Shown one piece after another: positions 1 through 64,000 of a stretch of 64,000 bases of DNA. This DNA is from an uncultured Prevotellaceae bacterium (lineage in GTDB: Bacteria > Bacteroidota > Bacteroidia > Bacteroidales > Bacteroidaceae): NCBI GenBank assembly GCA_947167515.1, contig CAMVIM010000007.1:62001-126000 (forward strand), written 5' to 3'. Made by a program: the position numbers and the translations under genes. Position 1 is the stretch's first letter, and each line of letters opens with the position of its first letter. The notes under the pieces were generated by a model, which was given only the letters and a program-made list of their open reading frames with translations, was not told the origin of the DNA and did no database searches.

Positions 1-3000
1 GGCGCCGTGTGGGACGACCGTGCCAAGATGGTGCTGCGCGTCATCTCGAAGAACCGCAGGGGTGCCATCGTGGACAGCCTCGTCTATACCATCGACGACG
101 AGACGGAGCGAGCACAACGCTACAAGGTGGTGAACCTCCCGCGCTCGTGCGTGTACTATAATATAGACATGTATGTGGAGCGCGGCACGTCACCCATCAA
201 CCAGTTGGAGGATGTGACAGAATACTTCTTCCCCATCCGCAACGCCAATGATTGGAACACTTTCCGTCAGAAGGTGACAGACGCCAAGGGGCAGCCTGTG
301 AACGCCCGCCTCTATGCCGACATCAGCACCGGCAACAGTGCGGGCGATACTAACAGCCCGTTCTGCGGTGTGTTCGATGGTAACGGACACACGCTGACCG
401 TCAGCATCGTGCACAATACCGAACAACAGGCGCCTTTCCGCCATGTAGGCAATGCTACTATCAAGAACCTGCGCACGGCAGGAACCGTCAATACCAGCGC
501 AAGATATGCAGCAGGTCTCATCGGCTGTACCATGGAAGGGGCCACAGTCAGCATTGAGAACTGCCGCTCGTCAGTCACGCTCAATAGTTCTGTTAATGGC
601 GAGGGACTTCTCGCTGGCTTCATAGCACGCCAGAGCGGTTCCAATGTCGTCATCCGCAACTGTAAGTTCGACGGCAGTTTCGAAGGCGACCATGCCACCC
701 ACAACCGTGGCTTTGTAGCATGGGTTGCCCGTGGCAGTAGTCTGACCATCGACAACTGCGTTTTCGCCCCCGACCGTATTGCTACCCCCCTCGAAGGCTG
801 CCAGACGTGGGTTGGCTTGGACACTCAAGATGTCCAGTACTCGAACATCAACAGTTATGCCACCCGTGAGTATTCGTCATACATCGTTATCCGCAACGCT
901 GCAGACTGGCATCAGTTCGCCGTCATGGTGAATGAAGCCGCAAACCAGCACGGAGTGGATGCTATCCTCGATGCTGACATCTCCATCAGCGAGCCCGTGG
1001 GTGTAACTGAAGGCACTAGATACCGTGGCACCTTCAACGGCAATGGCCATACCATAACCTTCAATAAGTCGGGGGTCACGGAGAAGTACATGGCTCCCTT
1101 CCGTCACGTAGGCGATGCTACTATCAAGAACCTGCACACAGCGGGAACCATCTCGAGCAACGGGGCGTATGCTACCGGTCTCGTGGCTCAAGTCGTTAAT
1201 GGTGGCAATCTTACCATAGAGAACTGCCATTCGTCGATGACCATCAGCAACAGCGGAAGCGAAGATATGACCTGTGCCGGTTTCGTGGGACGCGTCAGTT
1301 CAAGTACCGTCACGATACGCAACAGTAAGTTCGACGGCAGTTTCGAGGGTGCCAACAGTTATGGCCACGGCGGTTTCGTAAGCTGGGTGGATGAGAACAG
1401 CTCTGCCACTATCGAGAATTGTCTTTTCAACCCTGACCACATCAGCACCAAGCATGACCAATGCGAAACCTGGGTCCGCAAGGATGCTAAAGGCTCAGTG
1501 ACGGTTACCAACAGTCATGCAACCAAAGACTTTGGTACGGAAATCGCAATCATCGACGGTAAAACCTTCATGGTGCTGCGCAGCACTACGGACTGGATGA
1601 ACTTCAAGGAAGCCTTGAAGACCAACGACTACACCAACGCCATCATGGCCGACGACTTTACGGTTACAGATTGTGTGGCCTGGAATGGCGAGGGTAACTT
1701 CCATGGCATTTTCGACGGCAATGGCCATACGCTGAATATGAATATCAATGAGGCAGGTGCCGATATTTCACCTTTTGGTCTGTTCAAATATGCTCATGGC
1801 TGTACTATCAAGAACTTGCACGTCACCGGCAAGATCAAGGGCGGTGACCATGTGGCAGGTCTCGTTGGTGAAGCGGGTGAAGTGAACGGCAAGTGGACTG
1901 ACATCTTTAATTGCCGTGTATCGGCCAGTATAGAGAGTTCCGGTTGGATTGCAGGTGGCTTCATCGGTCGCGGCACCAATGCAAACATTCAAAACAGCCT
2001 GTTCGACGGCTCCATTTGGTGTCAAAGAGCACAGGTTGATGATAATCAGAACTGGGCTGGTGCATTCCATGGTTTCAGAGATGGCGCAGAAGGTACCGTT
2101 TTCAATGCAATAGTACAAAACTGTCTGGAGAAAGCAACTTGGTACAACATTCTTCTCCAACACCTGAACTCGAAACCATGGACTTATTGGGGTAATGGCG
2201 AGAATTCTGATTCCAAAAACAACTGGAGTTATACTGGTGTAAGTGGAGCCTCCAAGGTTACCGGCGAGTCTGTAGGAACGATGGCAAACTATCTGGGCAA
2301 CAGCAATTGGGAGGTGGTTGGCGGAAATGTCGTTCCGAAAATGTTTAAGACCACGATACCCGCTAATCCTTGGTCAACCATGTCTGCAAGCGAGATGGTT
2401 ACAGCCTTGGGCGACAACTGGACGGTATCCGACGGCAAGGCGATTCCCATTATGCCTACACTCACGATTGCAACAGTAGCCAACGAGGAAAGTTTCTTGA
2501 GCGATCTCGGCAATGGCTGGACGGTGGAAAACGGTGTTCTCTTTCCTTATATCAAGTCGATAGATCCCACCTACGCCACCATCAACGACCCGAACCTGAA
2601 AGGCCTGTTCTACTACAAGAACACGGGTAAGATAGAGCCTGAACTGCTGACGCAGACGCGCCAGAGCAGCGTGCTGCTGTCGTGGAGCACCGACCGCAAC
2701 CCCATCGACTACTTCCGCGTGCTGCGCCGCATGAAGGGGCAGGGCGAAGACCAGTGGACGGAAGTGGCCTGGGGCCTGACCGACCTGAGCTACGAGGACA
2801 CGAGCGTGTCGCCGCTGCTTACGTATGAATATAAGGTGCAGGCCGTGAACGACTGCGAGGGTCGCGACTCTACCGAGACCAAAGTGGTGGTGGGCGAGTG
2901 TAAGCACACCGGCCGCGTGGAGGGCTACGTGCGCTTCAACGACGGCACCGGTGCCCCCGGCATCTGGGTGGCTATCAGCTATGACGGCAACGAGGTGACC

Positions 3001-6000
3001 CGCGTGAAGACCGACGAGAGCGGCTACTTTGAGCAAGACGAACTGTCGTACCAAGGCCAGACGGCGGCGCACTACTCTGTAGGCCCCGTGGCCGGGAGTG
3101 GCGTCAACATCCAGCCCGTGCCGGTGACCTTCGATGCTACCAGCAACAACAAGACGCTGCGCGAGTTCACCATCGAGAACGGCCGCCGCTTCTCGGGCTA
3201 TGTAATGTACGACGGTACAAGCATCCCCGTGAAAGGTGTCAACTTCCTGGTGGACGGCAATAAGATACACAACGCCAAGGGCGAATTCGTGGAGACCGAC
3301 TACGACGGTTCGTTCTCGTTCCGCCTACTGGAGGGCGACCACACCATCCAGGCCGTGATGGACAAGCACGTCTTCACCAACGACGGCTGGTATAAGAACA
3401 GCGACAAGCAGAACATCACTGCCGACATTGCCGGCATCTATTTCTACGATGCCACGAAGGTAACGCTGACGGGCCGCGTGGTCGGCGGTGACGACCAGGG
3501 CCAGAAGCCCCTGATGAACAACCTGTCGAAGAACAACCTGGGCGACTCCATACAGATGGTGCTCACCCTGGAAGGCGACAACACGTCATGGCTCGTCTAT
3601 GACAACCTGAACCCCAGCCGCACGCAGCGCGAGGAGGTGGTGCGCCATCCGCGTAATGGAGACAAGCACTACACCTCGGTGCTGACTCAGCGCAAACGCA
3701 TGGTGGTGACGCCCGACCTGACGACTGGCGAGTACACGCTGACGCTACCGCCAGTGCGCTGGAAGGTGCAGCAGGTATATTGTAAGGGTTACCCCACCCT
3801 GTTCCAGGAGGGACAGGTGAGCGAAGTCATCGACCTGACCAACGCACTGGACACGCTACACGTTACCTACGACGGGACGTATTACGATGCTGAAGAGAAC
3901 TGCTTGGAGAACCCCACAGCCACGTATCAAGCCGTCTATAATCGCATCTACCACAGTCCCGTGGAGGTGACCTACCGGCAGTTAGGCTATGACACGTTCG
4001 ACTACTTCGGCGACAAGAATTACATGGCCACCGAACTGACGGGCAAGACCACCGAGGTGCCACTGGTTTATGGTGTGAAGAAGCCCAACTGGCCTGCCAC
4101 CCGCAGCGACTCCATACAGGCTATCTATACCTTCGGTCACCCTGTGTTCAGCGTGGAGCGTAAATACAACATCCTGCTGCAGGTTGCCGAGCGCTACCAA
4201 TACAACAACGACCCAGCCAGCGGTGCGCCCGATCTGGTGCCCCTTGGAGGCGGCAAAGCCCGTATGCAGAACGGTATGAAGGCATTTGCAATAGAGTCGC
4301 TCACGGAGGAACCTGTCAAGATAGACAGTCTGGGCCGTGCCCTGTTCACCCTGAAGGCCGACCAGACTACCACGATGCTCACAGGCAAGAACGCGCTGAA
4401 GACGGTGACCTTCACCGTGGAGCGTGACGGCACCTTCATTGAGGCCGAGCCGCTGCAGGGCTACGTGCTCAATATGTACCCCATAGGATCGGCGAAGAGC
4501 ATCCTGACGGAAGGACAGCCCCTGCTGTTCGACATCCTGCGCGACCCACCGGGTGCCTACAGTTCGAACACGCTGGCCAAGGGTGCCACGCTCAACAACA
4601 CATACATGATGAACTTGACGCTAATGGCCGGTATTAACATGACCTATAAGTCGGGTGAAGATCTGCAGATCCTGTCGGGCCAGATGATTGGCACGAATGC
4701 CGCGGGGGCTATTACGGGTACTGTCGTCGGCCCCCTCAGCACCGGAAAGTTTGAGGAAGGCACCGTGGACCAGTTGATGTACAACGCACAGGGAAGCAAA
4801 GCCTTCTCGCACACCATGGTCCTTGGTCACAACGTCAGCACCAGCGGCGACCCGTCGATGGTGGGTGCCGACGCCGACGTCTATATCGGCACGGTGCAGA
4901 ACGTGGTGGTGACACCCATGTCCACCATCCGCGCCGTGACCAACGATATGCTTCAGGAGATGATTGCCCGTATAGGCAAGGACAACATCGTCGCGCTGAC
5001 CAAAGAGAAAATGGAGTCGGACATCAGCAAGCGCATCAACTATGGCACGGTGGTGGTGATAGCCTCTGGCCTGAACGCCGATGGCGACACCATCCACCTC
5101 ATCCGCGACGTGTCCTTAGGCTACGGCCCAGAGGTGCAATCGCAGTTCTTCTACTCGCAGAAGCAGATCCTCACGCAGATCATCCCCGACAAGGCGAAGG
5201 AGATAGCCGACATGATGTACTTTGGCACCAAGGCCAAGGCCCAGGAGATAGCTGACAACACCGGCCGGCCTGTTTACCTGTCGCTGCGCCAGCCCACCGA
5301 CTCGGCGTTCGCCGTGGTGAACAGACCGATAGACGGACATGCCTACAACACAGACATCGACATGCCCCAGAAGGGCATCAACTACCTCGTGGTGCTGCCA
5401 ACGGGCAAGAAGGAGAGCGACTTCAGCGACGAGGTGATAGAGAAGTACCAGATTATCAAGGCCTGGCTGGAGATGATTGCCCAGAACGAGGGTGAGAAAC
5501 TCACCGCCCACGACCTGGTAGCCAACTACGACGTGGCTGGCACACAGGGCGTGAATTACAGCGAGACCTTCGACAACAACTACTCTACCACCTGGATGAA
5601 CTACTTCCCCATCGCTACGGAGGTGGACTACTTCAACTCCGGCTCCAAGTCGTTGAACCAACTCACTTCGGGGATTACGCTGGGCGTTACGATTGCTACC
5701 AGCATCGCACTTTCCATGCAGGAGATGAAGACATGGACAGACCCGACGGTAGCCGTAACCCAAGAAAACGGGACGAACCAGAGTGTCTCTTTCTCTGGCC
5801 ATCTACTTCAATGGAAAATCCTGCCTGTGATTGTATGTTCCACGGTGGGTACCGATGCTGAAACGCGGGTATACAACCGCACGGAGAGTTTCACCATTGC
5901 CACCGACCCTGCAAGCCACCTGAACGTTGACGTCTATCGCGTGAATACGACGGTAAACGAGAAAGAGGAGTTCGTGAACGCCAAGGACATCTTCACAAAC

Positions 6001-9000
6001 TACAACTTCAACGCCCTGAACGACAACATGGAGTACTACATGGGCAAGACGCTCAAAAAACAGGACATCATGAGACCGCGCAGTTTCGTGTTCCGCACCC
6101 GTGGCGGCTCCACCCAAAACCCGTGGGAGGACGAGCGCGTAACGAAGGTTTACGACCCAGGCAAGGTGCTCGACGCACGCACGCTGAAGATTGTCAACCC
6201 GAAGATTCGCCTCGACAAGCAGAGCGTGAGCGGTGTATCTGTCGACGATGCAGCAAAGTTCACGGTGTTTGTTTCGAATGAGAGCGAAAAACCCGAAGCC
6301 ACCGACGGATTGACCGCCCTGCAGGTGTTTGCCATAGACATGATGAACCCGCTGGGTGCCAAAATCAGCATCAACGGACAGCCGCTGACCACAGGCGGAA
6401 TGACCGTGACATGCCTTCCCGGCAAAGAGACTGCTCTGCAGATGGAGGTGCGCGCCGGACAGGGCTTCGACTATGAGAAGTTGACCCTCGGTGTAATGTC
6501 GCCCACCGACGCTGCGCATGCCTACGCCCTGACGACGTTCGACGTCCACTTCCTGCACAAGGCAGGCGGTGTGAACATCACCGTGCCGGGCGACAAGTGG
6601 GTGCTGAACACCAACGCCCAGCAGGACTCGAAGCGCGGCTGGTACTTGCCGGTGACCATCGACGGCTTCGACCGCCATCAGCACAACTTCGACCACATCG
6701 AATTCCAGTACAAGGAGTCGCAGCGAGGCGACGACGCGTGGACAAACCTCTGCTCGTTCTATGCAAAAGACTCACTCATGGCACAGGCCAACGGTGTGCG
6801 TGAGTTGATAAAGCCCAACGCCAACATCACTACTGAGTTCTACGGCGAAGGCTGGACCATGGAGCGTGCCTACGACCTGAGAGCCGTGCTCTTCTGCCGC
6901 GACGGCAATGACTTCCTGACCACCTCGTCGAAGGTCATCAGCGGCATCAAGGACACGCGTCGCCCGCAACTGTTCGGCACGCCCGAACCAAAGGGCGGTT
7001 TGCTCTACCTAAACGATGACATCGTGTTCAACTTCTCTGAAGACATTGAATATAACTATCTGAGCGCCATCACCAACTTTGAGGTGAAGGGCGAGACGAA
7101 CAACGACAACGTGACGGAGACCGTCAGCGTGCAGTTCAACGGCACGACGGCCAGCGTGGAAAGCGAGGCTAAGCGCAACTTCAGCGGCAAGGATCTGACC
7201 ATCGACTTGATGGTGAAACCCGCCGAGACTGGTCGCGACATGCCGCTCTTTTCGCACGGCTCGAACGGCCAGAAACTGCAACTGTGGCTGACCAAGGACT
7301 TCCGGCTGAAGGCCGTGGTGAACGACCAGACGCTGACGGCCAGCACGGAGATGCCAAAGAACATCTTCCAGCAAGTGGCTCTGGTGCTGAACCAGACGGA
7401 CAGCCTGGTGACACTCTACCACGGCGGTCTGTCAGTGGGCAGCCTGAAACTCTCGTCGCTCTACACGGGCACAGGTGCGCTTATCTTCGGCCGCACCAAC
7501 GAGCAGAACCGCACGGAGAGCACGTTCTATGAGGGCCGCATGATGGAGGCCCGCCTGTGGTACAACGCCATGGACGGCACACTCATCGGCTCGACCTATG
7601 GTGGGCACCGTCTGACGGGTACCGAGAAGGACTTGGTGGACTACTACCCAATGAACGAGGGGTCGGGCGACTATATCATCGACCACACGCAGGGTGCCAA
7701 CGCCAAGTTGATAGATGCCGCATGGGTCACCCCACAGGGCGTGTCGCTGCATGTGGAGAAGGCCGACAAGGGCGTGCTGCTCGACAAGAACGCCATGAAC
7801 CGCACCAGCGAGCAGGACTACACGCTGATGTTCTGGTTCAAGACCGACGCTGAGGGTCGCGGCACGCTGCTCTCCAACGGTCGCGGTCAGAAAGAGGACA
7901 ACGGTGCTGAGAACCAGTTCCATATCGGATTCGAGGACGACAAACTGATGTACCGTTCGAACGGCTTTGCAGCCGAGGTACCAGGCAACTGGAGCGACAG
8001 CAAGTGGCACAACTTCGCCATGACGGTGAACCGTGGCCGCAACGTGGCCAACATCTACATGGACAAGGAACAGGTGGCGACCTTCGAGGCCGACTCTCTG
8101 GGTGGCATCAGCGGCGGATATCCGCTCATCGGTGCAAGCCGCTACGACATCGTCAACGAAAAGGACACCCTGCTGAAACAGGACGGACTGACCCCGCTGA
8201 AGGGTAACGTGGACGAACTGATGTTCTTCGCTCAGGCACTGCCGCAGCAGCTCATCAGCACCTACGCCTCGAAGAGTCCCAACGGCGACGAGGCCGGACT
8301 GCAGACCTACCTGAGCTTCGACCGCCAAGAGCGCCAGAAGGACAACAGCATCGAGCTGGTGCCCTACGCCTTCAGCAAGAAACTCTATCTGGACGACCAG
8401 GGCAAGCCCCGCTACCGACTCAACCCGGAGACGAAACTGCCCACCGACACACTGGTGCGCGACTACCTGTTCGTGGACGACGAGGAGGTCATCCTGACAC
8501 ACATGGACAAGACAGAGGCTGCTCCCGTGGTGCCCTACGAGGAAGTGACGAACCTGAAGTTCTCGTTCATAGGGCGTGGCAACCAAGTGCTGGTGGAACT
8601 CGACGAGCCTAAGGCCAAATTGAACCACCGCAACATCTACGTGACGCTGCGCGACATTGAGGATCTAAACGGCAACACGATGGCTTCGCCGAAGACGGCC
8701 TGCTACTACGTGACGAACAGCAGCCTGCAGTGGATGGCGAACCGCCTGGACAACACCATCAAGTATGGCAGCGAAGAGAGTTGTGAACTGCCATTCTTCA
8801 ACTATGGTGCACAGAGCCACACCTACACCATCGAGAACTGCCCGCGTTGGCTCACGCTCGACAAGTATAGCGACGTGGTGGCACCACAGACGCTGGACTA
8901 TGTCAATGCAACGGTGAGCAAGGACCTGAACATCGGCACGTACAACGAGATTCTGTATCTGACCGACGAGGAGGGCATCACCGAGCCGTTCTACCTCAAC

Positions 9001-10374
9001 CTGACCATCGAAGGCGACCAGCCTGAGTGGGCACAGGACATCGACAACGACTTGCTGCAGAACTCGATGAGCATCAGCGGACAGGTGTATCTCTACAACG
9101 AATTGGACACCGACACTCGCGACATCGTGGGCGTGTTCGACAACAAGAACCAGTGCCACGGCTACGCTAACATCAGCCACGACACGCAGAGCGGCGAGAC
9201 AGTCCTCTACCTGACCATCTATGACAACCAGGCCAGCGGACGCGAACTGAACTTCCGTCTGTGGCAGTATAGCACTGGACGCGAAATCGTGCTGACCACC
9301 ACACCGGCCATCACGTTTGCGAAGGATGCCATGCTGGGGGTTGACAAGCCCGTGCGCTTCAACGGCGGCGAGGCCTTCGTACAGTACTTCAACCTGAAGA
9401 GGGGCTGGAACTGGGTATCGTTCAATGTGAACAGCAATGATGCCGACATGGAGACGCTACTGACAAGCATGCCTTGGCAGAAGGGCGACATGCTGACCGA
9501 ACTGGGCGGTGGCCTGACACTGGACTATGACGGCAGCCAATGGACGGCAAGCGACAAACCGCAGGAGATGCCTATCTCGGCCAAAAAGGCATACGCCATC
9601 AGGGTACAGCAGGAATGCGCTATCCCCATCAAGGGTACCGTCATCAAAGAAAAGGATGACCGCACCATCACGCTGAAGCAAGGATGGAACGGCATTGGCT
9701 ACACACCGATGACGAACCTGACTGTAGAAACGGCACTGAGCGACTACTATGACCAGGCAGAGCCAGGAGACGTGATTAAGAGTCACACGGAGTTTGCCTA
9801 CTTCACCAAGACTAGCAACACTGGACGCTGGCGCGGCAGTCTGCAGTACATGAAGCCCGGCGAGGGTTACATGATGCTTCGTAAGAATGCCACAGAAGCC
9901 TCTTTCGCCTATCCGTACTACGATATGAATAGCAACTTCCGTGAGGATTGGACGACAAGCACCAACCGCGCAGCCGCCAAGTCGCGCAGCACGATGAACG
10001 TCAGTGCCGTAGTAGAAGGCTTCGATGTTGAAGATGGCGACCGCCTGATAGCTTACGTCAACGGTGAGGCGATGGGCGAGCAGATGCTTACGACGGACTC
10101 CGAACCTGCCTACCTGAGCATTGCGGGCGACAAGCAGCAACCTATCTGGTTCGCTATCGAGCGTGAAGGCGAGATCGTTGCCTCTACCGCTGAGATTATG
10201 ACCTTCAAGGCAAACGATGTCATCGGCAGTCCTGACGAGCCGACAGCCATCAACTTCGTCAAGTCTGAGCACGAAGATGGCAAGTGGTACACCCTCGGTG
10301 GTCTGCAACTACAGAAGAAGCCGACACAAAAGGGCATCTACATCTTCAACGGTCGCAAGATTCTGGTGAAATAA
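1..10374 (+). CDS. Giant surface/secreted protein with GLUG-type repeats, carboxypeptidase-regulatory-like and LamG/concanavalin-like regions; 5'-truncated by window edge
   Basis: Open frame continues to window start (GGC GCC GTG...). Repeats such as 'GTFNGNGHTITFN...IKNLHTAGTISSNGAYATGLVAQ...IENCHSSMTIS' are GLUG-like; two LamG-like stretches ('FFEGRMMEARLWYNAMDG', 'KWHNFAMTVNRG'). Confidence 0.85.
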   Translation, partial: GAVWDDRAKMVLRVISKNRRGAIVDSLVYTIDDETERAQRYKVVNLPRSCVYYNIDMYVERGTSPINQLEDVTEYFFPIRNANDWNTFRQKVTDAKGQPVNARLYADISTGNSAGDTNSPFCGVFDGNGHTLTVSIVHNTEQQAPFRHVGNATIKNLRTAGTVNTSARYAAGLIGCTMEGATVSIENCRSSVTLNSSVNGEGLLAGFIARQSGSNVVIRNCKFDGSFEGDHATHNRGFVAWVARGSSLTIDNCVFAPDRIATPLEGCQTWVGLDTQDVQYSNINSYATREYSSYIVIRNAADWHQFAVMVNEAANQHGVDAILDADISISEPVGVTEGTRYRGTFNGNGHTITFNKSGVTEKYMAPFRHVGDATIKNLHTAGTISSNGAYATGLVAQVVNGGNLTIENCHSSMTISNSGSEDMTCAGFVGRVSSSTVTIRNSKFDGSFEGANSYGHGGFVSWVDENSSATIENCLFNPDHISTKHDQCETWVRKDAKGSVTVTNSHATKDFGTEIAIIDGKTFMVLRSTTDWMNFKEALKTNDYTNAIMADDFTVTDCVAWNGEGNFHGIFDGNGHTLNMNINEAGADISPFGLFKYAHGCTIKNLHVTGKIKGGDHVAGLVGEAGEVNGKWTDIFNCRVSASIESSGWIAGGFIGRGTNANIQNSLFDGSIWCQRAQVDDNQNWAGAFHGFRDGAEGTVFNAIVQNCLEKATWYNILLQHLNSKPWTYWGNGENSDSKNNWSYTGVSGASKVTGESVGTMANYLGNSNWEVVGGNVVPKMFKTTIPANPWSTMSASEMVTALGDNWTVSDGKAIPIMPTLTIATVANEESFLSDLGNGWTVENGVLFPYIKSIDPTYATINDPNLKGLFYYKNTGKIEPELLTQTRQSSVLLSWSTDRNPIDYFRVLRRMKGQGEDQWTEVAWGLTDLSYEDTSVSPLLTYEYKVQAVNDCEGRDSTETKVVVGECKHTGRVEGYVRFNDGTGAPGIWVAISYDGNEVTRVKTDESGYFEQDELSYQGQTAAHYSVGPVAGSGVNIQPVPVTFDATSNNKTLREFTIENGRRFSGYVMYDGTSIPVKGVNFLVDGNKIHNAKGEFVETDYDGSFSFRLLEGDHTIQAVMDKHVFTNDGWYKNSDKQNITADIAGIYFYDATKVTLTGRVVGGDDQGQKPLMNNLSKNNLGDSIQMVLTLEGDNTSWLVYDNLNPSRTQREEVVRHPRNGDKHYTSVLTQRKRMVVTPDLTTGEYTLTLPPVRWKVQQVYCKGYPTLFQEGQVSEVIDLTNALDTLHVTYDGTYYDAEENCLENPTATYQAVYNRIYHSPVEVTYRQLGYDTFDYFGDKNYMATELTGKTTEVPLVYGVKKPNWPATRSDSIQAIYTFGHPVFSVERKYNILLQVAERYQYNNDPASGAPDLVPLGGGKARMQNGMKAFAIESLTEEPVKIDSLGRALFTLKADQTTTMLTGKNALKTVTFTVERDGTFIEAEPLQGYVLNMYPIGSAKSILTEGQPLLFDILRDPPGAYSSNTLAKGATLNNTYMMNLTLMAGINMTYKSGEDLQILSGQMIGTNAAGAITGTVVGPLSTGKFEEGTVDQLMYNAQGSKAFSHTMVLGHNVSTSGDPSMVGADADVYIGTVQNVVVTPMSTIRAVTNDMLQEMIARIGKDNIVALTKEKMESDISKRINYGTVVVIASGLNADGDTIHLIRDVSLGYGPEVQSQFFYSQKQILTQIIPDKAKEIADMMYFGTKAKAQEIADNTGRPVYLSLRQPTDSAFAVVNRPIDGHAYNTDIDMPQKGINYLVVLPTGKKESDFSDEVIEKYQIIKAWLEMIAQNEGEKLTAHDLVANYDVAGTQGVNYSETFDNNYSTTWMNYFPIATEVDYFNSGSKSLNQLTSGITLGVTIATSIALSMQEMKTWTDPTVAVTQENGTNQSVSFSGHLLQWKILPVIVCSTVGTDAETRVYNRTESFTIATDPASHLNVDVYRVNTTVNEKEEFVNAKDIFTNYNFNALNDNMEYYMGKTLKKQDIMRPRSFVFRTRGGSTQNPWEDERVTKVYDPGKVLDARTLKIVNPKIRLDKQSVSGVSVDDAAKFTVFVSNESEKPEATDGLTALQVFAIDMMNPLGAKISINGQPLTTGGMTVTCLPGKETALQMEVRAGQGFDYEKLTLGVMSPTDAAHAYALTTFDVHFLHKAGGVNITVPGDKWVLNTNAQQDSKRGWYLPVTIDGFDRHQHNFDHIEFQYKESQRGDDAWTNLCSFYAKDSLMAQANGVRELIKPNANITTEFYGEGWTMERAYDLRAVLFCRDGNDFLTTSSKVISGIKDTRRPQLFGTPEPKGGLLYLNDDIVFNFSEDIEYNYLSAITNFEVKGETNNDNVTETVSVQFNGTTASVESEAKRNFSGKDLTIDLMVKPAETGRDMPLFSHGSNGQKLQLWLTKDFRLKAVVNDQTLTASTEMPKNIFQQVALVLNQTDSLVTLYHGGLSVGSLKLSSLYTGTGALIFGRTNEQNRTESTFYEGRMMEARLWYNAMDGTLIGSTYGGHRLTGTEKDLVDYYPMNEGSGDYIIDHTQGANAKLIDAAWVTPQGVSLHVEKADKGVLLDKNAMNRTSEQDYTLMFWFKTDAEGRGTLLSNGRGQKEDNGAENQFHIGFEDDKLMYRSNGFAAEVPGNWSDSKWHNFAMTVNRGRNVANIYMDKEQVATFEADSLGGISGGYPLIGASRYDIVNEKDTLLKQDGLTPLKGNVDELMFFAQALPQQLISTYASKSPNGDEAGLQTYLSFDRQERQKDNSIELVPYAFSKKLYLDDQGKPRYRLNPETKLPTDTLVRDYLFVDDEEVILTHMDKTEAAPVVPYEEVTNLKFSFIGRGNQVLVELDEPKAKLNHRNIYVTLRDIEDLNGNTMASPKTACYYVTNSSLQWMANRLDNTIKYGSEESCELPFFNYGAQSHTYTIENCPRWLTLDKYSDVVAPQTLDYVNATVSKDLNIGTYNEILYLTDEEGITEPFYLNLTIEGDQPEWAQDIDNDLLQNSMSISGQVYLYNELDTDTRDIVGVFDNKNQCHGYANISHDTQSGETVLYLTIYDNQASGRELNFRLWQYSTGREIVLTTTPAITFAKDAMLGVDKPVRFNGGEAFVQYFNLKRGWNWVSFNVNSNDADMETLLTSMPWQKGDMLTELGGGLTLDYDGSQWTASDKPQEMPISAKKAYAIRVQQECAIPIKGTVIKEKDDRTITLKQGWNGIGYTPMTNLTVETALSDYYDQAEPGDVIKSHTEFAYFTKTSNTGRWRGSLQYMKPGEGYMMLRKNATEASFAYPYYDMNSNFREDWTTSTNRAAAKSRSTMNVSAVVEGFDVEDGDRLIAYVNGEAMGEQMLTTDSEPAYLSIAGDKQQPIWFAIEREGEIVASTAEIMTFKANDVIGSPDEPTAINFVKSEHEDGKWYTLGGLQLQKKPTQKGIYIFNGRKILVK

Positions 10375-10401
10375 CTCATAACAACGTAATATCGAAGAAT
10401 T

Positions 10402-11163
10402 ATGAATAAGACAAAGTTAATGTTCGTTCTGCTGGCAAGCCTCGTACTGGGGGCTTGCAACAGCAGAGACGACGACGATAGCACGAATGCTGCCTACACG
10501 GAGTCCTCACTGAATGAGGTTCCCGTGTGGAGTATTGACTGGAGCAACAACCAGGAACGCCCCGACTGGACGGCACCTGATGCGTCCTACTACGCGAACT
10601 GGACGATACTCAAGGTGCAGATAGAGGAGGCACTACAGCCTTTCGTCTCCGAAGGCGACCTGATGGCACTCTTCGTGAACGGCGAATTGCGCGGACTGGC
10701 AAAGCCTGCTGTCACCGTGGAGGGGAATCAGACAAGCAAGTTTTTGCTGAAAGCCTACGGCAACGAAACGGGAACGGAAACGGTAAAAATGTCGCTGAAA
10801 TACTACAACCAGACGCTGAAGCACATTTTTACATTGGTTGACAACATCAGCCTAAACTCGGACGAGCCGATTGGCATCGACGAGGTCTTTATCCCCGAAT
10901 TCACCTGCGGCTCAGCCAAGTATCCCGTGATGAAGATAGCGATGGTGGAGAGCCTGCTCTTCAAGGTGGGCATCACACCCACCAGTGGCAACAAAGTGGG
11001 CGCCTTCGCCGGCGACGAGTGCCGTGGCACGGCGACACTGTCAGGCAACGGCAGTACGCCGCTGCTCATCTACGGGCGCAACGCTGGCGAGTCAATCACG
11101 CTGAAGTACTATGACGCTGTAACAGGAAAACTGTACACCATCCCCGACGCCGTGACATTGTAA
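10402..11163 (+). CDS. Lipoprotein of unknown function, partner of upstream giant protein
   Basis: Signal peptide with lipobox 'LVLGACNS'; 27 bp downstream of the giant ORF; contains modules similar to the C-terminus of the giant ORF. Confidence 0.8.
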   Translation: MNKTKLMFVLLASLVLGACNSRDDDDSTNAAYTESSLNEVPVWSIDWSNNQERPDWTAPDASYYANWTILKVQIEEALQPFVSEGDLMALFVNGELRGLAKPAVTVEGNQTSKFLLKAYGNETGTETVKMSLKYYNQTLKHIFTLVDNISLNSDEPIGIDEVFIPEFTCGSAKYPVMKIAMVESLLFKVGITPTSGNKVGAFAGDECRGTATLSGNGSTPLLIYGRNAGESITLKYYDAVTGKLYTIPDAVTL

Positions 11164-11217
11164 TAGCATCATAGGGTAAAGAAGTCTCTGTGAGATAAAT
11201 TCCAAGTCAAATCAAGA

Positions 11218-11249
11218 AGGACTGCATCACATCGCGTTGATGCAGCCCT
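11218..11249. terminator. Putative rho-independent terminator between convergent genes
   Basis: GGACTGCATCA-catcgcg-TTGATGCAGCCC followed by TTTTT. Confidence 0.7.
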
Positions 11250-11252
11250 TTT

Positions 11253-12560
11253 TCATGCTCCATTCATTTTCCGGCATTTCAGCAACACATCGCCTTCTCC
11301 TTTCACCTTGACACCAAAGAGATAGACTCCGCCACCATCGCGGATGCCGGTGCGTTGACGCAATTGGTCGGCAGTCATCACAAAGTTGCGGGTGGCAATG
11401 TTGGCCTGGGGGATGTCTCGCTTCAGACGTTTCAGCACCTTGGAAGAGAAAGGAATCTGTTCTTCCACCTCGAAAACGCGCCCAGGGAACGCTGGAATCC
11501 ATTTATCCGACGTCATCAAATGCGTGTCCACATCCAACTGCTGCACAGAATAGCGCCCACAAAGACTACTAAATGCCGCAGCCTTCATCAATGTCACATC
11601 TGGCTCATACAAATAACGCTTCACACCCCCACCTGTCAAAGAAATCTCCATTTCATCGGACAAACTGAACACATATTCCATCGTCCTATCTGTCAAAAAA
11701 TCTACACAACAAATCCGCACATCCTCATTCCCACTGCGATAGTCCTCCCCCTCGGATTCACCCCCTAAGGGTTGGGAGGCTTGTCTGACAAGCACCTCCT
11801 TGCACTCGTTCTTCACCCCCACCACATGCACTTCCGTCACTCCCTTCAACTTTCGCAACACATCTTTTATGTCCACCATCGGCGAGAGCTTGACCAACAC
11901 CATCTTCGCATGTTTCAAGAGTTCATCTTGCCACTCCACGATGTTCGGTTCGCAGTCTTCCATCGCATACACACGACTACCATCGCCCGCCCTTCGAGCG
12001 GGGTCGAGATATATGATATCCACCGATGGAATGGGCAATTCACGCCCATTACCACATCTCACTTCTACCTCTGGATGCTTTCCATCCTTCAACACCTCGA
12101 AGTTATGTCTTGCCACTTCGCAAAGGTGCTCGTCCCTCTCCGTGTAAATCGCCCTTTCCATCCCTTCCGACATATACCAGAGATCCACGCCCATGCCTCC
12201 CGTCATATCACAAATCCAGCCTACGCGTTGGGTGGAGTCCTCCATTCGGATAGCCTTTGAAACGATGTCATGCTTATACCTTGCCGTCAGTTCCGAGCTG
12301 CACTGCTCCGCAGGCACACGTCCTCCCATGATGAGGTCTGGATTTGCATACCACTCCGGCAATTTCCCTTTCAGCCGCCGCCTCGCCTCAATCTGCTCTA
12401 CGGCAAACCTCACCATCTCACGCGAATCATCCCCCGCATGGCGAGAATGACTACGTAGAGCTAAAGGTTCGCCAAGCGCGTGGGCTTGCAACAATAGTTC
12501 TGCCGTATCGTCATTGAGGTGAGCCTGTATGAAATCGCGAAGTACTGGAGTCCACTCCAT
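11253..12560 (-). CDS. Class I SAM-dependent methyltransferase (THUMP-like domain family)
   Basis: 'WICDMTGGMGVDLWYMS' motif I, 'DIIYLDPARR' motif; long minus-strand ORF. Confidence 0.75.
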   Translation of the reverse strand: MEWTPVLRDFIQAHLNDDTAELLLQAHALGEPLALRSHSRHAGDDSREMVRFAVEQIEARRRLKGKLPEWYANPDLIMGGRVPAEQCSSELTARYKHDIVSKAIRMEDSTQRVGWICDMTGGMGVDLWYMSEGMERAIYTERDEHLCEVARHNFEVLKDGKHPEVEVRCGNGRELPIPSVDIIYLDPARRAGDGSRVYAMEDCEPNIVEWQDELLKHAKMVLVKLSPMVDIKDVLRKLKGVTEVHVVGVKNECKEVLVRQASQPLGGESEGEDYRSGNEDVRICCVDFLTDRTMEYVFSLSDEMEISLTGGGVKRYLYEPDVTLMKAAAFSSLCGRYSVQQLDVDTHLMTSDKWIPAFPGRVFEVEEQIPFSSKVLKRLKRDIPQANIATRNFVMTADQLRQRTGIRDGGGVYLFGVKVKGEGDVLLKCRKMNGA

Positions 12561-12688
12561 ACATTATTTATTTTAGTTTATGCCTATTTTTACGTCTGCG
12601 TTGACAAATTTAGGAATTATTTGGCAATCTTTTTCACGTTTAGTCTTTTTTGTGACCATCGAGACCTCGTTTTTGTCTCATTTCCACT

Positions 12689-12696
12689 ATCTTTGC
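12689..12696 (+). promoter_or_regulatory. Bacteroidota-type -7 element (TATCTTTG) upstream of mnmG
   Basis: TATCTTTG 22 bp before ATG at 12718. Confidence 0.6.
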
Positions 12697-12717
12697 AAAA
12701 ATTTCTTTGAATAATCA

Positions 12718-14622
12718 ATGATTTTCAATTATGATGTGGTGGTGGTGGGAGCTGGTCACGCTGGATGTGAAGCCGCTGCCGCTGCTGCTAATTTAGGTGC
12801 TCGGACGTGCCTCATCACGATGGACATGAACAAGATTGCACAGATGTCGTGCAATCCTGCCATTGGTGGTATAGCCAAAGGACAAATCGTGAGGGAAATT
12901 GATGCGCTGGGAGGATATACAGGCATCGTAACCGACCGTTGTAGCCTGCAATTCAGGATGTTAAACCTATCGAAAGGATCTGCCGTGTGGAGTCCTCGTT
13001 CGCAGTGCGACCGTGCCAAATTCATCTGGACATGGCGAGAGATACTGGAGAACATTCCCAACTTGCAGATTTGGCAAGATCAAGCGAGAGAGTTAATCGT
13101 TGATAATCAAGAAGTTCAAGGAGTAAAGACATACTATGGAGCCGAGTTCCATGCGAAATGTGTCATCATTACAGCTGGCACGTTCCTGAACGGTCTGATG
13201 CATATCGGACGAGTGAAGATTCAAGGAGGAAGATGTGCTGAAGCCGCCTCGCTGGAACTGACGGAATCCATCACCAAGCATGGCATCCGTGCCGGAAGAA
13301 TGAAGACTGGCACCCCTGTGCGCATCGACAAGAGGAGCGTGGATTTCTCACTGATGGAGAAACAAGACGGTGACCACGACTTCCACAAGTTCTCCTACCT
13401 GCCTACCGAGCACACTTCGGTGTCGGAACGCAACAACCTCCCCTGCTGGATTTGTTACACCAACACCGAGGTGCATGAGGTGCTGCGTTCGGGACTCCCA
13501 GACTCTCCTCTTTACAACGGACAAATCCAGAGCATCGGACCCCGCTATTGCCCCAGCATCGAGACCAAGCTCCACACCTTCCCCGACAAGGACGAACACA
13601 TGCTCTTTCTGGAACCAGAAGGAGAAACCACCAACGAGATGTACCTGAACGGTTTCTCGTCATCACTTCCATTGGACATCCAGCTGAACGCTCTTCGCAA
13701 GATTCCGGCCTTCAAGAATCTGGAGATTTATCGACCAGGTTATGCCATCGAGTACGACTTCTTCGACCCCACCCAACTGACACACTCGCTCGAATCGAAG
13801 GTGGTGAAAAACCTCTTCTTTGCAGGACAAGTGAACGGCACAACGGGTTATGAAGAAGCCGCTGGACAGGGTGTGATAGCAGGCATCAACGCCGCCATCA
13901 ACTGCAACCATGCATTAAACTCCGGCGAACCCTTTACACTTGGACGTAACGAAGCCTACATCGGTGTGCTTATCGATGACCTCGTAACGAAAGGTGTGGA
14001 CGAGCCTTACCGTATGTTCACCTCTCGTGCAGAATATCGCATCCTGCTCCGTCAGGACGATGCCGATATGCGACTGACGGAACGCAGTTACCAGTTGGGA
14101 TTGGCAAGCGAAGAACGCTATCAACTGATGCAGACGAAGAAGGAGAAGATTGATGCCATCACCACTTTTGTGGGCAACTTCTCACTGAAGCCTTCGCTCA
14201 TCAATTCCACCCTCGAAGCCTTGGGCACCACCCCACTCCGACAAGGTTGCAAACTGGAAGAACTCTTGGGACGACCACAGATTAACATCAACAACATCGC
14301 CCCACACATCGAACCGTTCCGCAAGGAACTCGACCACATCCTTGGCGACGACCCACGAAGAGAAGAAATCATCGAAGCGGCAGAAATCCAAGTCAAGTAT
14401 AAAGGCTACATCTATCGCGAACAGCTAATGGCTGAAAAGATGGTTCGCTTGGAGAACATCAAGATTGCGGGCAAGTTCGACTACCCCAACATGACCCAAA
14501 TCTCCATCGAGGCACGCCAAAAGCTGCAAGCCATCCAACCCGTCACGCTGGCTCAAGCCTCACGCATTCCAGGCGTTTCACCTTCCGACATCAACATCAT
14601 GCTGGTGCTTATGGGACGGTGA
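12718..14622 (+). CDS. mnmG: tRNA uridine-5-carboxymethylaminomethyl(34) synthesis protein MnmG (GidA)
   Basis: N-term 'YDVVVVGAGHAGCEAAAAAANLGA', 'SCNPAIGGIAKGQIVREIDALGG', 'YAIEYDFFDPTQL'. Confidence 0.97.
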   Translation: MIFNYDVVVVGAGHAGCEAAAAAANLGARTCLITMDMNKIAQMSCNPAIGGIAKGQIVREIDALGGYTGIVTDRCSLQFRMLNLSKGSAVWSPRSQCDRAKFIWTWREILENIPNLQIWQDQARELIVDNQEVQGVKTYYGAEFHAKCVIITAGTFLNGLMHIGRVKIQGGRCAEAASLELTESITKHGIRAGRMKTGTPVRIDKRSVDFSLMEKQDGDHDFHKFSYLPTEHTSVSERNNLPCWICYTNTEVHEVLRSGLPDSPLYNGQIQSIGPRYCPSIETKLHTFPDKDEHMLFLEPEGETTNEMYLNGFSSSLPLDIQLNALRKIPAFKNLEIYRPGYAIEYDFFDPTQLTHSLESKVVKNLFFAGQVNGTTGYEEAAGQGVIAGINAAINCNHALNSGEPFTLGRNEAYIGVLIDDLVTKGVDEPYRMFTSRAEYRILLRQDDADMRLTERSYQLGLASEERYQLMQTKKEKIDAITTFVGNFSLKPSLINSTLEALGTTPLRQGCKLEELLGRPQININNIAPHIEPFRKELDHILGDDPRREEIIEAAEIQVKYKGYIYREQLMAEKMVRLENIKIAGKFDYPNMTQISIEARQKLQAIQPVTLAQASRIPGVSPSDINIMLVLMGR

Positions 14623-14682
14623 GCAGAAAGCGGAGAAGCAACAGTTAAAGCACCAGCATCAATGCAACAAGAGCGACGGCAT

Positions 14683-14698
14683 TGTTCCACGTGAAACA
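14683..14698. promoter_or_regulatory. parS-like ParB-binding site
   Basis: TGTTCCACGTGAAACA, exact match to the bacterial parS consensus TGTTNCACGTGNAACA. Confidence 0.8.
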
Positions 14699-14770
14699 AT
14701 TCGCGCATATAATATGCAAAATCAAGCATTTAGAAGATTCAACAAAAACAAACAATACAACAAAAAGACA

Positions 14771-15307
14771 ATGGAACTCAACAATCAGTACCTGCTGGAT
14801 CATCTGCGAAGCATTCCAGATTTTCCGCAGAAAGGCATTAACTTTCGTGATGTGACCACCCTCTTCAAGGATGCCAAGGCACTTGAAATTATGGAAGAGG
14901 AACTTTACGAACTCTACAAGGACAAGGGCATCACGAAAGTGGTGGGATTGGAAACGCGCGGCTATGTGATGGGTGCCATCCTCGCCCGTCGTCTCAATGC
15001 AGGATTCGTGATGGCACGCAAACCTGGCAAACTCCCCTACAAGACCCTCAAGGAGTCCTACACCAAAGAGTATGGGACAGACAGCATCGAGATACACGTA
15101 GATGCCATCGACGAGAACGACGTGGTGCTGCTGCACGACGACCTCCTCGCCACGGGAGGCTCCATCAAGGCGGCATGGAACCTTGTGAAGAAGTTCAACC
15201 CCAAGAAGTGCTACATGAACTTCGTGGTGGAGATTCACGATGAGGGTCTGCACGGCAGAGACTTCATCGGCGAAGGCATAGAAATCACCACCCTGCTGAG
15301 TGTGTGA
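14771..15307 (+). CDS. apt: Adenine phosphoribosyltransferase
   Basis: 'LRSIPDFPQKGINFRDVTTLFKD', PRPP motif 'VVLLHDDLLATGGSIKAA'. ATG at 14771 is preferred over the ORF-track start at 14714. Confidence 0.95.
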   Translation: MELNNQYLLDHLRSIPDFPQKGINFRDVTTLFKDAKALEIMEEELYELYKDKGITKVVGLETRGYVMGAILARRLNAGFVMARKPGKLPYKTLKESYTKEYGTDSIEIHVDAIDENDVVLLHDDLLATGGSIKAAWNLVKKFNPKKCYMNFVVEIHDEGLHGRDFIGEGIEITTLLSV

Positions 15308-15394
15308 GAAATGGGGAATGCCCCGTTCCGCACTTATAGCAAAGATGAAGCCCTTTTGTCTTAAACGCTGATTTTGCATAAGTTAGCAATAAAT

Positions 15395-15410
15395 TGTTTC
15401 ACGTGGAACA
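15395..15410. promoter_or_regulatory. Second parS-like ParB-binding site
   Basis: TGTTTCACGTGGAACA, exact reverse complement of the site at 14683. Confidence 0.8.
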
Positions 15411-15447
15411 ATTCTGGAGGATGAAGTAACACTTGAAGTAAAAAAGA

Positions 15448-17268
15448 ATGAGCAAAGACGAAGAAAGGTTACAGCGGCTCAAGGTAATTGTCAATAGTTT
15501 GACAGAAGAACCAGGGTGCTATCAATACTTAGATAAGGATGGCACCGTCATCTATGTGGGGAAGGCCAAGAACCTCAAGCGTCGTGTCAGTTCCTACTTC
15601 AACAACTCACCCAAGAACCGAAAAACGCAAATCCTTGTCAGCAAAATAGAGGACATCAAATATGTGGTGGTGCCGACCGATGAAGATGCCCTGATTCAGG
15701 AAAACAACCTCATCAAGGAACATCAACCCTTCTACAATATTCTGCTAAAGGACGGAAAGACCTACCCTTCTGTCTGCATCACCAACGAGCATTTTCCCCG
15801 TGTCATCAAAACCCGAAACATCGACAAGAAGACAGGCATCTACTACGGGCCGTTCAGTCATCCTGGCACACTCAATGCGATGATGGAACTGATTGGGAAA
15901 CTCTACCAAGTGCGCCTATGCCACACGTCCATCACGCCAGAAAGGATGGCACAAGGGAAGGTGAAGAAGTGCCTCTATTATGACATTGGCAAATGTAAAG
16001 CTCCATGCATTGGCCTCCAATCGAGAGAAGAATACCTGCAGCAGATTGAAGAAATCAAGGATATTCTGAGTGGAAACACGCGCAATCTATGCCAAAAACT
16101 ATTGGCGGAAATGCAATCTTTAGCTGAAAAAGAAGAGTTTTTGGCAGCAGAAACCGTGAAGCAGAAATACCTTCTTGCCAAAGATTTTGACAGCAAGAGC
16201 CGAGTCATCACCAGCACAAACCAAAACATTGATGTGTTCAGCATAGAGGATGATGAGAACAAGGCATACGTCAACTACATGCACGTGGTGAACGGCTGCA
16301 TCACGCGCGTCTTTACCAACGAATATAAGAAACGGCTGGACGAAACACCCGAAGAGATACTCTCCTTGGCCATCGTTGATATGCGCGAGCAATATGGCGA
16401 TGAATCGAAGGAAATTGTGGTGCCGTTTGAGATGGATTTCACGCTCAAGGATGCAGAATTCATCGTTCCCAAAGCTGGCGATAAGAAGAAACTGTTATTC
16501 CTGTCGGAGACAAACGTGCGGCAGTACCGCATCGATGCCCTCAAACAAGCAGAGAGGCTCAATCCTGACCAACGAAATGTGAACATCCTAAAGGAATTGC
16601 AACGCAAACTCAAACTGCCCAAAATCCCTATGCGCATCGAGTGTTTCGACAACTCCAATATCATGGGACAAGACGCGGTGGCTGGTTGTGTGGTGTTCAT
16701 TGGCGGCAGGAAATCGAAGAACGACTACCGAAAGTACAACATCAAAACAGTAATCGGTCCCGACGATTACGCCTCAATGAGTGAGGTCGTCTATCGCAAA
16801 TACAGCCGCGCCATCGAAGAAGAAACTCCCCTACCCGACCTCATCATCACCGATGGCGGCAAGGGTCAGATGGAGGTGGTGAGAAAGGTGATTGAAGACC
16901 AGCTGCATCTGGACATTCCCATCGCAGGACTCGCCAAAGACAGCCACCATCGCACCAACGAACTCCTCTTCGGCTTTCCGGCTCAAGTGGTGGGCATCGA
17001 AATGGACAGCCCTCTGTTCAAGTTGCTCACGCAGATTCAAGATGAAGTACACCGCTTTGCCATCACGTTCCATAAGCAGAAACGGGCAAAGCATAACACA
17101 GAATCGGAACTTGACCACATCAAAGGCATCGGTGCAGCCACTAAAACCTTGTTACTCAAGAAGTTCAAGAGTCTCAAACGCATCAAGGAGGCAGATATTG
17201 AAACCTTAAGCGAGGTGATTGGCGCATCGAAAGCGCAACTGCTGAAAGAAGCATTTAGCGATGAATGA
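15448..17268 (+). CDS. uvrC: Excinuclease ABC subunit C
   Basis: GIY-YIG domain 'PGCYQYLDKDGTVIYVGKAKNLKRRVSSYF', 'RIECFDNSNIMGQDAVAGCVVF', C-term HhH. Confidence 0.97.
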   Translation: MSKDEERLQRLKVIVNSLTEEPGCYQYLDKDGTVIYVGKAKNLKRRVSSYFNNSPKNRKTQILVSKIEDIKYVVVPTDEDALIQENNLIKEHQPFYNILLKDGKTYPSVCITNEHFPRVIKTRNIDKKTGIYYGPFSHPGTLNAMMELIGKLYQVRLCHTSITPERMAQGKVKKCLYYDIGKCKAPCIGLQSREEYLQQIEEIKDILSGNTRNLCQKLLAEMQSLAEKEEFLAAETVKQKYLLAKDFDSKSRVITSTNQNIDVFSIEDDENKAYVNYMHVVNGCITRVFTNEYKKRLDETPEEILSLAIVDMREQYGDESKEIVVPFEMDFTLKDAEFIVPKAGDKKKLLFLSETNVRQYRIDALKQAERLNPDQRNVNILKELQRKLKLPKIPMRIECFDNSNIMGQDAVAGCVVFIGGRKSKNDYRKYNIKTVIGPDDYASMSEVVYRKYSRAIEEETPLPDLIITDGGKGQMEVVRKVIEDQLHLDIPIAGLAKDSHHRTNELLFGFPAQVVGIEMDSPLFKLLTQIQDEVHRFAITFHKQKRAKHNTESELDHIKGIGAATKTLLLKKFKSLKRIKEADIETLSEVIGASKAQLLKEAFSDE

Positions 17269-17310
17269 AAAAATTAGCATAAAACATTGAAAAAGAAATA
17301 AATACAACAA

Positions 17311-17763
17311 ATGAGAGCAGTATTACAGAGAGTCACCCATGCTTCCGTTAGCATCGAGGGAGCGGTGAAATCGTCGATAGGCAACGGCTATTTAGTTTTG
17401 TTAGGTTGCGAAAACGCTGATACCGAGGAGGACATTCAGTGGTTGGCAAAGAAAATCTGCAACTTGCGTGTGTTTGATGACGAAAATGGTGTGATGAACA
17501 AGTCGGTGATGGATGTGGAGGGCGAGATATTGGTGGTGAGTCAATTCACCTTGTGGGCAAGTTACAAGAAAGGGAATAGGCCGTCGTATCTGAGAGCAGG
17601 GAGCCATGAGGTGACGGTGCCGCTATATGAGCGGTTTTTGGCGGTTTTATCGGAGCAACTGAGTAAACCTGTTGCAGCAGGAGAGTTTGGGGCAGAGATG
17701 AAAGTGGAACTGCTGAACGATGGGCCGGTGACCATCTGTATGGACACAAAAAACAAAGAGTGA
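17311..17763 (+). CDS. dtd: D-aminoacyl-tRNA deacylase
   Basis: 'MRAVLQRVTHASVSIEG', 'VVSQFTLWASYKKGNRPSY'. Confidence 0.95.
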   Translation: MRAVLQRVTHASVSIEGAVKSSIGNGYLVLLGCENADTEEDIQWLAKKICNLRVFDDENGVMNKSVMDVEGEILVVSQFTLWASYKKGNRPSYLRAGSHEVTVPLYERFLAVLSEQLSKPVAAGEFGAEMKVELLNDGPVTICMDTKNKE

Positions 17764-17817
17764 TTAAGAGGGGAAACGAAGAATGACGCAGAAGAAAAAC
17801 AAAGAATAATCAAGAAT

Positions 17818-18705
17818 ATGGAAGAAAACAAGTATTACAAGATTCTGAAGCAGTATGATTTGGAACTCGATGACGAGAAGGTGAAACGTCAGGTTGAAAC
17901 CCTCCTGAAAGAACACCTGCAAGAGAACAACACACGGAAGGTGAAGGAGTTCCTGCTGAACAGCGTGGAACTCACGACGCTGAAGACGACGGACAGCGAG
18001 GATTCGGTGCTCCGATTTGTGGAAAAGGTAAACAAGTTTGACGATGTCTATCCCGAATTGGGACATGTGGCGACGGTGTGCGTCTATCCCTGTTTTGCCA
18101 AAATCTGCCACGACACGCTGGAAAACGAAGAGGTGGAAATCGCCTGCGTCGCTGGCTGTTTCCCCTCGGCACAAACCTTTGTGGAGGTGAAGATTGCAGA
18201 GACGGCTTTGGCCATCAAGGATGGTGCTACAGAGATTGACATCGTCATTCCAGTGGGCAAGTTCCTGACGGGCGACTATGAGGGAATGTGCGATGAAATC
18301 GCCGAAATCAAGGCTGTGTGTGGCGACAAAAAGTTGAAAACGATTCTGGAAACGGGGTGCTTGAAGACCGCCTCGAACATCAAGACAGCCAGCATCCTCG
18401 CGATGTATGCAGGAGCCGACTACATCAAGACCTCCACAGGAAAGTTAGAGCCAGCAGCCACCCCCGAAGCGGCTTTCGTGATGTGCCAAGCCATCAAGGA
18501 ATACTACGATAAAACTGGCATTCAAATTGGTTTCAAACCTGCTGGCGGCATGAAGACGGTGGAGGATGCCCTCACCTATTATACCATCGTGAAGGAAGTG
18601 CTGGGCGAGAAGTGGCTGACTAACCAATGGCTGCGTCTCGGCACCAGTTCGCTCGCCAACAAGTTGCTTTCAGACATTGAGGGAAAGGATGTGAAGTTCT
18701 TCTGA
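17818..18705 (+). CDS. deoC: Deoxyribose-phosphate aldolase
   Basis: 'GADYIKTSTGK', 'GFKPAGGMKTVEDA'. Confidence 0.95.
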   Translation: MEENKYYKILKQYDLELDDEKVKRQVETLLKEHLQENNTRKVKEFLLNSVELTTLKTTDSEDSVLRFVEKVNKFDDVYPELGHVATVCVYPCFAKICHDTLENEEVEIACVAGCFPSAQTFVEVKIAETALAIKDGATEIDIVIPVGKFLTGDYEGMCDEIAEIKAVCGDKKLKTILETGCLKTASNIKTASILAMYAGADYIKTSTGKLEPAATPEAAFVMCQAIKEYYDKTGIQIGFKPAGGMKTVEDALTYYTIVKEVLGEKWLTNQWLRLGTSSLANKLLSDIEGKDVKFF

Positions 18706-18749
18706 AAACGACACAACAGTCATGGCGGTATCATGATTGCTACATGCCC

Positions 18750-18836
18750 CATGTAGCAAATGCTACAGTGGCGGTGTAGTAAATGCTACAGTGGGTGTGT
18801 AGTAACTGCTACACTGGGTGTGTAGCAAATGGTACA
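18750..18836. repeat. Intergenic short tandem repeat, unit like GTAGTAAATGCTACAGTGGGTGT
   Basis: Four degenerate ~22-bp units: gtagcaaatgctacagtggcgg / tgtagtaaatgctacagtgggtg / tgtagtaactgctacactgggtg / tgtagcaaatggtaca. Confidence 0.85.
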
Positions 18837-18857
18837 CAAGAAGTAAAAGATGGGAGA

Positions 18858-19838
18858 TTAAAGCGTACGGTCAATCACGTAATCGACGTAAGTAATCAAG
18901 GCTTGCTTGACATCCGAATCGGGGAAGGATGCAAGCAGGCCTTTTGCTTTTTCTGCATAGTCGTCCATCACCTTGAGGGCATAGTCAATTCCGCCATTTT
19001 GCTTGGTGAAATCGACCAAAACATCGATTTCATCCTGCGAAACCTGACGTGCCTTCACCTTAAGGGCAAGAGCCATCATCTCGGCATTTTGAGTGGAGAG
19101 GAGGGCGTGGATGACGGGGAGGGTGAGTTTGCCTTCCTTCATGTCGTTGCCCGTCGGTTTGCCAATGGAGGGGTCGTGGTGGTAGTCGAAGATATCATCG
19201 CGAATCTGGAAGCAGATGCCGATATTTTCGCCATACTGACGAATGAGAGAAAGGGTGTTTTCATCCGATGAAACCGACAAGGCACCCGCTTCGGCACAGG
19301 CGGCGAAGAGGGCAGCGGTCTTGTTGCGGATGATGCGGAAATAGACATCTTCGGCGATGGATTCATTGTTGACGTTGTGGAGTTGCAAGAGTTCTCCGTC
19401 AGCCAAGTCTTGGGCAGCCTTTGAGACGATTTCCACCAACCGCGTCTGACCCGTTTTCGCCGCACACAGCAGGGCATTAGCAAGGATGAAATCGCCCACC
19501 AGCACAGCCACTTGGTTGCCATAGGCACTATTCACCGATTCCTGCCCTCGCCTTTCCTCGCTTTCATCGACTATGTCGTCGTGAACAAGGCTGGCTGTGT
19601 GGAAGAACTCGAAGGTGGCGGCTGTGTAGATGGATGTGTCGTTGATTTCGCCCTTTCCCACCAGTTTGGCAGCAAGCAGGGTGAGCATGGGACGCATCAT
19701 TTTGCCGTGTCGCTCCCCGATGGTGTGCAGCACCTTGTTGAGCAGCGGATTGGCATGCACGAGATAACTGTCGAACACCTCTCTGAAGCGGCTCATTTCG
19801 GCTTCAATTGGCTTTCTGATGAGTGATAATGCGTCCAT
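18858..19838 (-). CDS. Polyprenyl synthetase family protein (trans-isoprenyl diphosphate synthase)
   Basis: 'SLVHDDIVDESEERRG' and 'QIRDDIFDY' Asp-rich motifs. Confidence 0.92.
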   Translation of the reverse strand: MDALSLIRKPIEAEMSRFREVFDSYLVHANPLLNKVLHTIGERHGKMMRPMLTLLAAKLVGKGEINDTSIYTAATFEFFHTASLVHDDIVDESEERRGQESVNSAYGNQVAVLVGDFILANALLCAAKTGQTRLVEIVSKAAQDLADGELLQLHNVNNESIAEDVYFRIIRNKTAALFAACAEAGALSVSSDENTLSLIRQYGENIGICFQIRDDIFDYHHDPSIGKPTGNDMKEGKLTLPVIHALLSTQNAEMMALALKVKARQVSQDEIDVLVDFTKQNGGIDYALKVMDDYAEKAKGLLASFPDSDVKQALITYVDYVIDRTL

Positions 19839-19855
19839 GATTCTGAAAATATTTG

Positions 19856-19863
19856 CAAAGGTA
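19856..19863 (-). promoter_or_regulatory. Bacteroidota-type -7 element for the polyprenyl synthetase gene
   Basis: Reverse complement TACCTTTG. Confidence 0.5.
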
Positions 19864-19868
19864 GTAAA

Positions 19869-19972
19869 GAATTAGGAATTAGGAATTAGGAATTAAGAAT
19901 TATTTGACTTTCGGTATGCTTTTTCCACGGAAAAGTAACAATTCCTAATTCCTAATTCCTAATTCCTAATTA
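19869..19972. repeat. Heptamer (AATTAGG)n inverted-repeat array
   Basis: gaattaggaattaggaattaggaatta ... aattcctaattcctaattcctaattcctaatta; arms are reverse complements. Confidence 0.9.
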
Positions 19973-19979
19973 AAAATCG

Positions 19980-19987
19980 TATCTTTG
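19980..19987 (+). promoter_or_regulatory. Bacteroidota-type -7 element (TATCTTTG) of polA
   Basis: TATCTTTG 18 bp before ATG at 20006. Confidence 0.6.
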
Positions 19988-20005
19988 TGGCAAATTCAAA
20001 AAAAC

Positions 20006-22903
20006 ATGAAAAAACTCTTTCTTCTCGATGCTTACGCATTGATTTATCGGGCCTATTATGGCTTCATCAAGAATCCACGCATCAACAGCAAAGGCGAGAA
20101 TACATCGGCTGTTCTCGGCTTTGTCAACACGCTGGAGGAGATTCTCACCAAGGAGAATCCCGACTATATCGGTGTGGCATTCGATCCCCACGGCCCCACG
20201 TTCCGTCATGAGGCTTTCGCTCCGTACAAAGCACAGCGCGAGGAGACGCCAGAGGGCATACGGTTTGCGGTGCCTATAATTAAAGATGTGTTGAAGGCCT
20301 ACCATATTCCAGTGCTGGAGGTGCAGGGCTTCGAGGCGGATGATGTCATCGGCACTTTGGCGAAACAGAGCGAATCCATCGAGGATTTGACCACCTACAT
20401 GATGACACCCGACAAGGATTACGGGCAGTTGGTGGCGAAGAATGTGAAGATGTATAAGCCACGATTTGATGGAGGGTTCGACATCTTGGGCGAAGCAGAG
20501 GTGAAGGAGAAGTATGGCATCTCTGAGGTGAGTCAGGTCATCGACTTGCTGGGACTGATGGGCGACTCATCCGACAACTATCCAGGTTGTCCAGGCGTAG
20601 GCGAAAAGACTGCCGTGAAACTCATCAACGAGTTTGGCAGCATCGAGGGATTGCTGGCTCACACCGACCAACTGAAGGGGGCGATGAAGAAGAAGGTGGA
20701 GGAACATGTGGAGGACATCAAGATGTCGAAGTTTTTGGCAGCCATCCGAACCGATGTGCCAATCACACTCGACCTGGAGAGTCTTCGACGCGAATCCATT
20801 GATGAAATGGCACTTAAAGAGATTTTTGAACGACTGGAATTTAGAACGCTCTTGAAGAGGAAGTTGAACGGAGGTGAAGAGAGTGTCCCCCACTCTGCTG
20901 TGGCTTCGACCACAAAATCGCCAAAGACACGGAAGGGACAAATGAGCGATTTGTTCAGCGGTGACCTCTTTGGCGGCAATGGTGTGACAAATGTGGCTCA
21001 ACCCTCCGTTTTTGAAGCCGAAAATGAAGCGAAAAACACGACCGAGGAACAAGGTGACTTGTTTTTTTCAAATCTCAGCGACTTGAGCAACACACCTCAC
21101 AACTATCAACTGATTGATTCGGAGGAGGAAATGCAAAATTTGGCTGCAAAAATATTGACTTTCGGATTTGTCAGTTTAGATACGGAAACGACTTCAGTGG
21201 ATGCGATGTCGGCCCAATTGGTCGGTTTAAGCTTTTCTATGACCGAAGGCGAAGCATTTTATGTGCCCATCCCCCAACACAAAGGATGGGAAGGCGATGA
21301 TTTTGAAAATTCGTTAAAAATAGTTAACATCTTCAAGGAGGTGTACGAGAGTGAGCACATCGTGAAGATTGGACAGAACATTAAGTACGACATGATGGTG
21401 TTGGCCAACTACGGCATTCACCTCCAAGGGAAAATGTTCGACACGATGATAGCACATTATATTATTGCGCCCGAACTGCGACATGGGATGGATTATCTGG
21501 CCGAAGTGTATCTGAAGTACAAGACCATCCACATCGACTCCCTCATTGGCAGCGGCAAGAAACAGCGGCTCATGAGCGAACTTACTCCGCAAGAGGTGTA
21601 TGAATATGCCGCCGAAGACGCCGACGTGACCCTGAAACTGAAAAACCTGCTGGAGAAGGAACTGCACGAGAAAGGACTTTGGAAACTCTTCGACGAGGTG
21701 GAAATGCCCCTTGTGCCCGTTTTGGCAAGAATGGAGATGAACGGTGCCCGCATCGACGAAGCCTCGTTGGCAGAGACTTCAAGAGTGTTCACCGAACGCA
21801 TGGAAGCCATCGAGCGCGACATCCGCGAAGTGGCAGGGCAGCAACTCAACATCAGCTCCCCCAAACAGATTGGCGAACTCCTCTTCGACCAGCTCAAGAT
21901 TGACTCCAAACCCAAGAAGACCAAGAAAGGGCAATACGTGACCGACGAGGCCACCCTGCTCGCCCTCAAGAGCAAACACCCTATTGTGGAGAAAATCCTC
22001 GACTATCGTGGCTATAAGAAGCTGCTCAGCACCTACATCGATGCCCTACCCCAACTCGTCAACCCACGCACAGGACACATCCACACCTCCTACAATCAGG
22101 CCGTCACAGCCACGGGACGACTCTCCTCCAGTAACCCCAACCTGCAGAACATCCCCATCCGCGACGAGAACGGAAAAGAGGTGCGCAAGGCCTTCATCCC
22201 CGATGAGGGAGAACTCTTCTTCTCAGCCGACTACAGCCAGATAGAACTGCGCCTCATGGCTCATCTGAGTCAAGACAAAAACATGGTCGAAGACTTCAAC
22301 TCTGGCCACGACATCCACCAAGCCACCGCCGCCAAAATCTTCAAGGTGGATATCAACGATGTAACCTCTTCGATGCGCCGCAAGGCCAAGACCGCCAACT
22401 TCGGCATCATCTACGGCATTTCCGCCTTCGGCTTGGCCGAGCGCATGGACGTAAGCCGCAGCGAAGCCAAGCAACTCATCGACGAGTACTTTGCCACCTA
22501 TCCAGGTGTGAAGGCTTACATGGACAAGAGCATCGAAAAAGCCCGTCAGTTGGGCTATACAGAGACCCTCCTTGGTCGCCGTTGCCAACTGCCCGACATC
22601 AACTCCCGCAACGCCGTCGTACGCGGCTATGCAGAGAGAAATGCCATCAACGCCCCCATCCAAGGCACCGCTGCCGACATCATCAAGGTGGCTATGATAC
22701 GTATAGATAAACGCATGCGCGAAGAAGGCCTCCGCTCCAAGATGATTCTCCAAGTGCACGACGAACTCAACTTCTCCGTCGTGCCCGAAGAAAAGGAACA
22801 ACTGCAAGCCCTTGTCATCAACGAGATGCAGAACGCCATCCAGCTCTCCGTACCCCTCGTGGCCGACTGCGGATGGGGCGAAAACTGGCTCGAAGCACAC
22901 TAA
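20006..22903 (+). CDS. polA: DNA polymerase I
   Basis: 5'-nuclease N-term, 3'-5' exo region, 'SADYSQIELRLMAHLS', 'RRKAKTANFGIIYGIS', 'QVHDELNF'. Confidence 0.97.
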   Translation: MKKLFLLDAYALIYRAYYGFIKNPRINSKGENTSAVLGFVNTLEEILTKENPDYIGVAFDPHGPTFRHEAFAPYKAQREETPEGIRFAVPIIKDVLKAYHIPVLEVQGFEADDVIGTLAKQSESIEDLTTYMMTPDKDYGQLVAKNVKMYKPRFDGGFDILGEAEVKEKYGISEVSQVIDLLGLMGDSSDNYPGCPGVGEKTAVKLINEFGSIEGLLAHTDQLKGAMKKKVEEHVEDIKMSKFLAAIRTDVPITLDLESLRRESIDEMALKEIFERLEFRTLLKRKLNGGEESVPHSAVASTTKSPKTRKGQMSDLFSGDLFGGNGVTNVAQPSVFEAENEAKNTTEEQGDLFFSNLSDLSNTPHNYQLIDSEEEMQNLAAKILTFGFVSLDTETTSVDAMSAQLVGLSFSMTEGEAFYVPIPQHKGWEGDDFENSLKIVNIFKEVYESEHIVKIGQNIKYDMMVLANYGIHLQGKMFDTMIAHYIIAPELRHGMDYLAEVYLKYKTIHIDSLIGSGKKQRLMSELTPQEVYEYAAEDADVTLKLKNLLEKELHEKGLWKLFDEVEMPLVPVLARMEMNGARIDEASLAETSRVFTERMEAIERDIREVAGQQLNISSPKQIGELLFDQLKIDSKPKKTKKGQYVTDEATLLALKSKHPIVEKILDYRGYKKLLSTYIDALPQLVNPRTGHIHTSYNQAVTATGRLSSSNPNLQNIPIRDENGKEVRKAFIPDEGELFFSADYSQIELRLMAHLSQDKNMVEDFNSGHDIHQATAAKIFKVDINDVTSSMRRKAKTANFGIIYGISAFGLAERMDVSRSEAKQLIDEYFATYPGVKAYMDKSIEKARQLGYTETLLGRRCQLPDINSRNAVVRGYAERNAINAPIQGTAADIIKVAMIRIDKRMREEGLRSKMILQVHDELNFSVVPEEKEQLQALVINEMQNAIQLSVPLVADCGWGENWLEAH

Positions 22904-22924
22904 ATAACTGCTCATACTTTATTC

Positions 22925-23884
22925 ATGAGGAAAGGTTTCTTCATTCTCCCAATATTAATAATGTGGGTGTGTTCGATACGAGCGCAACAGACCTTAACCG
23001 TGCTTTCTTACAACATCGAGAATGCCTTCGACACCATTCACGATGAGGGGAAGAACGACTGGGAGTATTGTGCGGATGGAGAGCGGAAGTGGAACATGGG
23101 AAGGCTTTTCAAGAAACTGAAAAGTGTGAGCAAAGTGATTGCGGCAGCCGACGAAAGGCGCCCCGTCGACCTCATCGGCCTTTGCGAAGTGGAGAATGAC
23201 ACCGTGATGCACTACCTCACCGAACGCACCCCACTGAAGCAACTCGGCTACCGGTATGTGATGACCCACTCCAAAGATGACCGTGGCATCGATGTCGCCC
23301 TACTCTACTCTCCTTTCACCTTCCATCCCATTGAAAAACAGCCTATTCGTCCACAGTTTGGTAAACAAACCACACGCGACATCCTGCATGTGGCAGGCAC
23401 CCTCACAGGAGGCGACACCCTCGATGTGTACGTGCTCCATCTGCCCTCCAAACGAGGCGGCAGCGAGGCACAGAAACTCAGCATGAACATCTGCCAGCAG
23501 TTGCAGGCACATGTGGATTCCGTGCGAACCCAGAGGCAGCACCCCAACCTCCTTATCATGGGCGACTTCAATGCCGAAACCAACTCCCCGCAACTCAAAC
23601 TCCTCACCCGCAGCCATCGCCTCATCGACCGCACCGCCCGACTCCAACCCGGCACCTACAAATACCAAGGCGAATGGTCCACCCTCGACCACATTCTCAC
23701 CCACACCACCACCCTTTCCCACCAACAAACCCGCATCCTCACCCTCCCCTTCCTCACCGAACCCGACCCCAACCATGGCGACGTGAAGCCCTACCGCACC
23801 TACCTCGGCCCCAGCTATCACGGCGGCATCAGCGACCATCTCCCCATCGTTTCCATCTTCCAAATCAAAAAAGAATCTAAATGA
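22925..23884 (+). CDS. Endonuclease/exonuclease/phosphatase family protein, exported
   Basis: Signal peptide; 'SYNIENAFD', 'LIMGDFNAE', 'GGISDHLPIV'. Confidence 0.85.
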   Translation: MRKGFFILPILIMWVCSIRAQQTLTVLSYNIENAFDTIHDEGKNDWEYCADGERKWNMGRLFKKLKSVSKVIAAADERRPVDLIGLCEVENDTVMHYLTERTPLKQLGYRYVMTHSKDDRGIDVALLYSPFTFHPIEKQPIRPQFGKQTTRDILHVAGTLTGGDTLDVYVLHLPSKRGGSEAQKLSMNICQQLQAHVDSVRTQRQHPNLLIMGDFNAETNSPQLKLLTRSHRLIDRTARLQPGTYKYQGEWSTLDHILTHTTTLSHQQTRILTLPFLTEPDPNHGDVKPYRTYLGPSYHGGISDHLPIVSIFQIKKESK

Positions 23885-25179
23885 AACAAGACCCATCACT
23901 GACCCTGCTTTGTCAACGCATTGAACAGCAAGTGAATAGAACGATGAAGACCCCGAAAGATTTTGAGTATCTGTCGGAGTGCATCTCGGCAACACTTCAC
24001 CAACACATCAGTGCCACCACCCTGAAACGTCTGTGGGGATACCTCTCCGAACCCGTCACGCCCCGCCTTTCCACCCTTAACCTCTTGGCACAATTCGTCG
24101 GAGCAGAGAGTTGGGAAGCCTTTCAACAGACCCTCCCCTCATCCTCCCTGAAGGAAGGGAATGGTATCCCTGCAAATGAGTTCAGTAGCAACCCTTCCCC
24201 TATAGAGGGAACAGAAAAAGGAGTTAAGCAAGGTAAATTCTCCCTCCCCATTATAGTGGGAGTCGGAGGTAGTGTCCTCATTGCCCTACTCCTCTTCTTT
24301 TTCTTCTCGCGCACCCAATCCCCGACCCCATCCCACTCCCAAACAGACCCCATCACCTTTGCCGACTCTGCCGTGAAAGCCCTCTGCGTGGAGCATTGGG
24401 ACAGCAATGGCGATGGCGAACTGAGCTACGAAGAAGCAGCCCAAGTGCAAGACTTAAAGGATGTCTTTAGCGAGGACACTACCATCACCTCGTTCGACGA
24501 GTTGCAGTACTTTACAGGACTGAACTTTATTGGAGAAAAAGCGTTCACCCAATGTGGCAACCTCACCTCCATCTTCCTTCCCAATCAGGTGAAATCCATT
24601 TATACACACGCTTTCTCTCAGTGCACCAGACTGATTGCCATCACAATCCCCGACGGCGTGACATCCATTGGTTACTCTGCATTTTATCTTTGCAACAGTC
24701 TGACTTCCCTGGCCATTCCCAGCAGCGTCACATCCATTAACGAATGGAATTCTTTCGCAATGGCAAACCTGAAATACATCACTGTGGATGAGAATAACAC
24801 TGTATATGATTCGCGAAACAACTGCAATGCCATCATAGAAACTGCCACCAACAAACTGGTGTCAGGATGCAGCACGACGGTAATCCCTAAGGATGTCACC
24901 ACTATTGGTACTTCTGCTTTCTACTCATGCTATTCTTTAGAGTCCATAGACATTCCTGCCAACATCACCCAAATCGGAACAACCGCATTTGCCTGGAGTC
25001 TAGGACTGAAATCTGTCACATGCCATTGGGACAAACCGATTTCCTTTGGCAAGGAAGCCTTTGATCATATCCATAAAACATGCACCTTAACCGTTCCCCC
25101 AGGTACCCGCGATGCTTACATCGCTGCTGGGTGGACAGAAGAAATCTTCAAAGGCGGCGTCATCGAAGCCAGCGAATAA
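23881..25179 (+). CDS. Single-pass membrane protein: N-terminal cytoplasmic HTH-like region, TM, EF-hand-like cap, BspA-type LRRs
   Basis: 'HQHISATTLKRLWGYLS' N-term; TM 'PIIVGVGGSVLIALLLFFFF'; 'WDSNGDGELSYEEA'; LRR 'LTSLAIPSSVTSI'. ATGA overlap with the preceding gene. Confidence 0.8.
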   Translation: MKQDPSLTLLCQRIEQQVNRTMKTPKDFEYLSECISATLHQHISATTLKRLWGYLSEPVTPRLSTLNLLAQFVGAESWEAFQQTLPSSSLKEGNGIPANEFSSNPSPIEGTEKGVKQGKFSLPIIVGVGGSVLIALLLFFFFSRTQSPTPSHSQTDPITFADSAVKALCVEHWDSNGDGELSYEEAAQVQDLKDVFSEDTTITSFDELQYFTGLNFIGEKAFTQCGNLTSIFLPNQVKSIYTHAFSQCTRLIAITIPDGVTSIGYSAFYLCNSLTSLAIPSSVTSINEWNSFAMANLKYITVDENNTVYDSRNNCNAIIETATNKLVSGCSTTVIPKDVTTIGTSAFYSCYSLESIDIPANITQIGTTAFAWSLGLKSVTCHWDKPISFGKEAFDHIHKTCTLTVPPGTRDAYIAAGWTEEIFKGGVIEASE

Positions 25180-25222
25180 ACAAACTTTTCCCTTCTTTTT
25201 TTGTTGCTTCAAAAAAACGTTG

Positions 25223-25230
25223 TACATTTG
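25223..25230 (+). promoter_or_regulatory. -7 element (TACATTTG) of the ORF6N gene
   Basis: TACATTTG 27 bp upstream of ATG at 25257. Confidence 0.45.
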
Positions 25231-25256
25231 CAACAAAGAAGATACTTCGGCGGAAA

Positions 25257-25832
25257 ATGAACGAGATACAGGCCATACAAAACATGATATATGAGATTCG
25301 GGGTCAGCGGGTGATGCTGGACTTCGACTTGGCTGCATTATACAATGTAGAGACCCGTGTTTTGAATCAGGCTGTTAAACGCAACATAGAAAGATTCCCT
25401 TCAGATTTCATGTTCCAACTCACCCCTAATGAATGGGCTTCTATCTCATCACAATTTGTGATGACATCAAGATCGAAACGTCCAAAATCGGCCTTGCCTT
25501 TTGTTTTCACGGAACATGGGACTTTGATGCTTGCAAGTGTGTTGAGAAGTGATATCGCTGTTGAAATGAGCATCAAAATTACCCGTGCCTTCGTGGCTAT
25601 GCGGACGATGTTACTCTCATCCTCCTTGCCATCAAAAATGTATGAGCTGGAAGAAAATGTCAAGGCTTTACGGGAAGAAGTAAATGCCATATTGGAAGAT
25701 CAGAATGAAATCAATGAGGACACACGCGTACAATTAGATGCTATCAGCGATGCTCTTGCTCAACTGCAAAGCAACAACCCACAGCCGCGTCGTCCCATCT
25801 TGGGATTTAGCAAACCAAGTGATAATCAATAA
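25257..25832 (+). CDS. ORF6N domain (KilA-N-associated) DNA-binding protein
   Basis: 'IYEIRGQRVMLDFDLAALYNVETRVLNQAVKRNIERFPSDFMFQLT' and 'FVFTEHGTLMLASVLRSDIA'. Start placed at internal ATG 25257 by the promoter. Confidence 0.88.
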   Translation: MNEIQAIQNMIYEIRGQRVMLDFDLAALYNVETRVLNQAVKRNIERFPSDFMFQLTPNEWASISSQFVMTSRSKRPKSALPFVFTEHGTLMLASVLRSDIAVEMSIKITRAFVAMRTMLLSSSLPSKMYELEENVKALREEVNAILEDQNEINEDTRVQLDAISDALAQLQSNNPQPRRPILGFSKPSDNQ

Positions 25833-25854
25833 TCCATCCACTCAACCCCCAAAA

Positions 25855-25880
25855 CCTATGTAACAGAACAACATAAGGAC
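25855..25880 (+). repeat. 26-bp direct repeat, copy 1 (left of TA module)
   Basis: cctatgtaacagaacaacataaggac. Confidence 0.9.
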
Positions 25881-26024
25881 TATGCAGCGCGCGACAGGTT
25901 GTCGGGCGTTTTTTTGTTGCTGCATGACCTGAAAAGATTAGCTTGTTGAAAAAGTTTCTGAAAAATTTTGCTGTTTCCTTGATTTTCTGTTACTTTGCAA
26001 TCGAAAACCAATGATAGACGCGTT

Positions 26025-26273
26025 ATGACATTGACGATAAAAGACTTTAGAAGCCAGATGGCAAGTTCCTTTGACCGTGCCGATGCAGGTGAGCGTGTTC
26101 TCATTCGTAGAAGGAGGCAGCTTTACACCATCGTGCCCGTAAAGGATGAAGAGTCGGCACTCACGCCAGCATTGGCAAAGAAGATTGCAAAAGCTAGAAA
26201 AGAGATGCGTGAGGGTAAGTGTGTCACGCTTCGTACCCATGAGGACATAGACAAATTCCTTGATTCTTTGTAG
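26025..26273 (+). CDS. Type II toxin-antitoxin system antitoxin
   Basis: 'MTLTIKDFRSQMASSFDRADAGERVLIRRRRQLYTIVPV' resembles Phd/YefM-type antitoxins; immediately upstream of a toxin-like ORF. Confidence 0.8.
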   Translation: MTLTIKDFRSQMASSFDRADAGERVLIRRRRQLYTIVPVKDEESALTPALAKKIAKARKEMREGKCVTLRTHEDIDKFLDSL

Positions 26274-26274
26274 C

Positions 26275-26547
26275 ATGTACGAAGTTAAGGTTACGCCTAG
26301 TGCGGCAAAGATTCTCAAAAAGTGGAAGAAGTCCAATCCCGCCCTTTACAAAAAATACGGAAAGATTGTCCATGAGTTGGCAGATCATCCTCGCACTGGT
26401 TTGGGTCACCCCGAACCATTAATAGGTGGAAAGGACATCACTTATTCACGGCATATTACCGCTCACGACCGTATCATCTATGACATCTACGATGATGTAC
26501 TGGTCGTATTAGTCATCGAGATCGAAGGACATTACAATGATAAATAA
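26275..26547 (+). CDS. Type II toxin, Txe/YoeB family
   Basis: 'ALYKKYGKIVHELADHPRTGLGHPEPLIGGKDITYSRHITAHDRIIYDIYDDVLVVLVIEIEGHY', typical YoeB fold features. Confidence 0.9.
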   Translation: MYEVKVTPSAAKILKKWKKSNPALYKKYGKIVHELADHPRTGLGHPEPLIGGKDITYSRHITAHDRIIYDIYDDVLVVLVIEIEGHYNDK

Positions 26548-26567
26548 TATCCCCCATACCTAAAAAG

Positions 26568-26593
26568 CCTATGTAACAGAACAACATAAGGAC
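26568..26593 (+). repeat. 26-bp direct repeat, copy 2 (right of TA module)
   Basis: cctatgtaacagaacaacataaggac, identical to 25855-25880. Confidence 0.9.
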
Positions 26594-26624
26594 ATATTAG
26601 AAAGAAGCGTCCGCTTAGAATCTT

Positions 26625-26745
26625 GTTCTAGAAATTTCGCCAAAAATCAAAAGAACACACAAGAGTAATAGCTCGGATGCTCACGTCGATGGCGTGGGCT
26701 TTTACTCGTTAAAGTGTGTTAGGTGTTTGGCGATACCTCTAGAAC
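26625..26745. repeat. Long imperfect palindrome
   Basis: Paired blocks GTTCTAGA/TCTAGAAC (26625-26632/26738-26745), TCGCCAAA/TTTGGCGA (26637-26644/26726-26733), AACACAC/GTGTGTT (26654-26660/26714-26720), GAGTAA/TTACTC (26663-26668/26702-26707), CACG/CGTG. Confidence 0.8.
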
Positions 26746-26989
26746 GTAGACGATCAAGTAATGGTCCACGTTTTCTTTTTGTCTAATGCCCCAATCTGCA
26801 TTGATGGTCTTTTTCCTGTCCTTTTTTGCCCCTAAAACCGCAAATGGACTAAATGGACTGGTGAAATGGACTGAAAAAGAGTAGGGTGGGGCGAACAAAA
26901 TGCTGTAACTTTGCACACGTAAACCCATAAAAAATAAAAAATATGGTAAAAAAACGGCTCACAATGGAATCACTTTCAGAAACTTTCCT

Positions 26990-26997
26990 TATCTTTG
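26990..26997 (+). promoter_or_regulatory. Bacteroidota-type -7 element (TATCTTTG) preceding the structured region
   Basis: TATCTTTG at 26990; predicts transcription start near 27002. Confidence 0.55.
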
Positions 26998-27001
26998 CCG
27001 C

Positions 27002-27285
27002 CACAACACCAACGTGTTTGGTGTCGCAATAGAGGAAGCTTCAAGCTCCGTCCGTCAGTAAATCTGGTAAATTTAACTGTGTAAGTAGGACGTAGAGTGA
27101 AAGCGCATTCCTCCTATGCTGGGCATATACCCATGACTTCATCTTCCCCTCGCGGGAAGAATGTCATGTCGTATATTCCTCCCCCATAGGTGTGAGCCGT
27201 TTTCTCATTCTCCAACTTACAGGTAATACCAGAACCTACTGACAGGGAATGTCGGAAGGCTCACACTCTTTTGTGCTGTGTCTGA
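27002..27285 (+). ncRNA. Candidate structured RNA (5' leader or independent sRNA) upstream of orphan ORF
   Basis: Hairpins ACACCAA/TTGGTGT; AGCT-tca-AGCT; nested CCTATG-ATATAC-ATGAC-CTTCCC / GGGAAG-GTCAT-GTATAT-CATAGG; GTGTGAGCC/GGCTCACAC enclosing AGGT/ACCT. Confidence 0.6.
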
Positions 27286-27323
27286 AACGAAAAGAAAAAG
27301 TACTAACTTAAATCATAATCAAT

Positions 27324-28067
27324 ATGAATCCACCTCTTACCTCCAATAAACCTACAACTACGGCTTGCTCGTTGACCTCTCTAGTACAGTATTATAAGAA
27401 TAATATTCTTCCAGGTACCATGAGACATCTTCAGAACATCCGAAACATTATCACGTCTCCCCAACGCACAGATGCAGAGAAGGCTAGAACGCTGTTAATA
27501 GGGGGTTTGGGCTTTAAGCCAGGATGTCATCAATGGTATCTTAAGATGAAGAAACATTTGACGTTGCTGAACTCGATGATTAGTAGTATAGTGTCCCAAA
27601 AACCATGGAACATCAATCCTAATATGTATAACTCGTTTGAAGATGTGTATAAAGATATCGACAAATGGTTGGGTGGGAAATATATTCGTCAACTGACAAT
27701 CTACGACATCACCTTCCGTCTTCTCTATGCTTTAATAGCTACTCATCTATACCCTCAGAAAAAACTTTACGTGCACGCCCTACCATTATTGGCATATCAA
27801 TGGATTTGTACGATAAAGAAAAATCTTCCTCTTGTCAAGAAGGATGCTGCAATACCTTTTTCTGGTACAGTACGACAAGTTTTCCTCCCTCTCAATTCAT
27901 GGGAAGCGGAAGATTTTTTATGCCATATTGGCAAGGCCATAAGGGCTATTCAGAAAAAGACCAAGAAAACACTAAACCAAATTTCTGTTGCAGAGGTATT
28001 GGCTGAATTCCAGTGCCATTCTCAGCAGAAGGTGAACACAAAGAGTTGTGGCGGATGTCACATCTGA
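27324..28067 (+). CDS. Hypothetical protein, unknown family
   Basis: 247-aa ORF with in-frame ATG after AT-rich leader; 'RQLTIYDITFRLLYALIATHLYPQKKLYVHA', C-term 'SCGGCHI'. Confidence 0.75.
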   Translation: MNPPLTSNKPTTTACSLTSLVQYYKNNILPGTMRHLQNIRNIITSPQRTDAEKARTLLIGGLGFKPGCHQWYLKMKKHLTLLNSMISSIVSQKPWNINPNMYNSFEDVYKDIDKWLGGKYIRQLTIYDITFRLLYALIATHLYPQKKLYVHALPLLAYQWICTIKKNLPLVKKDAAIPFSGTVRQVFLPLNSWEAEDFLCHIGKAIRAIQKKTKKTLNQISVAEVLAEFQCHSQQKVNTKSCGGCHI

Positions 28068-28141
28068 TTTCATTGGATTTCAAATTGAATCAAACTATAA
28101 ATCATCTATCAATAGAGTCTTAAATAAATTCACAAAAACAC

Positions 28142-31100
28142 ATGAAACCGAAACTACTACTTGTCTTTTTGCTGTTGTTGGCAAATCTGACTGCGAAATC
28201 TTATGCCCTCGGTATTAACGTTGTGGAAGCACCTGCTCCAACCATCGAGTTTGCTGATGCCAATGTGAAAGCGCTCTGTATAGCTAATTGGGACACGGAT
28301 GGTGACGGAGAATTAAGTTATACAGAGGCGGCTGCCGTGACAGATCTTGGTACAGTATTCAAAAGCAATACACAAATTATATCGTTCAACGAGTTGCAAT
28401 ACTTTACAGGGCTGACATCTATTGGATACGGTGCTTTCTATTACTGCACCCGCTTGACATCGGTAACCATCCCCAACAGCGTAACATCTATAGGTCAGAA
28501 TGCTTTCCGTCAATGCAATCTAACTTCCGTGACCATTCCCAACAGCGTCACATCTATAGGCTATGAAGCTTTCTATGGTTGTTACTACTTGACATCGGTG
28601 ACCATCCCCAACAGCGTAACATCCATTAGCGATAGGGCTTTCATTTATTGCAGTAACCTGACATCGGTAACCATCCCCAACAGCGTAACATCAATTGGTG
28701 AACGAGCTTTCCAGAACTGCAGCGGTCTTACATCTGTGACCATTCCCAACAGCGTAACATCTATAGGCTATGAAGCTTTCAATGGGTGTAACCGCTTGAC
28801 ATCGGTGACCATCCCAAACAGCGTCACATCAATTGGCTATAATGCTTTCATGGACTGCAGCGACCTGACAACCGTCAACATTCCCAACAGCGTCACATCC
28901 ATTGGCAATGATGCTTTCAGTGGCTGCTATTTCGCACGCTACAACTTCGTCAACAATAGCACGCTAACAAGCTACGACAACTGGGGCGCCACTCTCTATG
29001 ATGAAGAAACTGAAGACGGATTAGTGATAAATGACAATACTGTGATAAAATGTAGAAAATGGGCAACATCGGTGATCATTCCCAACAGCGTAACATCAAT
29101 CGGAGTTGGTGCTTTCTCGCACTGCAGTGGTTTAACCTCCGTGATCATTCCCAACAGCGTAACATCCATTGGAGAGAGTGCTTTCTATGGATGCGTTTTC
29201 GCACGCTACAACTTCGTCAACAATAGCACGCTAACAAGCGACAACAACTGGGGCGCCACTCTATATGATGAAGAAACTGAAGACGGATTAGTGATAAATG
29301 ACCATACTGTGAGAAAATGTAGAGAATGGGCAACATCTGTGACCATTCCCAACAGCGTCACATCAATTGGTAATATGGCTTTCTATCACTGCTGCGGACT
29401 GACTTCGGTAACCATACCTAACAGCGTCACATCAATTGGGAACCAGGCTTTCCATTACTGCAGCGGACTGACTTCGGTGACCATACCTAACAGCGTCACA
29501 TCAATTGGGAACCAGGCTTTCTTTATCTGCAAAGGCTTGACTTCCGTAACCATCCCCAACAGCGTAATCTCCATCGGCAAAGAAGCTTTCTGCGGCTGCA
29601 TCGTCTTGACTTCCGTCGTTTCAGAGATTGAAGAGCCTTTCACTTTCAATTCATCTACATTCGAGGAAATTGCATCCACCTGCACCTTGACCGTTCCATA
29701 CGGTACCCGTGATGCTTACATTGCCAAGGGCTGGACAGAAAACGTGTTCAAGGGGGGCGTTGTGGAGGCATCTGCTCCCGCGCCTGAACCCACCGTGGCT
29801 GACCTAACTGCGGACATCTACCATCTGTGGGATGGAGCAGGGGCTGATGCCACGGTGACGAACCCCACACCTAGCTGTGCGATCAATCTGAATGTTGAGA
29901 CTGGCATTGTGTATGGCGACAACAGTGTTCGCGTTGACAGATATGCCGACCTTTCCGATTGGGACTACCTCACACTGACCGTGACATCGGGCAGTCCGCG
30001 CCTGTTCTTCAACAGTCATGGCGAGGAAGACCGTATCATTGTGTATGCCAACGATACGAAGTATGTGAAGAGCAACAAGAACGGCATCATCACTTACGAC
30101 CTCGCTGCCATCAAGGCCGATGCTGGCTACGTGCACCTGAACGCCATCAAGGCTAAGGCTCCGGACGCTCAAGTAATCATCGGCGAAATGAAACTCGCCA
30201 CGATAGAGGAATACGTGCCAGAGAATCCTGTGCGACGCTTCACAGATCTGACTACGGAAATGTTCTATCAATGGACGCTGGAGGAGCCAGTGGAAATCAT
30301 AAACCCGAATCTAGGCATACTCAATCTCTGCCAGAACGAGAACAACATTTACGGTGATGGGGGCGTGAATCCAGATCAGTTTGCAGACCTCGCGGAGTGG
30401 GACTATCTGACCATCGCCGCCACCAACGGCATGCCTCGTTTGCTCTTCAACCGCATCTATAACCCTGAGGCGGAATATGGCACAGAGGAATGGAAGGGTT
30501 CCGACAGGCTGGAGATTAACAGTACAGACAACAAATATGTGGTGAGTGCAGAGAACGGCGTCATCGTGTATGACCTCAAGGCCATCAGGGAAGACTACGA
30601 CGGCATGGTGCGCCTGCACGCCATCAAGGGCAAAGGCGGGCCCGCCACCGTCCACATCCTGAAGCTCGCGACCGTGGAGCCTGCCGAAATAGAGTGGAAC
30701 AACATCTATTTTGCTGACACCAACGTGAAGGCGCTCTGCGTGGACAACTGGGACACGAACGAAGATGGTGAACTGGACAAAGATGAGGCTGCCGCCGTGA
30801 CCAGCCTCGGCGAGGTGTTCAAGGGGAACAAAACCATCACATCGTTCAATGAGTTGCAGTACTTCACAGGGATAACTTCCATCGGAGAGAATGCATTCAA
30901 CGAGTGCAGCAATCTTGCCTCTGTTGTCATTCCGAATAGTGTAGCAACAATATCCCACGGAGCGTTTCAGGGAGCAGGCTTGACTGAAATGGTGATACCA
31001 AGTTCTATGAGAACTATAGAATATAATGCGTTTGCTTATTGCTCCAACCTGGCAACCGTCACTTTTGAGGAAGGAACGACTAATGTTGGTGGCAACGTCT

Positions 31101-33916
31101 TTGCTGAATGTCCTAATCTGGAGGAGGTTGTATTCCCTTCCACTCTCAGTTCCGGCAATATGCACAATGTATTTGGCAGCGTACCCAAATTGAGGCATGT
31201 TGTAATGCCTATTAGTGCACCACGATGCAAGCATGCGGAGCTGTTTCAAGGCGGTGACCTGAACCATTCTGTTCTCTTCACCATCCCTGAAGGGTCTGCC
31301 AGAATTTATCTCGAGAAAGGTTACTACAACATCTCCGACATGAGCGAACTGGCATGGATGAAGACGGAGTTTGAGGCTGAAGTCGCAAGTGTCGAGGCTC
31401 TGGCGACTGCCGAAGGCATCACAGCCAGTGCCGCAGCGAAGGAAGCATTGCAAACAGCCATCACGGCTGCACGCGCTGCCGTTGATGATGCCGATTCCTA
31501 TCTTGCCATCGGCACACAGATGGATGCTGTCAAGACGGCAGCCAAGACCTTCCTCGGCACTGCCACCATCACAGCAGGAACGGATGTGACCGCCATCGTG
31601 CGCAATCCACAGTTTGACCACATGGATTTTGGATGGAATGTGGAGATGGCCACCACTTGGCAAGGCAGCAGTGTTGGTTATCAGAAGGACAACGAACATA
31701 CGAATGGTGAGGTGAACATCCACAATTTCTTGGAGGCTTGGTGGAACGATGTCCGATTGGGAGATGGCAGACTCGTGCAGACCCTCACCAGTCTTCCTGC
31801 CGGCATCTATCGTCTGGAGGCGGATGCCATCGCCACATGGCAGGCGGACGCAAATGTGGAGGTGACGGGCGTGTCACTTCTCATGGGCAACAATACCAGA
31901 ACCATTGCCACCGCGAACGAGAAGCCGGAGCACTTCTCGGTGCTGCTCGAAAACACCGAGACCCAGGATGTGACCATCGGTGTGCAGTGGACCAACACGA
32001 CAGCCAACTGGGTGGCGATTGACAACTTCCGCCTCATCTATGAAGGAGCTGCTGCTGTTGTGCCTGCTGGCTCGGAACTGGTGAGCAGCGAGGATGACAC
32101 CTATTATATCTATAATGTGGGAACAGGCATGTATCTCAATGGCGGCAACGGTTATGGCACGCAAGCGGTGTTGGCAGAGGCGGGTTTGCCAGTGCGCATG
32201 ACGCAGGACGGCGATGGCTACTGGGAAATCTACTTCAGAGAAGGCAGCCGCCATGAACAAAAACTATACCGGAGTAATTACTATGATAGAATCTTAATAG
32301 ACTATGTGGAAGGGTGGGGTGCCAAACGTTGGATTATTACTCCTCAAGATGGCAATTACACCATCCAACTTGAAAGCGATCAAGGTACAAACGTTGTGCT
32401 CGGCAACAATCCCAATGGGCAGGATTATGACGTCAGTCAGAATGTCACGCTTGACACCCACATTGAGGTTATCCGTACAGACAATGCCGCCCACAATACG
32501 CTCTGGCAGTTCATCAAGGCAGAAGACTATGACCTGCTCATGGCGAAGCATCAGTTGCTTGCCGCCATCTTCCGCATGGAGCAGTCGGAGGTTGAAAATG
32601 AGGAACTGCTCAACAACTGCAAGGAGGTTTACTACAATGCCGAGGCAACGCTGCGGGAGGTCATCAGCGCCACCGCGTTGCTGAACTCGCAGATGGGCAT
32701 GCCACAAGATGGTCAGCCTGTCGATATGACTGTCCTCATCACCAATCCGCGTTTTGAACATAACACAGATGAAGGTTGGATTGGTGCCAAACTGGTGGAA
32801 AACGGTAATCCTAACAATACCCAACATGAGACACATGAGTTCTACCAGACCCCGTTCAACATGCATCAGAAGATAATGGGTGTGCCCAACGGCCTGTATC
32901 GGCTGAAGTATAAGGGCTACCATCGTCCAGGATCGGGGGAGAGTGCATGTGCAGACTATGTGGCAGGCACCAACAACGCCTCGGCTGTGGTCTATGCCAA
33001 TGGCGAGGAGAAGACCCTCAAGCACATCTACGAAGATGCAAGCGACACGTCGTATGGTGGTGGAGAGACAGAATACAATGGCAAATACGTCCCGAAGAGC
33101 CAGGCGGCTGCCCGCCAGTACTTCAATGCAGGGCTTTACGCAGACTATCTTGAGGTGGAGGTGACGGACAACATCCTCACCATTGGCGTGAAGAACACTG
33201 AGGAGATGGGCACAAATCACTGGGTAATCTTCAGCGACTTCGAGCTGGAACTGATGGAGAATGCTGAACAGATTTCCAACAGACTGACTGTGGAGAACAG
33301 CCAAGGCATCAGAGGCGGCAAGGCGACGATGAAGATCGCTCTGGAAAACGTGGCAGATGTTGCTGGCCTAGAATTCAAGGTGAAACTGCCAGAGGGCGTT
33401 AGCTTCGACCTTATCGGTGGCAATCCGAAGGTATCGAAGACCAGTCGCATGGCAGGTATGATTGTCACCCCATCCCTCATTGGTGACTGTGCGAAAGTGC
33501 TCATATTCCCCAGATTGCCGGAAGAAGAGGGTGCTCCCCTTCCTGTCATTACAGGCAATAGTGGCGTCATCGTTTCATTGGGACTCACCATTGGCAATAC
33601 TCTCGAATTGGGCGACTACGAACTGGAAGTGGAGGACATTATCATCGGCATGTCTGATGGTCTGATGATCAAGCAGACCAGTAGCGCCAGAGCGACACTC
33701 ACGCTGGTGAATGCCGGTCAAGGGGATGCCAACAAGGATAGCCATATCGATGTGGGTGATATTATCACCATCGCCAACCATATCCTGGGCAACGACCCTG
33801 CGAATTTTGACGCTGCGGCTGCCGATGTGAATGGGGATGGAGATATTAACGTGGGAGATATCATTGCTCTTGCCAACATCATCCTGAGGGGAGGCGAGGA
33901 ACTTGACCCGCAATGA
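28142..33916 (+). CDS. Large BspA/TpLRR-type leucine-rich-repeat surface protein with C-terminal cohesin-like and dockerin-like regions
   Basis: Signal peptide; many 'LTSVTIPNSVTSIGxxAFxxC' repeats; 'WDTDGDGELSYTEA' cap; C-term 'GDANKDSHIDVGDIITIANHILG...DVNGDGDINVGDIIALANIILRG' (paired Ca-binding dockerin-like motifs). Confidence 0.9.
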   Translation: MKPKLLLVFLLLLANLTAKSYALGINVVEAPAPTIEFADANVKALCIANWDTDGDGELSYTEAAAVTDLGTVFKSNTQIISFNELQYFTGLTSIGYGAFYYCTRLTSVTIPNSVTSIGQNAFRQCNLTSVTIPNSVTSIGYEAFYGCYYLTSVTIPNSVTSISDRAFIYCSNLTSVTIPNSVTSIGERAFQNCSGLTSVTIPNSVTSIGYEAFNGCNRLTSVTIPNSVTSIGYNAFMDCSDLTTVNIPNSVTSIGNDAFSGCYFARYNFVNNSTLTSYDNWGATLYDEETEDGLVINDNTVIKCRKWATSVIIPNSVTSIGVGAFSHCSGLTSVIIPNSVTSIGESAFYGCVFARYNFVNNSTLTSDNNWGATLYDEETEDGLVINDHTVRKCREWATSVTIPNSVTSIGNMAFYHCCGLTSVTIPNSVTSIGNQAFHYCSGLTSVTIPNSVTSIGNQAFFICKGLTSVTIPNSVISIGKEAFCGCIVLTSVVSEIEEPFTFNSSTFEEIASTCTLTVPYGTRDAYIAKGWTENVFKGGVVEASAPAPEPTVADLTADIYHLWDGAGADATVTNPTPSCAINLNVETGIVYGDNSVRVDRYADLSDWDYLTLTVTSGSPRLFFNSHGEEDRIIVYANDTKYVKSNKNGIITYDLAAIKADAGYVHLNAIKAKAPDAQVIIGEMKLATIEEYVPENPVRRFTDLTTEMFYQWTLEEPVEIINPNLGILNLCQNENNIYGDGGVNPDQFADLAEWDYLTIAATNGMPRLLFNRIYNPEAEYGTEEWKGSDRLEINSTDNKYVVSAENGVIVYDLKAIREDYDGMVRLHAIKGKGGPATVHILKLATVEPAEIEWNNIYFADTNVKALCVDNWDTNEDGELDKDEAAAVTSLGEVFKGNKTITSFNELQYFTGITSIGENAFNECSNLASVVIPNSVATISHGAFQGAGLTEMVIPSSMRTIEYNAFAYCSNLATVTFEEGTTNVGGNVFAECPNLEEVVFPSTLSSGNMHNVFGSVPKLRHVVMPISAPRCKHAELFQGGDLNHSVLFTIPEGSARIYLEKGYYNISDMSELAWMKTEFEAEVASVEALATAEGITASAAAKEALQTAITAARAAVDDADSYLAIGTQMDAVKTAAKTFLGTATITAGTDVTAIVRNPQFDHMDFGWNVEMATTWQGSSVGYQKDNEHTNGEVNIHNFLEAWWNDVRLGDGRLVQTLTSLPAGIYRLEADAIATWQADANVEVTGVSLLMGNNTRTIATANEKPEHFSVLLENTETQDVTIGVQWTNTTANWVAIDNFRLIYEGAAAVVPAGSELVSSEDDTYYIYNVGTGMYLNGGNGYGTQAVLAEAGLPVRMTQDGDGYWEIYFREGSRHEQKLYRSNYYDRILIDYVEGWGAKRWIITPQDGNYTIQLESDQGTNVVLGNNPNGQDYDVSQNVTLDTHIEVIRTDNAAHNTLWQFIKAEDYDLLMAKHQLLAAIFRMEQSEVENEELLNNCKEVYYNAEATLREVISATALLNSQMGMPQDGQPVDMTVLITNPRFEHNTDEGWIGAKLVENGNPNNTQHETHEFYQTPFNMHQKIMGVPNGLYRLKYKGYHRPGSGESACADYVAGTNNASAVVYANGEEKTLKHIYEDASDTSYGGGETEYNGKYVPKSQAAARQYFNAGLYADYLEVEVTDNILTIGVKNTEEMGTNHWVIFSDFELELMENAEQISNRLTVENSQGIRGGKATMKIALENVADVAGLEFKVKLPEGVSFDLIGGNPKVSKTSRMAGMIVTPSLIGDCAKVLIFPRLPEEEGAPLPVITGNSGVIVSLGLTIGNTLELGDYELEVEDIIIGMSDGLMIKQTSSARATLTLVNAGQGDANKDSHIDVGDIITIANHILGNDPANFDAAAADVNGDGDINVGDIIALANIILRGGEELDPQ
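28450..29630 (+). repeat. Tandem ~69-bp (23-aa) LRR-encoding repeats including a duplicated ~180-bp block
   Basis: Recurring 'accatccccaacagcgtaacatc'; block 'ttcgcacgctacaacttcgtcaacaatagcacgctaacaagc...' present at ~28930 and ~29196. Confidence 0.9.
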
Positions 33917-33963
33917 TTCCTATGCATACGCTAAACAATTATCAGAACATAAAAAAAAGACAA

Positions 33964-35187
33964 ATGAAAAAGTTTCTTTTTACAGTAATGGCTGCCCTCC
34001 TCGGAATGGGCAATGCTGTGGCGGACGAATATGTCGTAAGCGACATCGAGATTCCGCAAGGTGGCTCTGCCACCATTGAGATTGGGATGAACAATCCGGA
34101 CACAGAAAGTCGCGGTTTCCAGTTTGTCATGAGTTTTGACAAGGCTGTCACTGCTTCTCATCCTGTACGTGGAACGAGAATCAGCATGAAGGATCCAGAA
34201 CAAGACGAGTATCTGTACTCGCTGATGAGCCAATCAACGGAAGAAGGCTTCAAAGTGCTTGCCTACACCACGTCCACCGAATCCATCACAGGCACAAGTG
34301 GAACAGTTGTGAGTATCACCTTGACAGCCGATGAGAGTCTGGCTGTAGGCACAACGGTGACAGGTACACTCTCTGATTGCCTAATCGGTAACACGGCAGG
34401 TACGACCAATCAACTTGATGATGTCACCTTCAGCATTACCATTACAGAGAAGACCTACACGGTTCTTGACGAGACCTCTACAACTGCACCTGCTTCCAGC
34501 GATGGCAAGGTGGACATCAAAGTGCAACGCACCATCAAGGCGAACGAGTGGAGCACCATTTGCCTGCCTTTCGCAATGACAGGGACTCAAGTGAGAAGCG
34601 CCTTTGGCGAAGACGTGCAGCTGGCTAACTTCATTGATTATGAAGTCGAGGAGGATGATTATGAGGACATAACTGGACTGACCATTAACTTCGAAGAGGT
34701 TAATGCGAGTGCTGGCATGGAAGCAAACTATCCTTACCTCATCAAGGTTTCTTCTGAAATATCGGAGTTTGAGGTGAAAGCAACGATAGAGACAGACGAG
34801 GAGGCAGCCGTGGTTGAGTATGACAACGGCAAGACTGGAAGCCGTCGCAAGGTCTATGGTTCACTGATTGGCACCTACCATGCAGGGGATGCCATTCCTG
34901 CCAATGGGCTTTTCCTCAGCGGCAACCAGTTCTGGTACTCGACGGGTGAAACGAGAATCAAGGCGTTCCGTGCCTACTTCATGTTCGTTGATGTATTGAC
35001 AGAAGTGGAAGGTGCTTCGGCCAACATCCGCTACACCATTGTGGACGAGGCGACGGGCATTGCGGATGTGAAAAGCCCAATGGGCGCATCTGACGGCTGG
35101 TACACGCTGGACGGTCGCAGGCTGGACAGGAAGCCCGCGGAGAAGGGTGTGTACATCATGGACGGAAAAAAGGTCTCTATACGCTAA
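33964..35187 (+). CDS. Secreted protein with N-terminal cohesin-like region
   Basis: Signal 'MKKFLFTVMAALLGMGNAVA'; 'IEIPQGGSATIEIGMNNPDTESRGFQFVMSF'; C-term 'GWYTLDGRRLDRKPAEKGVYIMDGKKVSIR' (typical Prevotella secreted-protein tail). Confidence 0.75.
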   Translation: MKKFLFTVMAALLGMGNAVADEYVVSDIEIPQGGSATIEIGMNNPDTESRGFQFVMSFDKAVTASHPVRGTRISMKDPEQDEYLYSLMSQSTEEGFKVLAYTTSTESITGTSGTVVSITLTADESLAVGTTVTGTLSDCLIGNTAGTTNQLDDVTFSITITEKTYTVLDETSTTAPASSDGKVDIKVQRTIKANEWSTICLPFAMTGTQVRSAFGEDVQLANFIDYEVEEDDYEDITGLTINFEEVNASAGMEANYPYLIKVSSEISEFEVKATIETDEEAAVVEYDNGKTGSRRKVYGSLIGTYHAGDAIPANGLFLSGNQFWYSTGETRIKAFRAYFMFVDVLTEVEGASANIRYTIVDEATGIADVKSPMGASDGWYTLDGRRLDRKPAEKGVYIMDGKKVSIR

Positions 35188-35235
35188 GGAGAGAGGTGAA
35201 CAAAACATTCATAGAACAAAAAAATAGACAAGACA

Positions 35236-35436
35236 ATGAAAAAGACATATATGACTCCAATGATGGAGTGTGTCGAACTGACAGGAGGCGAGACACTGAA
35301 CGGAGTGAGCGGTAAGGGCGCAAACGTGGATGCCACCTATGGTGGTGTGGATGCCAATGGATCGAAGGATCCGAGCGCAAACCACCGTTCAAGCATCTGG
35401 GGAGCTAATGAAGATGTCAGACGTTCTCTGTGGTGA
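35236..35436 (+). CDS. Small peptide of unknown function
   Basis: 'MKKTYMTPMMECVELTGGETLNGVSGKG...'; strong terminator right after the stop. Confidence 0.6.
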   Translation: MKKTYMTPMMECVELTGGETLNGVSGKGANVDATYGGVDANGSKDPSANHRSSIWGANEDVRRSLW

Positions 35437-35460
35437 GAAACTGATAACAGCTCCATAAAC

Positions 35461-35505
35461 GACACCCTCGGTTCCTTTGCGGGAACTGAGGGTGTCTTAT
35501 TTTTT
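35461..35505 (+). terminator. Rho-independent terminator
   Basis: GACACCCTCGGTTCC-tttgc-GGGAACTGAGGGTGTC then TTATTTTTTAT. Confidence 0.9.
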
Positions 35506-35533
35506 ATAATCAGCCAAAACGTAAGGTCAGCTC

Positions 35534-35619
35534 TTTCTGTGCCTCAAAATCGGTGTGACTCACACCTATGATGGGGGTGTGACTCAGACCTATGGTAGGG
35601 GTGTGAGTCAGACCGATTT
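35534..35619. repeat. Palindromic/tandem REP-like element
   Basis: Arms AAATCGGTGTGACTCACACC (35547-35566) and GGTGTGAGTCAGACCGATTT (35600-35619), 19/20 complementary, with internal ~24-bp repeats 'tatgatgggggtgtgactcagacc'. Confidence 0.85.
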
Positions 35620-35758
35620 GGAGGTTGTGGCGTTGGTCTTTTTGTGCGGTTTCCGTTCATGCTGGATGGGATAGGGCAGTGGAATGAGTTTTGAGGTTTA
35701 TAAGCTGAAAAAATCGTTAATATTGGGAACATTTGCTGTGTGGAAAGGAAAAATTTTG

Positions 35759-35766
35759 TATCTTTG
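35759..35766 (+). promoter_or_regulatory. -7 element (TATCTTTG) of the CHASE2-FecR-CHAT operon
   Basis: TATCTTTG 8 bp before ATG at 35775; second ATG at 35787. Confidence 0.6.
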
Positions 35767-35774
35767 CCGACAAA

Positions 35775-37001
35775 ATGGTGAATAAGATGGTAAAAATCAA
35801 GCAAGCAGAAGCGAAAAAGGGGCTGAAAAGAATCCTTGATAGAAGCCATGTGTTCGTAGCCAGCATGGCGCTCATCATCCTTTGGATATGTTCGCTTGTG
35901 GCCATGAACATTTCCTTCTTTGACCCCATCCATCGAGCCACAAAAAACTTCTCACTCTCCGATGTATATTACCAAATTATGCAGGAGTCGGGAAACGTAC
36001 ACCGAAGCGAACTTATCACCATTGTGGATATGACCACTCTCTACGACCGAGGACGCATGGCGCAGGTCATCCACGAGGTGAACGAGTGCCAACCTGCCGT
36101 GGTGGGATTGGACGTGATGTTTGAAGGACTGCGAGGCGACACTGTGGGCAGTGAGCAGTTGGTAGAGGCCATCTGCGAGATTGAGACTCCGGTGGTGGCC
36201 TTCAAACTGAAGGAGGCTGACCCCGAAACGGGCAACTTCGTCACCGCCCGCCACTCTTTCTTCGCACCGATTGACGGCCTGCAAGAGGGCTATACTAACG
36301 TACAACACATTGACCTCGGAGGCATCATCCGCAACATGAGCACTTGGCATATCTTGGGCAGCGACACTGTCCACTCCCTCTCCTACTACCTGGCCAGCAA
36401 GTTCGCCCCCGATGTGCTGAACGAGGGGTTTCCCCAACGTCAACTCATTGACTATACCCCCACAGACTTCCCCGTCGTGCCCTACGATTCCATTCTGCAA
36501 AACCGCCACCTCATCGAGAACCGCATCGTCATGCTGGGAGCCATGAACGACGATGCCGACATGCACTACTCCCCCTTCGGCCGCACTGCTGGCACATGCA
36601 TTCAGGCCTATGCCGTGCAGACCCTGCTGGAGCATCATAACATCCGAGAACTGAACTTTGCATGGACACTACTCATCTCCTTCATCTTCATCGTGCTGAC
36701 CGACATACTGCAATGCGAAATCTCCTACCAAGCCAAACGCAGTAGAAGTGTCGTCGTGGGCTTCTTCTTCGACTCCAGTTTTGTGAAAAGTGCCATCAAC
36801 TTCCTCTGGATGGCTTTCCTTCTGTGGATAAACTTCCTCGTTTTCACCCAAGGAGACATCTACTTCAACCCCACCATCATGCTGATGGGCATTGTCCTTC
36901 AGGTGGAAGGCCGACTCTTCTATGTGTCAGCCATTGCCACCTATCGAGAAATCAAAACAAAAAAAATGAAAAACAAACATAAAAAACAACAAAAATCATG
37001 A
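35775..37001 (+). CDS. CHASE2 domain membrane protein lacking a cytoplasmic output domain
   Basis: N-term TM, CHASE2-like 'ITIVDMTTLYDRGRMAQVIHEVNECQPAVVGLDVMFEG', three C-terminal TM segments, short Lys-rich tail. Confidence 0.8.
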   Translation: MVNKMVKIKQAEAKKGLKRILDRSHVFVASMALIILWICSLVAMNISFFDPIHRATKNFSLSDVYYQIMQESGNVHRSELITIVDMTTLYDRGRMAQVIHEVNECQPAVVGLDVMFEGLRGDTVGSEQLVEAICEIETPVVAFKLKEADPETGNFVTARHSFFAPIDGLQEGYTNVQHIDLGGIIRNMSTWHILGSDTVHSLSYYLASKFAPDVLNEGFPQRQLIDYTPTDFPVVPYDSILQNRHLIENRIVMLGAMNDDADMHYSPFGRTAGTCIQAYAVQTLLEHHNIRELNFAWTLLISFIFIVLTDILQCEISYQAKRSRSVVVGFFFDSSFVKSAINFLWMAFLLWINFLVFTQGDIYFNPTIMLMGIVLQVEGRLFYVSAIATYREIKTKKMKNKHKKQQKS

Positions 37002-37468
37002 AACACTATTCTTTTATCTTACTTCTCCTCTTAGTGGGGACCTTCTTTTCTAACCTGAGGGCACAAGACCTCGTGGTTTATTCCGTCACTGGAACTGTCA
37101 AACTGATGAAAGGCAGAACCTCTTCCAACATCACCATCCGACAGAAACTGAACAGAGAAAGCATCGTCAACCTTGGTGCCGGAGCCAAACTGGTGCTCAT
37201 TGACCAAACGGAGAAAAAACAGTACACCCTCTCCTCCACAGGCACATTCTCTATCGGGAAACTCATTGCCAGTTCCCAAAGTTCGGCCAAGTCTTTGTCT
37301 GACATGTACTTGTCTTATCTGATGAAGCAAATCAACGGCAAGGGAGTCTTGACCTCCAAGACAGCTATCGATGACACCTATGCCTCCATCGAGCGTGACA
37401 CTAACGACTCCCTCTTCTCGGAAGCAGAACCTCAGATTGATACAAATATCAACACGACCCCACAGTAA
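36998..37468 (+). CDS. Exported FecR-like domain protein
   Basis: Signal peptide; 'YSVTGTVKLMKGRTSSNITIRQKLNRESIVNLGAGAKLVLIDQTEKKQYTLS'; ATGA overlap with upstream gene. Confidence 0.6.
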   Translation: MKHYSFILLLLLVGTFFSNLRAQDLVVYSVTGTVKLMKGRTSSNITIRQKLNRESIVNLGAGAKLVLIDQTEKKQYTLSSTGTFSIGKLIASSQSSAKSLSDMYLSYLMKQINGKGVLTSKTAIDDTYASIERDTNDSLFSEAEPQIDTNINTTPQ

Positions 37469-37474
37469 AATTCC

Positions 37475-40400
37475 ATGAAATTCTTCCTCCGCCCTCTCCT
37501 TTTCCTCCTTCTCCTTCCCTTCGAAGCCCTCTTCCCTTGTGCCAACCTTCACGCCCAGAGCGAGGTGGAACAATTGGCACAACAAGTGATGTCGGCACGT
37601 GCAAAAGGAGACTTCGAAAAGGCCATCCAACTGAACAGCAAGGAGATAGAGCTAAGAAGGAAAGACCCTTTTTCGTCCAAACTCTACTTAGCCAACAGCA
37701 TCCACACTCAGGCTGCCAACTATGCTGGTCTGCAACGCTACGACCAAGCCATCGACACCGAAAAGGAGGCGCTGGAACTCTTCCACAAAACCGACAAGAA
37801 GAAACAGTTCGTAGGTGTCTGCCTTAGCAATCTGGCTGCCTACCACTTCTCGCGAGGTCAGAGCGGCGACTTTGCACTGGCTGAGACCTATGCCCAAGAG
37901 GCCCTGAAATATCAGGAGAGTGGAAGCGAAAACTATGTGAACACCCTCAATCTACTTGTTGTCTATCAGACGGCAGCCGGACATGCCATTCAAGCCAATG
38001 ACCTGAGCAAGCAACTCTTCAAGCAAGGCAAACGTGTCTATGGCCTCAACACGGTCAAGTATGCTGAAATTCTGGCCAATCAGTCTGTCAAACTGGCTAA
38101 CCTCGGCAACTTTGCCGAAGCCATCAAATATGCTGAAGAAAGCATCTCCATCTATGAGGAGTCGGGCGACACGCTCAACCTCTCCTTTGCCCGCCTGCTC
38201 ACCAACACTGCCAACTACTACACCAATAAGGAAGACTACGCCACCAGCGTAAGGAAACTGGAGCGCGCACGCGGCATCCTGTTGACCACCGAAGGCGAGA
38301 GCGGGCTTAACTACATCCAATGCACAGGCGAACTCTCGGCTGCCTACAACCATCTGGGCGACCTGCAGAAGGCTGACGACCTGGCCAATGCAGCCCAAAA
38401 CGGCATCACAACCGGTGACAATCGCATTACCCTGCTGAAAGCCCAGTCGCTGAAGAAACAGGCCGAAGTCTTCGCCACTAACGGCAACTACAAAGTGGCC
38501 ATCAGTCTGCAAAATGCCGTGCTGAACATCTATGCCCAATATGCCGACTCGCTGGGCATGGCGAAGGCTTATGACAGGCTCTCCAACTACTACTACCATG
38601 ACAACAACGTGTACAAGGCTATCGAATGCTGCCAGAAGGCCATCGACATCAACTCGCGCAACAGCGGCAAGCAGACCGATCTGGCACAGGCATACAATAG
38701 CATGTCCATCTACCACTACCAGCAAAACGACAATAAGTCGGCACTCAACCATGCTCTTAAGGCCGTGCAGATGTACACTATAGAAGGCGACACCACCAGT
38801 TCCTTCTATGCCAAGGCACTCACCAACGCCGCCCTCTACCACTATGCCTTGGGCCATCTGGACGATGCCGTGCGCGATGCCCTCCACTCCTACCAGTTGC
38901 TTTGCAACGTGTTGGGCAAAGACCATCCCGACAATGTGACCAATCTCTTCAATCTGGCTCACTACTACTATTCCAAAGGAGACGAGCAGAAGCACCAAGA
39001 ATATCTGCACAAGGCCATGCAGTTACAGTCAAATCTGGTAAAGAGCAACTTCTCCCACATGACCACCGCAGGCCGCGAAATGTACTGGAACAGCAAGCGT
39101 TTTGTCTTTTCCGTCGCTCCCACCTACGCCTACCTGTGCGCTGACAACGACTCTCTACTGGTCGATGCCTACAACGCACAACTCTTCACCAAGGGCATCC
39201 TGCTCAATTCCGAAATCGACTTCAAGGCGCTCCTCATGCAGTCGGGCGACTCCACCCTACTAGAGGAGTACATGGAACTGACCGACCTGAACAACCAGAT
39301 AGCCGAACTCTACAACTCATCAACTCAGGAGATGAACGCCAGCAACCACTCGGACGAAATTGAACGCTTGAAACGGAAAGCCACTACATTGGAGCGCGAC
39401 TTGATGCGCCACAGCAAGGAGTATGGCGACTACACCGCCAACATGACCCTCACGGCACAAGACATTGCCGCAGCACTCAAAGAGGGCGATGTGGCCGTAG
39501 AACTGTTTGAAATAGAGGTGGATGGAGGGAAGGCCTATTATGCCATGTATCTGAAGAAGGACTGGCAGGCACCCCGACTGGTCAAACTCTTCAGTTATCT
39601 CGATTTACGAGTCTTACAGCACAACGGCAAAGACTTCTACAAACTCATAGCAGACCCCGATGGCATCAACTACCTCTTCTCCAAGAGCGAAGTGGGACAA
39701 ATGGTGTGGAACCCCCTCATCCAAAGTTGGGGCGACGACGTGAAGAACGTCTTCTTCTCGCCCTCTGGACTCTTCTACCAGTGGGGCATCGAATACCTGC
39801 AAATGAACGATGGGCAGCGAATAGGAGAGAAATACAACATGCGGAGACTCTCCTCCACCAAACTGCTGGCACAAACACCTGAGAACAATGCACTGAAGAA
39901 TGCCGCAGTCTTCGGCGGACTAGACTACGACATGCCTGTCGAACTGATGGCCGAACTGCACCAAGGCATCAACAACTACACCAACAAATTGGTGTCGGCC
40001 ATGGAAAGCGAAGACCTGGCCATACAACGCTCCCTTTTCGACCTCGACAACACAGTAGCCGACAGTCTCTCCATGCGCGGAAGTGCTAAGTATCTGGAAG
40101 GTACACTCAAGGAGGCTGAGAGCATTGCCGAACAACTGATGCAGAGCAACATAGAGACCGAACTCTACACCCACGAGATGGGCATAGAAGAGAACTTCAA
40201 GTCACTGAACGGAAAGCGGCTGTCGCTCATCCACATCGCCACCCACGGCTTCAGCCTGAGTGAAAGCAGTTCTGGACGAAGGATGCTGGCCTCAATTCTG
40301 GGCGACACATGGAACATATCGGCCAGCGATGCCAACCTCAACTACTCTGGCCTGCTCTTTTCAGGAGCTAACAATGCGCTCAACAGAATCAAAGTGCCCG

Positions 40401-40753
40401 AAGGTGTGGAGAACGGCATCCTCACCTCGCGCGAAATCTCGATGCTCGACCTGCGAGGCACCGACATGATCGTACTCTCGGCTTGTCAGACAGGCTTGGG
40501 CGACATCAAGGAAGATGGAGTATTCGGTCTGCAACGTGGCTTCAAGAAAGCAGGCGCACAGACTCTGCTGATGAGCCTCTGGAGTGTGAACGACCAGGCC
40601 ACACAACTCATGATGATTAGTTTCTACAAGGCACTTATGGAGGGAAAATCGCGCCACGAAGCCTTCAGAGAGGCACAAAACCGAGTGCGCTCCAACCCCA
40701 AGTTCAGCACCCCCTTCTTCTGGGCTTCCTTCATCATGCTCGATGACTTGTAA
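37475..40753 (+). CDS. Exported TPR-repeat / CHAT-domain (caspase-like) protein
   Basis: Signal-like N-term 'MKFFLRPLLFLLLLPFEALFPCANLHAQ'; many TPRs; CHAT motifs 'IHIATHGFS' and 'VLSACQTGLGDI...LMSLWSVND'. Confidence 0.92.
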   Translation: MKFFLRPLLFLLLLPFEALFPCANLHAQSEVEQLAQQVMSARAKGDFEKAIQLNSKEIELRRKDPFSSKLYLANSIHTQAANYAGLQRYDQAIDTEKEALELFHKTDKKKQFVGVCLSNLAAYHFSRGQSGDFALAETYAQEALKYQESGSENYVNTLNLLVVYQTAAGHAIQANDLSKQLFKQGKRVYGLNTVKYAEILANQSVKLANLGNFAEAIKYAEESISIYEESGDTLNLSFARLLTNTANYYTNKEDYATSVRKLERARGILLTTEGESGLNYIQCTGELSAAYNHLGDLQKADDLANAAQNGITTGDNRITLLKAQSLKKQAEVFATNGNYKVAISLQNAVLNIYAQYADSLGMAKAYDRLSNYYYHDNNVYKAIECCQKAIDINSRNSGKQTDLAQAYNSMSIYHYQQNDNKSALNHALKAVQMYTIEGDTTSSFYAKALTNAALYHYALGHLDDAVRDALHSYQLLCNVLGKDHPDNVTNLFNLAHYYYSKGDEQKHQEYLHKAMQLQSNLVKSNFSHMTTAGREMYWNSKRFVFSVAPTYAYLCADNDSLLVDAYNAQLFTKGILLNSEIDFKALLMQSGDSTLLEEYMELTDLNNQIAELYNSSTQEMNASNHSDEIERLKRKATTLERDLMRHSKEYGDYTANMTLTAQDIAAALKEGDVAVELFEIEVDGGKAYYAMYLKKDWQAPRLVKLFSYLDLRVLQHNGKDFYKLIADPDGINYLFSKSEVGQMVWNPLIQSWGDDVKNVFFSPSGLFYQWGIEYLQMNDGQRIGEKYNMRRLSSTKLLAQTPENNALKNAAVFGGLDYDMPVELMAELHQGINNYTNKLVSAMESEDLAIQRSLFDLDNTVADSLSMRGSAKYLEGTLKEAESIAEQLMQSNIETELYTHEMGIEENFKSLNGKRLSLIHIATHGFSLSESSSGRRMLASILGDTWNISASDANLNYSGLLFSGANNALNRIKVPEGVENGILTSREISMLDLRGTDMIVLSACQTGLGDIKEDGVFGLQRGFKKAGAQTLLMSLWSVNDQATQLMMISFYKALMEGKSRHEAFREAQNRVRSNPKFSTPFFWASFIMLDDL

Positions 40754-40765
40754 CACCCTAAAATC

Positions 40766-40798
40766 GATGTGACTCAGACCGATTTCGAGGCACAGAAA
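40766..40798. repeat. REP-like element related in inverted orientation to 35534-35562
   Basis: Reverse complement TTTCTGTGCCTCGAAATCGGTCTGAGTCA vs TTTCTGTGCCTCAAAATCGGTGTGACTCA (26/29). Confidence 0.8.
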
Positions 40799-40873
40799 AG
40801 GGATCAAAACAAGCGGCTCCGTATCGAACTAATACAAAGCCGCTTTTGGTTTCTGCCAGTGTGACAATCGAGC

Positions 40874-42058
40874 TTACTTGCCCTCAATGATAACACAACG
40901 GTTCTTGTCGTTATCGTTAGCAAATGGTTGCACGGTGTCGCCATAAGAGTTCACGTTCATCTGGCTAGCTGGAACACCTTTCTCCAACAGATAGGATGCT
41001 ACCTTGTCGGCACGCTGCTTAGCATAGTTAGCGTTCAACTTAGCATTGCCAGTACCTGCATCTGCATAGCCACTGATGCCGATGGTCTTGTTGGGGTACT
41101 TCTTGCACCACGCTACCACCTTGTCTAGAAGTATCTCTTCGTTCACATCACTCTCGCGGATGGCATAGAAAATGGTTTCCTTTACGGGTTCTTCCACCAC
41201 AACGGGCTTGGGTGCAGTGGCTGATGCCACTTCTGTTTGGTTGGTTGTCTGATAGACAGGTGTTGCGGTCACAGCCACAGGTGTAGGCTTCGGAGCAGGC
41301 TTGTGACCAAACTTGTAAGTGATGGATAGTTGACCTGTCATCATCCAGTCGTCAGAGTTGGTGTATTTGCTGTTGAAGCGGTCGTCGAGCGAATTAAAAT
41401 CAACTTCAGCACCCACACTCCAGTGCTTGGCAATGTTGACATCGGCCAACAGACCCAGACGCAGATTGTGGCTGAGCAGGCTGTGGCGCGGAGTCTGGTT
41501 CTGTCCCCATGCATTGGAGATGTCGCTTTCCACCACATATTGCGAAGTGATGCGCTCAAAATCCTTGTTGTGCCATGCATAGTTGAGACCAACACCACCA
41601 ATGAGGTAGAGGTCGAAAGGACGATGCACCTTTTTCGTGAAGATGTTGAAAATGTTGACCATCAGGTCAATGTTGGTGTTGATGTAATTATAGTCATATT
41701 TCAACACTTTGGTGCCATAAGAGCGTTCCTCATTATTAGTGTCCTTCTTATAATACTTATCAAAACCTCCCTTTGACTTCCAGCCATTCACATGGATGCG
41801 GGCACCCACAACAGGTGAGAACATGTCACCCACTGCAATGCTGAAGGTAGGGGAAAGAAGTTTCCAACAACTCACATCAGTGAAAGTGGTACTCATACCG
41901 CCCTGCACCTGAATGAAACCATAAGGATAAGGCTTGTAACCCAGTTCTTGCGACTCGACCAGATAGCCACCCTCTATGCTGCTATCCACCTGCGCAACAG
42001 CTACCACGCTACTAAGTCCCATGACAACAACGGATAAAATTTTTTTAATATTACGCAT
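40874..42058 (-). CDS. OmpA family outer-membrane protein (beta barrel + peptidoglycan-binding domain)
   Basis: 'KTIGISGYADAGTGNAKLNANYAKQRADKVASYLLEKGV'; start at MRNIKK (42058) preferred. Confidence 0.9.
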   Translation of the reverse strand: MRNIKKILSVVVMGLSSVVAVAQVDSSIEGGYLVESQELGYKPYPYGFIQVQGGMSTTFTDVSCWKLLSPTFSIAVGDMFSPVVGARIHVNGWKSKGGFDKYYKKDTNNEERSYGTKVLKYDYNYINTNIDLMVNIFNIFTKKVHRPFDLYLIGGVGLNYAWHNKDFERITSQYVVESDISNAWGQNQTPRHSLLSHNLRLGLLADVNIAKHWSVGAEVDFNSLDDRFNSKYTNSDDWMMTGQLSITYKFGHKPAPKPTPVAVTATPVYQTTNQTEVASATAPKPVVVEEPVKETIFYAIRESDVNEEILLDKVVAWCKKYPNKTIGISGYADAGTGNAKLNANYAKQRADKVASYLLEKGVPASQMNVNSYGDTVQPFANDNDKNRCVIIEGK

Positions 42059-42151
42059 AAGATTTGTGGTTAAGTAAAACATTTTTTTAACATTCGGCGG
42101 TAAAATTAGTTAATATTCCCCAAACGAACAAAAGAAAAAGGAAATATTTCG

Positions 42152-42159
42152 TATCTTTG
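42152..42159 (+). promoter_or_regulatory. -7 element (TATCTTTG) of acetyltransferase-like gene / parE operon
   Basis: TATCTTTG 20 bp before ATG 42180. Confidence 0.55.
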
Positions 42160-42179
42160 CCCCAAATTTCTTTATTATA

Positions 42180-43322
42180 ATGGTTACAATCAAGCAAGTT
42201 GAGACTAAAAAGGAACTGAAAAGGTTCATCAGGTTTAATTATGAGATGTATAAGGATAACCCTTATTCGGTGCCTGACCTGTATGAGGATATGCTGAATA
42301 CGTTCTCTGAGAAGAATGCCGCGATGGACTTTTGCGAGGCGGCTTATTTCTTGGCGTATAAGGACGAGAAGCTGGTGGGTCGCGTGGCTGCCATCATCAA
42401 CAAGAAGGCGAACAAGACGTGGAATCTGAAGAATGTGCGTTTTGGCTGGATTGATTTTGTGGATGACGAGGAGGTGAGCGAGGCGTTGCTGCGGAAGGTG
42501 GAAGAGTGGGGTAGAGAGCGTGGCATGGACACGATTCAGGGGCCTCTGGGCTTTACGGATATGGATGCGGAGGGTTTGCTGATTGAGGGTTTTGAGGAAC
42601 TCTCGACGATGGCGACCATCTATAATTTCCCTTACTATCAGAGGCACATTGAGCGACTGGGTTTTGAGAAGGATGCTGACTGGATTGAGATGCTGATGAC
42701 GGTGCCGAAGGAGACGGGACTGCCTGAGCGGTTGAAGCGTGTGGCTGAGATTGTGATGAAGAAGTATGATTTGAGGATTAAGAAGTACACCTCGGCGAAG
42801 AAGATTGCGAAGGAGTATGGGCAGGAGATTTTCTCGGTCATCAACGAGGCTTTCAAACCGTTGTTTGGTTATAGCGAACTGAGCCAGAAGCAGATAGACC
42901 AGTATGTGAAGATGTACTTGCCTGTGCTGGATTTGAAGCTGGTGAGTCTGGTGACGGAGGCTAACGGGCGCTTGGTGGCGGTGGGCATCTCCATGCCGTC
43001 GATGTCGAAAGCGTTGCAGAAGGCGAAAGGAAAGCTGACGCCCTTCGGTTGGTGGCACTTGCTGAAGGCGCTGAAACTGAAGAAGCCAAAGGTGCTGGAC
43101 TTGATGCTGGTGGGTGTGCTGCCTGAATATCAGAGCAAGGGCGTGAACTCGATTCTCTTCTACGACTTGCTGCCCATCTACATCAGCGAGGGTTACGATT
43201 ATGTGGAGACGAATCCTGAACTGGAGGCCAACGAGAAGGTGCAGCAGCAGTGGATTTATTTTGAAAGGAGACAGCACAAGAGAAGAAGGTGCTACAAGAA
43301 AAGTATTAAGACAACGAATTAG
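42180..43322 (+). CDS. GNAT-like N-acetyltransferase family protein
   Basis: 'MVTIKQVETKKELKRFIRFNYEMYKDNPYSVPDLYEDM', 'MLVGVLPEYQSKGVNSILFYDLL'. Confidence 0.7.
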   Translation: MVTIKQVETKKELKRFIRFNYEMYKDNPYSVPDLYEDMLNTFSEKNAAMDFCEAAYFLAYKDEKLVGRVAAIINKKANKTWNLKNVRFGWIDFVDDEEVSEALLRKVEEWGRERGMDTIQGPLGFTDMDAEGLLIEGFEELSTMATIYNFPYYQRHIERLGFEKDADWIEMLMTVPKETGLPERLKRVAEIVMKKYDLRIKKYTSAKKIAKEYGQEIFSVINEAFKPLFGYSELSQKQIDQYVKMYLPVLDLKLVSLVTEANGRLVAVGISMPSMSKALQKAKGKLTPFGWWHLLKALKLKKPKVLDLMLVGVLPEYQSKGVNSILFYDLLPIYISEGYDYVETNPELEANEKVQQQWIYFERRQHKRRRCYKKSIKTTN

Positions 43323-43374
43323 ACGAAAAAGATTCGGGAATGCCGTATGCGGCACCGAATGACAACGAATATAG

Positions 43375-45375
43375 ATGGAAGAGCTAAACCTAAATAATAC
43401 CCCTGAGACGAATTATAACGATGCCAACATCATCACGCTGACAGGTGTGGAGCACATCCGTCTGCGTCCTGGCATGTACATCGGACGTCTGGGTGATGGT
43501 AGCCATGCAGAGGATGGCATCTATGTGTTGCTGAAAGAGATTATCGATAACAGTATCGACGAGTTCAAGATGCAGGCAGGCAAGCGCATCGAGGTGGAGG
43601 TGAAGGATAACTTAGCAGTGACGGTGCGCGACTATGGCCGAGGCATTCCGCAGGGAAAGATGATTGAGGCGGTGAGCATCCTGAACACGGGCGGCAAGTA
43701 TGACTCGAAGGCTTTCCAGAAGTCCATCGGACTGAACGGTGTGGGCACGAAAGCCGTCAATGCATTGTCCAACCGCTTCGAGGTGAGGAGCTACCGCGAC
43801 GGGGTGGTGCGCACGGCTGTGTTTGAAAAGGGAAAGCTGGTGGATGACCAGACAGAGAAGACCTCAGAAGAGAATGGCACGTTCATCTTTTTCCAGCCAG
43901 ACGACACGCTGTTCCTCAATTATAAGTTTCAAGATGAGTTTGTCAGCAACATGCTGCGCAACTACACCTACCTGAACACGGGACTGGAGATTTACTACAA
44001 CGGCAGCCGCATCGTGAGCCGCAATGGTCTGAAAGACCTCCTGAAGGACACGATGGATGCCACACCGCTGTATGAGATTATCCATCTGAAGGGCGATGAC
44101 ATCGAGATTGCCTTCACACATACGAATCAGCAGTATGGTGAGGAGTACCATTCGTTTGTGAATGGTCAGCACACGATTCAGGGTGGTACGCATCAGAGTG
44201 CCTTCAAGGAGCACATTGCCAGAACCATCAAGGAGTTCTATGGCAAGAACTACGAGTACAGCGACATCCGTTCGGGCATCATCGCCGCCATAGCCATCAA
44301 TGTGCAGGAGCCGCAGTTTGAGAGTCAGACAAAGATTAAGCTGGGTTCGCTCACGATGGAGCCGAATGGTGGAGTGAGCGTGAACAAGTTTGTGGGCGAC
44401 TTCATCAAGACGGAAGTCGATAACTACCTGCACAAGAACCTGGATGTGGCGGAGATTATCGAGGAGAAAATCAAGGACAACGAAAGAGACAGGAAGGCGA
44501 TTGCGGGTGTGACAAAACTGGCGCGTGAAAGGGCGAAGAAGGCCAATCTGCACAACCGTAAACTGCGCGACTGCAAGATTCACCTGAACGACCCCAAGGG
44601 CAACCAGAAGGAGGAGAGCTCCATCTTCATCACCGAGGGTGACTCGGCCAGCGGCAGCATCACCAAGAGCCGCGATGTGATGACACAGGCGGTGTTCTCG
44701 CTGAGAGGAAAGCCTCTGAACTCGTATGGATTGACAAAGAAGGTGGTGTATGAAAATGAGGAGTTCAACCTGTTGCAAGCGGCTCTGAACATCGAAGATG
44801 GCATTGATGGCCTGCGCTACAACAAGGTGATTGTAGCCACCGATGCCGATGTGGATGGCATGCACATCCGACTGCTGATGATCACGTTCTTCCTGCAGTT
44901 CTTCCCCGAACTGGTCAGGACAGGACACGTGTACATTCTGCAAACACCGCTCTTCCGTGTGAGAAACAGGAAGAAGCGCATCAAGAAGGCTGTGCTGGAC
45001 AAGTATATGGAGGAGCACCCCGACAACAAGGGCGACTTCGTCACCATCTATTGCTACAGCGACGAGGAACGCCTGAAGGCCATCGAGCAGCTGGGACCAG
45101 AACCTGAAATCACCCGATTCAAAGGTCTGGGAGAGATTTCCCCTGATGAGTTCAAGAACTTCATCGGCCCCGACATGAGGCTGGAGAGTGTCACCCTGCG
45201 CAAGCATGACCAGGTGAAGGAACTGCTGGAGTACTACATGGGCAAGAACACCATGCAGCGCCAGAACTTCATCATCAACAACCTGGTCATCGAGGAAGAT
45301 AAGCCTGAGGAAGAAGAAGACCTTCCCCTCACCCTCCCTGTTGAGGGAGGGAGTGGTATCTCAGTCAATGAATAA
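43375..45375 (+). CDS. parE: DNA topoisomerase IV subunit B
   Basis: GHKL ATPase '[10 protein letters not shown]', '[13 protein letters not shown]'; TOPRIM '[11 protein letters not shown]', '[10 protein letters not shown]'. ParE rather than GyrB inferred from overall form. Confidence 0.85.
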
Positions 45376-45381
45376 AAAACA

Positions 45382-45882
45382 ATGGACAAACTAACAAATA
45401 AGGTAAATGTCCCCTCCCTCAATAGGGAGGGCAGGGGGAGGGTCTCGATTGCCCTGTTTGCCGGAAGTTTTGACCCCTTCACCATTGGGCATAAGAACAT
45501 CGTTGACCGCGCTTTGCAGAGTGTGGCTGACGAGGTCATCATTGCCATCGGCTACAACAACGAGAAACACGGCCTATTCTCACTCGAAGAGCGACTGCAA
45601 GCCATCCGCAAAGTCTATCAAGACGAGGCAAGGGTGCGTGTGGATGCCTACGAAGGACTGACCACCGACTATGCCAAGAGGGTAGGGGCGACCTTCCTGT
45701 TACGAGGGGTGAGAAGCGTGAAAGACTTTGAATATGAACGCGACATCGCCGAGGTGAACAGGCGACTCACTGGCATCGAGACCGTGCTGCTCTTCACCGA
45801 TGCGAAATACTCCTGCATCAGTTCCAGCATCGTTCGCGAATTGATTTCCTACCATAAAGACGTAAAAAAATTTCTTCCATGA
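45382..45882 (+). CDS. coaD: Phosphopantetheine adenylyltransferase
   Basis: 'ALFAGSFDPFTIGHKNIVDRA', 'YSCISSSIVRELISY'; carries an atypical ~20-aa N-terminal extension. Confidence 0.95.
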   Translation: MDKLTNKVNVPSLNREGRGRVSIALFAGSFDPFTIGHKNIVDRALQSVADEVIIAIGYNNEKHGLFSLEERLQAIRKVYQDEARVRVDAYEGLTTDYAKRVGATFLLRGVRSVKDFEYERDIAEVNRRLTGIETVLLFTDAKYSCISSSIVRELISYHKDVKKFLP

Positions 45883-47585
45883 TGATTAAAAACCACACCA
45901 TAGCAATACTTGCTGCACTGCTCGCCATCATTGCCCTGCCACAAGCGGCACAGGCCCAGCAGAAAACAAACACACAAACACCGAATGCCCATGCGCTGGA
46001 CATGCAGATTCGCAAAATCATCTTTGCAGAAAGCGCCATCAGCCAGATGTATGTGGATGAAGTGGACATCGAAAAGGTGACGGAAGATGCCATTCGGGGC
46101 ATACTGAAGGAACTCGACCCACACTCCACCTACACGCCTGCCAAGGATGTGGAAGCCCTGAACGAGACACTCACGGGTTCTTTCGAAGGCATTGGCGTAC
46201 AATTCAATATGAACGAAGACACGCTCGTGGTCATCCAACCTGTCAGCGGCGGCCCCTCCGAGAAGGTGGGCATCATTGCCGGCGACAAGATTGTGACGGT
46301 GAATGACAGTGCCATTGCTGGTGTGAAGATGCCGAAGGAAGACATCATGAAGAGGCTCCGTGGCCCTAAAGGCACCACCGTCCACTTGGGCGTCATCCGT
46401 CAAGGAGTGAAGGGTGTACAGAAATTCACGGTCACACGCGACAAAATCCCCGTCTATACCATCGATGCCATCTACATGATAGACCCCACCACGGGCTACA
46501 TCCGCATCAGCAGTTTCGGTGCCACCACCAAGGAGGAATTCACCAAGGCGGCAACCCGACTGCTGGCTCAAGGCATGAAAGACCTCATCATCGACCTTCA
46601 AGGCAATGGCGGCGGCTACCTGCAGGCAGCTGTTGACCTTGCCGACCAATTCCTTGACCATAACGAGATGATTGTCTATACCGAAGGACGTGTGACAGGA
46701 CGACAGGAGTACCACGCGAAGGCAGGGAAGATGAACATCAACCGAGTCGTGGTGCTCGTCGATGGCTACACAGCATCGGCAGCCGAGATTCTTTCCGGTG
46801 CCCTGCAAGACAATGACCGAGGCATCATCGTCGGCCGCCGCACCTTCGCCAAAGGACTTGTACAACGCCCCATCGACCTGCCCGACGGTTCCCTCATCCG
46901 ACTGACTGTAGCACACTACTACAGTCCTGTAGGACGCTGTTTCCAGAAGCCCTATGTGAAAGGCGACAAGAAGAAGTACGAGATGGATATGCTCGACCGC
47001 CTGAACAGCGGAGAACTGATGAATGCCGACAGCATCCACTTCCCCGACTCCCTCAAGTACCAGACCACCGGAGGCCGCACCGTCTATGGTGGCGGTGGCA
47101 TCATGCCCGACGTGTATGTGCCGCTTGACACGACCCTCTACACGCCGCTTCACCGCGAACTGGCTGCCAAGAGCTGCATCAACACCTCCACCCTCAAGTG
47201 GATTAACGCACATCGCAAGGAACTCAACAAGACCTACCGCATTGACCTGTACCAAAAAGCGCATGCCAAGATGGTGGAAAACAAAAAGTACAACCTTGAA
47301 GACCTGCGAATGGGCTTTGAGCAGTTCAAGAAAGACTTCACGGTGCCACAGGAACTGATGGGCATCCTCATTGCCAAGGCCAAAGAAGAGAAGATTGAAT
47401 ATACCGACTCGGTCTTCCAAGCCACACTCCCCACACTGCACCTACAGATGAAAGCCCTTGTGGCACGCGACCTTTGGGACATGTCTGAATACTTTGAAAT
47501 CGTCAACCCCTACAACGAAATCTACAAGCAAGGACTTCAAGCGCTGAGGAACGACGAACTCTTCCAAAGCATCAAGTCCGAATAA
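45879..47585 (+). CDS. S41 family C-terminal-processing peptidase
   Basis: PDZ 'GIGVQFNMNEDTLVVIQPVSGGPSEKVGI', catalytic 'VDGYTASAAEILSGALQDN'. Confidence 0.92.
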   Translation: MMIKNHTIAILAALLAIIALPQAAQAQQKTNTQTPNAHALDMQIRKIIFAESAISQMYVDEVDIEKVTEDAIRGILKELDPHSTYTPAKDVEALNETLTGSFEGIGVQFNMNEDTLVVIQPVSGGPSEKVGIIAGDKIVTVNDSAIAGVKMPKEDIMKRLRGPKGTTVHLGVIRQGVKGVQKFTVTRDKIPVYTIDAIYMIDPTTGYIRISSFGATTKEEFTKAATRLLAQGMKDLIIDLQGNGGGYLQAAVDLADQFLDHNEMIVYTEGRVTGRQEYHAKAGKMNINRVVVLVDGYTASAAEILSGALQDNDRGIIVGRRTFAKGLVQRPIDLPDGSLIRLTVAHYYSPVGRCFQKPYVKGDKKKYEMDMLDRLNSGELMNADSIHFPDSLKYQTTGGRTVYGGGGIMPDVYVPLDTTLYTPLHRELAAKSCINTSTLKWINAHRKELNKTYRIDLYQKAHAKMVENKKYNLEDLRMGFEQFKKDFTVPQELMGILIAKAKEEKIEYTDSVFQATLPTLHLQMKALVARDLWDMSEYFEIVNPYNEIYKQGLQALRNDELFQSIKSE

Positions 47586-47651
47586 CTTGTCATTTCAAAA
47601 TCATTTCATCACTTCCGACAGTTCCCATCAACGACCCCAAAAATCAGACTT

Positions 47652-48095
47652 ATGATTACCTATAATACCGATGGCGTGAAGATGCCAACCATCCGCCGCC
47701 GCGACACCAGCGCATGGATTAAGGCCGTGGCAGCCACCTATGGAAAGAGGGTGGGGGACATTGGCTACATCTTCTGCAACGACGACAAGATTCTGGAGGT
47801 GAACCGCCAGTATCTGCAACACGACTACTACACCGACATCATCACCTTCGACTACTGCGACGACGCTCTGCTCACAGGCAAGAAGGACACCATCGCCGGC
47901 GACCTCTTCATCAGTCTTGACACCGTGCGCAGCAACGCCGAACAGCAAGGCACCACCTATGAGGAGGAACTGCATCGCGTCATCATTCACGGCATCCTCC
48001 ACCTCTGCGGCATCAACGACAAAGGCCCTGGAGAGCGTGAAATCATGGAAGCTGCAGAGAACAAAGCACTGGAATTATTAAAACAGATGGGTTGA
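47652..48095 (+). CDS. ybeY: rRNA maturation RNase YbeY
   Basis: 'HRVIIHGILHLCGINDKGPGEREIM' zinc motif. Confidence 0.95.
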   Translation: MITYNTDGVKMPTIRRRDTSAWIKAVAATYGKRVGDIGYIFCNDDKILEVNRQYLQHDYYTDIITFDYCDDALLTGKKDTIAGDLFISLDTVRSNAEQQGTTYEEELHRVIIHGILHLCGINDKGPGEREIMEAAENKALELLKQMG

Positions 48096-48162
48096 ATGGG
48101 CAGAATGGGCACCACTAAACCCATTAAACCTCATAAAACCCCACTAACCCTATAAAACAACA

Positions 48163-49191
48163 ATGAAAGTTTTTCAGCACGTATCCGACATTGGCGACCT
48201 GCGCAAAGCCCTCGACGAGGCTTTTGAAATCAAGGCAGACCGCTATAAGTATCAAGCATTGGGCAAGAACAAGACCGCCATGCTCATCTTCTTCAACAAC
48301 TCCTTGCGCACCCGCCTTTCCACTCAGAAAGCAGCGCTCAACCTCGGCATGAACGTCATCGTGCTCGACGTGAATCAGGGAGCATGGAAACTGGAGACTG
48401 AGCGTGGTGTCATCATGGAAAGTGACAAAAGCGAGCATCTTCTTGAGGCCATTCCCGTGATGGGTTGCTACTGCGACCTCATCGGTGTGCGTTCCTTCGC
48501 ACGTTTCGAGTCACGAAAGGATGACTACGAAGAGAAGATACTCCAGCAGTTCATCCAGTACAGCGGCCGCCCCGTCTTCTTCATGGAGAGTGCCACCGTG
48601 CACCCCCTGCAGGCATTTGCCGACCTCATCACCATCGAGGAATACAAGGACAAGACCCTCGTCGAGCCAAATCCACTCTTCGGAGGTAACCCCGTACAGC
48701 GCATACCGAACCAACGCCCCAAGGTGGTGCTGTCATGGGCTCCCCATCCCAAGGCACTCCCACAAGCAGTGCCCAACTCCTTTGCTGAGTGGATGAATGC
48801 CGCCGATGTGGACTTTGTGGTGACCCACCCCGAAGGCTACGAACTCGACCCGCAATTTGTTGGAGGTGCCCACGTAGAGTACGACCAGATGAAAGCCTTC
48901 GAGGGAGCCGACTTTATCTATGCCAAGAACTGGAGCTGTCCAGGCGTAACCCGTCCAGAAGACTATGGCAAGGTGTTGGGCGACTATCATGATTATGCAG
49001 CATGGACTGTTTCTGACCGTCAGATGGCGGTCACCAACAACGCCTTCTTCATGCACTGCCTGCCCGTACGCCGCAACATGATTGTGACCGACGATGTGAT
49101 TGAGGCACCCACCTCCATCGTCATTCCTGAGGCCGCCAACAGAGAGATATCTGCAACGGTCGTGCTAAAAAGGATGCTGGAATCACTATAG
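48163..49191 (+). CDS. argF': N-acetyl/N-succinylornithine carbamoyltransferase
   Basis: 'NNSLRTRLSTQKAALNLGMNVIVLD', 'MESATVHPLQAFADLITI', 'FMHCLPVRRN'; Bacteroides-type SOTCase form. Confidence 0.88.
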   Translation: MKVFQHVSDIGDLRKALDEAFEIKADRYKYQALGKNKTAMLIFFNNSLRTRLSTQKAALNLGMNVIVLDVNQGAWKLETERGVIMESDKSEHLLEAIPVMGCYCDLIGVRSFARFESRKDDYEEKILQQFIQYSGRPVFFMESATVHPLQAFADLITIEEYKDKTLVEPNPLFGGNPVQRIPNQRPKVVLSWAPHPKALPQAVPNSFAEWMNAADVDFVVTHPEGYELDPQFVGGAHVEYDQMKAFEGADFIYAKNWSCPGVTRPEDYGKVLGDYHDYAAWTVSDRQMAVTNNAFFMHCLPVRRNMIVTDDVIEAPTSIVIPEAANREISATVVLKRMLESL

Positions 49192-49291
49192 AATAATTAG
49201 TCTAACTAACTCAACTTTCGGGAGTAGTTAAGAAGTTGAGCACATACAAAACTTTAATAACTAAAAATACCAGTGAAACTCGATAACCTAC

Positions 49292-49330
49292 AAAGAGAAG
49301 GGCTGCCATCAATTAGCAGCCCTTCTCTTT
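49292..49330. terminator. Bidirectional terminator hairpin overlapping the lgt stop codon
   Basis: AAAGAGAAGGGCTGC-catcaatta-GCAGCCCTTCTCTTT, 15-bp perfect stem. Confidence 0.85.
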
Positions 49331-50193
49331 GCTCTCCACATGCACCATACCCCCAATATCACAAAGGGAATGCTGAGCAGTTGCCCCATGTCGAGGAGCA
49401 TACCTTGCTCGAAATCCACCTGCTCTTTCTTCAAAAACTCGATGAAAAAGCGGAAGGTGAAGATGCTGGCGAGGCAGAAACCGAAATAAAAGCCTGTGCC
49501 AACGGCTGTAGGCGACGTTTGGCTCATGCCCTGTGCCTTGTACCACCGCCAGTAAATCATCGCTCCTACGATGAAAATGACGAGGTAGGCGAGGGCTTCG
49601 TACAGCTGTGCTGGATGGCGAGGCACGAGTTCACCATCCACCATCGCTTCATGACTGTGGAAAATAAAGGCCCAAGAGACATCGGTCACACTGCCGACAA
49701 TCTCCGAATTCATCAAGTTACCCATGCGGATGCAGCAGGCAGTCATAGGCACAGAGATGGCGATGTTGTCCATCACCACCCAAGGTTTCAGTTTCATCTT
49801 GCGCCAATAGAGCACCATCGCCACGATAAGGCCGATAGTGCCGCCGTGGCTTGCCAAACCCTCATAGCCCGTGAATTTCCATGAACCGTCAGCCATCTGA
49901 TGGATGGGGAGCAACATCTCAATCAGACCCTTGCCGCTGGTCAGATAGTAGCCTGGCTCGTAAAAGATGCAGTGACCCAGCCGGGCACCGACCAGCACAC
50001 CGATGAAGCAATAGAAGAAGAGGGGTTCAAACTTCTCGTCCTCTATCTTCTGCTGCTTATACAGCTTCTGTACAATGAGATAGGCCAACAGCAAGCCCAC
50101 ACACCACAGCAGCGAATACCAACGCACACTGAAAGCACCCACCGAAAAGGCCTCCACCGAAGGCTGCCAGTCAATAAAAAGCATGTTCATCAT
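49309..50193 (-). CDS. lgt: Prolipoprotein diacylglyceryl transferase
   Basis: 'GARLGHCIFYEPGYY', 'RMGNLMNSEIVG', 'RHPAQLYEALAYL'. Confidence 0.95.
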   Translation of the reverse strand: MMNMLFIDWQPSVEAFSVGAFSVRWYSLLWCVGLLLAYLIVQKLYKQQKIEDEKFEPLFFYCFIGVLVGARLGHCIFYEPGYYLTSGKGLIEMLLPIHQMADGSWKFTGYEGLASHGGTIGLIVAMVLYWRKMKLKPWVVMDNIAISVPMTACCIRMGNLMNSEIVGSVTDVSWAFIFHSHEAMVDGELVPRHPAQLYEALAYLVIFIVGAMIYWRWYKAQGMSQTSPTAVGTGFYFGFCLASIFTFRFFIEFLKKEQVDFEQGMLLDMGQLLSIPFVILGVWCMWRAKRRAAN

Positions 50194-51293
50194 ACATTAA
50201 ATCTGAAGTGCATGATGTCGCCGTCCTGCACCACGTAGTCCTTACCTTCCACACTGAGTTTGCCAGCCTCTCGCACGGCTGCTTCGCTGCCATACTTGAT
50301 GTAGTCGTCGTATTTTATCACCTCGGCGCGGATAAAGCCCTTCTCGAAATCGGTGTGGATGACACCCGCACATTGTGGTGCTTTCCATCCTTTACGTACC
50401 GTCCACGCCTTCACCTCCATCTCGCCTGCGGTGATGAAGGTCTGCAGGTTCAGGAGCGAATAGATGGCCTTGATGAGGCGGTTGCAGCCGCTTTCCTCCA
50501 GACCCAGATCTTCGAGAAACATCTGCTTCTCCTCATAGCTCTCCAGTTCGGCGATGTCGGCTTCTGTCTGCGCACTAATGATGAGCAGTTCGGCATTCTC
50601 CCCCTTGATGGCCTCACGCACCCTGTCCACGTAGGCGTTGCCATTCTTTGCGCTGGCATCGTCCACGTTGCAGACATACAGCACGGGCTTGGTGGTCAAC
50701 AGGAACATGTTCTTCGCCGCCACAGCCTCCTCATCGTTCTCAGGCTCCACGGTGCGGGCAGAGAGTCCCTTCTCCAGGGCTTCCTTATAGCGCACGAGCA
50801 GGCCATACTCCACCTTGGCGGCCTTGTCGTGACCCACATTGGCCAGTTTCTCCGTCTTCTTGATGCGAGCCTCAACGGTTTCGAGGTCTTTCAGCTGCAG
50901 TTCTGTGTCGATAATTTCCTTGTCACGCACAGGGTCAACCGAGCCGTCCACATGCACGATGTTGCCGTTGTCGAAACAGCGCAGCACATGGATGATGGCA
51001 TCACACTCGCGGATGTTGCCCAAGAACTGGTTGCCCAGTCCCTCGCCCTGACTGGCACCTTTCACCAATCCGGCAATATCCACAATATCACATACCGCTG
51101 GCACGATGCGTCCTGGATGCACCAGTTCAGCCAGTTTGGTCAGTCGCTCATCGGGCACACTCACCTGTCCCAACTGCGCGTCAATCGTACAAAAAGGAAA
51201 GTTTGCCGCCTGCGCCTTTGCGCTCGACAAACAATTGAAAAGTGTTGACTTACCCACATTTGGCAAACCCACAATTCCTGCTTTCAAAGCCAT
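50190..51293 (-). CDS. ychF: Redox-regulated ATPase YchF
   Basis: '[15 protein letters not shown]', '[18 protein letters not shown]', C-term TGS domain. Confidence 0.96.
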
Positions 51294-51423
51294 ATCTTAC
51301 TCTTTTTCTGATGTTCAATTACTTAATTTGGTGCAAAGTTAGGCAAAATTCGCCAAAAAAGTCTAACTTTGCAGCCGAATTTGACGATTCATCAAGAATT
51401 TAATCACTAAAAACTCATTACAA

Positions 51424-52032
51424 ATGGATAAATTAAGTTACGCGCTCGGCCTCGGCATTGGCCAGCAGCTAAAGCAGATGGGGCTGAAGGGTAGCCTCGT
51501 GATTGAAGATTTCGCCGCATCCATCAAGGATGTGATTGAAGATAACGACCTCAAGGTAAGCCATCAGGAGGGTCAGCAGATTGTCAACACCTTCTTCCGC
51601 GAACTGGAGCAGAAGCAGAATGCAGCTAAAGCAGAGGCAGGAAAAGCTGCTAAGGAGGAAGGCGCTAAGTTCTTAGCTGAGAATGCCAAGAAGGAAGGCA
51701 TTATCGTGACCAAGAGCGGTCTCCAGTATGAGGTGCTCACAGAGGGTACAGGCAAGAAGCCAAAGGCTACCGACACCGTACGTTGCCACTATGAAGGTCG
51801 TCTGCTCGACGGCACCATCTTCGACAGCAGCTACAAGCGCAATGCCCCTGCCGACTTCGGTCTGCAACAGGTCATCGCAGGTTGGACAGAGGGTGTTCAA
51901 CTGATGGGAGAGGGCGCCAAGTTCCGCTTCTACATCCCCTACATGCTCGCTTATGGTGAAGGTGGTGCAGGAGCTATGATTCCACCTTTTGCCACGCTCA
52001 TCTTCGATGTGGAGCTCATCAAGGTGCTCTAA
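51424..52032 (+). CDS. FKBP-type peptidyl-prolyl cis-trans isomerase
   Basis: 'VRCHYEGRLLDGTIFDSSYKRNAPADFGLQQVIAGWTEGVQLM'. Confidence 0.95.
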   Translation: MDKLSYALGLGIGQQLKQMGLKGSLVIEDFAASIKDVIEDNDLKVSHQEGQQIVNTFFRELEQKQNAAKAEAGKAAKEEGAKFLAENAKKEGIIVTKSGLQYEVLTEGTGKKPKATDTVRCHYEGRLLDGTIFDSSYKRNAPADFGLQQVIAGWTEGVQLMGEGAKFRFYIPYMLAYGEGGAGAMIPPFATLIFDVELIKVL

Positions 52033-52060
52033 ACCCATCAATCAACCCACAAAAAAAAGT

Positions 52061-52095
52061 GCTACAGACGAAAATTCTGCAGCACTTTTTATGTT
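52061..52095 (+). terminator. Rho-independent terminator
   Basis: AAGTGCTACAGA-cgaaaat-TCTGCAGCACTTTTT. Confidence 0.75.
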
Positions 52096-52127
52096 TTCTG
52101 AAAGTCCTTTTGGGGTTCAAAACAAGA

Positions 52128-52190
52128 CCACGTCGATGGCGTAATTACAACAACGTCGAAACCGTAATTACGACAACGGAAGGGTCGTAA
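52128..52190. repeat. Intergenic tandem repeat, unit like CGTAATTACAACAACGTCGAAAC
   Basis: cgtcgatggcgtaattacaacaacgtcgaaaccgtaattacgacaacggaagggtcgtaat. Confidence 0.8.
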
Positions 52191-52223
52191 TCATGCATAC
52201 GTAAGGACTGCTGTTAGAAATGC

Positions 52224-54023
52224 TTATGCCTTGTAGGCCTGCACCTCTCGCATGACGCGGAGGAAGTTGCCGCCCCAAATCATCTGAATCTGTTCTTCGG
52301 TGTAGCGTTCGCGGAGCAGATGGCGGGTGAAGTTGATAAGTTCGCTGGCTGATGCACAACCACGAATGCCGCCGTCGCCGTCGAAGTCGGTGCCGATGCC
52401 CACGTGCTCAATGCCCATCACGTTGACCATGTGGTTGAGGTGCTCGATAGCATCGAGGATGGTGGCTTCAAGTTGACAGTTGACAGTTGACAATTGACAG
52501 GTGGGGTTGAAATCAACAGAGTCTTTGACGAGGAATCCATGATAGAGGGTCACTTGTGCCACACCTCCTGCCTGAGCCAATGCCCGCATCTGGTCATCGG
52601 TGAGGTTGCGAGGATGATCACACAAGGCACGGGCAGATGAATGGCTGCATACGATGGGTGTCTTGCTGAGATTAAGGGCATCGTAGAAACTTTCTTCACC
52701 AGCATGGCTGAGGTCGACCATCATGCCCACGCGGTTCATCTCAGCGATGACTTGCTGGCCAAATTCACTCACTCCATGATGCTCGTGGTTGCCTCGAGCG
52801 GAGTCGCAGATGTCGTTGTCGCCGTTGTGGCAGAGGGTCATATAGACCACACCGCGCTTGCGGAAGGTTTCCACATTCTTGATGTCCTTGCCGATGGCAT
52901 AGCCGTTTTCGATGCCGAGCATGATGGCGTGTTTTCCCTCATATTTCAGTCGCCAAAGGTCGTCAGGCGTGTAGGCAATATCCACAGCTGTGCAGTTCTT
53001 CGCCACCATCTCCTCTATCTGCGTGAGGATTTGATTGGCTTTGGCTGTGGCATTTTCGAGGGATGCTTCATCACGTTCCTGCTGTTCCAAGTAGGCCACC
53101 ATGATGGAGGCATCGAGGTGCCCTTCGGTCATCTTATGGAGATCAACGAGTATCTTGGGGTCACGTGAGGCGAAGTTGATGCCTTGTGGGAAAAACATGG
53201 GGGTGTCGCAATGACTGTCGAGGGTGAGTATCTTGCTGTGCAGCGCCTTTGCCTTCTTGAACTCAGCACTCTCCCTCATCAACCATTCGAAGATGGGCAG
53301 CATCTCACGATTGTTCCTCAGAATAAACGTCTCAGGATGCCATTGAACACCCATGATGGACTTGAATTCGTTGCTTTCGATGGCTTCGATGACTCCATCG
53401 GAACTCATGGCTGTCACCTTCAACCCAGGGGCTGGCTCTTTGCAGGCCTGATGATGGAAGGAGTTAACTGCCAGTTCTGTGCCAAAAAGTTTTTCGAGGA
53501 TGGAGCCCTTTGTGATAGTCACTTGATGAGATGGATAACGACGGTCTTGGTCTTGGCTGTGCTTGATGCGAATGCCCTCCATCTGTGTGTGGATGTCCTG
53601 GTAGAGTGTACCTCCAAGGGCTGCATTGATAACCTGAATGCCCTTGCAGATGCCTAACATGGGGATTTGGCGGTCATACGCCAGACGAGCCAACAGCAGC
53701 TCTTGTCGGTCACGCTCAGGGGTGATGCTGTGGAGTTCTTTGACAGGCTCCTCACCCAACAACAACGGATTGATGTCGCCACCTCCACTGAAGATGATGC
53801 CATCCAAGCGGTCAAGCAGCTCGCCAAGATGGTCTGTCTCGTAGAAGGGAGGAATGATGAAGGGAATGCCACCAGCCTTCAACACCGACTGATAGTAACC
53901 CTCAGCCAATGTGCAGGTCTCCTGATTGTAATTGCCCGTGATGCCAATCACAGGAAGTGCCTCCTTCGTACTGAAATCGCTGTTGAGATTTCTGTAGATG
54001 CCTAACCAATCGTAGTTGTCCAT
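52224..54023 (-). CDS. Fusion: N-terminal gamma-glutamyl hydrolase-like (peptidase C26) + C-terminal membrane dipeptidase-like (peptidase M19)
   Basis: 'GIIFSGGGDINPLLLGEEP', 'MLGICKGIQVINAALGGTLYQDI', 'GVQWHPE'; M19 'LDSHCDTPMFF', 'VDLSHAGEESFYDAL', 'HVGIGTDFDGDGG'. Confidence 0.92.
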   Translation of the reverse strand: MDNYDWLGIYRNLNSDFSTKEALPVIGITGNYNQETCTLAEGYYQSVLKAGGIPFIIPPFYETDHLGELLDRLDGIIFSGGGDINPLLLGEEPVKELHSITPERDRQELLLARLAYDRQIPMLGICKGIQVINAALGGTLYQDIHTQMEGIRIKHSQDQDRRYPSHQVTITKGSILEKLFGTELAVNSFHHQACKEPAPGLKVTAMSSDGVIEAIESNEFKSIMGVQWHPETFILRNNREMLPIFEWLMRESAEFKKAKALHSKILTLDSHCDTPMFFPQGINFASRDPKILVDLHKMTEGHLDASIMVAYLEQQERDEASLENATAKANQILTQIEEMVAKNCTAVDIAYTPDDLWRLKYEGKHAIMLGIENGYAIGKDIKNVETFRKRGVVYMTLCHNGDNDICDSARGNHEHHGVSEFGQQVIAEMNRVGMMVDLSHAGEESFYDALNLSKTPIVCSHSSARALCDHPRNLTDDQMRALAQAGGVAQVTLYHGFLVKDSVDFNPTCQLSTVNCQLEATILDAIEHLNHMVNVMGIEHVGIGTDFDGDGGIRGCASASELINFTRHLLRERYTEEQIQMIWGGNFLRVMREVQAYKA

Positions 54024-54029
54024 AATATT

Positions 54030-56117
54030 TTACTTCTTCTTTTTCTTCTTGAAATTCTCGTAGAATGGCTGTGACTCCACTTGTCCCTCGAAGAACTTTG
54101 CCCATTCGGCAGCACCCTTGGGGCCACGAGCTGAGGTATAGCCACGTTCCTCACGAGAAGGCTTGGCTGCTGCACCTCGAACCACTCCACTGCCTTTCTT
54201 GCCCTTCTTTTCGCCATAGGAGCGTTTCTCTTCGTGTTCATGGTGGTTGTCACGACGGGTGGGACGTTCGCCTCTCACAGAGCGGAAACCACCGCCTTCC
54301 TTGCCTCCACGTTTCTTCTCACCTCCACGTTGTCCTTCGGCTTGGTCGGTCACTTCCACATTCACTTTTCTGCCATCGAAATCTGTACCGTTCAGTACAT
54401 TCAGCACCGTCTTGGTCTGCTGTTCAGGCACTTCGAAGAAGGAGAAGTTCTGCATCAGGTCAATGCGTCCCAAGTCAATACGTGCTCCCTGTGCCACACG
54501 ATTGATGAAGCCCATGAAGACCTTGGGATTGATGCCATCCTTCTTACCAAGATTGATGAAAAGACGGGTGTAGCCTGCTTCAGCGGTGCGTGAACGTTCT
54601 CCACCACGACTTCTTGCTCCTCGCTCCTTGCCCCTTGACCCTCGTTCATCGCCACGACGGTCGCCCTTTTCTGAGGGCTGAATGATTTCAGGAGCATTCT
54701 TATAGTAGTTGAGGAAGGTGTTGAACTCCATCGAAACCATACGCTTGATGAGGTCTTCCTTCTCCATCATGTCGAACTTGCGATACACTTCGGGGAGGAA
54801 TGGAGCAATCTCCTCTTCATCCACTTCCACCTTCTCGATGTCATCGATCACCTTCAGGAGTTGCTTGGCACAGATTTCCTGACCGGTTGGCAAGATGCCA
54901 GGCACAAACTTCTTCTGTATCTGCTGCTCGATGGCACGCACCTTTCCCTTCTCCTTCACGTGGATGATGGAGATGGAAGTGCCTGAGCGACCAGCACGAC
55001 CTGTTCTTCCTGAACGGTGGGTATAGCTTTCGATATCATCAGGCAATCCGTAGTTGATGACGTGGGTCAATTCATCCACATCCAAACCACGAGCTGCCAC
55101 ATCGGTTGCCACCAGTAATTGCACTCGGTGCTGGCGGAACTTCTGCATCGTCAGGTCACGTTGTGCCTGCGAGAGTTCGCCATGCAAGGATTCAGCGTTG
55201 TAGCCGTCCTTGATGAGTTTGTCAGCAATCTCCTGTGTCTCCATACGGGTGCGGCAGAAGATGATGGCGTAAATCTCTGGGTAGTAGTCGGCGATGCGCT
55301 TCAGGGCATTGTACTTGTCGCGCGCACTCACCATATAATAGATGTGATTGACGTGTTCTGCACCCTCATTACGGCTTCCTACCACAATTTCCTTGGCATC
55401 GTGCAGATAGTTCTTTGAGATGCGTTCAATCTCCTTGCTCATCGTGGCAGAGAAGAGTAGGGTGTTGCGTTCTGCTGGCACTCCTGCCAAGATGGTGTCG
55501 ATGCTCTCGGAGAAGCCCATGTTGAGCATCTCGTCAGCCTCATCCAGCACCACATTCTCCACCGTGCTGAGGTTTGCCACCTTACGTTCCATCAAATCCA
55601 CCAAACGTCCAGGAGTGGCCACAATCACCTGCACACCCTTCTTCAAGGCACGAATCTGAGGCTCGATGCTGGCACCGCCATACACAGCGAGCACATGCAG
55701 GCCCTTGATATATTTGGAATAATCCTTCAAATCGTCTGTAATCTGCAGGCACAATTCACGGGTGGGAGCCATGATGACGGCCTGTGTGTCGGTACGATTG
55801 GTGTCTATCTTCTGCAACACCGGCAAACCATACGCGGCAGTCTTTCCTGTACCTGTTTGTGCCAGAGCCACCACATCGTTGTTGTGACCTAACAGATAAG
55901 GAATGACCTTTTCCTGCACAGGCATAGGAGTTACATAACCCATCTCTTGGATGGCCTTGAGTATTTCACCCGAAACACCCAAAGCCTCAAACGAGGTGTC
56001 GGTAGCCTTGAAAGCATCCACAATGGGCTGCTGAGCTTCGTCCACCCAAGCGGTTTCGTTGTTCTTCTCAGACATTTCGTTGTCCATAGTCTCTTCTACT
56101 TTGTTAGTTTCTTCCAT
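54030..56117 (-). CDS. DEAD/DEAH-box RNA helicase with DbpA-like RNA-binding domain
   Basis: 'AQTGTGKTAAYGLPVL', 'LDEADEMLNMGF', 'HRSGRTGRAGRSG'; C-term 'RLFINLGKKDGINPKVFMGFI'. Start MEETNKVEE (56117) preferred over ORF-track start 56303. Confidence 0.93.
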   Translation of the reverse strand: MEETNKVEETMDNEMSEKNNETAWVDEAQQPIVDAFKATDTSFEALGVSGEILKAIQEMGYVTPMPVQEKVIPYLLGHNNDVVALAQTGTGKTAAYGLPVLQKIDTNRTDTQAVIMAPTRELCLQITDDLKDYSKYIKGLHVLAVYGGASIEPQIRALKKGVQVIVATPGRLVDLMERKVANLSTVENVVLDEADEMLNMGFSESIDTILAGVPAERNTLLFSATMSKEIERISKNYLHDAKEIVVGSRNEGAEHVNHIYYMVSARDKYNALKRIADYYPEIYAIIFCRTRMETQEIADKLIKDGYNAESLHGELSQAQRDLTMQKFRQHRVQLLVATDVAARGLDVDELTHVINYGLPDDIESYTHRSGRTGRAGRSGTSISIIHVKEKGKVRAIEQQIQKKFVPGILPTGQEICAKQLLKVIDDIEKVEVDEEEIAPFLPEVYRKFDMMEKEDLIKRMVSMEFNTFLNYYKNAPEIIQPSEKGDRRGDERGSRGKERGARSRGGERSRTAEAGYTRLFINLGKKDGINPKVFMGFINRVAQGARIDLGRIDLMQNFSFFEVPEQQTKTVLNVLNGTDFDGRKVNVEVTDQAEGQRGGEKKRGGKEGGGFRSVRGERPTRRDNHHEHEEKRSYGEKKGKKGSGVVRGAAAKPSREERGYTSARGPKGAAEWAKFFEGQVESQPFYENFKKKKKK

Positions 56118-57030
56118 AATTCTTTGCAAATTCTTTACTGATTGAGTTGTTGAGGCTTTGACACACTTCGGAAGCAAATGCCATGCCGTGTGCAATGATG
56201 CGGTTCCATTGTTCTTCGGTAATGGAGGCAACGCCATCACGGCTAACACCCTCCTGCAGCAATCCGAATACGATACCCGCATTGAAGTTGTCTCCAGCCC
56301 CAATCGTTGATACTGTTTCTATTTTATTCACTTGATATGTCTTGGTCACGCTGGGCGAGAAAAGGCAAATCTCCCCCTCTGCATCGGTGCAGAGCATCTG
56401 CTTGCAATGAAACTTCACCTCCTGCCCATAAGCCTCCTCTGGGTCGGAAATCTTGAACATGTTCTGGAAATCCTCTGTCGAGCCACGCACGATGCTGGCA
56501 TACTCAAAGTTCTCCAGGATGGTGGAACGCAGCTTGATGGCTTCTGATGCATGGGAGGAACGGAAGTTGATGTCGTAATAAATCAGTGCTTCCTGCTTCG
56601 TTGCATAGTCGAGAAATTCCTTCACCTTCTCTCTCAGCACAGGATTCAAGACGAAGTAAGAACCCATCATCACGATGTCATCCTTGTCCACCTGAGGCCA
56701 TTCCACATCCAGCCGTGCATTGGGATAATCCTTGTAGAAGGTGTAGTCGGCATCGTTCCTCTCGTTCAGATATGCCAAAGAGATGGCGGTGCGCCCATCC
56801 TCATACATGCACACGTGGTCGCTGTTGACACCATTCTCTTCCATGAACTGCTTGATGTTTTGCCCCACACGGTCATTCCCTGTCTCCGTAATCATCGTGA
56901 CAGGCAAACCCATACGTCCCAAAGAGATGAGCCCGTTGAACGTGGAGCCTCCTGGCACCGCTGCCGTGGGTTGTTCATTCTTGAAGATGATGTCAAGAAT
57001 CGTCTCTCCTATTCCTATTACTTTTCTCAT
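56104..57030 (-). CDS. PfkB family carbohydrate kinase
   Basis: 'GGSTFNGLISLGRMG', 'TIGAGDNFNAGIVFGLL'. Confidence 0.93.
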   Translation of the reverse strand: MRKVIGIGETILDIIFKNEQPTAAVPGGSTFNGLISLGRMGLPVTMITETGNDRVGQNIKQFMEENGVNSDHVCMYEDGRTAISLAYLNERNDADYTFYKDYPNARLDVEWPQVDKDDIVMMGSYFVLNPVLREKVKEFLDYATKQEALIYYDINFRSSHASEAIKLRSTILENFEYASIVRGSTEDFQNMFKISDPEEAYGQEVKFHCKQMLCTDAEGEICLFSPSVTKTYQVNKIETVSTIGAGDNFNAGIVFGLLQEGVSRDGVASITEEQWNRIIAHGMAFASEVCQSLNNSISKEFAKNYGRN

Positions 57031-57044
57031 AAGTCGTGTCCTTT

Positions 57045-58286
57045 CTATCTAAAAATCAATGTTGTCAACCCCGCTGCATCGAACATCTCCCGTGCCACTT
57101 CCTGCAAGAGTTGTGGCGTCACCTTCTCCAGATGCTCAATGATATCTTTCATCCCCTCAAATTTGTTATAGTGCAGGTAAGCCTTTGCCATATCGAGCAC
57201 ATAGTTCTCGAAGTTGTCGCAAGCCACCCCTATCTGTCCTTTTATCTGCTTCAAGGCTGCCTGAAACTGCCTTTCTGTCAACGGCTCGTTCATCAGCTTG
57301 TCCAGCTCTCCCCTCACAATCTTCAGGCACTTCTCCACATCCTCCTCGTCACATCCGAAGTAAATGCCCCAAGTCGAGGTGTCCGTGTAGTTGGTCAGCG
57401 AGCTTTCCACCGTATAGACCAGCCCCTTATGCTCCCTCAGCGCGATGTTCAGCCGTGAGTTCATTCCTGGCCCTCCCAAGATGTTGTTGAGGAAGTAGAG
57501 GGCAATCCGCTTGTCATTCTTGGAGCCATATCCTGCCCGTCCTATCATCACGTGGGCTTGATGGGTGCCCCGATTTTCGGTGAAGGTGCCAGAGTGAGTC
57601 GTCTGGATCTTTTCTCTAGTAAAACTAGTTGGGCTAGTTAGACTAGTTAAACTAGCAACGCCATCATTCCTCTTGCCCACCATCTTCTTCACCTTCTCAA
57701 ACTCCACATCACCAAACACGAAGAACACCATCCTCTCTGGGCGATAGAGCCTCTTCACAAATCTGAGCGCATCTTCCGTTTTGAAACTCCTCACCCTCTC
57801 CGCTGTGCCCAAGATGTCATGCCCCAGACTGTTTCCCTCGTAGATAAGGTCTTCGAAGCGGTCGAAGATGAGGTCTGAAGGCGTGTCGTTGTAACTCTCT
57901 ATCTCATCCACAATCACCTCACACTCCTTGTCTATCTCACGCTGAGGATAGGTGCTGTGAAACACGATGTCGAAGATGAGGTCTGTGGCACGTTCCAGGT
58001 GCTCCTTCATAAAGGCGGCATACACCACCGTCTCCTCCTTGTTCGTGTAGGCATTCAGGTCACCACCCACAGCCTCCATCCGATTGATGATGTGCCACGC
58101 CTTTCGCTTCTCGGTTCCCTTGAACATCATGTGTTCGCAGAAATGTGCCATACCCTCTTCACCCACCTCTTCATCCCTGGTGCCAGCATCGATGCTGATG
58201 CCACAATACGCCACGTGGGTTGGCGAGGGTATCTGAATCAACCGCAAGCCATTCTCAAACGTGTATGTCCTTACCCCATCTGCCAT
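57045..58286 (-). CDS. M16 family zinc peptidase
   Basis: 'MAHFCEHMMFKGTEKRKAWHI' HxxEH motif; 'LGGPGMNSRLNIALREHKGLVY'. Confidence 0.95.
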   Translation of the reverse strand: MADGVRTYTFENGLRLIQIPSPTHVAYCGISIDAGTRDEEVGEEGMAHFCEHMMFKGTEKRKAWHIINRMEAVGGDLNAYTNKEETVVYAAFMKEHLERATDLIFDIVFHSTYPQREIDKECEVIVDEIESYNDTPSDLIFDRFEDLIYEGNSLGHDILGTAERVRSFKTEDALRFVKRLYRPERMVFFVFGDVEFEKVKKMVGKRNDGVASLTSLTSPTSFTREKIQTTHSGTFTENRGTHQAHVMIGRAGYGSKNDKRIALYFLNNILGGPGMNSRLNIALREHKGLVYTVESSLTNYTDTSTWGIYFGCDEEDVEKCLKIVRGELDKLMNEPLTERQFQAALKQIKGQIGVACDNFENYVLDMAKAYLHYNKFEGMKDIIEHLEKVTPQLLQEVAREMFDAAGLTTLIFR

Positions 58287-58298
58287 GCTTAAACTTGA

Positions 58299-58391
58299 CG
58301 ATAACCTTAACCCTAACCTTAAACCCTAAACTCTCAATTGTCAACTCTCAACTCTCACAATTATGAATTATGCATTATGAATTATGCATTA
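58299..58391. repeat. Composite intergenic heptamer arrays (CCTTAAC, CAACTCT, TTATGAA/TTATGCA)
   Basis: aaccttaaccctaaccttaaaccctaaac; tcaattgtcaactctcaactctcac; attatgaattatgcattatgaattatgcatta. Confidence 0.85.
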
Positions 58392-58961
58392 ATAAATCAG
58401 CAACCCAGCCAATCCGCACAACAGAATCATGATGATAGGATGCACCTTGAACAGCCTTGTTCCCACAAAAGCGAACAGGAAGATGACAATGCTCAACACA
58501 AACACAAAGGGCGATTCCGATGGGTCACCAAAGTTCTCCTTCGACATCAACATGATGGCTGCTGCCGCTATCAATCCCACAATCACGGGTCTCAATGTGG
58601 CAAAGACACTGGTCACAATCTTCGAGTCGTGGTGCTTGATGAGGTACTTGCTGACGCTAATCATCAAGATGAACGGCAACCAAATCACACTCAACGAAGC
58701 CAAGACAGCCCCCAGCACAGCTGCCCATGTAGGATAGCCTGCATGAATCACCGCCGTATAACCCGTGTAGGTGGCACAGTTGATGCCGATAGGTCCAGGA
58801 GTTGATTGACTGATAGCCACAATATCCGTGAATTCGTTAATCGTCATCCAATGGTGCTTGTTGACCACCTCATCCTGAATGAGTGACAACATCGCATAGC
58901 CACCTCCAAAGTTGAAGATGCCTATCTTCGAGAAGACGTAAAACAATTCCAAGAATATCAT
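58389..58961 (-). CDS. Chromate transporter, short-chain CHR family
   Basis: 'FNFGGGYAMLSLIQDEVVNKHHWMTINEFTDIVAISQSTPGPIGIN'. Confidence 0.92.
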   Translation of the reverse strand: MIFLELFYVFSKIGIFNFGGGYAMLSLIQDEVVNKHHWMTINEFTDIVAISQSTPGPIGINCATYTGYTAVIHAGYPTWAAVLGAVLASLSVIWLPFILMISVSKYLIKHHDSKIVTSVFATLRPVIVGLIAAAAIMLMSKENFGDPSESPFVFVLSIVIFLFAFVGTRLFKVHPIIMILLCGLAGLLIY

Positions 58962-58965
58962 CGCT

Positions 58966-59024
58966 TCAATACTTCAATTTTTCAATCCTTCAATCCTTCA
59001 ATTTTTCAATCTTTCAATTTCCCC
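58966..59024. repeat. Heptamer (TTCAATC/TTCAATT)n array
   Basis: cttcaatacttcaatttttcaatccttcaatccttcaatttttcaatctttcaattt. Confidence 0.9.
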
Positions 59025-59539
59025 CAGATGAATCCCCCAATACCTGTTGCCAAGATGCACCAGATGGGCGACACACCCAACGCAGAGATCAGTACCGCTG
59101 CCACCACAGGAATCCACCAGTTGAACTTGTTGAGTTTTGCCTTCTTCGCCATACCGAAGCAAGGGGCAAGGATGAGTGCCACCACACAAGGACGCACACC
59201 CATGAAGATTTTCTCCACATAGATGTTATCCTTGAATGTCTGGAAGAAGATGGCAATGAGCAGAATCGCCACAATGGACGGGAGCGCCGTTGCCAACGCG
59301 CCTACAATACCACCTGTCACTCCTTTCAACTTCAATCCGATGTGGGAGGCCATATCGATGGCGAAAAGTCCAGGAGTGCTCTGTGCCACCACCAGCGTGT
59401 CCATAAATTCCTCATGATCCAGCCAGTGCTTCTTATCTACCACTTCCTTTTCCATCATCTGCACCATAGCGTAGCCTCCCCCGATGGTGAAGCTTCCTAT
59501 CTTGGCAAATGTAAGAAAAATGTCCGTGTAGATGTTCAT
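59006..59539 (-). CDS. Chromate transporter, short-chain CHR family (paired)
   Basis: 'FTIGGGYAMVQMMEKEVVDKKHWLDHEEFMDTLVVAQSTPGLFAID'. Confidence 0.92.
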   Translation of the reverse strand: MNIYTDIFLTFAKIGSFTIGGGYAMVQMMEKEVVDKKHWLDHEEFMDTLVVAQSTPGLFAIDMASHIGLKLKGVTGGIVGALATALPSIVAILLIAIFFQTFKDNIYVEKIFMGVRPCVVALILAPCFGMAKKAKLNKFNWWIPVVAAVLISALGVSPIWCILATGIGGFIWGKLKD

Positions 59540-59552
59540 ATACTGCTTTTGT

Positions 59553-59600
59553 TTTGCCTAGTCTTCCTAGGATTTCCTAGGCTCTCCTAGTTTTTCTAGC
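59553..59600. repeat. Heptamer (TCCTAGG/TCCTAGT)n array
   Basis: gcctagtcttcctaggatttcctaggctctcctagtttttctagcc. Confidence 0.85.
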
Positions 59601-62600
59601 CTTTCTTCTTTTCCACCCACTTCCGAGCGTTCACAAATGCCTCAATCCACGGAGTCACCTCGTCTGCCTTACGGTCAGCAGGGTAGTTGGCCTGTTGCCA
59701 AGGGAAGATGGCGCGCTCCAAGTGTGGCATCATGGCCAAGTGGCGACCATCTGCCGAAGCGATGCCAGCCACATCATAAGTAGAGCCATTCGGATTGCCT
59801 GGATAACCAGAGTAGTTGTATTTCGCCACGATGTTGTAGTCCTTCTCAGCCTTGGGCAGACGGAAGTTGCCTTCTCCGTGAGCCACCCACAAACCGAGTT
59901 TGCTGCCGCTCAACGAGCCAAACATCACACTCTTGTTCTCAGGAATCTGCAAGGTGACAAACTCACTCTCGAACTTGTGGCTCACGTTGTGGAGCATCTG
60001 TGCATAATCCTTCGCATCGGTCACAGCGTGGTTGTTGTTGATAAGACCCAGTTCCACCATCAGCTGGCATCCGTTACAGATGCCGAGTGACAGCGTGTCC
60101 TCTCTTGCATAGAATGCGTCGAGGGCTGCTTTGGCCTTGGGGTTGAAGAGGAAGGCACCTGCCCATCCCTTTGCTGAACCCAATACGTCGGAGTTGGAGA
60201 AGCCACCACAGAACACAATCATGTTGATGTCTTCCAGCGTTTCACGGCCACTCACGAGGTCGGTCATCATCACATCCTTCACATCGAAGCCTGCCAGATA
60301 GAGTGAGTAAGCCATTTCGCGCTCACCGTTCGTGCCCTTCTCACGGATGATGGCTGCCTTGATGCCTGTACGTTCACGACGGTCGGCGCTGATGCCATAC
60401 TGTGCCAAAGTGCCTGTGAAGGAAGCAGGGAACTTGTGCTCAATAGGTTGTTTCTTGTAGTTTTCGAAACGCTCCTTAGCCATACCGTTGAATGACTGCT
60501 TGGTGTCGAGGCGATAGGAAGTGCTGTACCAGATGTCACGCAGCTTGTCGATGTCGAAGTAGCGGTTGCGACCACCCTTCTTCACCACAATCTGGCGTTC
60601 CTCGATGGGCTGACCGATTTCCACGAAGCCCACTCCAGCCTTGTTCAGGCGGAACTCCACTTCCTTCTTGTCGGCGTTCTTCACCTGAATCACCACACCG
60701 GGGTTCTCGGCAAAGAGCAGTTTCACAGGGTCATTCTCCTCCAGACCGTTGAGGTTGACCTTGATGCCGCCTTTCTGATTGGCGAAGGTCATCTCCAGCA
60801 ACGTAGTGATGAGACCACCGGCGCTGATGTCATGACCTGCCAACAAGAGTCCTTCTTTCACCAGTTCGTTCACAGCCAAGAAGGCATCGCGGAAATACTC
60901 AGGATTCTTCACGGTTGGCACATCGCTGCCCACCTTACCCAGACTCTGGGCAAAGGCAGAACCACCCAACTTCAGGGTGTCGAATGAGAAGTCAATATGA
61001 TAGAACACAGAATCCTTGTCGTTCACCATCACAGGGCTTACCACCTTCTTCACGTCGCTCACCTCACCTCCTGAAGACACAATCACGGTTCCAGGAGAGA
61101 TAATCTTGCTGCCGTCAGGATATTTCTGAGTCATTGAAAGGGAGTCCTTACCTGTTGGCACATTCACCTGCAAGGCACAGCAGAAGTCGCTCAAAGCCTG
61201 CACACCCTCGTAGAGACGTGCATCCTCACCCTTCTGCGAACGGCAAGGCCACATCCAGTTGGCGGAGAGGCTCACAGAGTCAAGTCCCTCTGCCATCGGT
61301 GCCCAAACGAGGTTGGTCAACGATTCTGCCACAGAGAGCACACTGCCTGCAGCAGGGTCTGCAAGACCTGCCTGTGGTGCGTGACCGATGGCAGTGGCAA
61401 TACCCTTTTCGCCACGATAATCGAGTGCCACCACACCACAGTCGCTCAAAGGCAACTGAATCTCACCCTGACATTGCTGACGGGCAATCTTACCGGTCAC
61501 AGAGCGGTCCACCTTGTTGGTCAACCAGTCCTTACAAGCCACTGCTTCCAACTGCAGCACGTTCTCCAGGTAAGTCTCTATCTCTTTGTATGAATATGAT
61601 ACATCCTCATACTTCCTCACCACCGTTTCATCCCTCATGTAAGTCTTGGGAGAGTGACCGAACATCTGTGCCACATCCAAGTCGAATGGACGCACACCAT
61701 CACCCTGCTCAAAGGCAAAGTGGGCATCACCTGTCGTTTCACCCACCACATACAGCGGAGCACGTTCACGCTCAGCAATCTGGCGCACGTGTTCAATATG
61801 TTTCTCGTCGATGAGAAGACCCATGCGCTCCTGGCTCTCGTTGGCGATGATTTCCTTTGAGGAAAGGGTCTGGTCACCAATCGGCAACTTGGTCATATCG
61901 ATGAGACCACCACATTCTTCCACCAGCTCAGACAGGCAGTTCACGTGACCTGCTGAACCGTGGTCGTGAATGCTGACCACAGGATTCACCTCTTCCTCAC
62001 ACAAGGCACGAACGAGGTTGTTGGCACGCTTCTGCATCTCAGGGTTGGCACGCTGCACAGCGTTCAACTCGATGCCTGACGAATAGCGACCCGTATCTAC
62101 AGAAGACACAGAACCACCACCCAAGCCGATGCGGTAGTTATCACCACCCACGACCACAATCTTATTGCCCTTCTCAGGCGTACCCTTCAGGCAGTCGCGC
62201 TTGGTGCCATATCCCACACCGCCAGCCAGCATGATGACCTTGTCGTAGCCATACTGTTCAACAGCATCACCCTGCTTCTCCTCATGCTCAAACGTCAGCA
62301 CAGAGCCGCAGATGAGTGGCTGACCGAATTTATTACCAAAGTCAGAAGCACCATTCGATGCCTTAATCAGTATTTGCTCAGGCGTCTGATACAACCACTT
62401 ACGGATAGGCAAAATGCTTTCCCAAGAACGGATATCGCCCTCCTTGTCCGACTTTGTCCACTTCGGATAACTGTGAGGCTGGCTTGGAGCCACACCATTA
62501 CGTGGATAACTCGTCATATACACAGCCGTACCGGCAATAGGCCAAGAGCCTACACCACCACCCATACGGTCACGGATTTCACCACCCGTTCCTGTAGCGG

Positions 62601-63381
62601 CACCGTTGAATGGCTCCACAGTTGTTGGGAAGTTGTGCGTCTCCGCCTTCAGCGAAATCACCGACTCGATGTCCTTCACCTCAAAGTAGTCGCTGGTTGA
62701 GTGGTCAGCAGGTGCGAACTGCTCCACCACGGGACCTTGACTGAACGCCACATTGTCCTTATATGCTGAAAGAATCTTGTTCGGATTCTCCTGCGTCGTC
62801 TTCTTAATCATCTGGAAGAGCGAACTCTCCTTCTCCTTCCCATCGATGATGAACGTGCCACCAAAAATCTTGTGACGGCAATGCTCAGAGTTAATCTGCG
62901 CAAAACCGAACACCTCAGAGTCCGTCAGCTTTCTGCCCAACTGACCCTCCACCTTGTGCAGATATTCGATTTCCTCGGGAGAGAGAGCAAGACCTTCCTG
63001 CTCGTTATACTCCTCCAAGTTCTCGATATGCAGAATGGGCGCAGGCTCGATGTTCACCGTGAAGATGTCCTGATTCAAGCCCTTGTACATACGCTGCAAC
63101 ATAGGGTCATGCTCGGCATCCTCGCTCTCCACGGGGAAATACTCCTCGATGCGCTGCACACCCTCAATCGCCATGTTCTGCGTGATTTCCACAGCGTTCG
63201 TGCTCCAAGGCGTAATCATCTCACGTCGTGGACCCACAAAAAATCCCTGCAAATTGCTCTCGCTTTCTGGTTGAGCTTCACCATACAGCCAGCAAAGCTC
63301 ATTAGTCTCATCAGCCGAAAGCTCGTGGTTCACCTGCGTGGCAATCACACTCTGGGCTGGTGTTCTGAAAAAGTAAATCAT
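59596..63381 (-). CDS. purL: Phosphoribosylformylglycinamidine synthase
   Basis: Full-length fused FGAM synthase; 'AETHNFPTTVEPFNGAATGTGGEIRDRMGGG', C-term GATase 'LGICNGCQLMVELGLI'. Confidence 0.97.
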   Translation of the reverse strand: MIYFFRTPAQSVIATQVNHELSADETNELCWLYGEAQPESESNLQGFFVGPRREMITPWSTNAVEITQNMAIEGVQRIEEYFPVESEDAEHDPMLQRMYKGLNQDIFTVNIEPAPILHIENLEEYNEQEGLALSPEEIEYLHKVEGQLGRKLTDSEVFGFAQINSEHCRHKIFGGTFIIDGKEKESSLFQMIKKTTQENPNKILSAYKDNVAFSQGPVVEQFAPADHSTSDYFEVKDIESVISLKAETHNFPTTVEPFNGAATGTGGEIRDRMGGGVGSWPIAGTAVYMTSYPRNGVAPSQPHSYPKWTKSDKEGDIRSWESILPIRKWLYQTPEQILIKASNGASDFGNKFGQPLICGSVLTFEHEEKQGDAVEQYGYDKVIMLAGGVGYGTKRDCLKGTPEKGNKIVVVGGDNYRIGLGGGSVSSVDTGRYSSGIELNAVQRANPEMQKRANNLVRALCEEEVNPVVSIHDHGSAGHVNCLSELVEECGGLIDMTKLPIGDQTLSSKEIIANESQERMGLLIDEKHIEHVRQIAERERAPLYVVGETTGDAHFAFEQGDGVRPFDLDVAQMFGHSPKTYMRDETVVRKYEDVSYSYKEIETYLENVLQLEAVACKDWLTNKVDRSVTGKIARQQCQGEIQLPLSDCGVVALDYRGEKGIATAIGHAPQAGLADPAAGSVLSVAESLTNLVWAPMAEGLDSVSLSANWMWPCRSQKGEDARLYEGVQALSDFCCALQVNVPTGKDSLSMTQKYPDGSKIISPGTVIVSSGGEVSDVKKVVSPVMVNDKDSVFYHIDFSFDTLKLGGSAFAQSLGKVGSDVPTVKNPEYFRDAFLAVNELVKEGLLLAGHDISAGGLITTLLEMTFANQKGGIKVNLNGLEENDPVKLLFAENPGVVIQVKNADKKEVEFRLNKAGVGFVEIGQPIEERQIVVKKGGRNRYFDIDKLRDIWYSTSYRLDTKQSFNGMAKERFENYKKQPIEHKFPASFTGTLAQYGISADRRERTGIKAAIIREKGTNGEREMAYSLYLAGFDVKDVMMTDLVSGRETLEDINMIVFCGGFSNSDVLGSAKGWAGAFLFNPKAKAALDAFYAREDTLSLGICNGCQLMVELGLINNNHAVTDAKDYAQMLHNVSHKFESEFVTLQIPENKSVMFGSLSGSKLGLWVAHGEGNFRLPKAEKDYNIVAKYNYSGYPGNPNGSTYDVAGIASADGRHLAMMPHLERAIFPWQQANYPADRKADEVTPWIEAFVNARKWVEKKKG

Positions 63382-63407
63382 AAAGTTACAGATCTGAAAA
63401 TTTTCTG

Positions 63408-63415
63408 CAAAGATA
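63408..63415 (-). promoter_or_regulatory. -7 element (TATCTTTG) of purL
   Basis: Reverse-strand TATCTTTG 27 bp upstream of purL start. Confidence 0.55.
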
Positions 63416-63510
63416 CGACTTTTTCATGGAATAAGCACACGAACCATTGCTTTTCCGTGCATTTATGCACGTTTTTCCTGTTTTCCCATTCAATATGGCA
63501 CAAACAAAGA

Positions 63511-63543
63511 CCTCCCTCACCATCAGTTTTGATGGAAGGGAGG
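63511..63543. terminator. Hairpin, probable terminator of the HU-like gene or REP element
   Basis: CCTCCCTcaCCATCA-gttt-TGATGGaAGGGAGG. Confidence 0.5.
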
Positions 63544-63581
63544 ATTTAATAATCATAACTTCGCCTCGCCGCATAAACTCG

Positions 63582-63653
63582 CCGCATGGCAACCTCCGCC
63601 CAGCGCGTGGGCTGGCTGTCCGCATGGCAACCTCCGCCCAGCGCGTGGGCTGG
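63582..63653. repeat. Tandem duplication, two 34-bp copies at 38-bp period
   Basis: ccgcatggcaacctccgcccagcgcgtgggctgg at 63582-63615 and 63620-63653. Confidence 0.9.
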
Positions 63654-63665
63654 TGGGCTGGCTGG

Positions 63666-63989
63666 TTAAGGCTCGGGGTCGTCGGGTTCCTGCTCCGAGA
63701 TGGACTCGTTCTCGTCGATGGTGAGCTTCGAGAGCATGTCCTTGAAAGCCCCGCCAGGATAGAAGGCAATCTTCTTCACCTTCACCGTCTCCAGCGTCAC
63801 CTCCTTCAGCGAGCGCGCCACCTTCGAGTTGAACACAGGCTTGAACGAGCCGAACGTGCCCAGGCTCACACCGTGACCCAGCTCCATGTAGTGCACCAGC
63901 GACGTGAGCAGCGCATCCACCACAGCCTTCGTCTGCGCCTGGTTCACACCCACAATCTGGATCATCCCGCACAGCTGGTCGTAAGTCAC
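63666..63989 (-). CDS. HU-like DNA-binding family protein (may extend beyond window)
   Basis: 'MTYDQLCGMIQIVGVNQAQTKAVVDALLTSLVHYMELGHGVSLGTFGSFKPVFNSK'; HU-like fold signature; upstream end near window edge. Confidence 0.7.
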   Translation of the reverse strand: MTYDQLCGMIQIVGVNQAQTKAVVDALLTSLVHYMELGHGVSLGTFGSFKPVFNSKVARSLKEVTLETVKVKKIAFYPGGAFKDMLSKLTIDENESISEQEPDDPEP

Positions 63990-64000
63990 CTGCGGGTAAG

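Follow-up and report, generated by a model that had tools for sequence, protein, structure and literature searches.

The window, by which we mean the whole 64,000-nucleotide stretch of DNA analysed here, contains an operon of three co-directional genes that encode, in order, a CHASE2 membrane protein, a small exported protein that we refer to as F, and a large TPR-CHAT protein (Table 1). The end of the CHASE2 frame overlaps the start of F as ATGA, and a gap of 6 bp separates F from the TPR-CHAT gene; coordinates and spacing agree with the tight arrangement described in the original prediction, which had been made from the sequence alone. It thus combines a membrane sensor for which no signalling output is known with two proteins predicted to be exported, a small partner and a caspase-like protease. 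The three genes had also been placed under one -7 element, and a -7-like sequence, TATCTTTG, is indeed present upstream, but its nearest TTTG lies 23 nt further upstream, which is slightly long for a Bacteroidota promoter when judged by the spacing rule and the -7 consensus, and for this reason we rate the box as weak. If it is taken as the -7 element, then the ATG at 35787 is the likelier start of the CHASE2 gene than the one at 35775.

Table 1. Features of the CHASE2-F-CHAT operon and its convergent neighbour, in window coordinates.
Feature	Position	Strand	Basis
Candidate Bacteroidota -7 box of the operon, TATCTTTG	35759..35766	+	Sequence; weak
CHASE2 membrane protein, 404 aa	35787..37001	+	PF05226, E 6.6e-20, sole domain; alternative ORF starts 35733 or 35775
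CHASE2 sensor domain, predicted periplasmic	36015..36695	+	Pfam match to residues 77-303, inside the acidic loop
F, small predicted exported partner of CHASE2 (156 aa)	36998..37468	+	Signal-like leader, beta-rich core
Predicted exported TPR-CHAT peptidase, 1092 aa	37475..40753	+	PF12770, E 1.2e-51; TPRs; structural model; fold matches
Signal-like leader of the CHAT protein, predicted cleavage near LHA/QS	37475..37555	+	Hydropathy and motif
CHAT peptidase domain, residues 740-1089	39692..40741	+	Pfam match
Predicted catalytic His924 codon	40244..40246	+	Motif IHIATHGF; invariant in 20/20 linked orthologues
Predicted catalytic Cys1004 codon	40484..40486	+	Motif LSACQTG; invariant in 20/20 linked orthologues
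OmpA-family outer-membrane protein	40874..42082	-	PF00691; convergent to the operon

The CHASE2 domain is matched well above threshold (72 bits against a cut-off of 26.3). Hydropathy predicts one N-terminal helix at residues 22-40, followed by an acidic loop of 248 residues in which the sensor domain lies; C-terminal to the loop come two or more helices, beginning with one at residues 289-307, and a lysine-rich tail without a domain. This topology agrees with the extracytoplasmic sensor and transmembrane helices originally proposed. The proposed lack of a kinase or cyclase output is likewise borne out, in that a Pfam scan of the protein gave no second domain of this or any other output type, and the tail extends only about 50 residues past the last clear helix, with a maximum of 71 aa among the short relatives. 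In a sample of the class Bacteroidia, CHASE2 proteins are nearly always stand-alone, with frames of about 400 aa. In the case of the other classes of the phylum, most of the CHASE2 frames listed are 650-900 aa long, though some stand-alone frames occur there too, and all five that were examined bear a guanylate cyclase or a sigma-54 activator domain. CHASE2 is present in 41 of 395 genomes of the class sample and in 50 of 399 of the family sample, and because this distribution is patchy, its function is probably accessory.

The second gene product had been described as FecR-like, a description that failed every profile test. F has no Pfam family match, and the FecR profile PF04773 does not find it even when E-values up to 10 are allowed; the same profile gave no match anywhere in the window's own genome, and hhalign of F with 31 Bacteroidia FecR domains gave a probability of about 1%, similar to that of an unrelated control. 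By profile comparison, F is a separate CHASE2-partner family, distinct from FecR. Its predicted signal peptide did hold up, since the leader is hydrophobic and signal-like, and 74 of 78 F relatives pass the same hydropathy test. The model of its core is of high confidence and shows a beta-rich domain, with no significant match in the PDB (the best is 5ix9, E 0.15). The family has a short branch of about 150 aa and a long branch of about 300 aa that are homologous to one another (98.9% probability, E 1.6e-17), and at 66 of 82 loci a member is no more than two genes away from CHASE2. One genome from a different class has a single 750-aa frame (L172 of G955) that fuses CHASE2 (residues 1-401), an extra transmembrane helix (408-426) and an F domain (412-580), and the additional helix would put the F domain in the periplasm.

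The TPR-CHAT protein retains the His and Cys motifs noted in the original prediction, and the two residues are invariant even in the most distant of the 20 linked orthologues, which have only 23-28% overall identity to the window protein. The hydrophobic leader that had been noted was also seen by hydropathy, and a similar leader occurs near the N-terminus of the called frame in all 20 CHASE2-linked CHAT proteins of the Bacteroidaceae. An AlphaFold2 model (mean pLDDT 82) contains a long TPR superhelix and a stretch of low confidence just past the Cys. Structure prediction had been proposed as a check, and a foldseek search of the PDB with the whole model recovered human separase and Csx29, the TPR-CHAT protein of Craspase, with E-values of about 1e-9 to 1e-12; the overall TM-scores of these matches are low because the TPR arm is flexible. 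On the basis of the model, the protein has a caspase/separase-type fold, and with its conserved His and Cys it is a putative peptidase.

About 20 Bacteroidaceae genomes have the three genes in this order, and the synteny in relatives on which the original prediction depended is thereby borne out. A locus from a sheep-rumen member of the family (L151) matches the arrangement down to the convergent OmpA-family gene; its CHASE2 protein is 71% identical, and for every gene compared between it and the window pN is far below pS. A scan of the genome collection found two close relatives only. A second operon with the same gene order lies on another contig of the window's own genome (L009:7844-13064, contig C9), and it is strongly diverged, its CHAT protein being 26% identical to that of the window. 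In a tree of 47 CHAT proteins from the family, 18 of the linked ones form one clade (support 98/94), and those of L009, L125, L150 and L225 fall outside it. The tree hints that CHASE2 loci acquired CHAT independently more than once, but a single origin is not rejected by an AU test (p 0.07) and we have not adopted the multiple-origin reading. Searches of plasmids gave no match with CHASE2 and distant matches only with CHAT, and the one such region that was inspected is without an annotated CHASE2 neighbour.

The operon is flanked by copies of a 24-nt tandem repeat unit, GGTGTGACTCASACCTATGNTNGG (window positions 35534-35624 and 40756-40798), and 43-nt arms of this repeat form an inverted repeat (81%) around the three genes. 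Across the genome there are 146 copies of the core motif and 0 of a reversed control, which indicates a dispersed repeat family and not a cassette boundary; with the locus also syntenic with L151, we rejected the idea that the operon is a mobile cassette. Upstream, the span 28142-35187 holds two genes that overlap by 4 bp; one encodes a 1924-aa LRR protein of the BspA type that bears a type I dockerin, and the other a 424-aa protein whose cohesin match is borderline (E 5e-5, falling short of the Pfam cut-off by 0.1 bit), suggesting the possibility of a cohesin-dockerin pair in a Bacteroidaceae genome.

The association of CHASE2 with caspase-fold proteins involves two families. With identical searches used for the numerator and the background, a CHAT or C14 gene was found within 10 kb at 39 of 72 CHASE2 loci, against about 1.6 expected; CHAT accounts for 24 of the 72 (0.87 expected) and C14 for 15 (0.74 expected). 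The C14 counts are lower bounds, because at least one genuine C14 gene of the window's genome escaped the search, and since the loci share descent the P values overstate the enrichment and the effect size should be given more weight. The arrangement is nevertheless far beyond chance. In other lineages the place of CHAT is often filled by genes for exported C14 caspases (e.g. L068, L049, L120 and L129), and hydropathy finds signal-like leaders on nearly all of the complete C14 proteins at CHASE2 loci. In another family of the same class (f11; L053, L059 and L069), CHASE2 and F are divergent, and a CHAT protein of 1400-1500 aa is encoded nearby, its gene coming after a DUF5723-type gene (assigned by Pfam in L059 and by sequence clustering in L053 and L069). 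Neither CHAT nor C14 lies nearby at 33 of the 72 loci overall, or at 12 of the 44 loci of the family by the same count, so CHASE2 and F can exist without a linked protease. These many unaccompanied loci aside, nothing speaks for chance neighbours without joint function, which we consider extremely improbable given the overlapping genes, the order kept in many genomes, the CHASE2-F fusion and the strong enrichment of caspase-fold genes.

We consider it slightly more likely than not that the operon encodes a sensor-to-protease module of the cell envelope, in which a periplasmic sensor governs a caspase-fold enzyme. CHASE2, which carries no cytoplasmic output domain, would span the inner membrane and expose its sensor domain to the periplasm, and F would bind it, a contact suggested because the pairing of the two is near-constant and one natural fusion exists. 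The exported TPR-CHAT protein would act as a cysteine peptidase and would use its TPR superhelix to dock on the CHASE2/F complex, to capture substrate, or for both. A ligand or a state of the envelope sensed by CHASE2/F would then release or activate the peptidase, which would cleave an envelope protein. No means of controlling a peptidase is visible on F or CHASE2. None of the findings that had been named as refuting the original prediction was obtained, in that the genes are syntenic in relatives, the CHAT protein has a signal-like leader by hydropathy, and its His and Cys are retained in sequence. We infer, as did the original prediction, that proteolysis is the output of this sensor, and the view is strengthened because exported C14 caspases fill the CHAT place in other lineages. 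More tentatively, and with a probability that we would put short of even, the same principle may extend through the class Bacteroidia, with CHASE2 receptors that lack an output controlling exported caspase-fold peptidases, CHAT and C14 being interchangeable, and thereby converting envelope signals to periplasmic proteolysis.

The adjoining OmpA-family protein is a possible partner or substrate of the module. Homologues adjoin 17 of the 82 CHASE2 loci and lie directly upstream of CHASE2 in many relatives. This neighbour, together with the long TPR superhelix of the CHAT model, can also be accommodated by a scaffold for envelope morphogenesis, in which CHASE2/F forms an inner-membrane anchor, the TPR-CHAT and OmpA-like proteins bridge to peptidoglycan and the outer membrane, and peptidase activity is secondary or serves envelope assembly. 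A precedent may be found in HetF, a cyanobacterial CHAT protein that binds FtsI and is a divisome component (PMC8406250). HetF itself, however, requires its putative active site (PMC8406250), and the invariant His and Cys and the replacement of CHAT by C14 elsewhere point to catalysis as the common property, so that we regard the scaffold as an unlikely, if respectable, alternative to the sensor-to-protease module.

CHAT genes also occur in other settings. In the window's own genome, one leader-bearing CHAT protein is encoded beside TIR/FGE-sulfatase domain proteins (L010:7234-13836) and another beside TIR and RyR domain proteins (L011:1774-6635), both loci resembling predicted conflict systems even though the CHAT protein there seems to be exported. 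A different recurrent CHAT module is found within the family (L012:4632-11280, L208, L209, L211, L212, L218, L219 and L224), in which the CHAT protein, again with a leader, is accompanied by a small C14 caspase (about 295 aa) and by two small genes; by eye these two resemble a sigma/anti-sigma pair, although this has no Pfam support in L012.

The company of these own-genome CHAT genes, with their TIR, RyR and FGE-sulfatase neighbours, and the patchy distribution of CHASE2 would suit a role in conflict or self-killing, with the exported peptidase as an effector released upon envelope attack. Such a role nonetheless seems improbable for the operon described here, as PADLOC defence-system models gave no match to any of its three proteins, the main linked CHAT proteins form one slowly changing clade, and the chromosomal place is kept in L151, unlike that of typical defence islands. 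A cytoplasmic output might instead be reached indirectly, either because CHAT cleaves an anti-sigma factor or other membrane regulator and so alters transcription, or because CHASE2 signals via an unlinked cytoplasmic partner, with CHAT no more than a modulator. The sigma/anti-sigma-like pair that accompanies CHAT and C14 elsewhere in the family hints in this direction, as perhaps does a foldseek match of the CHAT model to DdvA, a transmembrane anti-sigma factor. At the CHASE2-F-CHAT operons examined, however, no sigma/anti-sigma pair is apparent alongside, and the CHASE2 tail is short, leaving the indirect route, to our minds, about as unlikely as the scaffold.

Several known systems bear partial resemblance to the proposed sensor-to-protease module. 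The CHASE2 adenylate cyclase clusters of Campylobacterota encode a FecR-domain protein, a TPR protein and a phosphodiesterase (PMC9239204), and like the operon in the window they group a CHASE2 sensor with a TPR protein and an exported small-domain partner. Their CHASE2 is fused to the cyclase, whereas in the window CHASE2 is without an output, its partner does not match FecR by profile, and a predicted exported peptidase is the TPR protein. In the BiofilmReg operon of Burkholderia, a CHASE2 histidine kinase is paired with a LysM-FecR protein (PMC5192318), so that a CHASE2 receptor again shares an operon with a periplasmic partner bearing a signal peptide, but its output is phosphorylation via a response regulator. 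CHASE2 is also linked to a caspase-fold peptidase in a metacaspase-CHASE2 fusion protein of Trichodesmium erythraeum (PMC3501461), in that case in one polypeptide with the peptidase predicted to be cytoplasmic, in contrast to the separate genes and predicted exported peptidase of the window. The TPR superhelix and the CHAT fold with His and Cys are shared with the Craspase TPR-CHAT protein Csx29 (e.g. 7zoq, 8eey and 7y84), though Csx29 is a cytoplasmic partner of the Cas7-11 CRISPR effector, and the CHAT protein here is predicted to be exported and occurs with CHASE2 and F. Inspection of the ORFs near the operon showed no Cas-like gene, and those flanking genes that were scanned belong to other families. 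Finally, HetF of Anabaena is similar in being a membrane- or envelope-associated CHAT/TPR protein and a putative protease, but it has its own transmembrane segment and binds FtsI, and the available part of the report describes no CHASE2 or F partner for it (PMC8406250).

Within the open-access literature we found no paper on an exported CHAT or C14 peptidase in an operon with a CHASE2 protein that lacks an output. As judged from these comparisons, the system is a variant, not known before, of the CHASE2/FecR/TPR clusters, with which it shares the exported partner and the TPR protein, its partner being non-FecR and a cyclase or kinase being absent.

CHASE2 is usually regarded as the part of a kinase or cyclase that receives the signal, and the bacterial relatives of caspases have mostly been treated as cytoplasmic enzymes of death or defence. 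The operon of this gut-type bacterium suggests that some bacteria may convert an external signal straight into protein cleavage in the envelope, and not into phosphorylation or a second messenger. If this is correct, the conserved pairing of CHASE2 receptors that lack an output and exported peptidases of the CHAT or C14 family would amount to a caspase-like pathway of the periplasm, which would provide a function for orphan CHASE2 receptors and for many of the exported CHAT proteins of Bacteroidota, and would offer a small, genetically tractable system for asking what CHASE2 senses.
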